From IMG/VR virus record IMGVR_UViG_3300036885_000101, positions 1 to 57,822 of that record: a stretch of DNA of 57,822 nt; one strand, given 5' to 3'. This document shows positions 1 to 57,822 of the stretch, piece after piece. The stretch comes from a virus. The notes beneath the pieces were generated by a model, which was not told the DNA's origin, did no database searches, and worked only from the letters and a program-made list of their open reading frames with translations. Position 1 is the first letter of the stretch; each line of letters begins with the position of its first letter. Made by a program: the position numbers and the translations under genes.

Positions 1-114
1 GATTACGATACGAAAGTGCTTGAAGCCGATTCGAAGAAGCAGGGCTACAAAACGAAGGTAAAAAAGCCTTCCGAAAAAAAGGAGAATGGCAATGCCGCAA
101 AAAATCCTTCATAA
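1..114 (+). CDS. Small lysine-rich protein, 3' part (5' end at window end)
   Basis: This is the second copy of the gene whose complete form is at 57687-57809. Only its last 37 codons are present here because the sequence is cut inside it. The product is Lys-rich and has no recognisable domain. Its end overlaps the start of the protease gene by 23 bases, which suggests translational coupling. Confidence 0.6.
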   Translation, partial: DYDTKVLEADSKKQGYKTKVKKPSEKKENGNAAKNPS

Positions 115-127
115 GCTCATGGGAAGC
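1..127. repeat. Direct terminal repeat, left copy (127 bp)
   Basis: Bases 1-127 are identical to 57696-57822. A small gene and the start of the head protease gene run across the junction intact, so the ends join without disrupting coding. An exact 127-base overlap equals a common maximal assembly k-mer, so it most likely marks a circular assembly (unit length 57,695 bp) rather than a true phage terminal repeat. Confidence 0.95.
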
Positions 128-2119
128 GAAGTGCTTTCCGCTGACCCGAAAACGCTGACTGTCGAGCACTTCATATCAACGGAGAAGCAGGACGAAGACG
201 GCGACATCATGGATCCGGAGTCAATGACGCAGCGGGGTAAGGTTGTCGTCCTACAACAGCATGGTAAAGACCCGAAGCAGGGCAACGAGCCGATTGCAAA
301 GAACCTCGGAATACGCCCAGGCGTTCACCCGAAGAGCGGCAACCAGGGATTGATTGCCAAGACGCAGTTCTATGACGGTTCGCACCTAACGCCGCCGGAC
401 AATACCGGCAAGCGCCTCTATGAGAAATCGACGCAAGGCTTCATGCCGAATTGGTCGATAGGATGGCTCCCAGGCGAGAACAAGGGCGATAACAACCCGG
501 TCAAGGGCGGCATGTTGCGCAAGAACTGGCGTTTGCATGAGTACAGCCTTGTCGGGGTGGGCATGAACGATGAAGCAACATGCGCCGATGAGTACAAGTG
601 CAAATCATTCGGGATGACCAAAGAGCAATTCGACAATGCTTTTCCGAGCGGCCGATTGTTCACCGTTCGCCTTGAGGGAAAAGATGTGGAATTTCCTGAC
701 TTCAGGATTGACCTCGTTGATGGCAAGCTGAAAATACAGGAAAAGGACGCGCTCGGATTCTACGGCGAAAAGGACTTTCTGGACAGTACCGAAGAAGTCA
801 AGTTTGCCGTGGGCGCTGAAATGGTTTGCATTGGCGGGCAATGCGAACTTGTTGGAGAAGGTAAGCCTTTTCCGAATGAACATTCATGCCGTCTTTTACA
901 GCCAGTCAAGGACGCTTCGACACGCCGCAAGAATAGTGCGCAAAAGCATGAAGGCAAGTCCTATGACGTGATTTACCAGAAACAGAACGGGAAATGGGTT
1001 CAACAGGCGTACAGATACAGCAAGGACTCGTGGACTTCCGAACAAGCCGCCGCTCATTGCAAAAGCCATGATGGATCATTTACGGGCGCAAAGGAAATAG
1101 TCAAAGAGATGCCGACAGAGGCCAAGATTGCCCATAAGGTCATGCATATGGCGCACAAGGACATGATTGAGAAGATGAAGAAAGCCGCATGCACGAAGAC
1201 CGAAGGCAACACTTCCTCAATGGAAGACATGGGTAATGATGCGCTGAATGAATACCGCGGGCTTGTCGAGGATCACGTTGAAAAGTACATCAAATCTGTC
1301 CAGGCGAACAATGCCAACCCTGAATTCGACGAGGATGACCACGGCGTTGGCAAAGGTTTTGAGCATGCCCGCGTCAAGGTTCATCACGATGCTTTGAAAA
1401 CCGTTCATGCTGCCTTCATCAAAGAAATTCACGCATGCAAGGACAAGGCCGATTTGAATTCCCGTATTGCCGCAAAGGAATTGCTTGACCAGCATCACAA
1501 AGAAGCGTTGCCACATGCGGTTAAATTCATGACAGCATTCGGTGAAGTGAGAACCGAAAAAGGATTTTCAACGAAGTCTATCGAAGAAAAAACGGAAATG
1601 TCCATTGCCTGTCAGACTCTTCGAACTCTGTTTGATGGCGTTTTCATGGAGGCGTGCGAACAGGCATACGACAAGGAAAAGGACACTATTACCGAAGAGG
1701 AACTTGCAAAAGGTATTCTTGATGAATTCATAGAGCTTGCACTTCCTCCCCTTGCCGAATTCATGGACATCATACGAGGGCCTGACAACGACGGCGATGA
1801 GGATACCGAAGAGGAAGATACCGAGGATATGCTGACCAAGAAAGATGCGCAGGACTTTCTTGCAAAGAAAGATCACATCGAAATCAGCCTTGATCTCAAA
1901 GGCATGGAAGCGGTCATCAAAACGATAACCGATGAGCAACTTTCCGCAATGAATAAGCAGCTTGCCGAACTTTCAAAACAAAACGAACTTCAAGTAAAAT
2001 CGTTGTTTGATAAATTCCGTTTAACTTTCCCTTCGGGCGACAGGAGAACGAAAACGTCGGACGATGATATTTACCAGAAGGTAATAGAGGGCGTATCATT
2101 CAAAATAGGAACAAAATAA
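92..2119 (+). CDS. Prohead protease with C-terminal scaffold-like region
   Basis: Predicted head maturation protease of the HK97/XkdF prohead-protease type, 675 aa. The first ~170 residues carry the family pattern: a DEDGDIM segment, LQQHG with a likely catalytic His, WSIGW, and HEYSLVGVG containing the likely catalytic Ser near residue 153. Residues ~285-340 hold a Tyr/Trp-rich segment seen after such proteases (WTSEQAAAHCKSH). The C-terminal ~130 residues are very acidic and then coiled-coil-like, as expected of a scaffold that is cleaved during maturation. It lies immediately upstream of the capsid gene. I chose the second ATG at 92 because GGAG at 81-84 sits 7 bases before it; the ATG at 86 is only one base from that site. 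Protease role is family inference; the scaffold role is weaker. Confidence 0.8.
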   Translation: MPQKILHKLMGSEVLSADPKTLTVEHFISTEKQDEDGDIMDPESMTQRGKVVVLQQHGKDPKQGNEPIAKNLGIRPGVHPKSGNQGLIAKTQFYDGSHLTPPDNTGKRLYEKSTQGFMPNWSIGWLPGENKGDNNPVKGGMLRKNWRLHEYSLVGVGMNDEATCADEYKCKSFGMTKEQFDNAFPSGRLFTVRLEGKDVEFPDFRIDLVDGKLKIQEKDALGFYGEKDFLDSTEEVKFAVGAEMVCIGGQCELVGEGKPFPNEHSCRLLQPVKDASTRRKNSAQKHEGKSYDVIYQKQNGKWVQQAYRYSKDSWTSEQAAAHCKSHDGSFTGAKEIVKEMPTEAKIAHKVMHMAHKDMIEKMKKAACTKTEGNTSSMEDMGNDALNEYRGLVEDHVEKYIKSVQANNANPEFDEDDHGVGKGFEHARVKVHHDALKTVHAAFIKEIHACKDKADLNSRIAAKELLDQHHKEALPHAVKFMTAFGEVRTEKGFSTKSIEEKTEMSIACQTLRTLFDGVFMEACEQAYDKEKDTITEEELAKGILDEFIELALPPLAEFMDIIRGPDNDGDEDTEEEDTEDMLTKKDAQDFLAKKDHIEISLDLKGMEAVIKTITDEQLSAMNKQLAELSKQNELQVKSLFDKFRLTFPSGDRRTKTSDDDIYQKVIEGVSFKIGTK

Positions 2120-2120
2120 T

Positions 2121-3461
2121 ATGGAGCTCAAAGAATTCCAGGAAACCCTGACAAAGTGGCAGGGTGATATCCAGACTCAGGTCAACACGTTGCTCAAAGA
2201 GTCCGGCGACAAAGCCGATGGAGCGCGTAAAGTTCTGGAAACGGAACTCGACACCGTAAAGAAAACGCTAAACAGCGTCAACGAACAGCTCAAGACCATT
2301 TCGGCGCGGCATGTGCCGGGTCTGGACAAAGAGCTGGAAAAGCATCCCTTTGACTTCGGCATGCTTGCCAAAGCCATGTGCAATATCAAGTACGATATGC
2401 CGGGCGACCCGTGGGCGGAAGCCGGTCCCGAAAAAGAGATGATGGACCAGTCCATGAAACTGCGCGGCAAGGCTAACGAAGCCACGTCCGGCGCGGGCGG
2501 TGGATACCTGATTCCCGATGAAGTGACTAACAATTTCATCGACATGATCGTAGTGAACATGCCCCTTGCTGATCTTGGCATGAATATTGTCAAAGGTCTT
2601 GTCGGAGAACTTCCCGTTCCTCGCAAAACGGCGCGTACCGCAGGCTACATGGTCGGTGAAAACGGCAAACCGCCGGAAAGCTCCGTCACATACGGGGAAA
2701 TCACCCTTCGACCCAAGAAGGCAGCGGCGTTCAGCAAGCAGTCGAATCGCCTGATCTATCAGAGCCGTGGGGTTTCTGACAAGATCATACGCGATGACCT
2801 CCAGTACATCCTTCGGCGCACGATTGAGCAGCAGGCCATGACCGGAGCAGGTGCAGGCAAGCAGGCCAAGGGCCTGTACCAGTTCACGAGCGGTATGACT
2901 CCTTCCAGTGTCGCTCTTGCGGGAACAGGAACGGCGTTGACGACAGGTGGCGGACGCTTCAAGATCGACGATGCCAACCTGATGATGGACGACATCGAAA
3001 GTGCCGATGAAGCCTCAACACCGGGCGCAAAGATGGGCTTCCTTATGCATCCGCGCGTTAAGAATGGCATGAAACGCGAGCGCGTGCAGTTCTACAGCGG
3101 ACAAGCCGCAAGCGCTGGCATGCCTATTCTGCCAATGAATCTGCTCATGACCGATAAAGTTCTGAGCGACCAGCTTGGCCAGAAAATCGCATGCACGACA
3201 CTCGTTCCGTTTAACGAAACGGTAGGAACGTCCACGACGTGCTCCCGCGTGACATATGGAAACTGGGATTTGTTCTGGATGGGTATGTGGCGTGACCTTG
3301 TAATCAAGGTTTCCGACGTTGCCAGTGACGGTTCCACGGGTTCCGCGTTCCTGGATGATCAGATTTACATTGTCCTCTTTCAGGAATTCGACACGGCGCT
3401 CATGAGGGAAACCGCGATGACGCAGGCGACCGGTGCAGAAACGACAAAAGCGAACTGGTAA
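2121..3461 (+). CDS. Major capsid protein, HK97 fold
   Basis: The 446-aa product forms the icosahedral head shell. Residues ~1-75 are a charged helical delta-like domain, likely removed by the upstream protease. The rest shows the HK97 capsid pattern: GGGYLIPDEVTN near residue 127, then PVPRKTARTAGYMVGENGK, a KKAAAFSKQSNRLI strand, RDDLQYILRRTIEQQAM helix and a TGAGAGKQAKGLYQ loop. Length is normal for the family (about 400-450 aa). It starts one base after the protease stop, so the two are probably translated together. Confidence is high from motif order and position. Confidence 0.93.
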   Translation: MELKEFQETLTKWQGDIQTQVNTLLKESGDKADGARKVLETELDTVKKTLNSVNEQLKTISARHVPGLDKELEKHPFDFGMLAKAMCNIKYDMPGDPWAEAGPEKEMMDQSMKLRGKANEATSGAGGGYLIPDEVTNNFIDMIVVNMPLADLGMNIVKGLVGELPVPRKTARTAGYMVGENGKPPESSVTYGEITLRPKKAAAFSKQSNRLIYQSRGVSDKIIRDDLQYILRRTIEQQAMTGAGAGKQAKGLYQFTSGMTPSSVALAGTGTALTTGGGRFKIDDANLMMDDIESADEASTPGAKMGFLMHPRVKNGMKRERVQFYSGQAASAGMPILPMNLLMTDKVLSDQLGQKIACTTLVPFNETVGTSTTCSRVTYGNWDLFWMGMWRDLVIKVSDVASDGSTGSAFLDDQIYIVLFQEFDTALMRETAMTQATGAETTKANW

Positions 3462-3473
3462 AGACCGGTTCAA

Positions 3474-3493
3474 AAACTGAGGGCTATCAGTTT
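3474..3493 (+). other. Small hairpin after capsid gene
   Basis: A 7-bp perfect stem (AAACTGA/TCAGTTT) with a 6-base loop lies between the capsid gene and the next gene. No U-tract follows, so it is not a standard terminator; it may be an mRNA-stabilising or processing hairpin. Confidence 0.35.
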
Positions 3494-3510
3494 CAAAAGG
3501 AAAAAGTAAT

Positions 3511-3972
3511 ATGTCCAGAATACAGGAAGTTGTAGAAAGCACGCTGGTCAAGGACATGCATCCGCCGGTAGTTCTTACCGGTGTGACGGCAACCTTCGGC
3601 CAGTCCATCGATACGCAGGGTTTTGACAGTGCGGTCGTCAAGCTCAGCGTGAACACCTTTTCGGCTCCCGCGACGTTGAGCGCGATCCTTTACGAGGACT
3701 CTACGGATCAGGGCGACCTGACGAAGGTTCCCGTGACGCTTGCGAATCTCGGCGTTATTACCGGTAGCGGTGCGAACCAGATCAAAATTGGCGGTATCGC
3801 AACCAAGAACTACAAGCGATATCTGTCGCTTCGCATACAGGCAGGACAATCGAATGGCGCGAACCCGACAATCGGAATTTCCGCGACGATGATCCTCGGA
3901 AAGGCTGAAAAGGAAATCGTGGCGAATTCGCCGGTGTTCAAACTTATTGATGACGGCATCAATAAGGCATAG
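3511..3972 (+). CDS. Possible head decoration or minor head protein
   Basis: Unrecognised 153-aa protein directly downstream of the capsid gene. It is rich in beta-forming and small residues (Thr, Val, Ser, Ala) with no Cys, signal peptide or coiled coil. Size, composition and position match capsid-stabilising decoration proteins of other siphoviruses, but no diagnostic motif is visible. A hairpin follows the gene and may lower transcription into the connector genes, consistent with a high-copy product. Function is inferred from context only. Confidence 0.5.
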   Translation: MSRIQEVVESTLVKDMHPPVVLTGVTATFGQSIDTQGFDSAVVKLSVNTFSAPATLSAILYEDSTDQGDLTKVPVTLANLGVITGSGANQIKIGGIATKNYKRYLSLRIQAGQSNGANPTIGISATMILGKAEKEIVANSPVFKLIDDGINKA

Positions 3973-3986
3973 TTTTTCACATTAAC

Positions 3987-4019
3987 AGGGGTGCGGGTGT
4001 CAAAGCCCGCATCTCTTTA
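3987..4019 (+). terminator. Intrinsic terminator or attenuator after decoration gene
   Basis: An 11-bp stem including two G-U pairs (3987-3997 with 4006-4016) and an 8-base loop ends in a short T-rich stretch (CTCTTT). It would reduce read-through from the highly expressed capsid genes. The T-tract is short, so partial termination is more likely than a full stop. Confidence 0.5.
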
Positions 4020-4031
4020 AAAAAGGGAAAT

Positions 4032-4877
4032 ATGCTGCTATCAAGTTACAATCGACTTCTCCGGTATTGTGGCGCGGATGACATCTTGACTGACAACGCG
4101 AACAATCGCCGCCAGCTTATGACATGGCTCCCTGCCGTATCAAAAAATATTGAGAATTGGCTCAATCGTGGAATTCAATATCAGACTACCTTCACGGAGT
4201 ATTTTGATGTGGGCTTCCACAAGAACGAATTCTATCCGAAATATATTCCCTTGATAAATATAACGGACGTGTATGTTGATTTCCTTGGTATGTGGGATGG
4301 GAGAGAGTCACAATTATCAAGTATAAGTTATCATCCTGGATTGAACGGAAATTCACTTGTGCTTATATTTGCGCGACCGTTTGAGACGAAAAAGGGATTG
4401 CGCCTTCGGTATGACGGTGGGCTTGCCCTTGATGCGGTGCAATCCGTCTATGTTGTTATGGAAACAGGCGGGCCTTTCACGCCTGGGAAATTTGTCCATG
4501 GCGAAACGTCGGATGCTGTCGGAATGACCGTTGCGGATACCGGGACATCAATGACAATAGAAGTTTTGTATGGTGCTTTTACAATAGGGGAAACCGTCAC
4601 CGAATGGGATACTGAAACCGGGCCTGGGAATTCTTCCGCAACTGCTGTTTTAGTATCGGCAACGAGCCTATCCCTTGCCGAATCATACCCGGAAATCGTG
4701 AACGCCGTTGAACTGCAAATCCGGTACATGAAAAAGAACAAAGACCGCTTCGAGCAACAGACAATCGGCAAGGACGGCACATCGAATCGGCGCGTAGGAT
4801 ACCGGGGCATGAACGACAACGAACTTCAGCCGGAAGTCAAAATGATGCTTGGATATTTGAGAAGGATTGCGATATGA
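4032..4877 (+). CDS. Head-tail connector (adaptor) protein
   Basis: Likely neck adaptor that docks under the portal, 281 aa. The N-terminal part is helical (LLSSYNRLLRYCGADD, then WLPAVSKNIENWLNRGIQY), as in HK97 gp6-like connectors. A beta-rich middle follows, and the C-terminal helix VNAVELQIRYMKKNKDRFEQQ precedes a LQPEVKMMLGYLRR tail typical of such adaptors. Residues ~145-215 look like an inserted beta domain (ETVTEWDTETGPGN), which explains the extra length. Its stop overlaps the next start (ATGA). Assignment rests on helix pattern and gene order. Confidence 0.65.
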   Translation: MLLSSYNRLLRYCGADDILTDNANNRRQLMTWLPAVSKNIENWLNRGIQYQTTFTEYFDVGFHKNEFYPKYIPLINITDVYVDFLGMWDGRESQLSSISYHPGLNGNSLVLIFARPFETKKGLRLRYDGGLALDAVQSVYVVMETGGPFTPGKFVHGETSDAVGMTVADTGTSMTIEVLYGAFTIGETVTEWDTETGPGNSSATAVLVSATSLSLAESYPEIVNAVELQIRYMKKNKDRFEQQTIGKDGTSNRRVGYRGMNDNELQPEVKMMLGYLRRIAI

Positions 4878-5353
4878 AAATCACCTGGACCTTTTCAAAC
4901 GTGCAAGATACCGTTGCAAAGATGGGGGTGAAGCGGGATAAGATTCTTGCGGCATCAAGGCGCGGGCTTATTCAAGGAATGCGTTTATTTGAGTCAAAAA
5001 TTCTTGTTGAACAAATGAGCGGACCTAAAACAAGTCCTACTACTCTCGCAGTTCGGCATGGTTCTGGTGGATTAAGAAGTAGTTGGACAATTAAACCAAA
5101 TGATACCAGTTTTGGCGGAATAACAATTGTAAAGCTAGCAACAAGGCAAACATACGCCGCCGTTCATCAGTTTGGTTCTCGTGATTGGGACGGGACTTTC
5201 GGGCCACATCCGCGAGTCAAGCGACAAGTAGGCGCTCCGAAGCGGCACAACATCCCGAAGCGCCTGCACATATACGAGGACTTTCAATCCAGTGGCCCGG
5301 CGATGCTTGGCCGCGCTGTTCGTGATGAAGTGGCAATGTTAGGCAACTTGTAG
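4874..5353 (+). CDS. Virion morphogenesis / tail completion protein (gp10 or gpG-like)
   Basis: The 159-aa product resembles the HK97 gp10 / phage virion morphogenesis group. It has an N-terminal helical segment (RRGLIQGMRLFESKILVEQM), then GGLRSSW, a YAAVHQFGSRDWDGTFGPHPR loop with the characteristic HQFG, and a C-terminal helix. These proteins act at the head-tail junction. The gene starts by a 4-base overlap with the connector gene, and the glycosyltransferase island begins 16 bases after it. Confidence 0.7.
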   Translation: MKITWTFSNVQDTVAKMGVKRDKILAASRRGLIQGMRLFESKILVEQMSGPKTSPTTLAVRHGSGGLRSSWTIKPNDTSFGGITIVKLATRQTYAAVHQFGSRDWDGTFGPHPRVKRQVGAPKRHNIPKRLHIYEDFQSSGPAMLGRAVRDEVAMLGNL

Positions 5354-5369
5354 AAAAGGATTCGAGGGC

Positions 5370-6053
5370 ATGGAAAAGAAGAAGATAGTAAGTTTTTCGC
5401 TTTGGGGAAGCAACGAAGGATACTGTCAAGGCGCAATAGAAAACGCCGAACTTGCGCCGAAGATATATCCCGGCTGGACTTGCCGCTTTTATGTTGATCC
5501 GATTGTTCCACGTGAAACAGTCACACGCCTTTTCGATCTTGGTGCTGAGATAGTTTACAGAGAAGAGTCAATCGACAATCTCGGACTATACTGGCGCTTC
5601 GGTCCAATGTTCGATGACAAAATGGTTGACCGCTTCATCGTACGCGATACCGATTCCCGGTTGAACGTCAGGGAAGCGCAAGCAGTGAAAGAGTGGGAAG
5701 ACTCCGGTATGCTCTTCCATATCATCCGCGATAATAACGAGCACAATATCAAAATCCTTGGCGGCACCTGGGGATCAAAAGCAGGGATCATTCCACATTT
5801 TAAGATGCTCATGGATTCGTGGATTTCAGGAATTCAGCCTGATAGCAGAAACCCACGCGGGATATACCACGGCACGGATCAGATTTTCCTTTCGACAATT
5901 ATCTGGCCGTTCATTGAAAATTGCCATATCGCACATGATAATTATTTCAAGTTCACTGGCAGAGAAAAGCCGTTGACTGTGAAGTTGAAGCGCGATGGAT
6001 ACGTGGGCATGGTGTTCGCGGAAAAAGACCGCGATAGAACATTACCACTTTAA
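5370..6053 (+). CDS. Glycosyltransferase-like protein (GT-A type)
   Basis: Predicted glycosyltransferase, 227 aa. It opens with a beta strand and sugar-nucleotide-type loop (VSFSLWGSNEGYCQGAIENA), followed by YPGWTCRFYVD. The acidic metal-binding DXD-like motif is FIVRDTDSR near residue 90. Later, YHGTDQIFL matches the acidic catalytic region of such enzymes. No membrane segment is present, so it should act in the cytoplasm, on a virion or host glycan precursor. It is the first gene of a ten-gene glycan island. The sugar and acceptor cannot be read from sequence. Confidence 0.7.
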   Translation: MEKKKIVSFSLWGSNEGYCQGAIENAELAPKIYPGWTCRFYVDPIVPRETVTRLFDLGAEIVYREESIDNLGLYWRFGPMFDDKMVDRFIVRDTDSRLNVREAQAVKEWEDSGMLFHIIRDNNEHNIKILGGTWGSKAGIIPHFKMLMDSWISGIQPDSRNPRGIYHGTDQIFLSTIIWPFIENCHIAHDNYFKFTGREKPLTVKLKRDGYVGMVFAEKDRDRTLPL

Positions 6054-6068
6054 ATAGAAGGATTTATT

Positions 6069-6362
6069 ATGCCTCTTAACATTTCAAAAATGGGATACTA
6101 CAACGATTTGGCTAAATTCATGTTACCGATAGGGTCAAGAAAATCAATAGCTGTAGATATAAGCAGTACTGATTTTCCCTTGACCACTCCGTGCAGGTAT
6201 CTGACGGCGGCAACGGGGACCGTAATATATGTTGACATAACGTCAGAGGAAGGTCTTGACGCGAATGTCCCTATCACGGTTGGAGTGCCTTGTATAAACA
6301 TTACCAAAATATACAAGGCCGGAACAGATTGTACGGGTATTCGTGCGTGGCCGGTTGATTAA
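6069..6362 (+). CDS. Small beta-rich protein, possible spike-base or decoration protein
   Basis: Unrecognised 97-aa protein. It has the pattern LTTPCRYLTAATGTVIYVDI followed by PITVGVPCINITKIYKAGTD. This layout (a threshold residue, then a beta strand after a TPCR-like segment, then TKIYKAGTDCTGI) is reminiscent of small phage spike-base/decoration proteins, including those of gene transfer agents. It sits between glycosyltransferase genes and could be the glycosylated virion protein. Homology is suggested by pattern only. Confidence 0.4.
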   Translation: MPLNISKMGYYNDLAKFMLPIGSRKSIAVDISSTDFPLTTPCRYLTAATGTVIYVDITSEEGLDANVPITVGVPCINITKIYKAGTDCTGIRAWPVD

Positions 6363-6382
6363 CGAACAATAAAGAGGGCAAG

Positions 6383-7120
6383 ATGTACGATAAAATATGG
6401 TTGATGGTCCCGACGTACAAGCGGGTCGAATGGATAAAACGATTCATTGATTCGGCTATCGAAATGGCGGAAAAACCGGAACAGATTGCCTTTTGCTTTT
6501 GCGTGAACCATAAGGATAAAGTTACTCAGGAATTTGTTGATGATTTTTGCAGTAATAAATGGAGAGATTCTTTTTTTATTATCGAAAAATCAATTCAGCC
6601 GAATCTTTCCTTGTATTTCAACATGATGTATGATTCGGTTACCGAAGAGCAGGGCGATTGCATTGTCTCCATGCTTGGCGATGACATGGTTTTTGAAACC
6701 AAAGGATACGATACTCGCATTCTTGACGAAATCAACAAGTCTGACGGAATCGGCGTTTTCTGGTGCGATGATGGATATATCGCGCATGAAAAATGCAGCG
6801 TCAATCTTTTCGTGACAAAGAAATTTGTCGATATTACCGGGAAACCGTTTATGTGTCCATATTATAAAGCGGATATGATAGATGCGGTTTGGTGGTTGAT
6901 CGGACAACAGACACAAACGGCTCACTATCTCAGCGATGTAACAATCAAGCACCTTCACAATACGTCTTTGAAAGATGGGTACGATCCAACTTTCCAACGC
7001 CTTGTACCTTTGCAGAAGTCGGCAAATGCGCCGGACAAGCAGAGGATAGGATATGTTTACGCGACGGCGGTATCAGGCAACATCATTTCAAGCGGGTACG
7101 GAAAATGGAATCAGATATAA
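6383..7120 (+). CDS. Glycosyltransferase family 2-like protein
   Basis: Predicted GT-A glycosyltransferase, 245 aa. The start IWLMVPTYKRVEWIKRFIDSA is the nucleotide-sugar-binding opening of family 2 enzymes. The DXD-type motif is SMLGDDMVF near residue 100. Acceptor-side residues follow (MCPYYKADMIDAVWW, HLHNTS). It is soluble. AGAGGG sits before the ATG. Its end overlaps the next gene by 16 bases, so the pair is translationally coupled. Confidence 0.75.
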   Translation: MYDKIWLMVPTYKRVEWIKRFIDSAIEMAEKPEQIAFCFCVNHKDKVTQEFVDDFCSNKWRDSFFIIEKSIQPNLSLYFNMMYDSVTEEQGDCIVSMLGDDMVFETKGYDTRILDEINKSDGIGVFWCDDGYIAHEKCSVNLFVTKKFVDITGKPFMCPYYKADMIDAVWWLIGQQTQTAHYLSDVTIKHLHNTSLKDGYDPTFQRLVPLQKSANAPDKQRIGYVYATAVSGNIISSGYGKWNQI

Positions 7121-7677
7121 TTCTTACAATTCTTATTTGCACAATACAAGCGCGAGAAAAGAAGCTCCGTCGATTGCTTGATATTCTAATACCTCAGATT
7201 GATTCGTCCGTTAGCCTTGTCATGAATGCCGATGACAACATGACCGTAGGGGAAAAAAGAAACAGGCTTGTAGGTGGAGCTGCGGGAAAATACGTTTGCT
7301 TTGTCGATGACGATGATTTGGTCAGTAATGATTATGTCAAGAAAATAACCGATGCGATTAAAAGCGGGTATCCTGATTGCGTCGGAATCCAAGGAATAAT
7401 GCTTACAAATTCAAATTGCCCGCGCCGGTTCTTTCATACGATTGAGGTCAATAACTGGTATACGAACGGTTCAGAATATTACCGGACACCAAATCACCTT
7501 AACCCGATAAAAAAAGAAATCGTGCAAAAAGTACAATTCAATTCGTTCAAAAGCTTCTGGGAGGATTTGGAATTCTCTTCATCGATAAAGCACCTATTGA
7601 AAACAGAGGTAATGATTGATGACCCCGTTTATTATTACCTTTACAATATGAAACCGAATGAGGTTATGTTCGCATGA
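7105..7677 (+). CDS. Glycosyltransferase family 2-like protein
   Basis: A 190-aa GT-A enzyme. The opening is ILTILICTIQAREKKLRRLLDIL, then GEKRNRLVGGAAGKYVCFVDDDDLVS, where DDDD is the metal-binding DXD motif near residue 69. WEDLEFSSSIKH near residue 152 fits the catalytic acidic region. I start it at the ATG at 7105, inside the end of the previous gene, because the family opening begins there; a longer reading in the same frame has no family-like sequence. It overlaps the next gene by 4 bases. Confidence 0.75.
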   Translation: MESDIILTILICTIQAREKKLRRLLDILIPQIDSSVSLVMNADDNMTVGEKRNRLVGGAAGKYVCFVDDDDLVSNDYVKKITDAIKSGYPDCVGIQGIMLTNSNCPRRFFHTIEVNNWYTNGSEYYRTPNHLNPIKKEIVQKVQFNSFKSFWEDLEFSSSIKHLLKTEVMIDDPVYYYLYNMKPNEVMFA

Positions 7678-8765
7678 GATTTTTTAGCATCGATCAACAT
7701 ATTTCGGTAATCGCCGACTTGAAAAACATCTTTGGCAAGCTCGGTCATACCATTGACGATGTCTGCCTCAGTGGTCATGCCGCAATTATGGGGCGCAAGA
7801 TTGATAGTATACCAATTCTTGACGGGAACAATTGGTGTGGATTCGTGCAGCAGAGGAAATGGGATGAATTCTTTCAGGCGTATCCTGACTTGGATGAAAA
7901 ATACGACGGGTTCATTTGCTGCTATCCACCTATATTTTCATACCTTTACAAAAGATTCAAAAAGCCTATCATCATAGATATTCCTATCAGGTACGAATAT
8001 CCTTGTCAGTCGAGCGCCGAAGATTGGAATAATTTCAACCAGTATTTGCAGGAAGGCGTTGACTCAAAACGGATTTACCTTGTTGCTAATTCTATCTACG
8101 AAAAAGAATATACTAAACTATTTCTTGATCGTGAAGTGCGATACATTCCGAGCCTTTGCTTGTATACCGGGATGAAATATGATCCTAAAAGGAATGAGTT
8201 TCTATACCGTGCTGCAAAGCCTTTTTCTGAATTGAACAATACCAATTTCAAATTGAAAAATCAGGTATTGGCTTTCGGTCATCCCTGGCAGGCCGTCGCG
8301 GAATATTCCGGCGTTGTTCACTTCCCGTACAATGTTTCAACCATGTCAACATTCGAAGAATATTCTGCAAATATTCCTCTGTTTGTTCCGTCCCTTGATT
8401 TCACAATGAAACTTTATTCAAAGGGCCTTGCATATCGCATGCTTGAACAAATTTCGTGGGCAGGAACATTTGGCCGCGAGTCCGGTTCGGTTATACCGGT
8501 GAAGCCTGGAATGCCGGACCCGAATGATTTCAAGAACGTGGAAGCCGTTCGATATTGGATGCAGTTTTCAGACTATTACAACGAAACAGCAATGCCGCAT
8601 ATCGTTCATTTTGATTCATTCGATGATTTGCATGATAAGGCTATGCATCTTGATCTTGATGCAATAAGCGATAAAATGAAAGCAACGAATTTCATACGGC
8701 AAGAAAAGACAATTGAATCATGGAGAACCCTACTCGAAACGGTAAAAAATGATCACAGGTTGTAA
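7674..8765 (+). CDS. Probable GT-B type glycosyltransferase
   Basis: The 363-aa protein has a two-lobed layout expected of GT-B enzymes. The N-terminal half contains KLGHTIDDVCLSGH and KYDGFICCYPPIF, and PIIIDIPIRYEYP near the interlobe region. The C-terminal half has VVHFPYNVSTMSTFEEYSANIPLFVPS, which matches the donor-binding lobe where an E-rich loop selects the nucleotide sugar. No signal or membrane segment is seen. Position in the island supports the call; exact family is unknown. Confidence 0.6.
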   Translation: MRFFSIDQHISVIADLKNIFGKLGHTIDDVCLSGHAAIMGRKIDSIPILDGNNWCGFVQQRKWDEFFQAYPDLDEKYDGFICCYPPIFSYLYKRFKKPIIIDIPIRYEYPCQSSAEDWNNFNQYLQEGVDSKRIYLVANSIYEKEYTKLFLDREVRYIPSLCLYTGMKYDPKRNEFLYRAAKPFSELNNTNFKLKNQVLAFGHPWQAVAEYSGVVHFPYNVSTMSTFEEYSANIPLFVPSLDFTMKLYSKGLAYRMLEQISWAGTFGRESGSVIPVKPGMPDPNDFKNVEAVRYWMQFSDYYNETAMPHIVHFDSFDDLHDKAMHLDLDAISDKMKATNFIRQEKTIESWRTLLETVKNDHRL

Positions 8766-10212
8766 CTGGGAAGATTGCCCCGAAATATATACCGATGGAA
8801 ATAAGGCTCTTGCCTTTGCAAAATCTATTCCCGAAGCCGTCTATCCCGAGAAAACTAACTTTCATTTTTGTTGGCGCGTGCCGCTTGAATTCGGACGGAA
8901 ACAAGTCCTTGCGCTGAAATCGTGCATTACGACGCAAAACCTTGAAAATGTCAATATCATCATGTGGAGCAATGTCGATCTTTCTCGCAATGAGTGGATA
9001 CAACCCATTGCGCGGCACATTGAACTTCGTATCTGGGACCCGGTGAAGGAAGCCGAAGGAACGCCGCTGGAGGGCTTGCGCTTGCTCACAAAGGACGACG
9101 AACATCACTGGCTTGGTGGCGATCTGTTCCGCTTGCTTGTTCTCTACAAATACGGCGGCGTGTATGCGGATCAGGATGTTGTTTTTCTTCGTGACTTTGC
9201 GCCTTTACTTGGTCATGAATTCATGTATCAATGGGGGACGGAAACGCCGACATCGCCACAAAATGCAAAGATAAACGGTGCGGTCATGCGGATGTTCAAG
9301 CAGAGTAAATTGGCAACCGACCTTATAACCACATTGCCAAAAATGCCCGCCGGTTTCGATAGCACAGATTGGAGCGCAACGCTTTATGGAGAAGTTAGAA
9401 AGATAAATAAGAACTGGACAATTTTTCCATGTGCTTTTTTTAATCCTGAGTGGCAGTTGTTTATTAATATGGGTGAGTCTGCCCATCCATTTCGTTGTGG
9501 CATCGAAAGTAGCATGGATTTTGACGGGTGTTTTTCTTGGCATTGGCACAATAAATGGACTTCTCCAATTGAGGAGGGTTCGAAATTTCAACGCCTTGAA
9601 GCTAAAGTCAATGAAAAATACGAACACGAATTCAACTACATGACCGACAAAAATAAACGGTATCTCGGCGGCAACTTCGGCGGTGGTGATCCGGGGACAT
9701 TTTACCCTGCACTATGGCACTGGCTTATTGATACGTATAAGGTAAAAACACTGCTTGATGTCGGATGTGCTGAAGCACATTCTACGCAATGGTTTCAAAC
9801 GCATGGAATAGAGTCTATCGGAATCGACGGACTTGAACAGAATATAGACAACGGCCTTGCCAGAGGTGCAAAGAATCTTTTCTTGTGTGATTTGACAACT
9901 TCATCTTTTAAAACAGCTTCCACTGTTGATATGATTTGGTGCTGTGAGGTTGTTGAACATATAGAAGAAAAATTCATAGGCAATCTTTTTGATACATTCA
10001 AGAATGCAAATATAATCGTCATGACTTTTGGGAAACCGGGACAAACAGGATGGCATCATGTGAATTGCCAACCGAAAGAATATTGGATTGAGAAAATGAA
10101 TGGCAATGGCTTTGACTTCCTTGAAACAGATACAAAAATATCCAGTGAACTTGTTCCAGCGCTTTCTCACTATGGAAAAACAGGACTGATATTCAGAAGG
10201 AAAGAAAAATAA
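8749..10212 (+). CDS. Bifunctional glycosyltransferase (GT32/DXD type) - SAM methyltransferase fusion
   Basis: A 487-aa fusion. Residues ~30-280 match the OCH1/GT32 sugar-binding DXD group: FHFCWRVPLEFGRKQVLALKSC, then GGDLFRLLVLYKYGGVYADQD near residue 122 with the DXD motif. Residues ~330-485 are a class I methyltransferase: LLDVGCAEAHSTQW is the SAM-binding motif, GIDGLEQNIDNG motif II, and MIWCCEVVEHIEE motif IV. The enzyme could add a sugar and then methylate it or a neighbour. The start lies within the end of the preceding gene. Both domains look complete. Confidence 0.85.
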   Translation: MITGCNWEDCPEIYTDGNKALAFAKSIPEAVYPEKTNFHFCWRVPLEFGRKQVLALKSCITTQNLENVNIIMWSNVDLSRNEWIQPIARHIELRIWDPVKEAEGTPLEGLRLLTKDDEHHWLGGDLFRLLVLYKYGGVYADQDVVFLRDFAPLLGHEFMYQWGTETPTSPQNAKINGAVMRMFKQSKLATDLITTLPKMPAGFDSTDWSATLYGEVRKINKNWTIFPCAFFNPEWQLFINMGESAHPFRCGIESSMDFDGCFSWHWHNKWTSPIEEGSKFQRLEAKVNEKYEHEFNYMTDKNKRYLGGNFGGGDPGTFYPALWHWLIDTYKVKTLLDVGCAEAHSTQWFQTHGIESIGIDGLEQNIDNGLARGAKNLFLCDLTTSSFKTASTVDMIWCCEVVEHIEEKFIGNLFDTFKNANIIVMTFGKPGQTGWHHVNCQPKEYWIEKMNGNGFDFLETDTKISSELVPALSHYGKTGLIFRRKEK

Positions 10213-11021
10213 TGAAAGAAATCAGAAATCAGGCGGGGCAATTAATGCAGGAGATTAACGATGAAGGAAAAGTCGTTCGTTACTCCGATATTTCAGGGAA
10301 AGAAAAAGTTCCTGCAACGGAATTGTGCGAGCTATGTCTCAGGCATGGTTCCGATAAATGCGGAAACGGTTACACTGAGTTTTATTCCAGATATTTTGAA
10401 CTGATCAAAACAGAAGTCAAAAAAGTTCTTGAAATCGGAGTTTCCGCTGGCGGTTCAATAAAAATGTGGCATGATTATTTTAAAAACGCCATTATCTACG
10501 GAGTAGATGCGTATCCCGATAATTGCAAGGGAATTCTTCCAGAGAAAGCAACCGAATTGTCTAACGACAGGACAATTATAAGACTTTTTGACCAAAGCAA
10601 AGTTGAAGATGTCGAAAAGTTTGAGTCGACATTTGGCAGAGATTTTGATTTGATATGCGATGATGGATCACACAAACAAAGAGATCAACAAATGTGTTTT
10701 GGAATTCTTTTCAAATTACTTAAACCAGGAAGATTCTATATATGTGAAGATTTAGTCGCGGCCGATGCTATCTATGCAAATCCTGCTTTGCGGTGGGACC
10801 CTACGGATACGGTTCATAACGATAGCACTGCAACATTCTTTGCAAATGCAATCAAAGGAATTTACGCAAGCCAATACATAGCTACGGAGCAGCTTGAATA
10901 TTTGAGACAAAATATCGAATGGATTAAATTTCTTTTTGGTTGTTCAAGTGGCGAACCTCATGCAAATCCTTTTCAATGGGGTGGACCAATTACCGTGCTT
11001 ATAAAGAAAAAGGATGTTTGA
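10212..11021 (+). CDS. Class I SAM-dependent methyltransferase (MycE/cephalosporin-hydroxylase-like)
   Basis: Predicted sugar or small-molecule O-methyltransferase, 269 aa. ELCLRHGSDKCGNGYTEFYS precedes the SAM motif VLEIGVSAGGSIKMWHDYF, then YGVDAYPDN and DLICDDGSHKQRDQ, where the Asp residues bind SAM and metal. FYICEDLVAAD follows. This HGSDK...Y...Y arrangement is typical of methyltransferases in polysaccharide clusters. It starts one base after the preceding stop overlap and is coupled to the next gene (TGATG). Confidence 0.8.
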   Translation: MKEIRNQAGQLMQEINDEGKVVRYSDISGKEKVPATELCELCLRHGSDKCGNGYTEFYSRYFELIKTEVKKVLEIGVSAGGSIKMWHDYFKNAIIYGVDAYPDNCKGILPEKATELSNDRTIIRLFDQSKVEDVEKFESTFGRDFDLICDDGSHKQRDQQMCFGILFKLLKPGRFYICEDLVAADAIYANPALRWDPTDTVHNDSTATFFANAIKGIYASQYIATEQLEYLRQNIEWIKFLFGCSSGEPHANPFQWGGPITVLIKKKDV

Positions 11022-11866
11022 TGTATACCTTCGATTTTCTCAGAGAAGTAATTCACGGAGATAAATCCCGCGCTGCCGCCGACATCGTTATTGACGGTGA
11101 ACCGACATACGAACAGGCGCAATTTATCTGCAATAATTCATGCATCATCTTTTGCAAGACCGACTACATTTTCATGCTGTTTGAAATACTTTTAACAAGT
11201 CCTAATAAAAGATACATTCTGATAACGCACAATTCAGACTATGCAATTGATTTCAGGTATTGGGAGAACAAGCCTGACAATATTCTTCGGTGGTACGCTC
11301 TCAATGTGGCGTACAAGCATCCCGACCTTGTGCCTATCCCAAGCGGAATGGAGCGGCCTTTAGGATGTGGATATTCAAGCGATGCAAATGTTCTTTTCGA
11401 GCAAATGCAGAAGCCAAGGACAATAAAAAACCTTGCGTACATGAACCACAATTCAAATAATAATCACGGTGAAAGGGATGTCGTTGACAGCCATTTTGAG
11501 GGCAAGTCCTGGGTAACTGTGAGGAAGCATGGAACTTCTTTCAAGGATTTTATTGAGAATTGCCACAACCATAGCTTTGTTATCTCTCCTCCTGGCAATG
11601 GCATTGATTGTCATCGAACTTGGGAAGCTTTATACATGGGTGCTATACCCATAGTAAAGCGTAGCCTTGTTACTGAGGCTTTTGTTGACTTGCCTATTTT
11701 GATTGTCGAGGATTGGACAACGATCACAGAAGAAATATTGAATATAGTTTTAGAAGAGTTCAAGGAAATGAAATTTAACTATGAAAAATTAACATTGTCC
11801 TATTGGATTAATAGGATAAAATCAGATAAAATTTATTTGAAAGAGGGCGCAAATGAACAAACCTGA
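11021..11866 (+). CDS. Exostosin-like / GT-B glycosyltransferase
   Basis: Predicted glycosyltransferase, 281 aa. The C-terminal half carries SFVISPPGNGIDCHRTWEALYMGAIPIV, which is the nucleotide-sugar-binding signature of exostosin/GT47-like enzymes (PPG.G.D..R.WE.L..G.IPI). The N-terminal half contains RYILITHNSDYAIDF. I start at the ATG that overlaps the previous stop codon. The product is soluble and the gene overlaps the next by 14 bases. Confidence 0.75.
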   Translation: MYTFDFLREVIHGDKSRAAADIVIDGEPTYEQAQFICNNSCIIFCKTDYIFMLFEILLTSPNKRYILITHNSDYAIDFRYWENKPDNILRWYALNVAYKHPDLVPIPSGMERPLGCGYSSDANVLFEQMQKPRTIKNLAYMNHNSNNNHGERDVVDSHFEGKSWVTVRKHGTSFKDFIENCHNHSFVISPPGNGIDCHRTWEALYMGAIPIVKRSLVTEAFVDLPILIVEDWTTITEEILNIVLEEFKEMKFNYEKLTLSYWINRIKSDKIYLKEGANEQT

Positions 11867-12431
11867 TTTTGGCCGTGATCGGTTCGAGGGGCAAATGAAT
11901 CCTTCGGAACGGGAGATTCTTTACGACTTGGTTTTGCAGGAAAGGCCTGATGTGGTCTGCGAGATTGGAACGTGTCGCGGCGGTGGATCAACATATTTCA
12001 TTGCAAAGGCATTGCATGCCAATGGAAAAGGAAAGCTCTATACTTGCGAGAATAACAAAGAATACTATGAATACGCTCGGGCTCTTTATGCCGGTAATCC
12101 TGATTTTGCAGGGCTTGAGGAATATGTACGCTTTCATTTTGGAGATAGCGAATATTGCTTTCATCGAATATTTGAAGGTGGTTTTGATGGTGGCATTGAC
12201 ATCGTTTTTCTCGACGGCGGCGCGGACTCAATAAAAATGGTCTATGACTTTGCAATGTTCCGGCCATACATACCGATAGGAAAATGGCTTGTTATGCACG
12301 ATTGGAACAACGGGAAAAGCGATTACATAAAGCCGATATTGAATGATGATAAAGATTGGAAATTCGTCAAGCAAGAAATCGGTCTTGTTGTTTTTCAGCG
12401 CATTGCTGACATTCACGGGAGCAATTCATGA
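11853..12431 (+). CDS. Class I SAM-dependent methyltransferase
   Basis: A 192-aa methyltransferase. VVCEIGTCRGGGSTYFIAK is the SAM-binding loop, LYTCENNKEYYEYAR motif II, and IDIVFLDGGADSIKMVYDF motif IV. WLVMHDWNN near the C-terminus matches the metal-site segment of cephalosporin-hydroxylase-like and Methyltransf_24 enzymes. Length is short but complete. It probably methylates a sugar made by neighbouring enzymes. Confidence 0.78.
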   Translation: MNKPDFGRDRFEGQMNPSEREILYDLVLQERPDVVCEIGTCRGGGSTYFIAKALHANGKGKLYTCENNKEYYEYARALYAGNPDFAGLEEYVRFHFGDSEYCFHRIFEGGFDGGIDIVFLDGGADSIKMVYDFAMFRPYIPIGKWLVMHDWNNGKSDYIKPILNDDKDWKFVKQEIGLVVFQRIADIHGSNS

Positions 12432-13597
12432 AAACAAGGCTTGCCCTAAATATTATCGTTGGAGCCGGTGACGGCCCTGTTCTTAATCGCCTTATGTCAT
12501 CATATGACATGAAGAAATTATTTGATGAAATTGTCATTGTAAGAACAACGGACGATCAGGAAGTCATTTCGGTCATTAACCAATATGCCGACAAAACAAC
12601 CAAGTTTGAATGGAATACCGAAGACTTTCCTAAAGGGAACTTCGGCGGCGCTCGTGATGCGGCAAGGCTTCTGACCAATTCGGAATGGATCATGTGGCTT
12701 GATTCAGATGATATGCTCGCTTCCGAAGAGGATATGGAAAAAATATTTACTAAGATAAAATCAATGCTCGCCGCTAATTCTGACCGCGATTATTTCGTGT
12801 TACCGTACATCCTTGGCATCTCCGATAAAGGTGAACCGATGAATGTTATTTCTAGGGAGCGTATTTTCAAACGAGAATCTACAATCAAATGGGTAAAACC
12901 TATTCATGAACAACTGACAATAAATACCGAAATACACAAGCGGGCTGACTTGAACGGCCTTGATATTCTGCATTGCCCGGTAAAGACCGGCGAACAAAGC
13001 GCGTCAAGAAACATCGAAATACTTGAAAACGAATATCTGAAACCGAATAGAGAGCGGCACGACGCTTTTTATTATGGCCGTGATCTTATCCAGTTGGATA
13101 AGTGGGAGAACGCTATTTCGATCCTTGTTGATTTCATTGAGACCGCCAATGAAGATTTGAGCTGCGTTTACGATGCTTCTTTGCTCATTGCAAAGTTTTT
13201 CATGTACAAGCAATTGCCGGACAAAAAACAGACCTCGCTTTGCGAAACTACGTCACCAATTGCCGAACAGTACGCGAGGATATGCCTATCAATAACGGAA
13301 TCGAATGCGGAGCCTTATACCGTCCTTGGCGATGTTTACATATCGCAGAGACGAAATAGGGATGCAATCAGGATGTTCAAGCAGGCAATGACAAAGCAGT
13401 TCGGGACCGGGAGCCTGCAAGACCGCTCGTTCTACGAGGAAATGCCAGCACGAAGGCTTGCCGAATTGTTTGTCTGGGAGAACGAACTTGAGCAAGCGAT
13501 ATGGTATAACAAAGTGGCAATGAAGCATTGTCCCGAAGATAAGAACTTGATTGAACAGCGAAAAAAGATCATCACCAAATTGCAAGAAACGGTATGA
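12428..13597 (+). CDS. Glycosyltransferase family 2 with C-terminal TPR-like region
   Basis: The 389-aa product has a GT2 domain at residues ~1-200: LALNIIVGAGDGPVLNRLM, then WIMWLDSDDMLASEEDME with a DSDD metal motif near residue 96, and KWVKPIHEQLT. Residues ~205-385 form helical TPR-like repeats (HDAFYYGRDLIQLDKWENAI, AEPYTVLGDVYISQRRNRDAIRMFKQA). This combination is known in enzymes of the SPBc2-type or lgt-like glycosyltransferases that bind protein partners. It closes the glycan island and overlaps the tail terminator gene by 4 bases. Confidence 0.8.
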   Translation: MKTRLALNIIVGAGDGPVLNRLMSSYDMKKLFDEIVIVRTTDDQEVISVINQYADKTTKFEWNTEDFPKGNFGGARDAARLLTNSEWIMWLDSDDMLASEEDMEKIFTKIKSMLAANSDRDYFVLPYILGISDKGEPMNVISRERIFKRESTIKWVKPIHEQLTINTEIHKRADLNGLDILHCPVKTGEQSASRNIEILENEYLKPNRERHDAFYYGRDLIQLDKWENAISILVDFIETANEDLSCVYDASLLIAKFFMYKQLPDKKQTSLCETTSPIAEQYARICLSITESNAEPYTVLGDVYISQRRNRDAIRMFKQAMTKQFGTGSLQDRSFYEEMPARRLAELFVWENELEQAIWYNKVAMKHCPEDKNLIEQRKKIITKLQETV

Positions 13598-14097
13598 CTA
13601 TGATTTCCGTCAAAGACAATATCGCCGATGCAATCCAGTACGGGCTTTTACAAATAACTAAAGCCAACGGGTATGCAAATGACATTGTCCGCGTGTATGA
13701 TCCCCCGGTGGACATTGGAGCAATGCAGGAATTTCCATGCTTCAATTATTTCGAAGGAATGGATGATTGCACGAATGTTTCAAGTCCTGGATCACATCAA
13801 CAGACAGGCGGAAACCAGGCGAAACTATTTAATGAATTTGTTGTCGAACTTGATGGATATGTCAATGTTGTTGGTTCGGCAAGAAAAACAAGAAATAGCT
13901 TGCTTGCCGACGTTGAAAAATATATCGGCAACCACTGGAACTTGCCGGATTCAAACGGTGTTCCTTCTGCATTCAATTGCATGTATCTAAGCAGTGCGCC
14001 TTTCGGGGAACAGGTCAATTCCCCGCAAACAGGAATGACAATACGGTTGAAAGTTTGGTATGACCAGAAGCTTACCGATCCGAAATTACGAGGGTAG
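13594..14097 (+). CDS. Tail terminator / tail completion protein
   Basis: The 167-aa protein has the outline of a minor tail or tail terminator protein (gpU-like): N-terminal helix NIADAIQYGLLQI, then FPCFNYFEG, a LFNEFVVELDGYVNV strand pair, ADVEKYIGN helix and a final GMTIRLKVWYDQKL strand. It sits immediately before the tail tube gene, the usual place for the terminator. Two starts three codons apart are possible; ATG at 13594 overlaps the upstream stop. Confidence 0.65.
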   Translation: MTMISVKDNIADAIQYGLLQITKANGYANDIVRVYDPPVDIGAMQEFPCFNYFEGMDDCTNVSSPGSHQQTGGNQAKLFNEFVVELDGYVNVVGSARKTRNSLLADVEKYIGNHWNLPDSNGVPSAFNCMYLSSAPFGEQVNSPQTGMTIRLKVWYDQKLTDPKLRG

Positions 14098-14120
14098 AAT
14101 AATATAAAAGGAGATGCTCT

Positions 14121-15098
14121 ATGAGCGGATTCTTAGTCATCAAAAGAACCATGGGGTGCAAGATCGAGAGCACTCCTTATACTGCGGAAACACTCGCGGT
14201 AGCCGATTACAATGTATCGGCGTACAACATCAACTACGATCCGACGATTGCGGAATATGCCCGCAAGCTCGCTCGTGGTGACGCTTCACGAGATCCATCG
14301 ATCATGGGTAAGAGAAGCGGGAAGATCACGTTTTCCGTTGATGTGACCGTGGGCGCTGCGGCGGCAACGGCTCCGAACTATTTCAAATGCTTGCAGGCAT
14401 GCGGACTGAAACAGACGACCTTCGGTGCGGTTGGAGTTAGCCTTGTCACGGATGCACGATATTTTAACGTGCCGATGACAATGGAAGTGGTCGAAATGGA
14501 CGAGGGCGCGTCCCCGGCACAGCTCACGATTAAGTTCCGCGGGTGCATGGGTAATGCCAAGCTCTTGACCAATGGCGTGGGATTGCCGAAGCGCATTGAT
14601 TTTGAGTTTACCGGTGTATTACAGAACGTCCAGGACCGGACTTTTGCAAACCAGATCATGCCCACAGGCTTCGATGCGGCCCTTCCCCAGGCGGTTCTGG
14701 CATGTACTACGTCGCTTTTCACGGAGTCTCAGAACTTCGACAAAATCACGATTGACCTTGGAAACAAAGTTGAATTGTGGACGGACTCGACGAAGGCGGA
14801 AGGCTTCGAAGGGGCGCGTATCGTTGACCGGGAGCCGACTATAGAACTGGACCCGGCGATGTCCCTGATAGCCACAAACGGCAACTACGCGCGCTTGACG
14901 GGCAATTCGACCGGTGCTTATTCCGAGACCATCGGCGGCGGAACGATACCGATAACGATCTCGGCGCCGAAAGCCCAGATCATCCAGGCATACAAGCCAG
15001 GAGACCGTGAGGGAAGGACGATTAACACGATCAAGTGCAAGCTCCAGCGGAATCTCGGAAACGATGAATTGGAGATATTACAGGGAGCGAAGGCGTAA
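14121..15098 (+). CDS. Major tail tube protein
   Basis: A 325-aa beta-rich protein expected to polymerise into the tail tube. It has repeated tube-like segments: KRSGKITFSVDVTVG, PNYFKCLQACGLKQT, then YFNVPMTMEVVEMDEG, PKRIDFEFTGVL and the terminal strand TINTIKCKLQRNLGNDELEI. The order tail terminator, tube, frameshifted chaperone, tape measure is strongly conserved in siphoviruses and supports the call. A good AAAGGAG ribosome site lies before the ATG, and an attenuator follows. Confidence 0.85.
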   Translation: MSGFLVIKRTMGCKIESTPYTAETLAVADYNVSAYNINYDPTIAEYARKLARGDASRDPSIMGKRSGKITFSVDVTVGAAAATAPNYFKCLQACGLKQTTFGAVGVSLVTDARYFNVPMTMEVVEMDEGASPAQLTIKFRGCMGNAKLLTNGVGLPKRIDFEFTGVLQNVQDRTFANQIMPTGFDAALPQAVLACTTSLFTESQNFDKITIDLGNKVELWTDSTKAEGFEGARIVDREPTIELDPAMSLIATNGNYARLTGNSTGAYSETIGGGTIPITISAPKAQIIQAYKPGDREGRTINTIKCKLQRNLGNDELEILQGAKA

Positions 15099-15105
15099 AG
15101 TGAAA

Positions 15106-15173
15106 AAGACCAAGGGGACGAGCAAATGCTTGAAAGATTCCATGCCCTCATCTTTCCCCCTTGGTTTCTTTTT
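15106..15173 (+). terminator. Intrinsic terminator/attenuator after tail tube gene
   Basis: ACCAAGGGG at 15109-15117 pairs with CCCCTTGGT at 15157-15165, with flanking A/T pairs, and a TTCTTTTT tract follows. The loop is long (39 bases). It likely lets the tube protein be made in excess of the downstream tail genes while still allowing read-through. Confidence 0.6.
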
Positions 15174-15212
15174 AATTACCGCGACAGGGCACGCGGATAA
15201 ATGGAGGGCGTG

Positions 15213-15680
15213 ATGGAAACCAAAGACGTAATTTTGGCCGACGAAATGAAGGCAAGGCTCAAGGACTTTTTGGGCTTTGATGTGGAGGCGACTTTCCCCT
15301 ATGTGCCTCTGGCATTCAGGGGTAAGGACATTCCGAATGAATTGAAACCGGTGTTCACGCTGCGGTCAAAGAACGGCCTTGACGTGGCAAAGGCGGAAGA
15401 CTCATCCGGTTACTTCGAATACGATGCCGCTGAAAAAGGAAAATCAAAGCTTGTCATGCAGAGCGGTTCGGCGCGTATCGAAACGCTGCGGAAAGGGATC
15501 GTGAAGATTAAGAACTTCATCCTTGAAAATGGTAAGTCGCTGAGTTTCGACTCGGCAGAAAAGAACGCGAACATTGACCCGATCATAGCAAAGATCAGGC
15601 CAAAGCTTCAAGTCGAATTACAGGAAGCAATCAACGAGCGGGCCGTTATGGCTCCCGAGGAGTTGTTGGGTTTAGAATAA
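15213..15680 (+). CDS. Tail assembly chaperone, short (G-type) form
   Basis: Shorter product of the tail assembly chaperone pair, 155 aa. It is acidic/helical without a signal peptide, and lies between the tail tube and tape measure genes, as lambda gpG does. GGAGGG at 15203-15208 favours the ATG at 15213 over an ATG at 15201 that overlaps that site. A slippery heptamer two codons before the stop allows a longer form. The role is to bind the tape measure during tail assembly. Confidence 0.8.
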   Translation: METKDVILADEMKARLKDFLGFDVEATFPYVPLAFRGKDIPNELKPVFTLRSKNGLDVAKAEDSSGYFEYDAAEKGKSKLVMQSGSARIETLRKGIVKIKNFILENGKSLSFDSAEKNANIDPIIAKIRPKLQVELQEAINERAVMAPEELLGLE

Positions 15681-16024
15681 TCGCAGGATTTCACGCCGGG
15701 ATATTTAAAGGAAAATTCGAATGCGCAAAATGCAGAGAGAACAAAACCTTTCCCGTCGTATGGGGCTGCGAAAAGAAAGCCAGGATGTCTATTCCCCCGT
15801 TCGAGGAAATCGAAAATGGAGTTCATTTCAGGTATTGGAATTGTCCGAGCAAATTTATACCGGAATCAGTGGAAAACTTTTTGATGCTTTACAAGTATTA
15901 CAAGGATTTCCCCAGCGCTCCAATGCCAGGTATAAAGGATGTTTCAATTAGATTTTTCATTGCGTACCGGTATTACGAGAACAAGATGAATGAGTTCAAG
16001 ATCAAAATAATGGAGACCAAATGA
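15213..16024 (+). CDS. Tail assembly chaperone, -1 frameshift (G-T type) fusion
   Basis: A -1 slip at GGGTTTA (15668-15674) joins the short chaperone to an open frame ending at 16024, giving about 270 aa. The extension after the slip contains FECAKCRENK, WGCEKKAR and YWNCPSK, four cysteines that could bind zinc, followed by a helical part rich in Tyr and Lys. The extension has no good start of its own, although an ATG exists at 15785. Its end overlaps the tape measure start by 4 bases. Lambda G/GT provides the precedent. Confidence 0.8.
15668..15674 (+). other. Programmed -1 ribosomal frameshift site GGGTTTA
   Basis: The heptamer reads G GGT TTA in the chaperone frame, a canonical X XXY YYZ slippery sequence. 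It stands two codons before the UAA stop, and the -1 frame is open from well upstream to 16024. Confidence 0.82.
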
Positions 16025-18036
16025 GTGACAATCCCGAACTGTCGGTTGAAGCGAGATTGATTGACTATATTTCAGCGAACCTAAATACTATTACGCGGAA
16101 TATTCAGCAGTTCGAAACTACGTCAAGTTCATCATTTGGAAACTTCTCAAATTCAGCCGATAAGGCCAATGATGCCGCCACAGATTTGGCGGGTTCTATT
16201 GGAAACAATCTTACGCGTTCTGTCATTGGCCTTGCTACTGGTTTTGCCGGAGTTGCTTCTATTGGGATGTTCATAGGAAAAATGCAGGAAGCATACAAAG
16301 AGGCAAAGAAATTGCAAGAGGCGAACATTCAATTGACTGCTGCAATTGGATATTATTCCAGCGGACTGAATGAACAGGCTATGCAACTTTCAAAAGTTCA
16401 TAACATGGAAGAAACGAGCATTATTCAAGCACAAGAACGCCTTGGAAATTACATCAAAGAAGAAGCAACAATAAAAGCTCTTATTCCGGCAATTATGAAC
16501 CTTGCCGCCGCAAAGGGAATTGATCTTGCCCGCGCCGCCGATATTGTTGGACGGTCAATTGAAGGCAACGAAAAAACAATGGGTCGTTACGGAATCACAA
16601 TGGAAGGCGCGGCGGGAAGTGCCGAAAAAGCAGCGTCGGCATTAAAAGGATTGAATGAAAAATTTCTCGGACAAAGGGAAGCTTTAGATGAAACCGTTTC
16701 AGGGTGGGATAGGCTTTGGAAAAAGGCAAGTGATTATTTGAAAGTAGTCGGGTCAATATTTACAGCGGAAACGCAGCAAGAAAAATATGAACAAGACAAG
16801 AAAATGCTCGCCGATCCCAAAAGGGTAAAATACGGTGATCCTGAAATAATTAAAGAGGCGCAGGATTTCGTCACGAAGTTTGAGGCTGATAATAATAAAA
16901 AGCGTGCCGATGCCGAAGAAGAATTAAAAAAAGAAACAGCCAAAAGAACAGAAGAAGAAACTGAAAAACTTCGTGAACAATATTGGAAGATGACTGATGA
17001 TGGAAAATTAAAACTTCTCAACAAAGAAATGACCGACGAGATTGAATCACACAAAAACAATGAAGAACAAATTACATTAATAAAACTTAGATATGCGAAA
17101 GAACGGGCGGATTTACTCGCATCGCAAGGAAAGAAAGACTTTGAGAACGCCGGGACTGGTGTTAAAAAGGCAATAAACACTTCCCCGGCGGCGGGCTACC
17201 AAAAAGGTACGAATTCTTTCAATGTCGATAACGCTTATGATTCAGGAATGGCTTTCTTGAAAACAGTTGATATCTCAAAAACTGAAGAGCAACTTAAACA
17301 AGCAGAAGATATGCGTAAACGGTTTTTAGATTTTCAAGAACAGATGAATGGTAGGCAAGTCAATTTAAACAATATGAACGATAAAGAACAAGAAACTTTT
17401 TATGCTACATTGCTTAAAGAAAATCAGGCATATTACGATCAATCGTTGATTACTTATGAAGAGTATCTTAAAAATAAAGATATTCTTTCTGGAAAAGAAA
17501 TTAGCATTCAAGATAAAAAAAGAAAAGTCATCCTTGAAATAACGGCGGCAGAAACAGCCGCCATGATGACTGGATATGACAAGGGTCGTATGGATATGAA
17601 AAAAGGGATGAAGGCAATGCTTGATTTGGCTGTTGATTATATAGAAAAATGGGCATTAGCTGCCGTCGCTGCAAATGTTGCAAAGAACGAGACTGCTTAT
17701 GGATATATAGCTGGAACAGTTTTAAGTATTGCAGAAACTGCCGCTATTGTCGCTGGTGCCGCTGTGGCTAAGGGAGGAATAGATAGTTTCGCCATAGGCA
17801 CCCGTGACGCTCCTGGCGGTCTTGCCTATGTCCACAAAGATGAATTGATAAATCTCCCTGCTCATTCACAAGTATACACGAAGCAGGAAACAAAGCAGAT
17901 GATGGGCGATACGGTTCATTTCAATTTCTATGGCAATACTGATTCGACAACCGTTGATAATATTCAATCAATGCTGATTGAGGCAAACCGAACCGGAAAA
18001 CTGAAACGCTTTAAAAGCATAATGCAGAACGATTAA
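16021..18036 (+). CDS. Tail tape measure protein
   Basis: A 671-aa protein expected to set tail length; at about 1.5 angstrom per residue the tail would be near 100 nm. A hydrophobic segment occurs at residues ~59-92 (LTRSVIGLATGFAGVASIGMF in part), long charged coiled coils follow (AEEELKKETAKRTEEETEKLREQ region ~300-340), and Ala-rich helices lie at ~545-595. The C-terminus has GGLAYVHKDELINLPAHSQVYT, a conserved closing element of many tape measures. It starts inside the chaperone fusion stop. Confidence 0.9.
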   Translation: MSDNPELSVEARLIDYISANLNTITRNIQQFETTSSSSFGNFSNSADKANDAATDLAGSIGNNLTRSVIGLATGFAGVASIGMFIGKMQEAYKEAKKLQEANIQLTAAIGYYSSGLNEQAMQLSKVHNMEETSIIQAQERLGNYIKEEATIKALIPAIMNLAAAKGIDLARAADIVGRSIEGNEKTMGRYGITMEGAAGSAEKAASALKGLNEKFLGQREALDETVSGWDRLWKKASDYLKVVGSIFTAETQQEKYEQDKKMLADPKRVKYGDPEIIKEAQDFVTKFEADNNKKRADAEEELKKETAKRTEEETEKLREQYWKMTDDGKLKLLNKEMTDEIESHKNNEEQITLIKLRYAKERADLLASQGKKDFENAGTGVKKAINTSPAAGYQKGTNSFNVDNAYDSGMAFLKTVDISKTEEQLKQAEDMRKRFLDFQEQMNGRQVNLNNMNDKEQETFYATLLKENQAYYDQSLITYEEYLKNKDILSGKEISIQDKKRKVILEITAAETAAMMTGYDKGRMDMKKGMKAMLDLAVDYIEKWALAAVAANVAKNETAYGYIAGTVLSIAETAAIVAGAAVAKGGIDSFAIGTRDAPGGLAYVHKDELINLPAHSQVYTKQETKQMMGDTVHFNFYGNTDSTTVDNIQSMLIEANRTGKLKRFKSIMQND

Positions 18037-18038
18037 TT

Positions 18039-19316
18039 ATGTCTGATTTCACATATACACTTTCTGGCGGAAACGCTACAATAACCGGGTATACCGGGGC
18101 GGGTGGTGCTGTCACAGTTCCATCAACAATTGATGGATACCCTGTTATTGCTATTGGAGATAATGCTTTTTATGGAAATGCTTTAATTACTCATGTGATT
18201 ATTTCAAGCGGAATAACAACTATTGGACAAAGTGCATTTTCTGGATGTCCTTATTTGGTTGATGTAATTATCTCGGCAACAATTACGCATTTAGGAAATT
18301 GGGCAATTAATTATTGTCCCAATCTTCTTTCTGTCACATTTTTAGGCTCTGTTCCTCCATCTCTTGATGGTGGGGTATTCGACGGTGAACATGCTGGATT
18401 TATAATTTATTATCAGCCTGGTCCATTATGGACAAATCCTTGGCATGGATACCCTACTTCACCTATTCTTTTGCCTGATGGAAAAATGAGATTTACCGAC
18501 AATAATGGTAACACTGTTGACGTTACGATACCCGAATACGGGTACAAATCTGTAATATCTTTTCCGTTTGACATTGACACGCTTGATACTGGAATAAAAA
18601 CAGTATTCGCCTATGATAATACGCTCGACAAATACCATTGTGAATGTGATTTGATTCTCAATGAAACTGATATGCTTTCCTTCAATTCATGGATGAAAGA
18701 TGCAGCACTTGGAAGGGCAAAGAATAATTGCACTTTACAGATGAATGCTAATTCGGGGTTTTTTCCTTTCACGCCGTTGCATGGAGATGCGGGAATATTC
18801 ACTGTAGGAATATTGGTATCAAAATCCGAAAAGGTTCAAGATAACCCTTTCAGATATTTCAAGATTTCAATATCAATTTTCAAGCAAAGTACATTCCCAG
18901 CATATACATTGCAGAGTCAAATAAACGAGGGAAGTTTATCAATTGGAACTGTGAACAATATCCGCTTTCCTGAAAGTTATTTCGACTCCGATGAGGATAA
19001 TTCAATACAGAGCAACGTCGATGAGAGCGGGACATTGAATTTTATTGACCGTGGTCGCATTGCTTCATCGTGGAGAACAGCAATAAAGCTTTCGGCCGGA
19101 ACCGGAAAGGCGGCGGCAATCCTGGATTACCTTATCAATACGGCTCGCGCCGGAAACTTTGCTTTGACTACTCAGGCATACCATTATGCCTTCGGACGCG
19201 ACAAGGGAAGCAATTCAGCGTATACGGTTTCATTAATACAAGATAGCATCGAAGTGACTCATGAGCTTTTCAATAAATTTGTTTTCGATCTTAACGTACA
19301 ATACATAGCAGGTTGA
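18039..19316 (+). CDS. Distal-tail-like protein with N-terminal BspA-type leucine-rich repeat
   Basis: A 425-aa protein right after the tape measure, where distal tail (Dit) proteins are encoded. Residues ~1-115 are a BspA/TpLRR repeat block: YTLSGGNATITGYTG, VTVPSTIDGYPVIAIGDNAFYG, VIISSGITTIGQSAFSGCPYL. Residues ~130-425 are beta-rich tail-type sequence. LRR_5 domains of this type mediate adhesion to host or tissue surfaces in Treponema and Bacteroides-like bacteria, so this arm may contact the cell surface. The LRR call is confident; the Dit call comes from position. Confidence 0.75.
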   Translation: MSDFTYTLSGGNATITGYTGAGGAVTVPSTIDGYPVIAIGDNAFYGNALITHVIISSGITTIGQSAFSGCPYLVDVIISATITHLGNWAINYCPNLLSVTFLGSVPPSLDGGVFDGEHAGFIIYYQPGPLWTNPWHGYPTSPILLPDGKMRFTDNNGNTVDVTIPEYGYKSVISFPFDIDTLDTGIKTVFAYDNTLDKYHCECDLILNETDMLSFNSWMKDAALGRAKNNCTLQMNANSGFFPFTPLHGDAGIFTVGILVSKSEKVQDNPFRYFKISISIFKQSTFPAYTLQSQINEGSLSIGTVNNIRFPESYFDSDEDNSIQSNVDESGTLNFIDRGRIASSWRTAIKLSAGTGKAAAILDYLINTARAGNFALTTQAYHYAFGRDKGSNSAYTVSLIQDSIEVTHELFNKFVFDLNVQYIAG

Positions 19317-19317
19317 T

Positions 19318-22300
19318 ATGAGCGAAACCGTTTACGGCGTGCAGATAAAGCTTGAAGACAGAGCTCTTCCGGTAACGGCAGGCATTGACTTCGGACTTTA
19401 TAACCGCGTATATAACCTTTCGCTCAGCATACCAAAAAACGCCACTGTCGCGCATGTGGCAACGCTTTCGATCAATCTCCTTGAAAACAGATTGCCGATT
19501 ACCATTCATGACGGCGTACATTCAGAGTCAAATATTATCACGTCGATTGATCCAACAAACGGTATATTGGGCCTGCTTTGGCCCACTACGCAAGGATACA
19601 ACATTTCAGGCGGTAAGGTACAAGCTGATTCAGTTTTCCAACTTATCCAGAATGACATAGCCGGACTTGATAGCAGTTGGAAAAGCGGCGTTCTAATGCA
19701 GGACGGAATAGGTAATTTCTCGCGCAAGATCGACTTGAAGCGAATGGGAAACATTGCATCACCAGGATCATGCACCATTGAACTGAAAAATACGAATCAG
19801 TTTCACAAGGAAATGAATGATCGTGGCGTTTATTTCAATGGACAAATTGCAAAGATTTTTAAATTCACCGGGACATCAAAATCACAAAAGTGGATAGGTG
19901 AATGTCAAAAACCTACCTGGACATCGAAGCGGTTTAAAATTCCTGTCAATGGAATTTACAACAAGAGAATATCGAACATTTCAACAGTGATAAGCAACGA
20001 TCCCGTGAGTGGAAATTACAAACTTGCCGGTGATAATGCCAATGGTAAAATAGTTCCTATCTCCCTTGGTAAACTCTATCCAGTGACCGGAGCGCCGAAT
20101 AGGTATGCGAAGTTTTTGAGAACAAGTGAAAAGCAAACAACATTGACCAACGATGATGGAGTTGGAAACTATTGCCTCCCTCGCGGTATAGATATTTTCC
20201 CCCTCATTGGATATGGTGACAGTTCGTCGACGGCGCATCTGGCATATAAGATCGAGTTTGGAACCTCTGCTGTAGGCACTTTTCAACTTGATTTATCAGG
20301 AAAATATATTCAGGTCATTGTTGGAGGTTCTTCAGACGGAACATCTTTTGTTGGGAAGTATAGGAAAATAGTAAAGCATGTTCAATTGTCAGGAACCTCG
20401 GCAAATGGATCTCCTATAATAACCGGGATTTCCAGCACTGTTGATTTTCTTGTTGGAACCAAGATAAAATGCAGTGCCGGATTTGCAAGCTCTCTTTTCG
20501 ATTATACTATACTTTCAAAGACTTCTACTACCATAACTCTTGATGCCAATTCAAATTCATCAGGTGGATTGACTGTCGTTCAGGGATATTATTTTATAAG
20601 TCAAGGTGATACTGCTTATATTGTCCTTGAAAGCTTCTTTGAAAAGGATTTGTATGCGGTATCAGGCGCGATTGATTCTCCTCCTGCTTTGAACGCATGG
20701 GTGAAAATTGTTGATATTCCTTTTGAATTTAAGGCCGATGAATGGCCGTGTGACGGATTTACTGACGAAAGCGGCGTTCCTATTGTATCAGGAGATTATC
20801 CGCGCCTTGCTGCATACGGCCATGTTGTTTCATCAAGTACGGCTCCTATAGTGCAAGGCGTTACAATTCCTGATGTAAGTTTTATTCAGATACCAACATT
20901 CGGGTATCTTGTTGATCTTTCGGCGGCCGGAAAAAACCGACTTATTATGGACTTGAAATTATTCAAAGATAGTCCAGACACAATGAGCACTTTTTCAATA
21001 TTTCCATGCAAGAATTTGACTGATTATATCGCAGCGAATTTGGGTCTTTTCGGGTTTGCTGGAGTAGTCAATAAAACAAGTGGCGGAACGGGCAACGCTT
21101 ATTCCGGTCACGGTGTTGTTGGAAATTTAGCGCAACAGATATTCTCTCCCGGCGCTTTTGACCGGGATGATAGTACCTACGAGAAAAGAATAATAGTGGG
21201 CAATTTGGAAGAGTCTTCAGATTTCAGTATTTGGTCTGCGTTTGATTTTGATTTGCCATTGGACAAATTGGTCATTGAATATGATGCCTATTATATCGGG
21301 GTAAACTTCGCTTCATCAAACGCCAATGGTCTTTATATCACCGATGGAAGATTTTTAATGATGTACCGAAGGTTTCTTGGAAACGCTAAGGTCATGAATT
21401 CAAATTTCAATTATTCTGGTTCAATTTTTTCAAAGTATATGGAAAGCCAATCCCCTTATCTGGGATTTGAAAATTTGAGCAGAATAGACAACCTTCCTGA
21501 TTATTATTATTTAAAAAGAGCATTAAGGGATAACAATAAAGCGTTCTATTTTAGTATTGATACTTCCGCTACGCATCTTTTTTCAATCACGGGATTGTCT
21601 CTTTTCAATATAAGCGACTTTACAACAATAGATAATATTAAATCAATAATAAAGGCATCGCTTGTTTATGGGATAGAGGGGGCAACAGATATAGGAATTG
21701 TTAATCAAACGGTCCGCATTATTGAGCTTGCCCTCATCTGCGAAAAATCCTTCAACATTGCCTCCGACCTCTATGCCATGTTCATCGGTCGCATTTATAA
21801 TGACACCTTCGGCGGGCGCAAAACAACAACTGATTACCCAAGCGACCCGGTGAACATGCTGGAAATGATTTGCCGCTTGCAGGGCGGTTCCGAGAACGAT
21901 TTCACCGACGTTAATGGCTGGGGCCATTCTTATTGGAAAAATGCGCTTATAAAAACAACGGGGGATGGCAGCTTCGATGATGCGGTTGACCCTGACCTTG
22001 CCTCTATCAAAACCCTTGATTGTGGCGGTCAAATCCTTGACTACAAGAACGCACAAACCAACGATATCAAGCGAAAGCTCTGCTATCAATTTGGTATGGC
22101 TAACTGGGTAGATGCAAACGGAAACGAGTGCGTTAAGCCGATAAGGAAGGGAATTCATTCTCCCACCGACATCATAACGATTTATGACATTCTTGACCGT
22201 TCATCCATCGAAGTAAATTATCCTGACCCTGTTGACCTGTATGCAGAGCCTTTCGTGCAATACAACAAAAATCCGGCAACAGGGAATTATGATTCGATTA

Positions 22301-22818
22301 TCAAGGTAACGAATATCGGTTTCGAAAATCCTACCGATGCACAAAAACTTTCCTTTGTCATCGGATGTCAAAGCCAATCGTCGGCAACATATATCTATGA
22401 TAAGTGCAAGGACATTTTCAAGCGTGCCGGGGCGGTCGAGCCAGCACCAAGCGATATGACAGACCTTGATTTCGTCCATGATTACGATACCGCTTTGCAA
22501 CATTTGATCGACTGGATTAATTGGATGTACAATCCTGAAATCAGTTTCAAAATACCTACAAGTTCCGTCGATGGATGGGAAGAGTGTCACCGTTTTATCA
22601 TTCAATTACCGCACCAAACGGACAACGTAGAAATTGAATGCTTGCTTGAAGAACATACAATCAACCCGAACAATGAGCACGAATCAGTTATCAAAGCAAT
22701 TATGTTTTCAGATACAATACCGGAAGGGTTTAGCTTTCAGGATTCTTTGCAATTGATCGGGCAGCTTTCGCAAGACACTAATATTTTAAGCAATCCCTTA
22801 AAACAAGCTGGTAACTAA
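19318..22818 (+). CDS. Large tail-tip / baseplate hub-like protein
   Basis: Unrecognised 1166-aa tail protein, soluble and beta-rich, with no signal peptide. It occupies the tail-tip slot that follows the Dit-like gene in siphoviruses. Residues ~1-230 resemble a hub-like N-terminal region; the middle has many Gly/Ser/Thr strands, and residues ~800-1060 contain MLEMICRLQGGSEND and DIKRKLCYQFGMANWVD, more helical and similar in feel to baseplate scaffold regions. No peptidase motif is evident. Confidence 0.55.
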   Translation: MSETVYGVQIKLEDRALPVTAGIDFGLYNRVYNLSLSIPKNATVAHVATLSINLLENRLPITIHDGVHSESNIITSIDPTNGILGLLWPTTQGYNISGGKVQADSVFQLIQNDIAGLDSSWKSGVLMQDGIGNFSRKIDLKRMGNIASPGSCTIELKNTNQFHKEMNDRGVYFNGQIAKIFKFTGTSKSQKWIGECQKPTWTSKRFKIPVNGIYNKRISNISTVISNDPVSGNYKLAGDNANGKIVPISLGKLYPVTGAPNRYAKFLRTSEKQTTLTNDDGVGNYCLPRGIDIFPLIGYGDSSSTAHLAYKIEFGTSAVGTFQLDLSGKYIQVIVGGSSDGTSFVGKYRKIVKHVQLSGTSANGSPIITGISSTVDFLVGTKIKCSAGFASSLFDYTILSKTSTTITLDANSNSSGGLTVVQGYYFISQGDTAYIVLESFFEKDLYAVSGAIDSPPALNAWVKIVDIPFEFKADEWPCDGFTDESGVPIVSGDYPRLAAYGHVVSSSTAPIVQGVTIPDVSFIQIPTFGYLVDLSAAGKNRLIMDLKLFKDSPDTMSTFSIFPCKNLTDYIAANLGLFGFAGVVNKTSGGTGNAYSGHGVVGNLAQQIFSPGAFDRDDSTYEKRIIVGNLEESSDFSIWSAFDFDLPLDKLVIEYDAYYIGVNFASSNANGLYITDGRFLMMYRRFLGNAKVMNSNFNYSGSIFSKYMESQSPYLGFENLSRIDNLPDYYYLKRALRDNNKAFYFSIDTSATHLFSITGLSLFNISDFTTIDNIKSIIKASLVYGIEGATDIGIVNQTVRIIELALICEKSFNIASDLYAMFIGRIYNDTFGGRKTTTDYPSDPVNMLEMICRLQGGSENDFTDVNGWGHSYWKNALIKTTGDGSFDDAVDPDLASIKTLDCGGQILDYKNAQTNDIKRKLCYQFGMANWVDANGNECVKPIRKGIHSPTDIITIYDILDRSSIEVNYPDPVDLYAEPFVQYNKNPATGNYDSIIKVTNIGFENPTDAQKLSFVIGCQSQSSATYIYDKCKDIFKRAGAVEPAPSDMTDLDFVHDYDTALQHLIDWINWMYNPEISFKIPTSSVDGWEECHRFIIQLPHQTDNVEIECLLEEHTINPNNEHESVIKAIMFSDTIPEGFSFQDSLQLIGQLSQDTNILSNPLKQAGN

Positions 22819-23171
22819 TGGCAAGCGATAACATATACAATCAGCCTGGCGCACAAAAAATATATCTTACTCTTGCCAATCAGACCGACGAAGTATTGAC
22901 TGATGACATGGGAAAATGCAAAATTGCTGTTTCAACAGATGAAAAACTCCTTAATTATACTGATGATGTTGGAACAAAACATAAATGCGCCGAATACGGG
23001 AGTAGTGGAACATCCATTGATATTTTTGCTCCGGCCTCATGGCCCGCTGCGGTTGCGGATCACCCGATACTGTTTCTCGACAGCGGCAGCGGGAACCTGA
23101 TGATACGCATGCCGACGAATAGCCCGTTTGGAGGCGTGGCGAGAGAAATAAACGCGAGTGACCCATTATAA
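22818..23171 (+). CDS. Small hypothetical tail-region protein
   Basis: Unrecognised 117-aa protein between the tail-tip and fibre genes, overlapping the tail-tip stop by one base (TAATG). It is soluble, with strands such as QKIYLTLANQTDEVLT and DHPILFLDSGSGNLMIRM. It could be a tail-tip accessory or fibre adaptor; nothing in sequence proves this. Confidence 0.55.
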   Translation: MASDNIYNQPGAQKIYLTLANQTDEVLTDDMGKCKIAVSTDEKLLNYTDDVGTKHKCAEYGSSGTSIDIFAPASWPAAVADHPILFLDSGSGNLMIRMPTNSPFGGVAREINASDPL

Positions 23172-23180
23172 AGGAAAAAC

Positions 23181-26060
23181 ATGAAATACCTTTTTATCTT
23201 ATTTCTGTCAACCTGTTGTTTTGCCATTAATCCACGTACATCATGGCAGTCAGGTATGTTTAGGGATAGCCTTCAAGACTCCGCAGTTCTCTCCGCCCCC
23301 TTTCTTGGTACGGCGGCAAATGGGAAAATTATAGAAAGCCATGCAAAGGCAGATTCTTCAAAACTTGCAGATTCTTCAAAGCGTGTTGACAATCGTTATT
23401 TATTATTACACGCTAAAGCCGATTCTGCTGTCAAGGCCGACACTTCTTTGCGTTATGACAATCGTTACCTTGGACTGCATGCAAAGGCGGACTCATCTGT
23501 AAAATCAGATACGTCAAAAAAATACGACAACCGATATTTGGGCTTACATGCAAAGGCGGACAGTGCGGTCAAGGCCGACACCGCCCTTCACGCCCCGAAT
23601 CACAACGTGACAATCGGCACGATCCCCGTCAGCGCCACGGCGAGTACGTGGGGGAATAGTATTATACAAGACAACGGAACCGCTATCGGCGTGAATCGCG
23701 CCCCGCTTGCGCCTTATATTGACGCAGTGCGGGCGACTGCCACAAATGCAAACAACAGTGTCTTTAGATTTGATGCAGTTGACACTTGCAATACCGCAGG
23801 AACATTTAACAACTCATCCACTGAGGCGTATGCCTACGAGTATGATAATGGATCAACCAACAGTGGAAGCAATATTGGGTTTTATGCAGAAGCGTTGAAG
23901 AAATCAGGCGGTGGAACATTGACAGACAATGCAGCGTTCAGCATAAATTTTGGAAACGCAAGCGCGGGAACGCTTACAAATAACTATGGTATTTCGTTGA
24001 CGCAAAACAAAACCGGCAACATAGGAACTTCTTATGGATTAAAATATTCAACGTTGGGAGCAGGAACTGTTACAAACGATTGGTTTTTGTACTCTAATGT
24101 AAATTCTCCGTCATGGTTGACAGGATCATTGGCTGTTGGAGGAAACGTAACACCTATTACCCCGCTTGCTTCTTTGCACTCAATAAATGTTGCATCGAAC
24201 AGCGGCTCAGGCATTCCAAACTGCGCCTTGTATCTTTCCGGCAGTGGTGGGACGACAGTTACTGACGGCGTAAGTTTAGTTTTCAACCCTATTTACAATT
24301 CATTTGCATCGTACAAAAACTGGATAGGCGGGGTGCAAATTTGTGCAATGAAGCAGGCGGTAAACTATGATTGTGACATGGTGTGGTATCTCAACACAGG
24401 GACATCTCAAACGTCAACGGCAGAGGCTATGCGGTTAATCGGTAGTACAGGCGCGCTGAAGCTTGCGCAATATGGTACAGGCAGGCCGTTGTTTACATCC
24501 GGTACAATGTCGTTAGCACCCCTGACCGCCGCGGAGTGCGCGGAGGCGGTGAGTGGGACGACGAATTATCTGGCAAGATTTACAGGCGCAAACACCGTTG
24601 GAAATGGTTTGGTGTATGACGATTTGACAAGTGTCGGAATTAATTGCGCACCGCAGACTATTGGTGCACAGATTAAAACGCTGGATATCAGATCAGGAAC
24701 GCATAATTCTGGCGATGGTGCCGGTTTATTGCTTGGTAAAGATAATGCAAAAAAAGGTGTGTTTTATACTGTCGATGACAATTTGTATATTGAGAGTATT
24801 TCCGGCTATACGGATATTGATAATCTTAAGGTAGGCATTAACACGCTAAAACCATATGGGGGAACTGGCGTTGGGGGGCTCACAATTAATGGACTATATT
24901 ATCCAGTATTAGATTTTCAGTATCATGGCGATACCAGTATGTGTTTAATGTCAGGATCAGTTAGTCATTTTGATATTACTACTAATGGAAACAGGTACTT
25001 GTCTTTCGGAACAAATGATTTAGAACGGATGCGTATTCTTTCCAATGGCAAGGTTATTGTTGCCGGAAATGATAGTATTGGTGGAGATTTGCATGTCAAC
25101 GGTGCGACGTATACCACAAATATTGGTTTGGGAACCGTAGGTTTGATAGATTGTTATGCAAACACCCCAGGATTGACAATTAATGCCACAACAGGAAACT
25201 TAATATTACAAGCATCTGGCGGAAATGAGGTTCGGGTTTTCTCGAATTTTAAGGTTACAGGAAATGACACCGTGGTTGGAAACGACACTATTGGTGGGGA
25301 TTTAAAAATAGGCGGTGCGACTTATACCAAATCTGTTGGTTTAGGTGCTGTTGGCTTGATAGACGTTTATATGAATTATCCCGGCTTGACAATCAACGCA
25401 ACGGCAGGGGATATGACGCTGATGGCGACCGGGGGAAACAAGGTCAAGGTCATGTCTAATTTATATGTTTCCGGGAACGATACGATAGGTGGGAAATTAG
25501 CCGTTCTTAATGATAAAATCTTCACCCATTATATCTACGGAAATTCAGGTTCTCCAGATGATACAATAGATGGGTTTGTTTTTAAAAACTGTAGTTTTGG
25601 ATTTCCAGATTGGAATTTCTTTGAGAATATTGGTGGTGGTGATCGTTCATTAATATTTTATAACGGACGGTCATTTGGTACTAGTATAACATTCGACACC
25701 CTTGGTGATGTTTATAGTAATGACTATCATGACTATTTTAATTCGTCAACAAAAAACGGATGGGCAAGTTATGTTTCTGGAACCATAAATATAAAATCAA
25801 TCGGCAAAACCCTTTTTTGCGAATTCAATATAGCGGGGACAGCAAATAGTGATGTAGTCACTTATTTTTCATTACCGGTTACACCTGCTTTTTCGTATTG
25901 GCAATCAACCTGTGTCTTGACTCTTAACGGAACAACAAGTATTGGAATTGTTGAGTATTTTAGCACTAATACAATAGCAATTTACACAGGATCAGGGAGC
26001 AATCTCCCAACATCAGGAAACAAAACAGTGAACGGATCCTTTTCGTTTCAAATAAAATAA
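23181..26060 (+). CDS. Fibre-like protein with Sec signal peptide and internal repeats
   Basis: A 959-aa protein that looks like a tail fibre but starts with a signal peptide (MKYLFILFLSTCCFA, likely cleaved before INPR). Residues ~50-140 hold four repeats of about 26 residues around LHAKADSxxKxDTS and DNRYLxL, likely a trimeric shaft. A beta-rich body follows, with a duplicated ~70-residue unit (GNDSIGGDLHVNGATYT and GNDTIGGDLKIGGATYT). The last ~100 residues form a separate globular tip. Presence of a signal peptide is odd for a virion protein; it may be exported or the fibre may be host-derived. RBS AAGGA precedes the ATG. Confidence 0.7.
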   Translation: MKYLFILFLSTCCFAINPRTSWQSGMFRDSLQDSAVLSAPFLGTAANGKIIESHAKADSSKLADSSKRVDNRYLLLHAKADSAVKADTSLRYDNRYLGLHAKADSSVKSDTSKKYDNRYLGLHAKADSAVKADTALHAPNHNVTIGTIPVSATASTWGNSIIQDNGTAIGVNRAPLAPYIDAVRATATNANNSVFRFDAVDTCNTAGTFNNSSTEAYAYEYDNGSTNSGSNIGFYAEALKKSGGGTLTDNAAFSINFGNASAGTLTNNYGISLTQNKTGNIGTSYGLKYSTLGAGTVTNDWFLYSNVNSPSWLTGSLAVGGNVTPITPLASLHSINVASNSGSGIPNCALYLSGSGGTTVTDGVSLVFNPIYNSFASYKNWIGGVQICAMKQAVNYDCDMVWYLNTGTSQTSTAEAMRLIGSTGALKLAQYGTGRPLFTSGTMSLAPLTAAECAEAVSGTTNYLARFTGANTVGNGLVYDDLTSVGINCAPQTIGAQIKTLDIRSGTHNSGDGAGLLLGKDNAKKGVFYTVDDNLYIESISGYTDIDNLKVGINTLKPYGGTGVGGLTINGLYYPVLDFQYHGDTSMCLMSGSVSHFDITTNGNRYLSFGTNDLERMRILSNGKVIVAGNDSIGGDLHVNGATYTTNIGLGTVGLIDCYANTPGLTINATTGNLILQASGGNEVRVFSNFKVTGNDTVVGNDTIGGDLKIGGATYTKSVGLGAVGLIDVYMNYPGLTINATAGDMTLMATGGNKVKVMSNLYVSGNDTIGGKLAVLNDKIFTHYIYGNSGSPDDTIDGFVFKNCSFGFPDWNFFENIGGGDRSLIFYNGRSFGTSITFDTLGDVYSNDYHDYFNSSTKNGWASYVSGTINIKSIGKTLFCEFNIAGTANSDVVTYFSLPVTPAFSYWQSTCVLTLNGTTSIGIVEYFSTNTIAIYTGSGSNLPTSGNKTVNGSFSFQIK
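23336..23590 (+). repeat. Tandem repeats encoding LHAKADS shaft units
   Basis: About four imperfect repeats of ~78 bp encode the HAKADS/DNRYLGL units in the N-terminal part of the fibre-like protein. Unequal recombination between them could change fibre length. Confidence 0.65.
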
Positions 26061-26071
26061 GGAGGTTTTTA

Positions 26072-26122
26072 ATGAAAAAGAAATTGTTGTTTCTATTTAT
26101 CCTTTTAGGAGGTGACTTGTGA
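26072..26122 (+). CDS. 16-codon leader peptide ORF
   Basis: AAGGAGG sits 7 bases before an ATG that opens MKKKLLFLFILLGGDL then stop. The end overlaps the next gene's GTG start (GTGA). The peptide resembles a broken signal peptide. It may only couple translation to the next gene. Confidence 0.4.
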   Translation: MKKKLLFLFILLGGDL

Positions 26123-26436
26123 AATCATTAATTATCATTCTCGCTCTCGCGTCGGTATTGTTTGCCCAGGACAGCGTTACCGTTACCCCTGTTGCAAAGA
26201 GATATGTGGTAGTGCAAGGAATTAATATAAACCCGGCGAGCAGAATGGTTGACGCGGTAACTCCCGTAGAATTATATCCGTATATCTCAGCGGACACAAT
26301 GCAGAAAAACTTGCCGCCGTTTAGAATAAACAGGTTGACATGGAAATATTCTGATTTTGGGGCTGACAGTGTGGTTTTTATCAAGGCTGCGGCGCTGGTC
26401 ACGGCAAAAGTAAAAGCAAGGATCACACTGAAATGA
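26119..26436 (+). CDS. Small exported protein
   Basis: Unrecognised 105-aa protein with a clear Sec signal peptide: KSLIIILALASVLFA, cleavage before QDSVTV. The mature part is ~88 residues, beta-rich, with no Cys. Start is GTG at 26119, preceded by TTAGGAGGTG. Its neighbours are fibre and accessory genes, so it may be a periplasmic or surface accessory protein. Confidence 0.6.
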   Translation: MKSLIIILALASVLFAQDSVTVTPVAKRYVVVQGININPASRMVDAVTPVELYPYISADTMQKNLPPFRINRLTWKYSDFGADSVVFIKAAALVTAKVKARITLK

Positions 26437-26615
26437 AACAGTTCCTTTGCAAGCTTGGTCTTCACTATTGGGAATACTCTCTTAATAAGAAGGTGCGCTA
26501 TTGCATTCGTATAGGGTGCGGGAAGAGGCAGTATTTCAACGGGGTTCTTTGGTTTGATGATAGGCGAAAACAAACAACCGGAGAGGAACGCAACAATGCA
26601 GTACGTAAAAGATAA
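26433..26615 (+). CDS. Small zinc-ribbon-like protein
   Basis: A 60-aa protein with KQFLCKLGLHYWEY near the start and YCIRIGCGKRQYFNG after it. The Cys-x-x-x-x-His-Trp then Cys...Cys-Gly-Lys pattern matches a common group of small phage zinc-ribbon proteins of unknown function. It overlaps neighbours on both sides. Confidence 0.6.
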   Translation: MKQFLCKLGLHYWEYSLNKKVRYCIRIGCGKRQYFNGVLWFDDRRKQTTGEERNNAVRKR

Positions 26616-27027
26616 GTCGATGCAAGATGACCCAACGCAACGTGAAGGTGATAACGGTAATATACCGACAGCTACACAGCGGCGTTTTGATATTGAGTAT
26701 GAGATCGAGCAGAAAAGGAAAATTGAATTTGATGCTATTAATGGGAAAATTGCAATTCTTAATGACAAAATCGGCGGCATTGAAAAGCTAGTTACTGAAA
26801 TTCATGAGGCTCTTAATGGTCTGGTCAGTGAACGTGGCGCTCTTAGCCGGTTGGAACTCGTAGAAAGTAACCAAGAGCTTTTAGCGGAAAAACTGAAAGC
26901 CTTAAATAAAGAAATGGAACAGTTTAAGTTGATAGACAATACTGTTCTGATTGCACACGCTGTTGACTTAATGGCGCGGCTTGAATCAAAACTGGACCAC
27001 CCGCGCAGGGGTGAGTATGGCACCTGA
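26596..27027 (+). CDS. Coiled-coil protein, unknown
   Basis: A 143-aa highly helical protein (RFDIEYEIEQKRKIEFDAINGKI..., ELVESNQELLAEKLKALNKEM region) with no Cys or signal. I start at the ATG at 26596, preceded by GAGAGGA; an earlier in-frame ATG would lie inside the previous gene. Followed closely by a small membrane protein, so the pair may form a tail- or membrane-associated complex. No function can be assigned. Confidence 0.5.
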   Translation: MQYVKDKSMQDDPTQREGDNGNIPTATQRRFDIEYEIEQKRKIEFDAINGKIAILNDKIGGIEKLVTEIHEALNGLVSERGALSRLELVESNQELLAEKLKALNKEMEQFKLIDNTVLIAHAVDLMARLESKLDHPRRGEYGT

Positions 27028-27286
27028 AAACCGCAGAAATGTTGACAATGTACGTTCGATAGTTCGTGACATTGTTTCGGGTGGTACCTTTCTCGGGCTG
27101 ATTGGGTTGGTGTTCTACGCTGGGCAATTGGTAGAACGATTCGACAATTTTTGCAAGACGCAAAATGAAATAAACATAAAAACCAATGAACGGATAATTC
27201 AGACATCGAACGACGTTTCTGTTTTGCGGGATTGGAAAGTGGCATCAACGCAGCAACCGTTTTATAAAATTTCGGGTGAAAAATGA
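27017..27286 (+). CDS. Small single-pass membrane protein
   Basis: An 89-aa protein with one hydrophobic segment, GTFLGLIGLVFYAGQLVERF, near residue 22, then a helical soluble tail (NEINIKTNERIIQTSNDV). Start at ATG 27017, overlapping the preceding stop region. The layout of a short N-terminus, one TM and a helical tail resembles XhlA-type lysis accessories read in reverse order, but this is only a resemblance. Confidence 0.5.
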   Translation: MAPENRRNVDNVRSIVRDIVSGGTFLGLIGLVFYAGQLVERFDNFCKTQNEINIKTNERIIQTSNDVSVLRDWKVASTQQPFYKISGEK

Positions 27287-27993
27287 TTCCTTCGCTTCTC
27301 ATTATCTTCCTTTTCATCGGCCATAGCAATATGACTGGTTATTGTGCTGCTATGGACACGGTGACAAATCAGCATGTTTACAGTTATGACGTGAAGCGCG
27401 GGTTTTACAATTGCACAGACCGAGACCTTGGCGGTGGAAGCGGTTCACCGGTAATGCCGTTTCTTAAGCGCATGTCGACGATGTATCCGGGGTACAATTT
27501 TTGCGGAATACGGTTTGCGGGACCATGCAGGCAGGCTTTCCACGTCTATTCTGAACAGCGACACCGTGAAGCAATCCATAATATTGTGTCACAAGTAAAG
27601 GACAAGGGCATGTTCGGCGGGGTATTGCTCATGTTTGGCGTGATAGAAAATCAGTACGATGGTGTTGACAGTCTTGAGTTGTCTCTTATCAAATTGGTTG
27701 CTTTTCTCAGGGCTGAAACAGGTGTAAAATTGCCGGTAATTCTTGGAAGGTTTGAAGAAAATGGAGATAAAATTCAGGGTGCGCCCATGTTTAAACACGA
27801 AAAACAAACAGTGAAAATTATAAATGGTATGCCGCAACTGATTGAAAATCTTTCCTTGACACCTTTTAAACCTGTTCCGAAAAGCGACTTTTGCGACAAC
27901 CATCATTATGATTCTAACGGATATAAAATCTGGTCGCATGACGCGGCAACAATTTACAAATATAACGGTTATGACGAATGGAGTAGACCATGA
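27283..27993 (+). CDS. SGNH-type carbohydrate esterase
   Basis: A 236-aa hydrolase of the SGNH/sialate-O-acetylesterase type. Block I is LFIGHSNMTG at residues ~9-18, with the nucleophile Ser. The C-terminal catalytic Asp-x-x-His occurs in DFCDNHHYDSNGYKIW near residue 205. GVLLMFGVIENQYD may be block III, with Asn in the oxyanion hole. It probably removes acetyl groups from a surface polysaccharide, helping adsorption or release. Its hydrophobic start is the first beta strand, not a signal peptide. It starts by a 4-base overlap. Confidence 0.72.
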   Translation: MIPSLLIIFLFIGHSNMTGYCAAMDTVTNQHVYSYDVKRGFYNCTDRDLGGGSGSPVMPFLKRMSTMYPGYNFCGIRFAGPCRQAFHVYSEQRHREAIHNIVSQVKDKGMFGGVLLMFGVIENQYDGVDSLELSLIKLVAFLRAETGVKLPVILGRFEENGDKIQGAPMFKHEKQTVKIINGMPQLIENLSLTPFKPVPKSDFCDNHHYDSNGYKIWSHDAATIYKYNGYDEWSRP

Positions 27994-29837
27994 AACGCAT
28001 ATTTTACTTTCCTGGCCTAAAGTTAAATAAGAAATTCCTTATTTTACTTTCCGTTCTCGTTCTGGCGCTGGCGGCAGGGGCGACCCCTACGCACAGCGGG
28101 AGGACGTGGACGGCGGCAACGTGCGGGTATGCGGATGTGCAAGAGGCGTATGACTCATGCCCTGAAAACGGCGTGTTGATTGTTCCATCCGGTTCTGCAA
28201 CATATACCGGCACGCAAAGAATTACCATAACGAAAGCGATACATATTCACGGCCAAGGTCCTACACCTTCCGGCAAGGCCAAGGGCAGCGGGGCTAATGC
28301 TCCCGTACTCACTCCCGCAACTACATATCAAGGGTGGTATTATTGGGGCATCTTTGAAATCTCTCCGACCACTGATAAACGAATAAGAATCTCAAATTTC
28401 AATTTTACCACGGCGGCGCACACTTACCCTTATATCCGCATCAATGGAAGCACGTCGAATGGCACGGCTTTGACCAAAATCCGCATTGACCATTGCACGT
28501 TTAATTTTGGGAGCGCTCAAACAACCGTGACGGGAAATGTATGCGGGGTCATTGACCATTGCATATCTGTGAATGCAGACATAGGTGTGATGCTGAGTGG
28601 AGACGATCATTATTCTTGGCATCGGGCAATAACGGCGGGAACGGCAAATGCTTGGCATATCGAACAGGACTCATTAGTTATTAATGGAAGTTTTGGAGCC
28701 GATAATTTACGACAGCCGGTTTATCAACAGGATGGGGCGAGATCGACGACTCGCTACAATACGTTTGACGCTGTCGGATATACGAGCCAATACGGACTCC
28801 TTTGGGATTCGCATGGGTATATGCCATGCGTTACGGGGTGCCGTGGACAACCGATTGTCGAGGTGTACAATAATCAATTCAAGGTTTATCGAACCTATGA
28901 TTTTACTGATAGCCGGGGCGGGTCAAATATATGGCATGATAACAATTTCACTTATGTAACTTCTGGAACCGACCCTATGCAATTACGTGATGAACAAGCA
29001 TGGACTTCGGGCGGGTTTTGGTGCCCTACTCCTGGGCCGTGCCCGTATTCGTCTCGATGGCCGTCTATGGATCAGATCAATAATAGTTTTTATTGGAACG
29101 ATACTTTACAAGGGGTGGTAATTACCGATATCACGCTAAGCACCTCGACGGAAATACCATACATCGTTAAAGACCGGGATTACTTCATGCACGCGCCTGC
29201 GGCAACGGGTGGTTATGAGTCATGGCCGGACAGCGCAGGGTCGATGAATATGACCTTTACGGCAGGAACGCAGCTTTATTATCCGTACACGCCTTACACC
29301 TACCCGCACCCACTGACACGCTCCTGTTATTGGAAAGATAGCGCGAATAGAATCGGAGCGAATAGTTTCTATGTTATTGACACTTGTTATAATGATACTG
29401 GCACAATCAGAATTTATGCGACCGTAGACACAGCCTCTTGGGGAAGCAGCAAGGCAAGCGCGGTTGTCGGGCCGGGAACGCGCTGTACTCTTAGCGCGAC
29501 AGGCGTTGCATCTGGCAAAAATCAGGTTCGCATGACGTTCACCGGCGCAGATTATTCGGCGGGAATAACCGATACTTTCCGCTTTGCGGATTCTACAGTC
29601 GGGACAAAAACTCCGATTACGCTTGGTTATACGCCAAAAGCATTTCATCGCGGGTTGAACGGCAATCAAGCGGCGAGTGTTACTGGAAATATATTAAAAG
29701 TGATATTTGTAAATAAGACCTTATTCCCACCACCACCTGGAATTTTAGTGGATTCAACAACCGGAAACTTTCATGGAACAGCGACAACGAAACATACGGA
29801 AATAGCTGTTCCTGTTGCAGCAATACCGCAACCATAA
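27990..29837 (+). CDS. Secreted right-handed beta-helix protein (polysaccharide lyase-like)
   Basis: A 615-aa protein with a signal peptide after a short charged start (KKFLILLSVLVLALAAGA, cleavage before TPTHSG). Residues ~45-330 have the pectate-lyase-like start ADVQEAYDSCPENGVLIVPSG, then IHIHGQGP and beta-helix rungs such as IRISNFNF and IRIDHCTFNFG, CGVIDHCIS, HDNNFTYV. C-terminal ~250 residues are Ig-like beta domains. Such folds occur in tail depolymerases and in host exoenzymes; export suggests a secreted or surface form. Confidence 0.7.
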   Translation: MKRIFYFPGLKLNKKFLILLSVLVLALAAGATPTHSGRTWTAATCGYADVQEAYDSCPENGVLIVPSGSATYTGTQRITITKAIHIHGQGPTPSGKAKGSGANAPVLTPATTYQGWYYWGIFEISPTTDKRIRISNFNFTTAAHTYPYIRINGSTSNGTALTKIRIDHCTFNFGSAQTTVTGNVCGVIDHCISVNADIGVMLSGDDHYSWHRAITAGTANAWHIEQDSLVINGSFGADNLRQPVYQQDGARSTTRYNTFDAVGYTSQYGLLWDSHGYMPCVTGCRGQPIVEVYNNQFKVYRTYDFTDSRGGSNIWHDNNFTYVTSGTDPMQLRDEQAWTSGGFWCPTPGPCPYSSRWPSMDQINNSFYWNDTLQGVVITDITLSTSTEIPYIVKDRDYFMHAPAATGGYESWPDSAGSMNMTFTAGTQLYYPYTPYTYPHPLTRSCYWKDSANRIGANSFYVIDTCYNDTGTIRIYATVDTASWGSSKASAVVGPGTRCTLSATGVASGKNQVRMTFTGADYSAGITDTFRFADSTVGTKTPITLGYTPKAFHRGLNGNQAASVTGNILKVIFVNKTLFPPPPGILVDSTTGNFHGTATTKHTEIAVPVAAIPQP

Positions 29838-29846
29838 GAGGAAACC

Positions 29847-31976
29847 ATGAAAAAATTAATTATTATTTTACTTTGTTTTGGCTTGTCATTTGCAACAAAC
29901 TTAACGAAACACATACGATATGGTGGAGATTATCGAAGCGTACAAGGGTGCTTGGCGGCAAATACCGGAATGACGCAGGATACTCTTAATATTTCTGTGG
30001 ATAGCTGTTTTGTTGATACCGCCATAAATACAAACAGTTATTCAAAAGTAATTAATATTTTTGCCTCATCCGGGAACTATTCAACGACAGGGGCATGGGA
30101 CCCGACAAAGTATTATATCAACGAAGTGGGAGCTGGCGCTACTCCGGCCATTAATATTAAAAGCACTCATGTTAATCTTTATAATTTACAGATAGAAGCA
30201 ACCTCTCCTTCAGCAACAGGAGAGGATTGCATACAATTCACATTCGGTTCCGCAGGCGGGGTCCATCGATTTCATAATCTCATTATAAAGGGACACAACA
30301 ACGGAACATATTCACAATCTGGCATTAACTTCAAAACCACTGCCGAAAATTTATACATGTGGAATTGCATACTTTACAATTTCGGGACAGTTTCTTCCAC
30401 GTACCCGATTTCCGGTAACTCATATGCCGATAGTGTATGGATGTATAATTGCGATTTGATTGGCGGTGTTTTTGGAGTATATACCGGCGGTGCCACTGGA
30501 GCTCAATGGATAGTAAAAAACTGTTATTGTGGCGGCGGCTCATCAGATCGTTATTACGCATCAACCTATTTAACAAAAACAACTTGCGCGTCATCGGACG
30601 GAACAGGCTCTACAGGGTTGATCAATATTGCGTATTCAACCGCGAATTTTACCAATGTTACCGGTGGAAGCGAAAATTTTGCATTGACAAGCGGAAGTGC
30701 CTTGCGAGGGACGGGAACTTATACCGGCGGTGATCTTGCCCCAATGAATTTTACTACAGATATAACGGGGTACGCTTATACAAATCCACCGTCGATAGGC
30801 CCATTTGAATACCCGGCCTCGTATTGCGTCACTACAGTTTCAGCAACGGCGGGAGGCTCGATAACCACTCCGGCGACGGGCAAGGATTCAAGCGTTTGCG
30901 GTGGAGCGGTTTCTATCGTCGCGGCAGCGAACACGGGCTATAGTTTCAACGGGTGGACAGCGACGGGGTCCGTAACTTTTGTCAATGCGGCGTTGACCAC
31001 GACCACGTTTACGAGCAGCGCCACGGGCGGGGCGATCACGGCCAATTTCATCGCCGCGCCCGGCCCGATCAGCTATACTGGCGGCAACATCTCAGCAACC
31101 TACGGCCTCGGCGTTGCGGTGGACTCTGTATGGCATACGATGACTATGAGTAACGCAGGAGGGGCTTTGGATAGCGTCCGCAGTCATCCGGCGCTCTCTA
31201 CATGGGGATTGACCCTCGGCGCGGACGGATCGATCTCCGGCACACCCACGACGTATACGCCGGGAGATTCCGCGTTGACGGATACCATAATCGGATACAA
31301 CGCGATAGGCTCCCAAAAATGCACGACATACGTTACAATCCAGATTTTGCACCAGGGCGGCGTGTGGACCTACGATCGCCTCACCGTGGACACGATGAGC
31401 CTGTATACCATGCAAGTCTACGCGGGCACGGGTGGAATCGTTTCCCCGTCCAGCGTGACGGACAGCCTGAGCCACCCGTTTAGCGCCATGGCAATCCCGG
31501 CAGCGTATCACGTCGTCGGATCGCCTGTATGGTCCCTACGTGCGGGCGGTACTGTGACCGTCAACGCGGCGGCAGGGAGTTTTCGTCTGTTCGGCCCAGA
31601 CACGGCGGATGCGGCGTTTTCGTGGGCCACGCCGGTCGCGCCCACGCTCTACACGCCCAACCAGAACGACAGCAACCAAGCGACGAATCTCAATCTTGTA
31701 TGGAGGTCGAACACAGCCGATAGTGTGTATTATCTCTGGTACGACACGACGCTTTCCTTCAACAGTCCGTTTCTTGTCAAGGACACGCTCGCGGACACAT
31801 CAAAAAACGTGATTCTCGGCCTGACAAACTCGTGGTACCACTGGAAGGTTGCCGCTGGAAACAACGGCGGGACAACAAGCTCCTTTTCGTCGCCCAGGAC
31901 GTTTAAGACCATGAGCGCGTACAGGAGGCGGCATGGCGGGATGAATATAGGGATCGGCATCGGAATCGGCTTTTAA
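29847..31976 (+). CDS. Secreted beta-helix protein with InlB-type and Ig-like domains
   Basis: A 709-aa exported protein: signal KKLIIILLCFGLSFA, cleavage before TNLTK. Residues ~20-300 are beta-helix-like (HVNLYNLQIEA, HRFHNLIIKG, LYMWNCILYNFG, VWMYNCDLIGG). Residues ~325-400 form a divergent InlB-type repeat (ATAGGSITTPATGKDSSV, NTGYSFNGWTATGSV). Residues ~405-500 match an Ig-like putative domain with LSTWGLTLGADGSISGTPT. A fibronectin-like unit and a Gly/Arg-rich tail (GMNIGIGIGIGF) end it. These modules are typical of surface proteins of Fibrobacterota-like hosts. Confidence 0.7.
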   Translation: MKKLIIILLCFGLSFATNLTKHIRYGGDYRSVQGCLAANTGMTQDTLNISVDSCFVDTAINTNSYSKVINIFASSGNYSTTGAWDPTKYYINEVGAGATPAINIKSTHVNLYNLQIEATSPSATGEDCIQFTFGSAGGVHRFHNLIIKGHNNGTYSQSGINFKTTAENLYMWNCILYNFGTVSSTYPISGNSYADSVWMYNCDLIGGVFGVYTGGATGAQWIVKNCYCGGGSSDRYYASTYLTKTTCASSDGTGSTGLINIAYSTANFTNVTGGSENFALTSGSALRGTGTYTGGDLAPMNFTTDITGYAYTNPPSIGPFEYPASYCVTTVSATAGGSITTPATGKDSSVCGGAVSIVAAANTGYSFNGWTATGSVTFVNAALTTTTFTSSATGGAITANFIAAPGPISYTGGNISATYGLGVAVDSVWHTMTMSNAGGALDSVRSHPALSTWGLTLGADGSISGTPTTYTPGDSALTDTIIGYNAIGSQKCTTYVTIQILHQGGVWTYDRLTVDTMSLYTMQVYAGTGGIVSPSSVTDSLSHPFSAMAIPAAYHVVGSPVWSLRAGGTVTVNAAAGSFRLFGPDTADAAFSWATPVAPTLYTPNQNDSNQATNLNLVWRSNTADSVYYLWYDTTLSFNSPFLVKDTLADTSKNVILGLTNSWYHWKVAAGNNGGTTSSFSSPRTFKTMSAYRRRHGGMNIGIGIGIGF

Positions 31977-31994
31977 CCGGAAAGGTGGTGCGGT

Positions 31995-32339
31995 ATGAAC
32001 TTATCGGCAGAACAGAATGCATTCTTGCTCGATTTTGCCAAGTTGATCGAATTTATCTACAATTCCGGCGACGGCATGCTCGTGACCGAAGGCGAGGGAT
32101 ACCGGACTGTTGAGCAACAGCAAATCTATTTCAACACCGGGAAATCAAAAACCATGAACAGTAATCATCTAAGGCGGCTTGCCCATGACGTCAATTTTAT
32201 CAAAAACGGACAGATGGTTACCGACAAGGTAACGCTCCAAAAATATGCCGATTATTGGAAAAGTCTAAACCCGCTTAACCGATGGGGGGGAGAATTCTCA
32301 AATCTGTACGATTACGATCACTTTGAGCGTAATGTATGA
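31995..32339 (+). CDS. Endolysin, M15 peptidase (D-Ala-D-Ala carboxypeptidase / L-Ala-D-Glu endopeptidase type)
   Basis: A 114-aa peptidoglycan peptidase. TEGEGYRTVEQQQIYF precedes the zinc-site segment SNHLRRLAHDVNF, where His and Asp bind zinc, and DYDHFE carries the second zinc His near the C-terminus. This is the compact form seen in phage endolysins. It has no signal peptide, so it needs a holin. GGTGG precedes the ATG, and the stop overlaps the next small membrane ORF. Confidence 0.85.
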   Translation: MNLSAEQNAFLLDFAKLIEFIYNSGDGMLVTEGEGYRTVEQQQIYFNTGKSKTMNSNHLRRLAHDVNFIKNGQMVTDKVTLQKYADYWKSLNPLNRWGGEFSNLYDYDHFERNV

Positions 32340-32428
32340 AAATGCACTGGCTCGTGCCGTACCTGATAATTTTTGCCGTAGTTGAAACGGCGGTTTTGGT
32401 TTTCGCATACTATTCACTTTCACCTTAA
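32336..32428 (+). CDS. 30-aa single-pass membrane peptide
   Basis: Starts at ATG overlapping the endolysin stop (ATGA). The product is one hydrophobic helix (HWLVPYLIIFAVVETAVLVF) with a short polar end. Its coupling to the endolysin suggests a holin or holin modulator, but size alone cannot separate these. Confidence 0.5.
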   Translation: MKMHWLVPYLIIFAVVETAVLVFAYYSLSP

Positions 32429-32443
32429 CCTTTTGGAGGTTTT

Positions 32444-32839
32444 ATGTTTTCCCGAATTCCGTTTCTGTTCGTAATGATTCTGATGGTTGTCGGCGTTTCT
32501 ATGGTATTTGCGGATACCACAGCAACGGAAGCGCAGGGGCCGTGGTATGTCCAGATCCTTGTGGCCGCGATCCCGGCGCTTGTAGTGTACATTACCAGCC
32601 AAATCCGCAGCCACGCTAAAGACGGAACGATCAAAGAACTTGCTTTAGTGGCCCAAAAAGTCAAGCCGTATGAACCGATAGCCGAAGAAGTGTTGTCGGC
32701 GCTGGAAGCAAAATATCCGGTTTTAAAAACAAACGTGACGAAAGTTGAAACCGTAATCCAAACTCCGATAGGCCAGGCAGTTAAGAATGCGGCGCAGCAG
32801 GTTGTAGAGAATTTACAGCCGACACCGGGGCAGGTTTAA
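32444..32839 (+). CDS. Candidate holin or membrane lysis protein with signal peptide
   Basis: A 131-aa protein. Residues ~1-23 form a signal peptide or first TM (FLFVMILMVVGVSMVFA, possible cleavage before DTT). A second TM lies at ~34-54 (VQILVAAIPALVVYITSQI). The rest is a helical soluble tail rich in Lys and Val. GGAGG precedes the ATG. Position after the endolysin and the two hydrophobic segments fit a holin; the long tail is unusual. Confidence 0.5.
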   Translation: MFSRIPFLFVMILMVVGVSMVFADTTATEAQGPWYVQILVAAIPALVVYITSQIRSHAKDGTIKELALVAQKVKPYEPIAEEVLSALEAKYPVLKTNVTKVETVIQTPIGQAVKNAAQQVVENLQPTPGQV

Positions 32840-32840
32840 C

Positions 32841-33071
32841 GTGTGGATCAAGGCTCTTTTCGAAGCAATAGTCCTTCTGCTACAGCAGCTTGGCTATGTC
32901 GAGAAAAAAGTGGACGACGCAAGCGCAAAGAAACAAACACCGGAGGCGAAGTATGCGAAAGACAAGGAGGCAATGGATGAAGCACTCGCTAAAAATGATG
33001 TTGATTCTATCAACCTGCTTACTAATGACGTGCTGCCGCCACCCACGGGTAGTGGTGATCCCAAGCGATAA
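32841..33071 (+). CDS. Possible inner-membrane spanin-like protein
   Basis: A 76-aa protein with a short hydrophobic N-terminus (KALFEAIVLLLQQLGYV) and a highly charged helical remainder. Its gene contains, in another frame, the start of a lipoprotein gene, the arrangement of lambda Rz/Rz1. The membrane helix is weakly hydrophobic, so the spanin call is tentative. Confidence 0.45.
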   Translation: MWIKALFEAIVLLLQQLGYVEKKVDDASAKKQTPEAKYAKDKEAMDEALAKNDVDSINLLTNDVLPPPTGSGDPKR

Positions 33072-33180
33072 CGCGGTTCACGGAATCACGGATTCGACGA
33101 TGGTCATATCCAAAGCTGAATACCAGAAGCTTTTCGATGCCGCCGCGTATTGGAAAAGCAGATGCGAGAGCGGCAAATAA
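32977..33180 (+). CDS. Outer-membrane spanin-like lipoprotein, overlapping frame
   Basis: A 67-aa lipoprotein gene that starts inside the upstream gene in another frame. AAGGAGG at 32964-32970 is 6 bases before ATG 32977. The product begins MKHSLKMMLILSTCLLMTC, a lipoprotein signal with lipobox LLMTC or LMTCC. The short mature part ends in a helix (ISKAEYQKLFDAAAYWKS). This fits an Rz1-like o-spanin that disrupts the outer membrane, and so a Gram-negative host. Confidence 0.6.
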   Translation: MKHSLKMMLILSTCLLMTCCRHPRVVVIPSDNAVHGITDSTMVISKAEYQKLFDAAAYWKSRCESGK

Positions 33181-33203
33181 TATATTATAACTAGGATAAT
33201 GAA

Positions 33204-33230
33204 GAAGGCCGTGTAACAGCGGCCTTTTTC
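33204..33230 (+). terminator. Intrinsic terminator of late operon
   Basis: AAGGCCG (33205-33211) pairs with CGGCCTT (33220-33226) around an 8-base loop, and TTTTT follows. It ends the lysis/structural transcription unit just before an early promoter. Confidence 0.88.
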
Positions 33231-33258
33231 ATTCTAAAAAAATAAATAAACAAAGTTG

Positions 33259-33287
33259 TTGACAACACTGTTTAAAAGGTGTATATT
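33259..33287 (+). promoter_or_regulatory. Sigma70-type promoter P1
   Basis: Perfect TTGACA at 33259-33264, 17-base spacer, TATATT at 33282-33287. A second copy with almost the same flanks is at 44173-44201. It drives the recombination operon starting at 33305. Confidence 0.88.
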
Positions 33288-33304
33288 AGAATAAAGGAGA
33301 AACT

Positions 33305-33514
33305 ATGAAGAACAGAACATCGAGGATTTACGACAGTGATGCAGTGTGGGCTGAGGCGGTAGCGGAAGTTTTGACTGAGAGCAAAAAGGATACTTTTGAC
33401 ACGTCGAAGTCGAGTACCGCGACAGTGATCCATGACGCTGTGGAGTGTTACAAGCATTCAGAAGTGTATCGAGCGAAGATACTTCCCTTGCTTCCAAAGA
33501 AGATGAGGGTTTAA
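33305..33514 (+). CDS. Small early protein, unknown
   Basis: A 69-aa soluble protein with a helical centre (DAVWAEAVAEVLTESKKD). First gene after promoter P1, with AAAGGAG before the ATG. Such first early genes often modify the host, but there is no motif to support a function. Confidence 0.55.
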   Translation: MKNRTSRIYDSDAVWAEAVAEVLTESKKDTFDTSKSSTATVIHDAVECYKHSEVYRAKILPLLPKKMRV

Positions 33515-33516
33515 TT

Positions 33517-33720
33517 ATGTGGATGTACATTGCTATTCCACTGACGCTTGGATTTTTTTCTGGCGTTTATCTTGTAGAGGCGCATTTCAAATATATTATC
33601 CGAAAACAAATCGAAACGATTCAAAGAGACTATGAAGATGATATGAAACATCCTACGGTTACTCCTGCTATGTACGGCTATGCGTCTTATAAGGTAAAAG
33701 AACTAAGGAGAATGCTATGA
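33517..33720 (+). CDS. Small membrane protein, unknown
   Basis: A 67-aa protein with one N-terminal TM (MYIAIPLTLGFFSGVYLVEAHF) and a charged tail (RKQIETIQRDYEDDMKH). Start is ATG 33517; the reading extends upstream without a start likely to be used. Overlaps the next gene (ATGA). Confidence 0.5.
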   Translation: MWMYIAIPLTLGFFSGVYLVEAHFKYIIRKQIETIQRDYEDDMKHPTVTPAMYGYASYKVKELRRML

Positions 33721-33875
33721 AATTCGACAAGACAGAGATCAAGCAGAGTCCGAAGCGGCAGGAAGAGCCGATGATCGAAATGAGGGAGATTGTAGAGGAT
33801 GCTCACAGCCGAGCTGTTGATATCATAACCGTTATTCGTGCGGCATTAAAAGACATTTCACAGAGATCGAATTAA
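33717..33875 (+). CDS. Small helical protein, unknown
   Basis: A 52-aa charged helical protein (REIVEDAHSRAVDIITVIRAAL), starting in a 4-base overlap with the preceding stop. No domain is recognised. Confidence 0.5.
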   Translation: MKFDKTEIKQSPKRQEEPMIEMREIVEDAHSRAVDIITVIRAALKDISQRSN

Positions 33876-33894
33876 ACTAAAGAGGGGTACGCAA

Positions 33895-34869
33895 ATGAAG
33901 TATACAAACAAATTCAAATTGCCGCAGTCATTGGTTGACGCGCTGACTAATGACGACTACGATCTTACCAATGCCCCAGCAAACATCATATCGGTAACAA
34001 CCAGCATTGCTCCGGCAAAGCTTAAGACCCTTGAATGGCGGCATTGGGACGCATTAGAGGCTGATGTTTCAGAGCTTCTGTGGCGCATGATGGGAACGGC
34101 ATGCCACTACGTTGTCGAGCTTGCAGCGAAAGGAGAGAGGCTTTCCGAGGAACGCTGGTATCTTGATGTGATTGACTGGACGATTCACACAGCGCCGGAA
34201 GGTGTGAAGGCTCAGGATTGCAAATGGTTCAAGAAGGATCATATTTACCTTTCCGGCAAGATGGATGTTTACGATCACGCGACAAAGAAGGTGGAAGATT
34301 ACAAATTCACGTCGCTATGGTCCTGGATGTTTGATCGGGCGGCAAAGCCTGAACACATCGCGCAGTTGAATATGAACTCCTTTGCAATTCGTCTGCTTGG
34401 TTTTCCGGTTGAGAAGGCAAGTATTGTGATGTTGTTCAAGGATTGGTCGAAGAGCGCCATGCGAAAAGGAGAATACAACGACAAGTTTTCAGGTGAATGC
34501 TTGCTTCCTGTGAACGTCAAGGAAGTTGCGGCACCGATGTGGAACGACGACTTCACAAAAGAGTACATCATGCAGCGCATTAACCAGCACATTGAAGCCA
34601 AAACCAAGTATACCAACGATGACGACATACCGGAATGCACGCCGGAAGAGCGATGGAGCAAGCCGACCAAGTACGCGGTCATGAAGAAAGGTAAGGAGCG
34701 TGCGTTGCGGTTACACGACACGCTTGAACAGGCAGAGATCCATGCTAAAAGCGATCCGGCATTACAAATTGAAGAACGCAAAGGCGGAGATATCAGGTGT
34801 ACCGATTATTGCAGCGCAAATTTTCTATGTTCATATTACAAAAAAGTTTACGGTAACAGCAACAAATAA
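33895..34869 (+). CDS. PD-(D/E)XK exonuclease with C-terminal cysteine cluster (RecB/Cas4-like)
   Basis: A 324-aa nuclease. The active site reads GKMDVYDHATKKVEDYKFTS near residues 121-140, with Asp and the E-D-Y-K element. An upstream helix (HYVVELAAKGERL) provides the early conserved part. The C-terminus has DIRCTDYCSANFLCSYYKK, three or more Cys as in AddB/Cas4 iron-sulphur nucleases. Likely resects DNA ends for the ERF annealing protein encoded next. AGAGGGG precedes the ATG. Confidence 0.75.
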   Translation: MKYTNKFKLPQSLVDALTNDDYDLTNAPANIISVTTSIAPAKLKTLEWRHWDALEADVSELLWRMMGTACHYVVELAAKGERLSEERWYLDVIDWTIHTAPEGVKAQDCKWFKKDHIYLSGKMDVYDHATKKVEDYKFTSLWSWMFDRAAKPEHIAQLNMNSFAIRLLGFPVEKASIVMLFKDWSKSAMRKGEYNDKFSGECLLPVNVKEVAAPMWNDDFTKEYIMQRINQHIEAKTKYTNDDDIPECTPEERWSKPTKYAVMKKGKERALRLHDTLEQAEIHAKSDPALQIEERKGGDIRCTDYCSANFLCSYYKKVYGNSNK

Positions 34870-34888
34870 CTTGACTATGCTAATCAAG
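34870..34888 (+). promoter_or_regulatory. Possible operator: short inverted repeat upstream of HTH gene
   Basis: CTTGA and TCAAG flank a 9-base centre just before a small HTH gene. It could be an operator for that protein, but short inverted repeats are common. Confidence 0.3.
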
Positions 34889-34898
34889 ATCTGAACAT

Positions 34899-35081
34899 AT
34901 GAAACTTCACGAATCTGCTTTGACAGAAAAACAGATTGCAGCTCTTAAGAAAATGTATGATACTGGTAAGTTTTCTCACAGAGATTTAGCGAGAATGGTT
35001 AATGTGGATAAAAGTCAAATAAGCAGGTATTTTCAAAAGATGAAACCGATTACCACGGAGGATCAATCATGGAAACAGTAA
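34899..35081 (+). CDS. Small helix-turn-helix protein
   Basis: A 60-aa DNA-binding protein. LTEKQIAALKKMYDTGKFSHRDLARMVNVDKSQISRY contains a helix-turn-helix like those of Hin or AraC-type binding units. It could repress or activate early genes. It overlaps the ERF gene by 13 bases. Confidence 0.65.
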   Translation: MKLHESALTEKQIAALKKMYDTGKFSHRDLARMVNVDKSQISRYFQKMKPITTEDQSWKQ

Positions 35082-35986
35082 CAAAAGTAACAAACGGGAT
35101 ACAGGAAGCCGCAAAGGAGCCGATAGAAGCCGTAGTATCAAAAAAGGTGTTCCCGGTAAAGAAGAAATCCCTGCTTGCAGAAGCAATGGTAAAATGCCAG
35201 AGCCTTATCAATCCGGCAGGAAAGAGCGGGGAGAACAAGTTTGACCACTACAAGTATTCTACTCTTGAGGATTACTGCAATCAGCTTAAGCCGGCGCTAA
35301 CCGCTTCAGAGCTTGCGGTGTACTTCAATCAGGACGAGATTACAGACAAAGGTATCCGGGAAACATCGACAGGCAAGAAGGAATACGTAATCAGGGTGAA
35401 GCTTACCGCGACGATCATGCATAGTTCCGGGGAATGTATGGATGTGGTAGGATACGGGGAAGGCCAGGATCGAGGTGACAAGGCTATCTACAAAGCGATT
35501 ACAGGGTGCAAGAAGTACCTGCTTGCTAATGCGTTCAACATCCCGACGACTGACGACCCGGAAGTAGACTCACATGATGCTGAAGAAAAGTTACCGCCGA
35601 AAGGCCAGAGATTCAAGGACGAACAGGCGGTAGTGTCCAGAGCGTTGGTAGATCAAGAGAAAAAGGCCGCAGAATCTCCTCAGAAGGCCCAGGACGCAGG
35701 CAAACCAGTACCGGGAAGCCAACTGCCAGCCAAGAAGAAAGAACCCTCTGACGAGGACCAGGCAAAGGACGGACTGATCATAACGGCCCAGGTGAAAGCA
35801 TTGCAGAAAAAGCGTACTCAGTTCAAAATACCGGATGCTAAATGGAAAGCATGGCTATTTGCGAAATACGCTATCCTGACAGCGTGGAAGATAAAGCAGG
35901 AATGGTTTGCAGCGATAGATGGAACTGTGACACTTAACCCAGCAGAGATAATCGAATTTGTTACAGCAGATGATGTGGCGCAGTAG
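35069..35986 (+). CDS. ERF-family single-strand annealing protein
   Basis: A 305-aa recombinase of the ERF type. Core: LLAEAMVKCQSLINPAGK, then HYKYSTLEDYCNQLKPAL (the conserved YxY-like start of the family), VRVKLTATIMHSSGE, and GDKAIYKAITGCKKYLLANAFNIP. The C-terminal third is charged linker plus a helical domain. It anneals complementary ssDNA in phage recombination. GGAGG lies before ATG 35069. Confidence 0.88.
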   Translation: METVTKVTNGIQEAAKEPIEAVVSKKVFPVKKKSLLAEAMVKCQSLINPAGKSGENKFDHYKYSTLEDYCNQLKPALTASELAVYFNQDEITDKGIRETSTGKKEYVIRVKLTATIMHSSGECMDVVGYGEGQDRGDKAIYKAITGCKKYLLANAFNIPTTDDPEVDSHDAEEKLPPKGQRFKDEQAVVSRALVDQEKKAAESPQKAQDAGKPVPGSQLPAKKKEPSDEDQAKDGLIITAQVKALQKKRTQFKIPDAKWKAWLFAKYAILTAWKIKQEWFAAIDGTVTLNPAEIIEFVTADDVAQ

Positions 35987-36017
35987 AGACATGAGTTTAC
36001 ATAATAAAAAAGACGAT

Positions 36018-36046
36018 TTAAAATGAAAAATAAATTAAACTATATA
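36018..36046 (+). promoter_or_regulatory. Weak promoter candidate ahead of cassette array
   Basis: TTAAAA, 17-base spacer, TATATA in an AT-rich stretch directly upstream of the array. Its position recalls the Pc promoter of integrons, but both boxes deviate from consensus. Confidence 0.3.
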
Positions 36047-36152
36047 AATCATAATGATAACAATTGCAGACGACATATTGTAAAACCCGTCTGATGGATA
36101 TTACCTGTTGGCTGCAATGCCCGGTGAACCATGTAAAATAGGAGGTCGTCAA

Positions 36153-36500
36153 ATGATTAATGATAGGGTTTTAAAGTCAAGTGACATTATGCTGCTTGGT
36201 GATATTCTCGTTACAATAAACGGTTCTCAAATTCCTGTTATCGGGTATTCCGGCCAAGTTGTTTCTGATGCTGTCAACGATCATACAAACTTTATCGAAT
36301 GCCGCCGACCTCAAAAAGTAGAGGAGTCACCGGGCACAGTTCCGCCAGTAGGCGCAGCCAACAGCCAAAGTGTGACGGCGCTGAGTGAAATAGTTTGGGA
36401 TTGGCTCACTGAAAATGCTGTCGATGTTATGGTTGACAAGTGTGACGTTAATATGCTAATTCAGCGCCTAAATGCCGGAATATCGGCACTTCACACTTAG
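36153..36500 (+). CDS. Cassette 1 protein, unknown
   Basis: A 115-aa protein starting at ATG 36153, with AGGAGG just before. N-terminal half is beta-rich (LLGDILVTINGSQIPVIGYSG). It contains EESPGTVPPVGAAN, a module shared with other cassette proteins and encoded by the outer arm of the attC-like site. The C-terminal half is helical (LSEIVWDWLTENAVDVMVD) and is encoded within that site's central part. No function recognised. Confidence 0.6.
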   Translation: MINDRVLKSSDIMLLGDILVTINGSQIPVIGYSGQVVSDAVNDHTNFIECRRPQKVEESPGTVPPVGAANSQSVTALSEIVWDWLTENAVDVMVDKCDVNMLIQRLNAGISALHT

Positions 36501-36513
36501 GCGAACGTTGGTT
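36356..36513 (+). repeat. attC-like site 1
   Basis: R'' AGCCAAC (36356-36362), L'' AAGTGTGA (36368-36375), L' TCACACTT (36491-36498), R' GTTGGTT (36507-36513). L''/L' pair 8/8. A further stem GGCGCT (36377-36382) with AGCGCC (36463-36468) lies inside. The central part encodes the C-terminus of the cassette 1 protein. Confidence 0.6.
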
Positions 36514-36553
36514 GCAATAGCGGCCAAGGACTTTACAAATAGGAGCGCGGCTT

Positions 36554-36823
36554 ATGAATATAATTTGCGATAAGTGTAAATATGTTTCTGGTTTTTCATC
36601 TGAATTTCCGTGCAATAGATGCGTTGTAATTGCCATTAATTGTTTTGTTCCAAGCAATGCCGCGCTCAATTCTGAGGAGTTGGCCGCTACAGTTCCGGCA
36701 GTAGCCGCAGCCAACAAACAAAGTGACAAAATTAAACCTTGTGGCTGGCAATATTCTTGTGGATACGTTCGGGTCAATAAGGTGTGCAAGGGTCCGACGT
36801 GTAATATATACGATCCGGTTTAA
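36554..36823 (+). CDS. Cassette 2 protein, cysteine-rich
   Basis: An 89-aa protein with two Cys groups: CDKCKYVSG and PCNRC in the first 30 residues, then KPCGWQYSCGY and KVCKGPTC near the end, likely a zinc ribbon. The module EELAATVPAVAAAN separates the halves. ATAGGAG precedes the ATG. Function unknown. Confidence 0.6.
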   Translation: MNIICDKCKYVSGFSSEFPCNRCVVIAINCFVPSNAALNSEELAATVPAVAAANKQSDKIKPCGWQYSCGYVRVNKVCKGPTCNIYDPV

Positions 36824-36849
36824 CTTCGCACGTTTGTCAAACGTTGGCT
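36709..36849 (+). repeat. attC-like site 2
   Basis: R'' AGCCAAC (36709-36715), L'' TGACAAA (36724-36730), L' TTTGTCA (36833-36839), R' GTTGGCT (36843-36849). Both arms pair perfectly. ACGTTTG and CAAACGT around 36837 form an extra short palindrome next to R'. Confidence 0.58.
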
Positions 36850-36887
36850 GCAATGCCCGGTGAACCATTTAAACAGGAGGCGCGGGA

Positions 36888-37286
36888 ATGAGAAAGATAC
36901 ATTTGCAAATGGATGGGAATCAGATAGTGGCGACGTGGGACGATTTTGATTGTCTTGCTGTTTCTCCGGCAGGCTTTGGCGACAATATCGGCGAAGCCGT
37001 AAGCGCGTTGATAAACGAAACGGCTTCATATGCACTTAACGGCATCGTATCAAGCATTGAGAACGCAGCACACCTCACAAATAGTAGCCGTATTACAGAG
37101 GCAAGAGGTGAAGACCGCGCCTCTAAATCAGAGGAGTCACCGGGCACAGTTCCCGGAGTACCGGCAGCCAACACGGCCAGCCCGCAATTGCTGGCATTGG
37201 TTGCCCTTATGAAAGTATCGGCTACAGTATCAACGACAGCGGTTTTAAAAGTGATCTACGATGAGTTCCCGCAACTGCGGGCGTAG
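36888..37286 (+). CDS. Cassette 3 protein, HicB-like N-terminus
   Basis: A 132-aa protein. The N-terminal 50 residues (QMDGNQIVATWDDFDCLAVSPAGFGDNIGEAVSAL) resemble the HicB-like fold found in small phage and antitoxin proteins, with the S-P-A-G-F-G turn. RASKSEESPGTVPGVPAANTAS follows in two shared modules, then a helical C-terminus. AGGAGG precedes the ATG. The antitoxin role is not supported because no HicA-like partner is adjacent. Confidence 0.6.
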   Translation: MRKIHLQMDGNQIVATWDDFDCLAVSPAGFGDNIGEAVSALINETASYALNGIVSSIENAAHLTNSSRITEARGEDRASKSEESPGTVPGVPAANTASPQLLALVALMKVSATVSTTAVLKVIYDEFPQLRA

Positions 37287-37302
37287 GCGAAACGCGTTGT
37301 GC
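37166..37302 (+). repeat. attC-like site 3
   Basis: R'' AGCCAAC (37166-37172), L'' CCCGCAATTGC (37181-37191), L' GCAACTGCGGG (37271-37281), R' GTTGTGC (37296-37302). The L arms pair 10/11. R'' and R' match only 4/7 because R' belongs to the next cassette, as in real arrays. Confidence 0.58.
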
Positions 37303-37339
37303 GAAATGCCCGTTTACTTTTTAATTATAGGAGGTGCTT

Positions 37340-37552
37340 GTGCAGTTAGCAATCGACATTCTTAGATCGGAGCTTGAGTCTTACAAGCAGTGTTTGCGCA
37401 CCGAAGGTAAGTATAGCGTGTATCCGGAGTATCGTGGCCCGAACGTGGATTTTGCCCGTAACATAGCTGAGTTGCAGGACGCAATAGCGCACCTCTTAAA
37501 AGCTGTGGAAGTAAACGGTCACATCGCACAACAAATAAATGGTGTTCGCTAA
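37340..37552 (+). CDS. Cassette 4 protein, unknown
   Basis: A 70-aa helical protein (LAIDILRSELESYKQCLRTEG, AELQDAIAHLLKAVEVNG). Start is GTG 37340, 5 bases after AGGAGG. Its last codons fall in the right-hand attC-like core. No domain recognised. Confidence 0.6.
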   Translation: MQLAIDILRSELESYKQCLRTEGKYSVYPEYRGPNVDFARNIAELQDAIAHLLKAVEVNGHIAQQINGVR

Positions 37553-37597
37553 CGCACATGCGGAGTACCGCACGTCACTATTTATCGAACGATGGGC
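37526..37597 (+). repeat. attC-like site 4
   Basis: R'' GCACAAC (37526-37532), then GTTCG/CGAAC arms (37544-37548 and 37586-37590) around a GCGG-AGTA-CCGC hairpin, and R' GATGGGC (37591-37597), a degenerate core. At 72 bases it has typical attC size. Confidence 0.5.
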
Positions 37598-37908
37598 GCG
37601 CTGGAATAAGAGATAAGAGAAGACACCCAGGTTTACCTAACAAGGTATTCAATTTTGACTCGCATGCTCTCGCGAGTAGGTTGCTTTATGAAACATTCAC
37701 TTTTTCAGGAATACAGTGTTCGGAATGGCGTAAAACGTCGTCTTTGCGTACCCATAGTGATCGAAGACTCCCACGCGAACTTCGAGGGTCGACGGTGTGT
37801 GAGCTTTAGGGATTGCGCCATTCCCTTTCTTAGCGAGTCGCAAGCTGGCGGGCCTATTGCTCGCAAATTAATACCGACGTTAGGCCGCTTAAAAACAAAG
37901 GAGAAATT
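37553..37908 (+). other. Gene-poor stretch holding attC-like sites 4 and 5
   Basis: No convincing gene lies here. Reading frames exist (for example 37688-37912) but lack ribosome sites and overlap the next gene's start signals. The stretch is mostly recombination-site sequence, including a CTCGCGAG palindrome at 37669-37676. Confidence 0.6.
37635..37885 (+). repeat. attC-like site 5
   Basis: R'' ACCTAAC (37635-37641), L'' GGTATTCAATTT (37644-37655), L' AAATTAATACC (37865-37875), R' GTTAGGC (37879-37885). L'' and L' pair fully except for one extra C in L'', the same unpaired base position as in real attC sites. The centre (209 bases) is unusually long. Confidence 0.6.
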
Positions 37909-38187
37909 ATGAAAGTCGTAGCATTGGAGATTAAAAAGCGCGAAAGTTACGATAGTGAATATCCGAATGAAATTGTTGGCGTTGTGCAAATAACCGGCGA
38001 AACGGGTAAAATGGAGGTTCGTCTTCGCCCTAAAACCGTTGCCGAAATTTTCAGAATGTGCAAATCCGATGTTCAAATGGTTGCCAATTACAACGCCAAC
38101 CAAGCGGCTTTGGCTTGTGAAAATGTCGCCGGTACTATCGAACTTCAGGTCGAAAACAACGATCTAAAACAAATCGCGGCGGCCTAA
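37909..38187 (+). CDS. Cassette 6 protein, unknown
   Basis: A 92-aa protein (VVALEIKKRESYDSEYPNE, then VGVVQITGETGKMEVRLRP). AAAGGAG lies before the ATG. Its stop codon sits inside the right-hand core GCCTAAC, as is common in integron cassettes. No function recognised. Confidence 0.65.
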   Translation: MKVVALEIKKRESYDSEYPNEIVGVVQITGETGKMEVRLRPKTVAEIFRMCKSDVQMVANYNANQAALACENVAGTIELQVENNDLKQIAAA

Positions 38188-38458
38188 CAACCGCTTCAAT
38201 TCTGACTCGTGGGCGGATACAGGCTACAAAAAATTATAGGAGGCGCTAAATGTTTGAAGAGTTTTGTCGTGTGTGTAAAAACAAACATAAATTTATAATT
38301 TGCGGTAATTGTAAAACAAAAATGGCCCCTCCGCCATATTATGAATTTAGCGCCTCAATTGAGGACGGCAAACCATCCGCAGCGGGACAAGATCCTTTAC
38401 CCGTTAGCGGCGCGAAAACTGAATAGCTTATCACTCGCAAATTAAGCGGACGTTAGGG
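38182..38458 (+). repeat. attC-like site 6 (contains a small ORF)
   Basis: R'' GCCTAAC (38182-38188), L'' CCGCTTCAATT (38191-38201), L' AATTAAGCGG (38440-38449), R' GTTAGGG (38452-38458). L'' pairs with L' apart from one extra C. The centre holds the 58-codon ORF at 38250, so either the site is very long or a cassette was inserted into it. Confidence 0.6.
38250..38426 (+). CDS. Small zinc-ribbon protein inside attC-like site 6
   Basis: A 58-aa protein with FCRVCKNKHKFIICGNCKTK, a Cys4 zinc ribbon in the first 30 residues, and a polar tail. AGGAGG precedes ATG 38250 at good spacing, like other cassette genes, so it is likely a true gene. Confidence 0.6.
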   Translation: MFEEFCRVCKNKHKFIICGNCKTKMAPPPYYEFSASIEDGKPSAAGQDPLPVSGAKTE

Positions 38459-38486
38459 TGCGGCAAAGACTAAATAGGAGCGCGGC

Positions 38487-38753
38487 ATGATAAACGCAGA
38501 ACAAGGCATAGAGCGGTTTGAAGCACATTTTATTAATTGTGATGGAATAAACTCCATAAACGCGGATCTTATGAAAGAGGCAATTGACGCAATAAGAGCC
38601 GCGCTCCAAGAGAATAATAATACCGCTGTAGCTTTGCTCGATGAGATTGAAAACGCCCTCGGCGATTGCAAGGACAACTTAGACTTTTCTTGCCGAGTCA
38701 CGGAAATTTTACAACGGAGGCACGATGAAAAACAAAATCAAAAAATTGATTGA
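38487..38753 (+). CDS. Cassette 7 protein A, unknown
   Basis: An 88-aa helical, acidic protein (ADLMKEAIDAIRAALQENNN, then TAVALLDEIENALGD). The NNTAVALLDE stretch is shared in frame with the cassette 10 protein. AGGAGCG precedes the ATG. Overlaps the next gene by 29 bases. Confidence 0.6.
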   Translation: MINAEQGIERFEAHFINCDGINSINADLMKEAIDAIRAALQENNNTAVALLDEIENALGDCKDNLDFSCRVTEILQRRHDEKQNQKID

Positions 38754-39192
38754 ATCATTTTTAGACAACGAAATGGAAACAGACGAATTAGTTGATAACA
38801 TAGATGCAATTTGTCGCGCCTCCAACACAGAAATGAATATAAATAATTATTTGGCGGCACGTCGGTTGACAATAGAATCAAGCCTTGCCGCCGAAATACT
38901 CGCCGGAAATACGGTCAAGCAGCAATGCGAACAGACGGCGTTAGCAGAGATTTCGGCGATGGAACAAACATTTTTTAAGAGCGCCGCCAGCGAGCGGGAA
39001 ATTTCCCTTTCCGGGTGTGCATCGAGTGGTGCGTGCGGTTATACCGGATATCCAAGAATGTGCTATTCTACTAGTCCATGCGAGCATAAGATTGCGCTGA
39101 AAGCCGCAATCAACAATGGCATCAATCTTGACTCGCCACGTTTGCCAATCGGTAGCGGCGAAAATAAGAGTCTTTTGGGTACGCAGCATTAA
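38725..39192 (+). CDS. Cassette 7 protein B, unknown
   Basis: A 155-aa protein with acidic helices at the start (KKLIESFLDNEMETDELVDN), the RASNTE module, a Cys-rich middle (GCASSGACGYTGYPRMCYSTSPCE) and a tail NNGINLDSPRLP encoded by the attC-like site 7 arm. ACGGAGG lies before the ATG. No function recognised. Confidence 0.55.
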   Translation: MKNKIKKLIESFLDNEMETDELVDNIDAICRASNTEMNINNYLAARRLTIESSLAAEILAGNTVKQQCEQTALAEISAMEQTFFKSAASEREISLSGCASSGACGYTGYPRMCYSTSPCEHKIALKAAINNGINLDSPRLPIGSGENKSLLGTQH

Positions 39193-39248
39193 GTCGGTTA
39201 CTGTCTATCAATGCGGTTGTAGGCTCGCAAATTATGCCTACGTTAGCG
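39108..39248 (+). repeat. attC-like site 7
   Basis: R'' AATCAAC (39108-39114, degenerate), L'' GGCATCAAT (39118-39126), L' ATTATGCC (39231-39238), R' GTTAGCG (39242-39248). L'' pairs with L' apart from one extra C. Total 141 bases, at the top of the usual attC range. Confidence 0.6.
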
Positions 39249-39323
39249 CATTTTTGGCTGCGGGAAATAAAACAAGATCGGGCGGCATAGGCCCGGCGTC
39301 ATGCCGGGCGAGGAGAATATAAA

Positions 39324-39629
39324 ATGAAACTTATTTGCACATTGTCTAAACCCGCATACGTTCAAAAAACAATGAAAGAATTATGCGAAAGAAAAGATAT
39401 TTCTTTGGTTCAAATTTTGGATAATTCTGAAGTAAAAGCGGAGTCACCGGGCACAGTTCCCGGAGTACCGGCAGCCAACACGGCCAGCCTAAAATTGCCG
39501 AGCACAGAAGATGTTTGGAATTATGTATATAATCATCATGAATTTTGCGAAGATTTTGCAAGAGAAAACGAAGCTCGTGATATATCAAAACTTGTTTACG
39601 AATTTATATATCGGCAACTTCAGGCGTAG
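39324..39629 (+). CDS. Cassette 8 protein, unknown
   Basis: A 101-aa protein. N-terminal part CTLSKPAYVQKTMKELCERKDIS is helical, AESPGTVPGVPAANTAS is the shared module (nearly the same DNA as in cassette 3), and the C-terminus is helical and acidic. GGAG precedes the ATG. Upstream leader forms a GC-rich hairpin (GGCCCGGCGTCATGCCGGGC). Unknown function. Confidence 0.6.
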   Translation: MKLICTLSKPAYVQKTMKELCERKDISLVQILDNSEVKAESPGTVPGVPAANTASLKLPSTEDVWNYVYNHHEFCEDFARENEARDISKLVYEFIYRQLQA

Positions 39630-39643
39630 CCGGAACATTGCAC
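39473..39643 (+). repeat. attC-like site 8
   Basis: R'' AGCCAAC (39473-39479), L'' TTGCCG (39495-39500), L' CGGCAA (39612-39617), R' ATTGCAC (39637-39643, G replaced by A). The arms extend with further pairs (CT/AG). It contains the 3' part of the cassette 8 gene. Confidence 0.5.
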
Positions 39644-39689
39644 GCAATAGGCCGCGAACCATATTGTAAACGCGCCAAGGAGAAAACAA

Positions 39690-39986
39690 ATGACAGTTTT
39701 TAAAGCCATAAAAAGCATTTGCTCTATGCGAATAAATGATGTGTCGGGCAATCGTTTACGGGTAAAGTATCGTTGGGTATGTGCAAAGAAAAAGTGTTCT
39801 TGTTTGTGTGCTGAATCAAATTGCGAAATAGTAAAAAGAATTGGCGCGTTAAAAAATGCGGAGTCGCTGCCTACAGTTCGCCCGAAGCGGGCCGCGCAAC
39901 AACGCAAGGAAGCAATATTACGCTTTTGTGGAAACTGTCAACGCAATGATGATAGGTCAAGCGAAAAGGTAAATTATCATAGATAA
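39690..39986 (+). CDS. Cassette 9 protein, cysteine-rich
   Basis: A 98-aa basic protein with several Cys (SICSMRIND, WVCAKKKCSCLCAESNCE), likely metal-binding. The module AESLPTVRPKRAAQQ is a divergent form of the shared segment. AAGGAG precedes the ATG. The stop lies in sequence AGATAAC, close to an attC-type core. Function unknown. Confidence 0.55.
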   Translation: MTVFKAIKSICSMRINDVSGNRLRVKYRWVCAKKKCSCLCAESNCEIVKRIGALKNAESLPTVRPKRAAQQRKEAILRFCGNCQRNDDRSSEKVNYHR

Positions 39987-40047
39987 CTTAATATTAGCGT
40001 GGCCGCATATGCGGTCGTATCACTCGCTGCTTAAGCGGGCGTTAGGC
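39894..40047 (+). repeat. attC-like site 9
   Basis: Likely R'' GCGCAAC (39894-39900) and R' GTTAGGC (40041-40047); the L' side reads CTTAAGCGGGC before R'. A CCGCATATGCGG palindrome (40003-40014) lies inside. An alternative 5' core is AGATAAC at 39981-39987. The left arm is uncertain. Confidence 0.5.
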
Positions 40048-40075
40048 CGCAGCGGGGAACTAAATAGGAGGCGTG

Positions 40076-40456
40076 ATGAAACTTGATGTAAACAAAATAC
40101 TGGCGTTGCGGGCGATTTATAGTAGAGAAACAGGATGCCCAACATCGTGCCCTGACGGGAAGTTATTTACAATTCAATACACAACATGGCTCGAAGCTCG
40201 CGCCTCCAATACAGAACAGAATAATTCCGCTGTAGCTTTGCTTGCTGATGTTTATAGGCACATAGAAACGGGTGAGATTAAAATGGGTTGTTTGCGCGGT
40301 TTGAAACATGACATTGCAGTCTGGGCGCAATCCCCGCTGCCGCCTAACAATGGCATCAATCTTGACTCGCCACGTTTGCCAACAGTAAATCCGTCAAGTG
40401 AAATTGACGTGGGTGGAGTTGGTATTGGCCCTCGCGGTTGTGGCGACATAGACTAA
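40076..40456 (+). CDS. Cassette 10 protein, unknown
   Basis: A 126-aa protein with RASNTEQNNSAVALLADV, combining two shared modules, and a tail NNGINLDSPRLP shared with cassette 7 protein B. ATAGGAGG precedes the ATG; a GTG one codon earlier is less likely. The last third is encoded inside attC-like site 10. Confidence 0.55.
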   Translation: MKLDVNKILALRAIYSRETGCPTSCPDGKLFTIQYTTWLEARASNTEQNNSAVALLADVYRHIETGEIKMGCLRGLKHDIAVWAQSPLPPNNGINLDSPRLPTVNPSSEIDVGGVGIGPRGCGDID

Positions 40457-40470
40457 TAATGCGGTTGCGC
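40342..40470 (+). repeat. attC-like site 10
   Basis: R'' GCCTAAC (40342-40348), L'' GGCATCAAT (40352-40360), L' near ATAATGC (40456-40462), R' GTTGCGC (40464-40470). The sequence around L'' is nearly the same as in site 7 (AACAATGGCATCAATCTTGA). The R'' arm is a 17/18 match to the start of its own cassette. Confidence 0.58.
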
Positions 40471-40472
40471 CT

Positions 40473-40652
40473 ATGAACACAACGGAACTTTTATTTGAAT
40501 ACGGAATAGCTATCGTTTTTCTTATTGTCTGCATTTTTATAATACGAAGCGTAACCGTATTGTATGCGTTTCAGCGAATTAACTCAACGTTAATCACTTT
40601 TGCAATATGGATGATTATGTGTGTAAAAGAAAAAACTAAATGTATAAAATAA
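40473..40652 (+). CDS. Small membrane protein at array exit
   Basis: A 59-aa protein with two hydrophobic segments (YGIAIVFLIVCIFIIRSVTVL, and LITFAIWMIMCV). ATG is 2 bases after the last core and no clear ribosome site is present, so it may be a truncated gene or be translated by coupling. It overlaps NinB by 13 bases. Confidence 0.45.
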   Translation: MNTTELLFEYGIAIVFLIVCIFIIRSVTVLYAFQRINSTLITFAIWMIMCVKEKTKCIK

Positions 40653-41047
40653 AATACCGTGGCATATCTAAAGGCGGTAAGATCACGCTTGATCCAGGCC
40701 ACTTGGAAGCTTATAATGCAGCAGTGAGACGCTTAGAGGGTCAAAAGATAGAGGTAACGATATGCAAGCGCCAGAAGGCCAATACGCGCAGCGAGCAAAA
40801 GTATTTCTACGCTGTGATCGTGAAGATGATAGCCGATGAAATAGGTGAGAGCGAGACGCGAGCTTTTGAGATTATACAGGCGCAGTTTTTTGAATATGAG
40901 GATGCTAACGGACGGAAGTACATACGGTCAACGGCGCTTGGTGAATGGACAACGGTGGAGTGGGAAAGTCGGATGCAGGATATCCGGCAGTGGGCGCAGG
41001 ACTATTTAAACTTAACGATTCCAACGCCGAACGAAACAGACTATTGA
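40640..41047 (+). CDS. ninB: NinB-like recombination protein
   Basis: A 135-aa protein of the phage NinB (Orf) type: ITLDPGHLEAYNAAVRRLEGQKIEVTI, then KRQKANTRSEQKYFYAVIVKMIADEIGES, and EWESRMQDIRQWAQDYLNLTIPTPNE at the end, the conserved closing segment. In lambda, Orf assists recombinase loading onto ssDNA. It directly follows the cassette array and precedes promoter P2. Confidence 0.82.
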   Translation: MYKIKYRGISKGGKITLDPGHLEAYNAAVRRLEGQKIEVTICKRQKANTRSEQKYFYAVIVKMIADEIGESETRAFEIIQAQFFEYEDANGRKYIRSTALGEWTTVEWESRMQDIRQWAQDYLNLTIPTPNETDY

Positions 41048-41072
41048 CAGCGTGTTGAAATAGTGGTATATT
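41044..41072 (+). promoter_or_regulatory. Sigma70-type promoter P2
   Basis: TTGACA at 41044-41049, 17-base spacer, TATATT at 41067-41072. It overlaps the NinB stop and precedes the structured leader at 41079-41216. Confidence 0.85.
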
Positions 41073-41078
41073 ATTAAG

Positions 41079-41216
41079 CGGATCGTGGCACCTTGAGCAA
41101 GTGTCTAAAAGGATGTGTGCGGTGAAAACGAAAATACTCCCTGAAAAGGGATTACAAGAGCTGGTGTCGAATAAGGCATACCGCACAATGCCGCTCATCG
41201 ACACTGGCTCTTTTTA
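41079..41216 (+). ncRNA. Structured RNA between promoter P2 and replication gene
   Basis: RNA from P2 would fold with an outer stem (41095-41098 and 41100-41105 with 41200-41205 and 41207-41210), an 8-bp inner stem TGTGCGGT/ACCGCACA (41116-41123 with 41180-41187) and a TCCCT-GAAA-AGGGA tetraloop hairpin (41138-41151). The outer stem is followed by TTTTT, so it also acts as a terminator. It could be a stable small RNA, an antitermination element or an attenuator for the replication operon. No known family recognised. Confidence 0.6.
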
Positions 41217-41232
41217 TTTGTAGGAGGGGTAT

Positions 41233-41949
41233 ATGGATAGAAAATTTGAAGGTGTTTATTTTTCTTTTGAACTTTGGTTAGATAAGAGTATTCCAGCATT
41301 AGAAAAAATGGTTTTTGTCGAAATACGATCTCTTGATAATAATAAAGGTTGTTTTGCAGGTAACGATCATTTTGCAGAAATGTTTGGTGTTACCGAGAGA
41401 CAAGTACAGCGATATATTGCCTCTTTAAAAAACCGTGGGTATATTACTCAAGAATCTTTTGATGGAAGAAAAAGGGTATTGAGAGTATCTGAGGGAATGA
41501 GGGGTGACAAAAATGTCATATCTGATACGACATCTATGTCATTACAGACTAGAAGTAATTGTCGTGACATCTCTTCTATTATAGAGAAAGAACATAAAGA
41601 AAAGAATAAGGACAATTCTAAATACATTCCTTTAAGTGAATATCTAAAGGAGCGATTAATAAAAGAATCACCGGATGCTATCATAAAAGAGAGTCAAGTA
41701 AAAGATTGGTGTAACGATTTTAGATTAATGGTTGAGCAGGACAAGCGAACAGACCAACAGATAAGAGAAAAAATTGACGCGGTTTTTTCCGATTCTTTTT
41801 GGTGTCGGACTATTCAGTCAGCGTCGAAATTACGCTTGCGATGGAACGAGGGAAAATTGTCTCACTTAAATGTTGTGCAAATCGGTCACGACGATCCACC
41901 GGAAGAATTTGTTGATTCACCTAACGCCTACGACATGCCGCAACGATGA
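41233..41949 (+). CDS. Replication initiator / replisome organizer-like protein
   Basis: A 238-aa protein. Residues ~1-95 form a winged-helix: DHFAEMFGVTERQVQRYIASLKNRGYI. The C-terminal part (VKDWCNDFRLMVEQDKRTDQQIREKIDAVF, then SDSFWCRTIQSASKLR) matches the DnaD-like helical region that recruits helicase. It is followed by the DnaB-type helicase gene with a 4-base overlap. TAGGAGGGG precedes the ATG. Confidence 0.78.
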   Translation: MDRKFEGVYFSFELWLDKSIPALEKMVFVEIRSLDNNKGCFAGNDHFAEMFGVTERQVQRYIASLKNRGYITQESFDGRKRVLRVSEGMRGDKNVISDTTSMSLQTRSNCRDISSIIEKEHKEKNKDNSKYIPLSEYLKERLIKESPDAIIKESQVKDWCNDFRLMVEQDKRTDQQIREKIDAVFSDSFWCRTIQSASKLRLRWNEGKLSHLNVVQIGHDDPPEEFVDSPNAYDMPQR

Positions 41950-43334
41950 ACGAACATTATGATAAGATTCCACCGCAGGCTCTAGACGTGGAGCGCACAG
42001 TCCTTGGGTCAATGATGATCGACCGAGAGGCGGCGAACACGGCAATTGACATGCTTAGTGAAGGGTGTTTCTACGCAACACAGAACCAACGTGTATTCGT
42101 TGCTATGCGAAACCTTTATAATAAAAGCACGCCGATTGACCTGATAACGGTATGCCATGAGTTAAAAGATAAAAAGTGGTTGGAATCAGTAGGAGCAGAA
42201 CCGTACCTTTCTGAACTAAACAACAGTGTGGCTACAGCGGCGAATATCAAACATCATTGTCAAATATTGGACAATAAAAGGATACTCCGGGAGTTGATTT
42301 CAAACGCCGCCACAATAACCACAGACGCGGTTGAGGCTGAAGATCCAATAGCATGTCTTGAGCGGTCACAAAATAAAATCTATTCTATTGGTAATGTCTA
42401 CGAGGCAAAAAACACGCATATTCATGGCGCTTTGGTCAAATTCACAGAGGATATGTCGAGCAGAAAGTATGGTGAGCTGTCTGGACTTTCAACAGGGTTT
42501 GCGGACATCGACGACCTTACCGGGGGATTTCAGCGGAAAGACCTGATACTTATTGCTGGCAGACCTAGCAGTGGAAAGACAGCGTTAGAGTGCGCTATTA
42601 TTTTACGCATGGCGCGTGCAGGGATACCTGTAGGGGCCTTTTCAATGGAGATGGACGAGCGGTCTATTGCGTCACGCCTTGTGTGCCTGGACGCACGGAT
42701 AAACAGCGTGCATATCCGTAAGGCGATTTTGACCACAGAAGAAAAGGCTAAAATCAGTCTTGCTGTGAACAGCATTCATACCTTGCCGATTCACATAGAC
42801 GATTCGTTTCACCTGAATGTGTCGAAGGCCCGGAGCCGGTTGCGCAGGATGATATCAAATTACGGCATTCAAGCGTGTTTCTTTGACCACTGGCACCTGA
42901 TGGAGCCTGACCACGACATGAAGTACATGAAAGGTGCGGAGCTGATAAACGAGCGTGCGCGGCGTTTAAAGGGCCTTGCGAAGGACTTGAATATACCCAT
43001 CATTGCTCTTGCACAACTATCGCGGGAATCAGACAGGCGTGTTGTGAAGAGTCATAGACCTATTCTGAGCGATTTGAGAGAGGGTGGCGAGCAGGACGCG
43101 GATTTAGTCATGTTCACGCACCGAGAAAGCGAGTACCCGCCGATATTTAAAGGGAAAACGGCCGAGGCGATGGCTGAAGCACGCCAGAAGTGGGAAGCGG
43201 AGTATCTTGGCAAGGCAGAGATCATTGTAGCTAAACAGCGCAACGGGCCTCAAGGTAAGATAGTTTTAGGGTTTGAAAAGCAGTATGCAAGGTATTTTGA
43301 TGACAATGACACCAAGGCGACTGATGAATGGTGA
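41946..43334 (+). CDS. dnaB: DnaB-type replicative helicase
   Basis: A 462-aa helicase. N-terminal domain: PPQALDVERTVLGSMMIDREAAN. RecA-like domain: STGFADIDDLTGGFQRKDLILIAGRPSSGKTALE with Walker A near residue 204, then FSMEMDERSIASRLVC, the Walker B-like region IQACFFDHWHLM, and ALAQLSRESD. C-terminal KIVLGFEKQYARYFD closes the family pattern. It unwinds DNA at the phage fork; loaded by the upstream initiator. Length is normal. Confidence 0.93.
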   Translation: MNEHYDKIPPQALDVERTVLGSMMIDREAANTAIDMLSEGCFYATQNQRVFVAMRNLYNKSTPIDLITVCHELKDKKWLESVGAEPYLSELNNSVATAANIKHHCQILDNKRILRELISNAATITTDAVEAEDPIACLERSQNKIYSIGNVYEAKNTHIHGALVKFTEDMSSRKYGELSGLSTGFADIDDLTGGFQRKDLILIAGRPSSGKTALECAIILRMARAGIPVGAFSMEMDERSIASRLVCLDARINSVHIRKAILTTEEKAKISLAVNSIHTLPIHIDDSFHLNVSKARSRLRRMISNYGIQACFFDHWHLMEPDHDMKYMKGAELINERARRLKGLAKDLNIPIIALAQLSRESDRRVVKSHRPILSDLREGGEQDADLVMFTHRESEYPPIFKGKTAEAMAEARQKWEAEYLGKAEIIVAKQRNGPQGKIVLGFEKQYARYFDDNDTKATDEW

Positions 43335-43540
43335 TGTTGCGCCAAGTATCAAGACCGTGCACTTGTGGAAGCTACTACCGCGTTGATGATAAGTGTAATA
43401 AATGCGGCAAGGTTGATTCGGTTAAAGAAGAACACGAAGTTTTCACTGGACTTGTCACGGCGGCAGGCCCACAGTGGAGCAAGAAGAAACACAGATACCT
43501 TACGACGAAAGAAATTGCGGCAGGAGAAAGGGGTGGTTGA
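43328..43540 (+). CDS. Small zinc-ribbon protein
   Basis: A 70-aa protein with PCTCGSYYRVDDKCNKCGK, a four-Cys zinc ribbon, near the N-terminus and a basic tail. Starts by overlap with the helicase stop. Function unknown. Confidence 0.6.
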   Translation: MVMLRQVSRPCTCGSYYRVDDKCNKCGKVDSVKEEHEVFTGLVTAAGPQWSKKKHRYLTTKEIAAGERGG

Positions 43541-43740
43541 TGGTTTTTAATCGCTTGACAAAGTACCGACACAAGGCAACGAAATGTATTTCTATTTTCA
43601 TAAAAGACAGTCAGGCGACACCTGAAGTGTTTGCGCAGTATGAGGAAATAAAAGAAGTGGTGACTGAGCCGATAGAGAAAGATACGAGCTACAACGTGAA
43701 GCGGATGATCGAGAAAAATACCGGGGTGCAAAGTGAGTGA
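43540..43740 (+). CDS. Small protein, unknown
   Basis: A 66-aa protein (FNRLTKYRHKATKCISIFIKD, then acidic) starting in the stop codon overlap (TGATG). No motif recognised; it lies between helicase and NinG genes. Confidence 0.5.
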   Translation: MVFNRLTKYRHKATKCISIFIKDSQATPEVFAQYEEIKEVVTEPIEKDTSYNVKRMIEKNTGVQSE

Positions 43741-44176
43741 TTTAATGTTCATGAAGAAGAAGTGGAAGAAGGTTCACGGTAAAAAAGGATTGATCCATAC
43801 TCTTGACCGTGTTTTCAGTGAGTATATCAGACGGCGAGACGCAAACAGTTTTGGATTGTGCCGATGTATCACTTGTGGAAGGTACGGAAATTGGCAGTAT
43901 GAGATGGACGCAGGACATTTTATTTCACGAAACAAGCCGAGTATCAGGTTCAACCCGCTCAATGCCGCAGCGCAGTGTCCTAACTGCAATCGTTTCTCTT
44001 CTGGCAAGCAATACGAATTTGGATTAGCGATAGATCGAAAGTACGGAAAAGGAACAGCGGAACAGCTATTGATTTTAAGCAAAATGAAAAGTAAATACAC
44101 TGACGAGCTATTGCAGTTAAAGATAGACGAGTTTAGGCAGAAAATAAAAGAATTAAAAAATAAACAAAGTTGTTGA
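43733..44176 (+). CDS. ninG: NinG-like recombination endonuclease
   Basis: A 147-aa protein of the lambda NinG (Rap) group: FSEYIRRRDANSFGLCRCITCG, YEMDAGHFISRN (active-site His), NPLNAAAQCPNCNRFSSG, with a zinc site from CxC...C and CPNC, and a basic helical end. Rap resolves recombination intermediates. It overlaps the preceding gene by 8 bases; promoter P3 follows. Confidence 0.88.
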   Translation: MSDLMFMKKKWKKVHGKKGLIHTLDRVFSEYIRRRDANSFGLCRCITCGRYGNWQYEMDAGHFISRNKPSIRFNPLNAAAQCPNCNRFSSGKQYEFGLAIDRKYGKGTAEQLLILSKMKSKYTDELLQLKIDEFRQKIKELKNKQSC

Positions 44177-44201
44177 CAATGCTGTTTAATCATTGTATAT
44201 T
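44173..44201 (+). promoter_or_regulatory. Sigma70-type promoter P3 (near copy of P1)
   Basis: TTGACA at 44173-44178, 17-base spacer, TATATT at 44196-44201. Flanks match P1 strongly (AACAAAGTTG before, AGAATA after), so both should respond alike. Confidence 0.87.
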
Positions 44202-44247
44202 AGAATAGTGCGGGAAAGAACTATTCACAATTAAGCGGGAGGTTTTT

Positions 44248-44460
44248 ATGAGCGAGCCACAACACATTCATCCTATCATTCAAGGTGTTTTAGAGGCAAC
44301 GCGGCAGATGTACGGCGTATCAGTGAGCACCGCAGTAATAGCTGAGAGTGATTCGAGCGAATTTGAGGCAACTGCGGATATCGGCCAATGCCCAGAATGC
44401 GGTTGCTTAGTGATAAATGGCGTGTGTCAGGGAATGATCTGTAAGGAACGGCTCCTATAA
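44248..44460 (+). CDS. Small zinc-ribbon protein
   Basis: A 70-aa protein with a C-terminal CPECGCLVINGVCQGMIC Cys-rich region, likely zinc binding, and a helical start. GGGAGG precedes the ATG. First gene of the P3 operon. Unknown function. Confidence 0.55.
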   Translation: MSEPQHIHPIIQGVLEATRQMYGVSVSTAVIAESDSSEFEATADIGQCPECGCLVINGVCQGMICKERLL

Positions 44461-44478
44461 TCCGAAAGAGGAAAAAAA

Positions 44479-45016
44479 ATGTGTAATTTTTGGACCGCAA
44501 TAGTAACAAAAGACGGAGATGTGTTTTTTTGATGAGATGGAAGACTCTCACGAAAAAATCATCAGGGATCACAAATTAATTGATGACAACAATGATAAAA
44601 ATAAGCGCCAGTTTGTTCGTATTGAGATAACTCCTCCTGCCGGTGATGTTTTTACTAATGTAGACGGATGGAATTTTAAGGTTGATGAGGGTGAAACTCC
44701 GGTTTGGTGGAGAGTCGGACTCGAAAAGTCTGCAAGGTCAGTCTGTAAAAACTACATTGCAAAAGTGGTTTTTGAGAACAAAGACGGAATCGAATTGAAG
44801 TCGGGCCGAGGCTGGTTTAAAAAGTGTGTAAATATTGTACTGAGGGGATCAAGCCACGCGGAACTGTGGGGATCAAGCCACGCGGTACTGAGGGAATCAA
44901 GCCACGCGGACAAAATAGAAAACGATGGAATCGCAATTGATAAAACCGGCGATGTACCTAAGATTATTGTAGCGAACAAGAAAATCAAGACAGAGATTTT
45001 TAAAGCAAAAGTATGA
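44479..45016 (+). CDS. SSHA-repeat protein with frame break in a T7 run
   Basis: MCNFWTAIVTKDGDVFF opens at 44479 and stops at a TGA after a run of seven T (44524-44530). The next frame continues DEMEDSHEKIIRDHKLID and fits as the direct continuation, so one frame change in the T run restores a ~178-aa protein. The C-terminal part has repeats RGSSHAELWGSSHAVLRESSHAD, a short beta-solenoid-like pattern. Such SSHA proteins occur in other phages. The break could be an assembly error, slippage control or decay. The second half alone has an ATG at 44519. Confidence 0.6.
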
Positions 45017-47037
45017 AAATAACGACAAGAATATCAGATGATAGTTGGACGCTTGCGGTTGGATCATGGTTGAAACCGGGTTCCCGCATGTATGTCGCTA
45101 TTTCTGATTTCAGCGAAAAAGATATGGTTAAGCAGGCGGGCTTTCGGTGGAACCCTGAAAAGAAGGTCTGGTGGACTAATGACGCCAGCAAAGCTTCTAA
45201 ACTCAGCGAGTGGGCTGACATTTCTTGTCAGGCAGAACTGGACGCGATCCGCAAGGAAAATTTTAAGGCGGTGGTTGAGAGTAAAGCTGTTACTACGAAT
45301 ATGGTAATACCTCATCCTGAAGGACTGAATTATTATGATTTTCAAAAAGCTGGAATTTTCTACGCGATGCAACGGAAAAACACGTTAATAGCAGACGCCA
45401 TGGGATTAGGCAAGACCGTAGAGGCTATCGGGGTTAGCAATTGCGATGATAACATTAAAAAAGTTTTAGTAATTTGTCCGGCCACGTTAAAGCAAAATTG
45501 GTATCGAGAGTGGAAACGTTGGGACATGAAGAAAATGAATGTAGGCATAGGAGATTCTAAAATATGTCCTATGCCGAACGATGGCTTTAACGTCTGTATA
45601 ATAAATTTCGATGTTTTGACCAAGCACAAAAAAATAAAGGCCGAAAATTGGGATTTACTGATAGTTGATGAATGTCAAAAATGTAAAAATGCGAAAACGA
45701 TTCGAGGAAAGTTTATTTACGGTGCACCTTACGACCAGAAAACAGGAACAGCAGCGATTGACCCGATAAAAGCAAAACGAATTTTATTTCTTACCGGAAC
45801 ACCGATAGTGAATAGACCGAGCGAACTTTGGCCTATAATTTCTTTTCTTGATCCTGACACCTGGAAGAATAAGTGGCGATATTTTATGAGCAGGTACTGC
45901 AATTTAAATCAAACGCGGTGGGGATGTGATATCAAAGGAGCGAACCCGGACAGATTACCGGAATTGCAGGAAGTGCTTCGCCAAAAGATTATGGTGAGGC
46001 GCCTAAAAGAAGAAGTTTTGCTTGATTTGCCGACAATGACCAGACAGATAATTGAGGTTGAACCAACACCGGAGATGGAACAGTATATTATTGCAGAGAA
46101 CGAGGCTATGGATAGCAAGGAAGACACCTACAACGACCTTAAGGCCAAGGTCGAACTTGCCAAAGCAGGAAGCGAGGATTCTTATAGGAACGCCGTCAAA
46201 GAGCTTCAGAAGGCCATGAGCGTATCTTTTGAGGAAATGGCGAGACTTCGGCATGAAACGGCATTGGCAAAAGTACCAGCAGTGATTGCGGACGCTCAGG
46301 AAGCGCTTGAAGCTATAGATAAGGTTGTAATTTTTGCGCACCACAAAGATTGCATTGCCAAGATTGCAGCGGCGTTCCCAGGTCAAGCAGTGGTTTTGAC
46401 CGGTGACACAACGATGGCGAACCGGCAGGCCGCGATAGACGCTTTTCAGATTGATCCTGTTATTAAAGTTTTTGTTGGATCAATCACAGCGGCGGGGGTA
46501 GGAATAACCCTGACAGCAGCGTCTACAGTGATCTTTGCTGAATTGTCATGGGTTCCAGGAGATATCAGTCAAGCAGAATCACGCCTTCACCGGATCGGCC
46601 AGAAAGACGCGGTGAATGTTCGACACATCGTATTAAACGGTAGTCTTGACTCCAAACTTGCCAAAACCCTTGTAGAGAAGCAGGAGATTATCGAGCTTGC
46701 ACTGGACAAGGAAATTGAGCAGATCCCGATAACACCGGGACCGCAGGCAGCGACAACGCGAACCAGCCGGCAGAAGATCGAGCAGGAAGCCATGACGATA
46801 GGAGCAGAGCAGATCGAGGCGATACACGAAGGGCTGAGGACGCTTTCCGCGATGTGTGACGGGGCACGGTCCCTGGACGGCAGCGGATTCAGTATGATAG
46901 ATACACACATCGGGAAGTCTCTTGCGGCAGCGTACAGTCTAAGCGCGAAACAGGCTGCACTTGGCCGGAAGATACTTATTAAATATAAACGTCAACTCGG
47001 TGAAGAACTGTATATAAAGATCAAAGAGGCAGCATGA
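45013..47037 (+). CDS. SNF2-type DNA helicase/translocase (SMARCAL1-like)
   Basis: A 674-aa helicase. The first ~75 residues (KQAGFRWNPEKKVWWTNDA) match a small substrate-binding domain common before SNF2 modules. Motif I IADAMGLGKTVEAIGVS near residue 129; motif II LLIVDECQKCKN near residue 218; motif III LFLTGTPIVN; motif V IKVFVGSITAAGVGITLTAA; motif VI SQAESRLHRIGQKD. C-terminus helical. It likely remodels replication forks or recombination intermediates. It starts in a 4-base overlap. Confidence 0.92.
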   Translation: MKITTRISDDSWTLAVGSWLKPGSRMYVAISDFSEKDMVKQAGFRWNPEKKVWWTNDASKASKLSEWADISCQAELDAIRKENFKAVVESKAVTTNMVIPHPEGLNYYDFQKAGIFYAMQRKNTLIADAMGLGKTVEAIGVSNCDDNIKKVLVICPATLKQNWYREWKRWDMKKMNVGIGDSKICPMPNDGFNVCIINFDVLTKHKKIKAENWDLLIVDECQKCKNAKTIRGKFIYGAPYDQKTGTAAIDPIKAKRILFLTGTPIVNRPSELWPIISFLDPDTWKNKWRYFMSRYCNLNQTRWGCDIKGANPDRLPELQEVLRQKIMVRRLKEEVLLDLPTMTRQIIEVEPTPEMEQYIIAENEAMDSKEDTYNDLKAKVELAKAGSEDSYRNAVKELQKAMSVSFEEMARLRHETALAKVPAVIADAQEALEAIDKVVIFAHHKDCIAKIAAAFPGQAVVLTGDTTMANRQAAIDAFQIDPVIKVFVGSITAAGVGITLTAASTVIFAELSWVPGDISQAESRLHRIGQKDAVNVRHIVLNGSLDSKLAKTLVEKQEIIELALDKEIEQIPITPGPQAATTRTSRQKIEQEAMTIGAEQIEAIHEGLRTLSAMCDGARSLDGSGFSMIDTHIGKSLAAAYSLSAKQAALGRKILIKYKRQLGEELYIKIKEAA

Positions 47038-47330
47038 GTAGACCTTTTGGCGCAAAAGACAAAAAGCCCCGCAAAGCATACCCGAAAAATCCAAAAATAG
47101 CTTTACGAAAATGCAAATGGCAACCATGTGAAAAAATATTTACTCCAAAAACCAACGGACAATTACATTGTTGTCCGGAACACGCAAAGAAGACACTTTA
47201 TAAGAGGACAAATATATGGGCGCACGCATACGCTAAGCGCCGGTATAAAAATGATCCTGAGTTCAGACTTAAAAATTTAGAATATCAAAAAAGATGGCGA
47301 GATAAAAGAAAGATTAAAGAGGCAGCATGA
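47034..47330 (+). CDS. Small basic zinc-finger protein
   Basis: A 98-aa protein very rich in Lys and Arg with ALRKCKWQPCEKIFTPKTNGQLHCCPEH, a likely zinc finger, and a basic helical end (YQKRWRDKRKIKEAA). DNA or RNA binding is probable. Overlaps both neighbours by 4 bases. Confidence 0.6.
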   Translation: MSRPFGAKDKKPRKAYPKNPKIALRKCKWQPCEKIFTPKTNGQLHCCPEHAKKTLYKRTNIWAHAYAKRRYKNDPEFRLKNLEYQKRWRDKRKIKEAA

Positions 47331-47638
47331 AACACCCTCTTGATTGGATTGCCTTTGTAGATCAATTTATCGAAGTGGCGGGAAAGAACCACTGGCACAT
47401 CATAGACGCTCAAGAGAACATAGGCATGGTAAGTTTTCAGCGAATCAACGGTGACGACCATGAAAGAATAAACATCTACATTACTACCATGACGGTAGCA
47501 ACATGCGTTAACCATCCATTTAAAGGGAAGACACAGTTGTTTCGTAAAAGGCAGAGTTTTGATAATATCAAGAAGATTTTTGAAAATCCGAGGGTGCATA
47601 CAGGTGTGGGATACATTTCAAAAACGAGGAAAATGTGA
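47327..47638 (+). CDS. Hypothetical protein
   Basis: A 103-aa soluble alpha/beta protein (HPLDWIAFVDQFIEVAGKNH, ERINIYITTMTVATCVNH). No domain recognised. It lies in a tightly overlapping operon with other small early genes. Confidence 0.5.
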   Translation: MKHPLDWIAFVDQFIEVAGKNHWHIIDAQENIGMVSFQRINGDDHERINIYITTMTVATCVNHPFKGKTQLFRKRQSFDNIKKIFENPRVHTGVGYISKTRKM

Positions 47639-47934
47639 ATTTAAAAAAGCTACATAAGCTATGCGACGAGTTGAGAAACGAAAACTTCTTTATTCAGAAA
47701 TCGGGTGACTATCACAACATATTTTACAAAAAAGTAATACTTTGCCACGTACCCGACGACGAGCAGCTTGCTGAACACATAGCTAGAGAGTACGGAGCTT
47801 TGAGTGCAAGGATGGCCGAACACATTGAAGGGATCATAGAACAGATCGAGGCACACGCGAAACAGGAGATGTTGAACCTGAAATTTGGAGGACATGATGA
47901 GCATGAAAGACCTGAGTCAGTACCGGTTAGTTGA
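47635..47934 (+). CDS. Hypothetical protein
   Basis: A 99-aa protein from a GTG start overlapping the previous stop. It has helical segments (LAEHIAREYGALSARMAEHIEGIIEQIEAH). No motif recognised. The end overlaps the next gene in another frame. Confidence 0.5.
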   Translation: MNLKKLHKLCDELRNENFFIQKSGDYHNIFYKKVILCHVPDDEQLAEHIAREYGALSARMAEHIEGIIEQIEAHAKQEMLNLKFGGHDEHERPESVPVS

Positions 47935-48241
47935 CATAGATCAAGGAAAGCTTTTGGAGGGAATCCAGAAGGAGATGAACAAGGCGGTCGCCGAGTGCAT
48001 TAAAAGGGTAACATCTACCGCTGTTAAACTGGAAATCAAATTCATCCCTGATAAGGACGAGTCTTCACAGGTGAAAATACTCTGCAAGTACCAGGCAATC
48101 TTGCCGGACCATACTCACGGCGACATTGGAATCATCGTGGACAAAACGATATGTACGCAAATGCCGGTTTCGCGGGAGAGAGTTGACGAGATTCTTGACT
48201 TCACCGGAGAAACAAAAGCAAAATTAACCCTTGCAAAATGA
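47897..48241 (+). CDS. Hypothetical protein
   Basis: A 114-aa protein. GGAGG at 47887-47891 fits ATG 47897 at 5 bases; other ATGs at 47894 and 47903 are possible. Helix KLLEGIQKEMNKAVAECIKRV then beta strands (VKLEIKFIPDKDESSQVKILCKY). Function unknown; the layout recalls small nucleic-acid-binding proteins. Confidence 0.5.
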   Translation: MSMKDLSQYRLVDIDQGKLLEGIQKEMNKAVAECIKRVTSTAVKLEIKFIPDKDESSQVKILCKYQAILPDHTHGDIGIIVDKTICTQMPVSRERVDEILDFTGETKAKLTLAK

Positions 48242-48252
48242 TCGGTTTTATT

Positions 48253-48258
48253 TATATT
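48253..48258 (+). promoter_or_regulatory. Weak promoter candidate before ParB-like gene
   Basis: TATATT at 48253-48258 with a poor TTGCAA -35 (48231-48236), 16-base spacer. Only the -10 is good. Confidence 0.3.
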
Positions 48259-48271
48259 ATATAACAGTGTA

Positions 48272-49027
48272 ATGCCAGTCTATTGGCGAAAGATGGATAA
48301 GATGGGTTTGAAGGAAATCTCTAAAGGGCGCAGTGATGTTTTCAACGTACCTCTCGATAAGATCAAGATAATTCCTGGAAGAAACATTCGGACGGAAGAC
48401 CTTGGCGACCTGCACATGCTAGCCATGCAGCTCATTGCTGAGGGACAGAAGGAACCGTGCACGATCCGGTATTCCAAGGAAGAAGGGATAGTCGAGATCG
48501 TAGACGGAGAGCGCCGGCTTCGTGCGGCTTTGCTTGCGCGGAAAGACCACAAGTGGAAAGTAGATACCTTGAAGTGCATCACTGAGGAAGCCGGTATCAC
48601 CGAGGACAAGCGCATAGTAGCTATGTTGCACGCCAACGAAAGCAAGCCTCTGTTGCCGATGGAGCGTGCAGGAGCCTACCAGCGCCTACTCAACATGGAT
48701 TGGACACCCACAATGATTGCTGCGGCTATGGGATGTTCCAAAGCAGCGGTAGAGGGCTTCCTTGCGCTTGCGAAAGCGCCAGAAGCAATCAAGGATGCGG
48801 TGGCTAGAGGAAAGATGAGCGCCACGGCTGGTAAGAAGGCGGCAAAGGCCAAGCCTGAAAAACAAAGAGAGATCGTGGAAAAGGCTGAGAAAGGCGAGAA
48901 GATCAAGGTAAAGGACGCGGAGACGCACCGGACACAGTTCAGCCTGAAGGAAATCGAAGAGGCAATGAAAGGCTCGTGTCATGAGTGTGCGCTTAAAAAG
49001 GATCTAATTGCTGCATTGAGCGTGTAA
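48272..49027 (+). CDS. ParB-like protein
   Basis: A 251-aa ParB/Srx-fold protein. The NTP-binding/nuclease fold: VFNVPLDKIKIIPGRNIRTEDLGDLHMLAMQLIAEGQKEPCTIRY, then IVDGERRLRAALLARKD, the conserved DGERRLRA box. A helix-turn-helix follows (WTPTMIAAAMGCSKAAVEGFLALAKAP), then an Ala/Lys-rich helix. It may act in replication or genome segregation, or as a regulator. Start uncertain: ATG 48272, 48293 or 48302; none has a strong ribosome site. Confidence 0.8.
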   Translation: MPVYWRKMDKMGLKEISKGRSDVFNVPLDKIKIIPGRNIRTEDLGDLHMLAMQLIAEGQKEPCTIRYSKEEGIVEIVDGERRLRAALLARKDHKWKVDTLKCITEEAGITEDKRIVAMLHANESKPLLPMERAGAYQRLLNMDWTPTMIAAAMGCSKAAVEGFLALAKAPEAIKDAVARGKMSATAGKKAAKAKPEKQREIVEKAEKGEKIKVKDAETHRTQFSLKEIEEAMKGSCHECALKKDLIAALSV

Positions 49028-49058
49028 GGCGAGCAAAATAAAAACACAGGAGAATATC

Positions 49059-49490
49059 ATGAATCAGGTTACTCTTTTTGGATATACCGGCAAGGACATT
49101 GAGATCCGCCAGACCAATAGTGGAGACACAGTAATTAACTTTAGCTTGAGCACTGAGGAGCGCTGGACCGACAAGCAAGGCCAAGTCCAGAAGAAAACTG
49201 AGTGGCATAACTTGGTGCAGTTCGGTAAAGGTGCCGATGTGACCGCGAAGTACGTGACCAAGGGTAGCCAGATCCTTGTTACCGGGAAGCTTCAGACGCG
49301 ATCATGGGACGACAAGGACGGCAATAAACGCCAGAAAACCGAGATAGTTGTGCAGAGAGTCGAGTTTGGCAGGCTGAAGGACCGTCAAGAAGGTCAGCAA
49401 GGTGAACCGTACCCACAGGCACCTGCCTTACAGCAGCGGCGCCGGGAACCAGGCCAGGACGACGACCCAGGCCCACAGGACGACTTCTGA
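49059..49490 (+). CDS. ssb: Single-stranded DNA-binding protein (SSB)
   Basis: A 143-aa OB-fold SSB. MNQVTLFGYTGKDIEIRQTNSG, then INFSLSTEERWTDKQGQ, TEWHNLVQFGKGADVTAKYVTKGSQILVTGKL are family core segments. The disordered tail ends in QDDF, an acidic tip like that of bacterial SSBs that recruits partner proteins. It would work with ERF, NinB and helicases. CAGGAG precedes the ATG. Confidence 0.92.
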   Translation: MNQVTLFGYTGKDIEIRQTNSGDTVINFSLSTEERWTDKQGQVQKKTEWHNLVQFGKGADVTAKYVTKGSQILVTGKLQTRSWDDKDGNKRQKTEIVVQRVEFGRLKDRQEGQQGEPYPQAPALQQRRREPGQDDDPGPQDDF

Positions 49491-49609
49491 TGATTTACCC
49501 TAAAGACGGCACGATACAAAAAGGCGATGAGGTAAAAGAGTCGTCGAGGTATCGGAAGGATATTAAGATTTGGCGTGAATGCTCCACGGGGAGCAATTAT
49601 TGTTTTTGA
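49490..49609 (+). CDS. Small ORF after SSB, doubtful
   Basis: A 39-aa ORF starting at the SSB stop overlap (TGATG). The product (YPKDGTIQKGDEVKESSRYR...) has no recognised domain. It may be the broken start of a gene whose end is the remnant at 49536-49733. Confidence 0.3.
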   Translation: MIYPKDGTIQKGDEVKESSRYRKDIKIWRECSTGSNYCF

Positions 49610-49733
49610 CGAATTGAATGCAAAGATATTTCCGGGGGAAACGCTGGCTGTTATTGATGAAATGGGAATAAATTCTTTGGAAATAAAGCGTTTTAGTTTT
49701 GATAGTTATGTTTCATATGCGGTTTTATCGTGA
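49536..49733 (+). pseudogene. C-terminal remnant of a TylF-like methyltransferase
   Basis: This frame opens from 49536 and ends at 49733, without a normal start except GTG 49575. It reads NAPRGAIIVFDELNAKIFPGETLAVIDEM, then INSLEIKRFSFDSYVSYAVLS, matching the last part of TylF/cephalosporin-hydroxylase-like methyltransferases (GAxIVFDELN.....PGETxA). The SAM-binding part is absent, so it is a fragment. Confidence 0.5.
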
Positions 49734-49930
49734 TTAAGTCCAGGACATGTGGAGACTGCCGGCACGCTTGTTCAAATGTTATGGCTTCTAAGTATTGTCG
49801 AAAGTGTTATTTTAATAAAACGAAGCCGAACTGGGCAAAGCAGTATTGGAAAAGTAATTATAGGTCCACTGTTGATGGTAGTACGTGGGTCCCGGAGCAT
49901 TATACTTTAGTTCGTCGGCGGAGGGGATAA
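49730..49930 (+). CDS. Small zinc-finger protein
   Basis: A 66-aa protein from a GTG start with TCGDCRHACSNVMASKYCRKCYF, a Cys4 site, and a Trp/Arg-rich tail. Function unknown. Stop overlaps the next start (TAATG). Confidence 0.55.
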   Translation: MIKSRTCGDCRHACSNVMASKYCRKCYFNKTKPNWAKQYWKSNYRSTVDGSTWVPEHYTLVRRRRG

Positions 49931-50085
49931 TGGGACTTTGTCTGTCCTGTAAGTATAGATTCGTAAAATGTGAGCCACGTAATTTTGAAACCGAACCGGA
50001 TGGGAAGTATGTAATAATTGTAAAGTGTGGTGGGTACGAAAAGAAATCTGTAATAGTAATAAGGAGGGCTTGTGGACAGACTTGA
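49930..50085 (+). CDS. Small cysteine-containing protein
   Basis: A 51-aa protein with CLSCKYRFVKC near the start and VKCGGYEKKSV later, a possible zinc site. Start at ATG 49930 in the overlap with the previous stop, since a longer reading has no start signal. Unknown function. Confidence 0.5.
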   Translation: MGLCLSCKYRFVKCEPRNFETEPDGKYVIIVKCGGYEKKSVIVIRRACGQT

Positions 50086-50185
50086 CGCGGAACAGTTTGC
50101 GGAAAAAGTGATTGATAATTGTTCTGATTTTAGTATTGAGGATATTAAAAGAAGTATTATTATAATTTATGCCTATAATATATAA
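50072..50185 (+). CDS. 37-aa ORF with strong ribosome site
   Basis: AAGGAGG at 50061-50067 precedes GTG 50072 at good spacing. The product (MDRLDAEQFAEKVIDNCSDFS...) is a short helical peptide ending in a hydrophobic stretch. Last gene of the early region. Confidence 0.5.
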   Translation: MDRLDAEQFAEKVIDNCSDFSIEDIKRSIIIIYAYNI

Positions 50186-50197
50186 GTTATAAATATT

Positions 50198-50228
50198 TTG
50201 ATGCTTTTACGGGATTTTAATATATAAT
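50198..50228 (+). promoter_or_regulatory. Candidate late promoter upstream of terminase
   Basis: TTGATG at 50198-50203, 19-base spacer, TATAAT at 50223-50228. Expected start falls at or near the A of ATG 50235, so the mRNA could be leaderless. The spacer is long, so activity may need a phage factor. Confidence 0.5.
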
Positions 50229-50234
50229 ATAGGC

Positions 50235-50834
50235 ATGAGCAAGATCCGAACTACACTTAATCCACGTGAAGAAAAGTTCTGCCAGGAATATTTAGCAGAG
50301 CCCCACCTCAATGGAAGAAAAGCAACAATAAAAGCCGGGTATAGTAAAAAAACCGCAAATGTTAAGGCCGCACAATTATTAGCTAAAATTAGTATACGAC
50401 AACGTATTAAAGAACTTCAGATACCTCTACAAAAGAAAACAGAAGTAACACAAGAAATGGTTATTGAAGAGCTTCGCCGTCTTGCTTTTGGAGACAGGCG
50501 TAATATTGTTTATAAAAAAGGTCATCGGGTTTATGTAACTGATTCTGATAAATTAAGCATTGAAGATGCGGCCTGTATTGAAAGCATGGAAAAAACAAAA
50601 ACCGGAATTAAAATAAATACAAGTTCAAAAGAAAAAGCCCTTGAACTTTTGTCTCGGCATCTTGGAATGTATGATAAAGATAGCCGAGGAAATAATACTA
50701 CCGTAATTATGCAGCCAACATTCAACTGTACTCCTGAAACTGTTCCTTTGGTACAAGACTTACTTGCGGGGAAAAAGCCTGATGGCAATAACGTTGCCGA
50801 AAGTAAACAACCTGACGCGGGTATTCACGGCTAA
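50235..50834 (+). CDS. Terminase small subunit
   Basis: A 199-aa DNA-recognition subunit of the packaging motor. REEKFCQEYLAEPHLNGRKATIKAGYSKKTANVKAAQLLAKI is the N-terminal helix-turn-helix of the Terminase_2 family. A charged middle and LLSRHLGMYDKD follow, as in that family. It binds the packaging site and loads the large subunit. Overlaps the large subunit start by 53 bases. Confidence 0.87.
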   Translation: MSKIRTTLNPREEKFCQEYLAEPHLNGRKATIKAGYSKKTANVKAAQLLAKISIRQRIKELQIPLQKKTEVTQEMVIEELRRLAFGDRRNIVYKKGHRVYVTDSDKLSIEDAACIESMEKTKTGIKINTSSKEKALELLSRHLGMYDKDSRGNNTTVIMQPTFNCTPETVPLVQDLLAGKKPDGNNVAESKQPDAGIHG

Positions 50835-51954
50835 CACTGCCGCGTACTACACAGGAAAGGGAATTATCATCAACCAGGGCGGAACGTCATCAAGCAAAAC
50901 GTTCTCGATCATCCAGCTGTTCATCTACCTGACGGTGGGGACAGTCGGGGCCTGCATATCCTCCATCGTGTCCGAATCAATTCCCCACCTCAAGCTTGGC
51001 GCAATCCGCGATTTCAAGACCATTATGGGCGATTCCTTTTGTGAAAAGGACTTTCACCAGACAGACAACATCTACAATTTCGGCGAGGGGCGGCTGCTTG
51101 AATTCTTTTCAGCGGACAATCCCGGCAAGGTCCATGGCCCAAGGCGCAACAATCTTTTCATCAATGAAGTGAACAACGTCCCGAAAGACGTGCAGTCAGC
51201 CCTTTCGGTCCGCACACAGGGGCTTGAGGTTTACGACTACAACCCCACTGGCGAATTTTACTTGATGGAGGAAATTGGAAAGCCTGGCGTCGCGTTTATC
51301 AAAAGCACGTACCTCGACGCGAAGCAGTTTCTTCCGGCAAGCATTGTTGAGAAAATCGAATCCCGAAGAGAACGTGACCCGAACTGGTGGCGCGTTTACG
51401 GCCTGGGGGAAGTGGGGAATATCGAAGGGCTTGTTCATTCTGTTTTTACACAGTGCAATATTCCTGAAGGAAAGGGAAAAGTTTTCTATGGTCTTGACTT
51501 TGGGTATACCAATGATCCGACATGCCTCGTGAAGTGCTGTCTGCATGGCGAAGACCTGTACTGCGATGAATTGATTTATGAGACAGGCCTCAACAATCAG
51601 CAGATAGCAAAACGGTTCGAGACGCTCGGGCTGAAAAAGAACGAGACTGAGATATTTGCAGATTGTTCAGAGCCAAAAAGCATCGACGAGATACATCTTT
51701 GTGGATGGAACGTAAAACCGGCACCGAAAGGTCCCGACAGCGTGCTCAACGGCATCCAGCGTATCAATCAATATAAACAGCATTGGACAGCGCGAAGTTT
51801 GAATGCAATAAAGGAAATGCGGAACTATAGGTACTTGCAGGACAAGAACGGAAAGTATCTTAATACTCCACGCGATGACTTTAATCACGCTATGGACGCA
51901 CGAAGATATGCGGTAATTGGCAAGGGCCTTGATCGGCCAATTCAGATTTTCTAA
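50782..51954 (+). CDS. Terminase large subunit
   Basis: A 390-aa packaging ATPase/nuclease. Walker A GGTSSSKT at residues 33-40, Walker B-like NLFINEVNN near residue 125 with Glu, and the nuclease domain from YGLDFGYTNDP (first acidic Asp) with IFADCSEPKSIDEI and NHAMDARRY. I start at ATG 50782 because the family sequence begins there. Length is on the short side but all domains are present. Confidence 0.92.
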   Translation: MAITLPKVNNLTRVFTANTAAYYTGKGIIINQGGTSSSKTFSIIQLFIYLTVGTVGACISSIVSESIPHLKLGAIRDFKTIMGDSFCEKDFHQTDNIYNFGEGRLLEFFSADNPGKVHGPRRNNLFINEVNNVPKDVQSALSVRTQGLEVYDYNPTGEFYLMEEIGKPGVAFIKSTYLDAKQFLPASIVEKIESRRERDPNWWRVYGLGEVGNIEGLVHSVFTQCNIPEGKGKVFYGLDFGYTNDPTCLVKCCLHGEDLYCDELIYETGLNNQQIAKRFETLGLKKNETEIFADCSEPKSIDEIHLCGWNVKPAPKGPDSVLNGIQRINQYKQHWTARSLNAIKEMRNYRYLQDKNGKYLNTPRDDFNHAMDARRYAVIGKGLDRPIQIF

Positions 51955-51964
51955 AGGAACATGC

Positions 51965-52297
51965 ATGGGCTTTCTATTTTTCGGCAAGCGTGACGATGAG
52001 GAAGAAAACATCCCGGATGAGATCAATAGCGAACTTGACGCGATCAAACTAAAATCAGAACTGGTTATTGTTCCCGCCGGTGAACTAACTGCGCAAGAGC
52101 AAGAACTATGGAACAATTTGAAAGCGCGGTTTGCGTTTTCGCAGAAGATAGAATCTGATTTGCATTTGCTTAAGGCGGAAAATGAATCGCATTCGACGCT
52201 ATTCTGGATTGGTTTGCGGCGAAGGTTGAAACTTGATATTAGTGAATCATTCGAGATACAAGGCGATAAGGTTGTAAAAACAAGGAGGGCACGATGA
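51965..52297 (+). CDS. Small protein between terminase and portal
   Basis: A 110-aa protein, acidic then helical (SELDAIKLKSELVIVPAGEL, AQEQELWNNLKARFAFSQK). Start at ATG 51965 with GGAAC nearby. No domain recognised; the helical region suggests a packaging or head accessory role, by position only. Confidence 0.5.
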   Translation: MGFLFFGKRDDEEENIPDEINSELDAIKLKSELVIVPAGELTAQEQELWNNLKARFAFSQKIESDLHLLKAENESHSTLFWIGLRRRLKLDISESFEIQGDKVVKTRRAR

Positions 52298-52623
52298 AAA
52301 AAGTAGCCTTACTGATAATCCTGTCAGTAATTATTTGCACGGCTGGCGCGGACACCCTGTCCGTGGTTAAGGTTACGGACACGACATACACCAAAATCTA
52401 CAAGCCCGATGTCGTGGTGAAGGCAGAAAAAAGCAGAGCTGGAAATGTTGTCGCAGGAATTTCTCTGGTTGCGCTCGGGTGTTTTGGCGGGACCGTATCA
52501 ATAGTTGACGCTTGCGACATTCCACGATATTATAAATACAATCCCAATGTCAGAACCGATGTTATTTATCTTACTATCAACGTCATGGCTATTGTGGCAG
52601 GGATTCGGTTAATATGTCCATAA
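52294..52623 (+). CDS. Exported or membrane protein between terminase and portal
   Basis: A 109-aa protein with a signal-like start (KKVALLIILSVIICTAGA, before DTLS) and two further hydrophobic segments (NVVAGISLVALGCFGGTVSIV, VIYLTINVMAIVAGIRLI). It could be a membrane protein that modifies the host envelope, such as superinfection exclusion, but there is no motif. Unusual inside the head operon. Starts by a 4-base overlap. Confidence 0.5.
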   Translation: MKKVALLIILSVIICTAGADTLSVVKVTDTTYTKIYKPDVVVKAEKSRAGNVVAGISLVALGCFGGTVSIVDACDIPRYYKYNPNVRTDVIYLTINVMAIVAGIRLICP

Positions 52624-52928
52624 GGCGCTACACTTGTAACGTTCGCGGCGAATTGAACCCGCATGCAGCTGGTGATCTTGTAAAATATCTTGATCATGTC
52701 CAAGAAGTCGCCGAAATCAGAACGTATTTTATCAATAAGCTGAATGCAGTAAATCAGATCATGGTCGAAACCATAAGTAGAACAAACGAAATACAACGCT
52801 TGATTAAAGTAGCCAAATCTGATTGCAAGCAGCACAATTATGAAAAACTCAAACTTGTTTTGAAAAAATTAGAGGAAATGTGGGGGAAGGGCAAAAACGA
52901 AAGCGCAACCGATTATCATGGCAACTAA
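52614..52928 (+). CDS. Helical protein before portal, unknown
   Basis: A 104-aa helical protein (LVKYLDHVQEVAEIRTYFINKLNAV, KLVLKKLEEMW). Overlaps both neighbours. No domain recognised. Confidence 0.5.
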   Translation: MSIRRYTCNVRGELNPHAAGDLVKYLDHVQEVAEIRTYFINKLNAVNQIMVETISRTNEIQRLIKVAKSDCKQHNYEKLKLVLKKLEEMWGKGKNESATDYHGN

Positions 52929-55206
52929 AGAAATCACCCTGTATGGCCCGACCGGGGATCTTCTCACAAAGGACGTTCCCGCAGGTGGCGTTGAGATACC
53001 AGATCTTGACCCCACCTTTTTCATGTCTCCCAGTGGATCGTCGGTCAATACACGCGAGGTCGAACGCAAGCCATATTCGCTACACTGGATGGTCTACGCT
53101 TGCGCCCGTGTTATTTCTTGGAACCTTTGCAGACTTCCCCGCGTGTTTGAGGATAAGAACAATAAAAAAGTTGAGATGACGGATATTGATGACCTGTTCG
53201 GACGGCCTAATCCTTTTATGACACGGCGGACGTTCTGGGAAGCGGTGATACTCAATTTATTACTTCCGTGCCGTGAAGGTTTCGGACGTGGGCAACGTGG
53301 CGGACAATGCTTCATCGTTTGCGATAGCGGCAAGGAAGATTACCACGTCGATCTTGCTAAAGGTGAAATACCTGTTGCGATGTATCCATACAATGATCAG
53401 TATGTGAGCCCCGAGTACGACAATAGCAAACATTTCATCGGATGGAAATTTGAGATACGAGAACAAGAAATTTTGCAGCATTACGCCCCGCATGAGATAA
53501 TCCGTATCTATAATTTCAATCCTTACGACTGGTTGCGAGGATTGTCGATGTATGAACCGGCGCAAATGGCGATCATCAACGACATCAAGGCCGATGTGTG
53601 GAATAGCCGGACGTTTGACAATGACGCGATCCCGGCGGGCATACTCACGAGTGACCAGGAATTAAATGAAGCCCAGGCCATTGAGATACAAAACCGCTGG
53701 TATCAGAAGTACGGCTTCGGCAATGCTCGCCGCATCTCTGTTCTTGGCAAAGGCGCGACATTCCAGAAGATACAAAACGATGCCAAAGACATGGAGTTTA
53801 CACAACAGAAAAATAGAGTCATTGAGGAAATCCTTGGAGTTTTTGGATTGAATAAAATTGCAATTGGTAAATATGAGGATCTCAATTTCGCCACAATCGT
53901 GGAAGGCCGCAAGATGCTATGGGAAGATACATACCTTCCCATTGACGAATCCATGATGGAGCAAATCAATTCTCAATGGCTTCGCAATATCAATCCGCGC
54001 AACCCCGTTCACATGAAGGTCGACACCTCGAATATCCGCGTACTTAAGAAAGACTATTCCAAACAGACTATCGCGGCAAAGACTCTTTACAGCATGGGAG
54101 TAACGGCGGAAGTATCGTGCCGGATCAACGAAATTCCGTTGAGCGATGAGGACAAGGCAGCGATGCCGTGGATTTCTGAAAAGCCTGTTGCACCTATCGG
54201 TGGGAATTCCCCCTTCGGCGGCGGGAGCGAAGGACCGACAGGGGTTGAGCCGCCACAGAAGCAACTAAAAAATTTAGTAACATGCATACATTGTAAACAT
54301 CAATTCAATTATGGCAAAGTTTCAGAAGTTAAAATGGGGGCAGTAAGTTGTCCGAATTGTGGAAAAGTAATTAATCAAGATGGTAAAAGTCTTATTACGC
54401 GGGTGAAGTGGAATGTTGATGCGCTGGATAAGATTTCGGAGAGCTACATCGAAAAGGTGTTGCAGCCAGGCGAAAACATCATGTACAATAAGCTCCTGCG
54501 CTTCTTCACAAGTGAGCGGAATAAATTGCAGGACATGGTTGACGAGTGGTTGAACAAACAAAAGACGAAAGCCAATGATACCATTTCAGCGGATGACTTT
54601 TCGTTTGACCGTGAGGAAGAGGACTCGTATTTTATCGAAAAGATATATGCGCCTTCGGTCAAAGAACAGCTTATCAGAGAAGCGGCAAAGCTGAAAGAGG
54701 AAATCGGCCCACTTGTTAATTGGGGCGTTTCTGATGATATGATACAAGAGTTTGTCGATGCCCGCGCTGAAGGATTGAAGGCAATCAACAAGACAACTAT
54801 CAACATGTACCGGGATAAAATATCGGAGGCAATCTCTGACGGATACAAGAATACATTTACTCCGCAACAGTTTGCAAAAGCTGTTAAGGAAGCAATCTCC
54901 GACACTGGGGAGGTTCGTAAAAATCAAGCCCGTACGATTGCCCGCACAGAAACCGGGATCATTTCCAGTACGGCGCGTCAAGAAGCATTTGAAGATGAGG
55001 GCATTAAATTCAAACAATGGGTAACGGCAGGGGACGAAAAAGTCAGGGAGTCACACATAGAGGAAAACGGGAATATCGTTGACATCGACGAAGAGTTCCC
55101 TGTGACCGGGCTTATGCATCCGTGTGCTTTTGAAAATGAAGATGGAAGTCCAACTGACGCATCTGAGGTGATAAATTGCCGGTGCGTTTCTATAGCAAAT
55201 TTTTAA
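52918..55206 (+). CDS. Portal protein fused to zinc ribbon and MuF-like head morphogenesis domain
   Basis: A 762-aa fusion. Residues ~40-420 are an HK97-type portal: LHWMVYACARVISWNLCRLPRVF, WEAVILNLLLP, FNPYDWLRGLSMYEPAQMAI, DAIPAGILTSDQELNEAQA, and the stem helix region RVIEEILGVFGLNKIAIGKYED. Residues ~455-480 hold a zinc ribbon (TCIHCKHQF, CPNCGK). Residues ~500-762 match the Mu F-like minor head protein (QARTIARTETGIISSTARQEAFEDEG, then FKQWVTAGDEKVRESHIEENG, and NCRCVSIANF). The fusion likely gives a portal that carries its own ejected minor protein. No internal start or ribosome site is obvious. Confidence 0.85.
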   Translation: MATKEITLYGPTGDLLTKDVPAGGVEIPDLDPTFFMSPSGSSVNTREVERKPYSLHWMVYACARVISWNLCRLPRVFEDKNNKKVEMTDIDDLFGRPNPFMTRRTFWEAVILNLLLPCREGFGRGQRGGQCFIVCDSGKEDYHVDLAKGEIPVAMYPYNDQYVSPEYDNSKHFIGWKFEIREQEILQHYAPHEIIRIYNFNPYDWLRGLSMYEPAQMAIINDIKADVWNSRTFDNDAIPAGILTSDQELNEAQAIEIQNRWYQKYGFGNARRISVLGKGATFQKIQNDAKDMEFTQQKNRVIEEILGVFGLNKIAIGKYEDLNFATIVEGRKMLWEDTYLPIDESMMEQINSQWLRNINPRNPVHMKVDTSNIRVLKKDYSKQTIAAKTLYSMGVTAEVSCRINEIPLSDEDKAAMPWISEKPVAPIGGNSPFGGGSEGPTGVEPPQKQLKNLVTCIHCKHQFNYGKVSEVKMGAVSCPNCGKVINQDGKSLITRVKWNVDALDKISESYIEKVLQPGENIMYNKLLRFFTSERNKLQDMVDEWLNKQKTKANDTISADDFSFDREEEDSYFIEKIYAPSVKEQLIREAAKLKEEIGPLVNWGVSDDMIQEFVDARAEGLKAINKTTINMYRDKISEAISDGYKNTFTPQQFAKAVKEAISDTGEVRKNQARTIARTETGIISSTARQEAFEDEGIKFKQWVTAGDEKVRESHIEENGNIVDIDEEFPVTGLMHPCAFENEDGSPTDASEVINCRCVSIANF

Positions 55207-55221
55207 CTTGAGGAGGGCAAA

Positions 55222-55662
55222 ATGATTAAATATGAAGGGATTGAATTTGATTCTGTAAAAGAATTAATGCAGTACCAAAACAAACAAAAGAACTCTGGGA
55301 AAAAACCAAATCTATTTCCTGATGCAGAAGCAAAAAAATTAGAATGTCAAATTGGTAATTGTGATCACGAACATTTAACATATTCTCATGGAATTGCCAT
55401 TGCTTGGCTTTTCCCCATACCACGAGAATGGCATGAGTGGGTTTGCAAAGATTGTGGAAAATCTTTTAAAAATGACCCACGACCCATAAAAAGAAATATT
55501 TGTTGTCAAGTAAGTAATTGTGAGGAAGATGCCGTTTATATAGTTCCATCAATAAAAAACGGCATTGAATGCCAAATACGTTTTTGTGAAAATCATTTTA
55601 ATTCTTTGCGTGGAAAAACAATGAGTTTTAGTGAAAAAAGTCAATCAGTTTTAATATCATAA
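55222..55662 (+). CDS. Zinc-binding protein, unknown
   Basis: A 146-aa protein with two Cys/His clusters: KLECQIGNCDHEHLTYSHG then WVCKDCGKSF, and CCQVSNCEEDAVYIV with FCENHF near the end. The first part resembles a short N-terminal helix common to small phage zinc proteins. GGAGGGC precedes the ATG. May be a head accessory. Confidence 0.55.
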   Translation: MIKYEGIEFDSVKELMQYQNKQKNSGKKPNLFPDAEAKKLECQIGNCDHEHLTYSHGIAIAWLFPIPREWHEWVCKDCGKSFKNDPRPIKRNICCQVSNCEEDAVYIVPSIKNGIECQIRFCENHFNSLRGKTMSFSEKSQSVLIS

Positions 55663-55683
55663 TTAAATATTTAAGAGGGCAAA

Positions 55684-55719
55684 ATGTTTATTTATCAGGA
55701 TTTGTTGTATTTACTTTGA
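55684..55719 (+). CDS. 11-codon ORF with ribosome site, doubtful
   Basis: GAGGGC then AAA and ATG open a peptide of 11 residues ending in TGA before the epimerase gene. The signal before it is the same as that of the preceding gene. It may be a leader or leftover of a duplicated gene start. Confidence 0.2.
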   Translation: MFIYQDLLYLL

Positions 55720-55728
55720 GGTAAAAGC

Positions 55729-56661
55729 ATGAACATTCTCATTACAGGAGGCAGCGGTTTTATCGGTCGCGCTGTTGTATCGGAACTACTTGATGCAAAG
55801 CACGATGTCACAATCCTTGATACAAAGATGCCTGACTTTCCCGGACGTGTCCATTATTTTGCATGCGACATACTGCAATCACTCGATGATCTGTTCCTGA
55901 AAATACAGCCTGAAATCGTGATTCACCTTGCCGCATGTACTGACCCTACGGCGGGACCGGATCATTTGTACAAGGTGAACGTCAAAGGGACAAAGAACGT
56001 CGTTGATGCTTGCGAGAACTTCGGTGTACGGCGGATAATCTTTGCATCAACCGGTATGGTCTATGGAAAGAATTCTGATTTGGAAGTTACGGAACAGACC
56101 GAAGTCGCGCCGGTATCGTTGTACGCTTTTACCAAAGCAGTAGGGGAAAGCCTTGTGCGTGCAAGTTCGCTTGAACATATCATCTTTCGTATGTTCAACG
56201 TGGCTGGGCCTGGCTTCACGCATAACCCGGCGCGGTATCTTGTCCCCGTGGCCCTGGCGGCGACGCAAGAGAAGCCGTTGCGCTTATTCACTGGACAAAA
56301 CGATATACGAGATTATGTTCATGTAAATGATGTTGCAAAAGCTTATATTAAAGGTATCGAAACATGCGAAAAGGGCGAAACCAACAATATCGGCACCGGG
56401 ATACCTACACGACTTGGGAAAGTGCTCTCTATGATTGCCGATGAAAGAGACTATCCAGTTCCGACAATCATTGACCACAATGCGCCAGGACTAAACAAGC
56501 AAGAAGGCGTGAACTTAACGGCTGATGCATCGAAGGCAAGGGATTTGCTTGGATGGAGACCGGAAAAGAATATTGGCGACATTATCCGTGATTCCGTGGC
56601 GTGGTGGTCTTTACATATTGGCAACAAAATGCCTAAAGGGATCATGGAGTACGCGAAATGA
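55729..56661 (+). CDS. NAD-dependent sugar epimerase/dehydratase (extended SDR)
   Basis: A 310-aa extended short-chain dehydrogenase. The Rossmann motif is ILITGGSGFIGRAVVSEL; the active site has IIFASTGMVYG with Ser/Thr and YAFTKAVGE (Tyr-x-x-x-Lys). LFTGQNDIRDYVHVNDVAKA and GWRPEKNIGDIIRDSVAWW are family C-terminal signatures. It likely converts a nucleotide sugar that the glycosyltransferases at 5.4-13.6 kb use. It sits in the head operon, far from them but transcribed in the same direction. Confidence 0.88.
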   Translation: MNILITGGSGFIGRAVVSELLDAKHDVTILDTKMPDFPGRVHYFACDILQSLDDLFLKIQPEIVIHLAACTDPTAGPDHLYKVNVKGTKNVVDACENFGVRRIIFASTGMVYGKNSDLEVTEQTEVAPVSLYAFTKAVGESLVRASSLEHIIFRMFNVAGPGFTHNPARYLVPVALAATQEKPLRLFTGQNDIRDYVHVNDVAKAYIKGIETCEKGETNNIGTGIPTRLGKVLSMIADERDYPVPTIIDHNAPGLNKQEGVNLTADASKARDLLGWRPEKNIGDIIRDSVAWWSLHIGNKMPKGIMEYAK

Positions 56662-56819
56662 ATTCGACCGATACTATTGAGGATCGCAAATTGACAACGG
56701 GCACACGGCGATTGCTTGAGATGAAGAAGCGCAATGTGCGCGGGCGTATCACGTTCTATCTGGAAAAGGGAGACCGTGAGGCGCGCGTGAGTGAATTGGA
56801 ATGTGTGGAAAAGGAATAA
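56658..56819 (+). CDS. Small basic protein, unknown
   Basis: A 53-aa charged protein (TGTRRLLEMKKRNVRGRITFYLEKGDREARVSELECVEKE in order) starting in the epimerase stop overlap. No domain recognised. Confidence 0.5.
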   Translation: MNSTDTIEDRKLTTGTRRLLEMKKRNVRGRITFYLEKGDREARVSELECVEKE

Positions 56820-56840
56820 TAATTTAACAAGGAGGGTATT

Positions 56841-57014
56841 GTGAATTCTGTAGCATTTAAGTTTGATGTTGGTGAAAAAGTGGAAACGATTTTCGATGAA
56901 GTTGGGGTAATCGAAATGCAAGGCCGAGATGAAACCCCTTATAACAAATATTTCGTTAAAGGGAAAATACAAAATTCATGGTTCAAAGAGGAAGAATTGT
57001 CTTCCGTGAACTGA
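56841..57014 (+). CDS. Small protein, unknown
   Basis: A 57-aa protein from a GTG start, after AAGGAGGG. Sequence FKFDVGEKVETIFDEVGVIEMQGRDE, then KYFVKGKIQNSWFKEEEL, looks like a small SH3-type beta barrel, as seen in small phage proteins. A terminator follows. Confidence 0.5.
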   Translation: MNSVAFKFDVGEKVETIFDEVGVIEMQGRDETPYNKYFVKGKIQNSWFKEEELSSVN

Positions 57015-57054
57015 AGAATAGTTTCTTTTTGACATAGTTCTCTACGGTCTAAGA

Positions 57055-57096
57055 AGGGCCGGTTAACCTGCGAAAGTGGGTTTACTGGTCCTTTTT
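57055..57096 (+). terminator. Intrinsic terminator with GAAA tetraloop
   Basis: A 19-bp stem (57055-57068 with 57079-57092, one mismatch and several G-U pairs, plus the inner CTGC-GAAA-GTGG part) is capped by GAAA and followed by TTTTTG. It likely gives partial termination before the last head genes. Confidence 0.72.
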
Positions 57097-57113
57097 GTTT
57101 TGGAGCAAGTGCG

Positions 57114-57317
57114 ATGAAAGTACCGATTCTGATAAAGGACAATGCTTCCTTCATTGCCAAGATCAAGGATGATATGAAGGTCGAAGAGAAAAGCGTTGTC
57201 GGGTATGAGGCAACAATCAAACTCGCTCCTGACAAATACAAGGACGTTTTGCAGGAAATCCTTGACGATGAAAAAGACCACATCGAAAAATTGAACAAGA
57301 TATTGGAGGACAAATGA
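57114..57317 (+). CDS. Small helical protein, unknown
   Basis: A 67-aa acidic/basic helical protein (KDVLQEILDDEKDHIEKLNKILEDK at the end). The ATG is preceded by GGAGCAAG. Its neighbours are head genes; could be a scaffold or protease accessory. Unknown. Confidence 0.5.
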   Translation: MKVPILIKDNASFIAKIKDDMKVEEKSVVGYEATIKLAPDKYKDVLQEILDDEKDHIEKLNKILEDK

Positions 57318-57472
57318 TAAAGCAAAATCGCAAGCCCGAACCGGTCAAGGAAGAGACGAAAGCCGAACCGGTCAAGGAAGTCAAAGCGGTCGATTCCATG
57401 CCGGACGGCGTGACAAACGGCATGGCGTATTCGAACGAGTCCGTATTTTTCAGTCCCTATTCGATGGGTTAA
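57314..57472 (+). CDS. Small protein with EPVKE repeats
   Basis: A 52-aa protein with a repeated PEPVKE segment (NRKPEPVKEETKAEPVKEVKAV) and a tail ESVFFSPYSMG. Starts by a 4-base overlap with the preceding gene. The short repeat would allow slippage of length. Unknown role. Confidence 0.5.
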   Translation: MIKQNRKPEPVKEETKAEPVKEVKAVDSMPDGVTNGMAYSNESVFFSPYSMG

Positions 57473-57475
57473 GAA

Positions 57476-57685
57476 ATGATGATTATTGACAACAAGTTTG
57501 ATCTTGGAAAAATTGTTTATCTGAAAACTGATAAAGATCAAATTCCGCGCATCGTTACGGCGATACAGTCATCTCTATGCGGTGCAATTTTGTATAGAAC
57601 AAATTGCGGCGCTTCTGAGTTTTGGTCTTCTGAAATGGAAATATGCGAAGAAAAAGTTCTCAATCCTGAAATTGTTGGAAGTTAA
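57476..57685 (+). CDS. Small beta-rich protein, unknown
   Basis: A 69-aa protein (IDNKFDLGKIVYLKTDKDQIPRIVTAI) resembling small SH3-like phage proteins. It starts 3 bases after the previous stop, with a second ATG immediately next to the first. Unknown function. Confidence 0.5.
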   Translation: MMIIDNKFDLGKIVYLKTDKDQIPRIVTAIQSSLCGAILYRTNCGASEFWSSEMEICEEKVLNPEIVGS

Positions 57686-57686
57686 A

Positions 57687-57809
57687 ATGAAAACCGATTA
57701 CGATACGAAAGTGCTTGAAGCCGATTCGAAGAAGCAGGGCTACAAAACGAAGGTAAAAAAGCCTTCCGAAAAAAAGGAGAATGGCAATGCCGCAAAAAAT
57801 CCTTCATAA
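57687..57809 (+). CDS. Small lysine-rich protein (complete copy)
   Basis: A 40-aa basic protein (YDTKVLEADSKKQGYKTKVKK). Complete only here; the copy at window start is cut at its 5' end. Its gene overlaps the protease start by 23 bases. No function recognised. Confidence 0.55.
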   Translation: MKTDYDTKVLEADSKKQGYKTKVKKPSEKKENGNAAKNPS

Positions 57810-57822
57810 GCTCATGGGAAGC
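57696..57822. repeat. Direct terminal repeat, right copy (127 bp)
   Basis: Identical to bases 1-127. The protease start at position 92 is repeated here at 57787. Confidence 0.95.

Follow-up and report, generated by a model that had tools for sequence, protein, structure and literature searches.

A probable cluster of integron-type cassettes without an integrase in a phage genome, and evidence for cassette exchange among related phages

How does a phage that has no integrase come to hold a row of integron-type cassettes, and are such cassettes exchanged between phages? The question is raised by IMG/VR record IMGVR_UViG_3300036885_000101, a terminally redundant phage genome analysed here over its whole stretch of 57,822 nucleotides (the window). 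In the replication region of this phage, at positions 36107-40470 of the plus strand, about ten such cassettes lie in one direction (Table 1); the small same-direction ORFs bounded by cores that a sequence-only reading had proposed are thus real features of the locus.

Results

Searches with PF00589 and PF00239 found no tyrosine or serine recombinase, and the lack of any PF00589 match in the window record means that there is no integron integrase near the array. The criteria for a complete integron (an intI gene plus an attI site) are not met: there is no intI, and the leading edge is merely attI-like. Rfam gave no RNA family for the array, and nothing similar to it was found among named phages and plasmids. 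Searches with Erf and DnaB yielded no useful relatives, and the closest terminase relatives (L022-L024) end before the array region. No relative of the window phage spans the array, and the evidence for exchange therefore comes from other phages only.

Table 1. Cassettes, recombination sites and foldback stems of the window array (window positions).
Feature	Position	Strand	Remarks
Whole cassette array	36107..40470	+	Two attC families; several cassettes fused or decayed
Cassette 1	36107..36506	+	ORF 36153-36500; own-end 7/7
Cassette 1 boxes	R' 36107-36115, R'' 36354-36362	+	
Cassette 1 foldback	Stem 2 36118-36127/36327-36336; stem 3 36142-36148/36306-36312		
attC of cassette 1	36354..36515	+	L''/L' -25.7 kcal/mol, rank 0; top attC-like duplex of the genome
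Cassette 2	36507..36842	+	ORF 36554-36823; recurs in phage G2
Cassette 2 foldback	Stem 2 36518-36527/36680-36689; stem 3 36543-36551/36659-36667		
attC of cassette 2	36707..36851	+	Arms pair; bottom-strand fold z -3.3
Cassette 3	36843..37295	+	ORF 36888-37286; own-end 7/7
Cassette 3 foldback	Stem 2 36854-36863/37137-37146; stem 3 36877-36885/37115-37123		
attC of cassette 3	37164..37304	+	Arms -25.7, rank 0; whole-site fold z -0.5, no better than shuffles
Cassette 4	37296..37590	+	ORF 37340-37552; own-end foldback 37296-37319/37509-37532
attC of cassette 4	37524..37599	+	R' core at 37591 reads GAT by mutation
Overlong attC-like site, type B	37635..37887	+	ORF in loop (probable fusion); direct sequence reading
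Cassette 6	37879..38451	+	ORF 37909-38187; own-end 10/10 (37879-37888/38179-38188)
Cassette 6 second ORF	38250-38426	+	Within long site
attC type B (CCTAACAACCGCTTcAATT...AATTAAGCGGACGTTAGG)	38180..38460	+	281 nt; one bulged base; ORF in loop
Fused cassette	38452..39241	+	ORFs 38487-38753, 38725-39192; own ends mismatch
attC with type B arms	39106..39250	+	Mismatched R boxes; fold z +0.4
Cassette 9	39242..39636	+	ORF 39324-39629; hybrid ends
attC of cassette 9	39471..39645	+	Arms -25.8, rank 0; R' core at 39637 reads ATT by mutation
Cassette 10	39637..40040	+	ORF 39690-39986
Cassette 10 foldback	Stem 2 39648-39657/39864-39873; stem 3 39669-39678/39841-39850		
Hybrid attC of cassette 10	39892..40049	+	R''/L'' side type A, L'/R' side type B
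Last cassette	40041..40470	+	ORF 40076-40456; own-end 17/18 (40041-40058/40331-40348)
attC of last cassette	R'' 40340-40348	+	L' and R' lost

The complementarity of each cassette's start to its own end, noted in the initial reading, was confirmed, with R matches of 7/7 in five cassettes (starting at 36107, 36843, 37296, 37879 and 40041) and long matches of 17/18 in the last cassette and 21/24 in cassette 4. The pairing of the inner arms, also noted there, was found in eight of the nine window sites. The own partner outscored the arms of all other sites in 6/9, and the mean L''/L' energy was -16.3 kcal/mol for own and -9.6 kcal/mol for mismatched arms. By these pairing tests, rather than by the published covariance model, the array meets the site-clustering criterion applied here for CALINs, at least two attC sites within 4 kb. 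An alignment of known attC sites made with MAFFT was too poor to serve as the basis of a covariance model and was dropped. When the entire record was scanned with a simple attC search, the top two matches fell within the array. A duplex-energy scan put 13 of its top 25 hits inside the array of a second phage, G2, versus 2.9 expected; it is merely supportive, because enrichment was weak in the window (3/20 in the array versus 1.5 expected) and absent for known Vibrio sites.

Two further points held only in part. In four window sites, bottom-strand DNA folding gave z-scores of -3.3, -0.5, -1.6 and +0.4; in six G2 sites the scores ranged from -0.6 to -4.2. The imperfect palindrome of attC (R''-L''-L'-R', with an unpaired spacer and bulges), and with it the proposed hairpin, is thus clear in most G2 sites and at 36707-36851; in the other three of the four window sites tested it is weak, the whole-site folds being no better than shuffles. 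The GTTRRRY consensus fits type B sites (GTTAGGC) and is not met overall, since most type A R' boxes read GTTGNNN with GTT alone constant, and two window cores are mutated (Table 1). Accepted Vibrio sites (GTTATGT) also depart from it.

Pattern searches revealed the same cassette type in seven more IMG/VR records, representing four further phage lineages; it is present in phages spanning 33-56% GC. Matches in GTDB genomes of Halanaerobium lie within a conserved gene and were set aside as chance. The G2 array has about 16 cassettes, one of which is window cassette 2 at 85% identity, with homology stopping at both GTT cores; a 294-bp indel between G1 and G2 was rejected as an array difference, being located outside the array. 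Four lineages share the leading edge TA^GTTG, followed by differing first cassettes. Several cassettes of the relatives are DNA methyltransferases; no named relative comes close to phage A, whose matches are limited to methyltransferase genes. Neither the leading-edge site, nor the occurrence in other lineages, nor the foldback described next had been part of the sequence-only reading.

In intact cassettes the ends pair past the R boxes with a fixed geometry, the leader folding onto a stretch upstream of the cassette's own R'' to form stem 2 at +11 and stem 3 near +35. In the window and G2 the mean z was -3.3, and the own tail was the best of 24 in 15 cassettes. The result held in an independent set of 34 cassettes, with -38.5 kcal/mol for own pairs against -25.4 kcal/mol for cross pairs, and in 21 of them the own partner ranked first among all 34; z <= -3 was reached by 17/24 cassettes versus 2/40 non-cassette genes. 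Integrons of Vibrio and Shewanella lack this foldback (z about 0).

The function of the foldback can only be inferred. Its likeliest role is to lengthen the R stem and thereby stabilise the cassette when excised or single-stranded; a limit on translation is also possible, since stem 3 often lies over the ribosome-binding site. One could go further and regard the foldback solely as an RNA device, by which the cassette mRNA hides its ribosome-binding site and is translated only while nascent, attC function being separate. Many cassettes do have stem 3 over the start codon or the ribosome-binding site, and pairing is kept despite sequence change. We nevertheless consider this unlikely, because stems 1 and 2 run continuously with the R box, and because several cassettes have the stem 3 arm, at an unchanged distance from GTT, ahead of a ribosome-binding site that is separate from it, which also weakens stem 3 as a pure ribosome-binding-site lock. 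The types of mismatch (11 G-U versus 6 A-C) are compatible with either strand being the one that matters.

Movement of cassettes was visible in three strains of one phage, A (G008), Dd (G011) and E (G012), which are metagenome assemblies from different samples and are 93-99.9% identical. Their arrays differ by whole cassettes, with all breaks at ^GTT, both at the leading edge and in the interior (three places). After TTTGAGGTA^GTT, the first cassettes of Dd and E differ; after GCGGTGAAC^GTT, E goes straight to the next shared cassette, while A has two extra cassettes and Dd five; before GTTGCACGCAATAGG, strain A has four additional cassettes. One cassette occupies differing positions (A 1035-1306 and Dd 30171-30442, 100% identical). 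At the breaks the strains have merely about 4-6 nt in common, less than homologous recombination would need. Judged from the assembled sequences, these differences are natural cassette shuffling. The expectation that relatives would break at GTT cores was borne out in these strains and by cassette 2 in G2, where natural breakpoints at the core are read from sequence alone; for the window's own lineage there is no strain pair.

Taken with the attC anatomy, the own-end R matches and the lack of an integrase, these whole-cassette differences support the original CALIN-like reading. We are fairly confident that the array is a cluster of attC-bearing integron-type cassettes without integrase (CALIN) in a phage without integrase, and we infer that its cassettes are mobilised by a recombinase in trans. 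It is improbable that the arrays are instead inherited fragments of bacterial chromosomal integrons, passive and decaying, with no exchange in the phage. The window array is indeed partly decayed: besides its two mutated cores, the overlong sites at 37635-37887 and 38180-38460 (about 250-280 nt) are probably fused or partly deleted cassettes, and the halves of the hybrid sites at 39106-39250 and 39892-40049 do not match each other; moreover, Vibrio phage p16 was published as a captured integron fragment (PMC9892861). Passive inheritance does not, however, account for near-identical strains differing by whole cassettes at three places, or for one cassette type in phages of such different GC content. 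Least credible is a mechanism in which repeated cassette ends recombine by homology or by single-strand annealing, for which an Erf-like annealing protein beside the array (35069-35986) and the near-identity of some leaders and tails over 30-60 nt might speak, since the breaks fall at the core with so little sequence in common and no protein, not even Erf, is common to all five array-bearing phages (the window phage W, G2, A, B and C).

Discussion

CALINs in phage genomes are already known (TJE1, PH101, P12002L and others; Qi et al. 2023, PMC9892861), and in the laboratory IntI1 acts on a number of the attC sites that they carry, attC2 of P12002L among them (PMC9892861). They resemble the window type in that virulent phages carry attC sites and cassettes but no integrase, and the present arrays in methyltransferase cargo; the published P12002L cassettes also have the +11 foldback. 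The present arrays are larger and differ in their strain shuffling, a cassette common to two phages and a shared leading edge. Sedentary chromosomal integrons (the Vibrio anguillarum fragment in phage p16, Shewanella M16-3) share one-direction cassettes, attC hairpins and the own-end R match, but carry intI, vary less in their attC sites, whose R' is GTTA, and show no own-end foldback past R. Class 1 cassettes (aadA/cmlA, phage P1 isolate L-II) share the GTT core and an own-end R match of up to 12/12, but have attC sites of about 60 nt and neither stem 2 nor stem 3.

In the literature we came upon no account of natural cassette exchange by phages and no previous mention of a second foldback. 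Strain-level shuffling thus appears new with respect to known phage CALINs, as do the foldback and attC-encoded protein tails; an HMM for helical tails gave scores not separable from shuffles.

Phages with such arrays appear to trade genes through an enzyme that they do not encode. An integrase supplied in trans by an integron of the host would fit, but neither host nor integrase has been identified. We infer that an IntI-type tyrosine recombinase, from the host or a co-infecting element, would act during infection, with the folded bottom strand as its substrate. The cassettes would be transcribed together with phage early genes and, as the methyltransferases of several relatives suggest, may provide host-takeover or anti-restriction functions. 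A broader view remains tentative, and we hold it with less conviction than its denial: that arrays of this kind are widespread residents of many virulent phages, with their own leading site, double-sided hairpin cassettes mobilised in trans and attC loops encoding in-frame C-terminal modules, and form a pool shared by phages rather than integron leftovers.

Near-identical strains that differ at the predicted joint are evidence for natural cassette exchange in phages, and they also locate it, at the leading edge and at internal sites. The supplier of the integrase, the role of the foldback, and the possible part of phages in carrying cassettes and storing anti-restriction methyltransferases all become testable. 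If the foldback is general, it bears on cassette formation, a long-standing question.

attC anatomy, and exchange of cassettes at the core in relatives

We show attC anatomy (boxes in the order R''-L''-L'-R') for a cassette array carried by this phage and, in relatives, exchange at the core. Because the 57822-bp record, the entire IMG/VR entry, has identical bases at its two ends, it is probably a complete genome, circular or terminally redundant, of ~57.7 kb. It encodes capsid, portal and terminase; directly ahead of the array lie genes for an exonuclease and for an Erf-like annealing protein, and beyond it those for a replication initiator and DnaB. No close named relative was found in the phage collection.

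An attC scan of the genome placed its top two matches within the array. The sequence-only reading had reported full complementarity between the R boxes of five cassettes and their own ends, which our measurements reproduced, and pairing of the inner arms. The latter also held, the own partner being the best against all other sites' partners in 6 of 9 window sites, with one clear failure, the truncated last site. Bottom-strand folding, proposed as a check, supported the two-arm hairpin only in part: of four window sites, one gave an R stem separated by a 3-base unpaired spacer from an L stem, which itself holds unpaired bases and is closed by a loop (z -3.3, better than every shuffle), and the other three folded no better than shuffles (z -0.5, -1.6 and +0.4). 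Sites in the array fall into two families. In type A, R' reads GTTGNNN and the ORF usually extends into the loop; type B is the classic CCTAAC...GTTAGG, where a single base is bulged. Two of the array's cores carry mutations, and hybrids or fusions account for three of its junctions; part of the array is therefore decayed.

Coordinates of features in the window and in records G1 and G2 (L-numbers, sequence pieces of G1/G2)
Record	Position	Feature	Observation
Window	1-127; 57696-57822	Identical ends	127 bases
Window	5370-8765	Four-protein block	Also in G2 and C; order differs in G2
Window	29847-31976	Protein with divergent InlB B-repeat domain (PF18998)	Possible tail or surface protein
Window	36070-36106	Inverted repeat (CAGACG...CGTCTG)	Just upstream of leading edge
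Window	36107; 36843; 37296; 37879; 40041	Own-end R match	7/7
Window	36709-36849; 36356-36513	Top two attC-scan matches	
Window	36500-36853	Cassette 2, matching stretch	85.5% identical to a G2 cassette, core to core; flanks differ
Window	36707-36851	Site folded on bottom strand	z -3.3
G1	L010:2936-3883	Protein with run of near-identical short repeats (SGxxSHAATSG)	In segment missing from G2's contig
G1	L010:5799-6092 (G1 45799-46092)	294-bp segment absent from G2	Outside array; flanked by two replication-region genes
G2	L003:3874-4332 (minus strand)	IS200-type Y1 transposase within one cassette, near palindrome (CCACGGGGTTTTAACCCCGGTGG)	Apparently inserted into the array
G2	L011:9285-14208	Several glycosyltransferase-like proteins and one radical-SAM-like protein in a row	From sequence only

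A pattern built from the type A tail retrieved G1 and G2, which are one phage (99.97% identity over 41 kb) with ~16 cassettes in the G2 array. A second pattern added five records: A, Dd and E, strains of a single phage, and B and C, distinct phages. The cassette type thus occurs in five lineages including the window (GC 33-56%). The window phage, G2 and C, which share the four-protein block, are otherwise distant.

The sequence-only reading had called for a comparison of relatives, with breaks expected at the core. The window's own lineage offered no strain with a differing array, but A, Dd and E gave the expected result. Their shared backbone is 93-99.9% (A/Dd) or 99.7% (Dd/E) identical, and their arrays keep a common order of shared cassettes, K-M-N-P, differing by whole cassettes. 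After GCGGTGAAC^GTT (^ marks the joint), E continues directly into M, whereas two extra cassettes intervene in A and five in Dd. A has four more between N and P, where the tetranucleotide preceding the core is not the same either (GAAC versus TTCC), and five before K. At the leading edge Dd and E share the backbone TTTGAGGTA^GTT exactly, but the first cassette after it is not the same in the two. One cassette, 100% identical over 272 bp, precedes K in A but sits between K and M in Dd. The joints share only ~4-6 nt. This pattern, as read from assemblies, is predicted by integron recombination and not by homologous recombination.

The sequence at the leading edge is TA^GTTG in G2, A, Dd/E, B and C, and CT^GTTG in the window; internal joints of the tabulated phages mostly have AC, CC or GC before GTT. 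We found no tyrosine or serine recombinase in the window. Consistent with the absence of an integrase noted earlier, PF00589 had no match in any array-bearing record, PF00239 had none in the seven records tested, and no protein is common to the window, G2, A, B and C. The simplest inference is therefore a recombinase supplied in trans, although a divergent one outside these two families is not excluded. It would be an IntI-type enzyme, acting in trans on the bottom strand of attC, both points being inferred.

Cassettes fold back on their own ends

In intact cassettes there is further pairing outside the R boxes, between the leader and the bases that precede the cassette's own R''. Stem 2 (8-11 bp) begins, for most cassettes, at +11 from GTT, its partner lying 11-14 or 26-27 nt before the R'' end; stem 3 (8-13 bp) starts near +33 to +39 and often coincides with the ribosome-binding site. 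In the window and G2, own pairing had a mean z of -3.3 and was the best among 24 tails in 15 cassettes; z ≤ -3 was reached by 17/24 cassettes versus 2/40 ordinary window genes. For 34 cassettes from phages outside the defining set (boundaries of relatives' cassettes were set by eye before testing), own pairing averaged -38.5 versus -25.4 kcal/mol for cross pairing, and was best of 34 in 21. Hits of a strict detector within arrays mostly had the fixed +11 geometry; other phage DNA gave 18 scattered hits in 1.8 Mb (both strands counted). Cassettes without foldback mostly have mismatched own R boxes, as expected for fusions; a few have matching ones (for example, window cassette 6, A7 and C7).

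Vibrio and Shewanella integrons gave no foldback signal (1/11 and 0/8), and in class 1 cassettes the R match spans 12 bp, with no further stems. Published phage P12002L has the same foldback in two adjacent cassettes (z -6.7 and -5.2); none was seen in TJE1 or in the examined parts of PH101 and MW202573. We found no earlier description in the open-access literature, most subscription journals being outside the search. We observe the pairing; its function is only inferred.

Cargo and relation to known systems

The window's cassette proteins had no Pfam match above family cut-off and no PHROG with E < 0.01. Relatives' cassettes encode N6/N4, C5, MT-A70 and Dam methyltransferases, cargo also carried by published phage CALINs (attC clusters without an integron integrase). 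In many cassettes the ORF continues through R'' into the attC loop, which thus encodes the C-terminal tail; 12/41 such tails hold at least four cysteines, and one is common to C and G2 (E 5.7e-7), where the N-terminal parts are unrelated. Since phage CALINs (PMC9892861) are the nearest known systems, we rate the window array as a variant of these, novel in the evidence and the structural feature; that the cargo benefits the phage is an inference.
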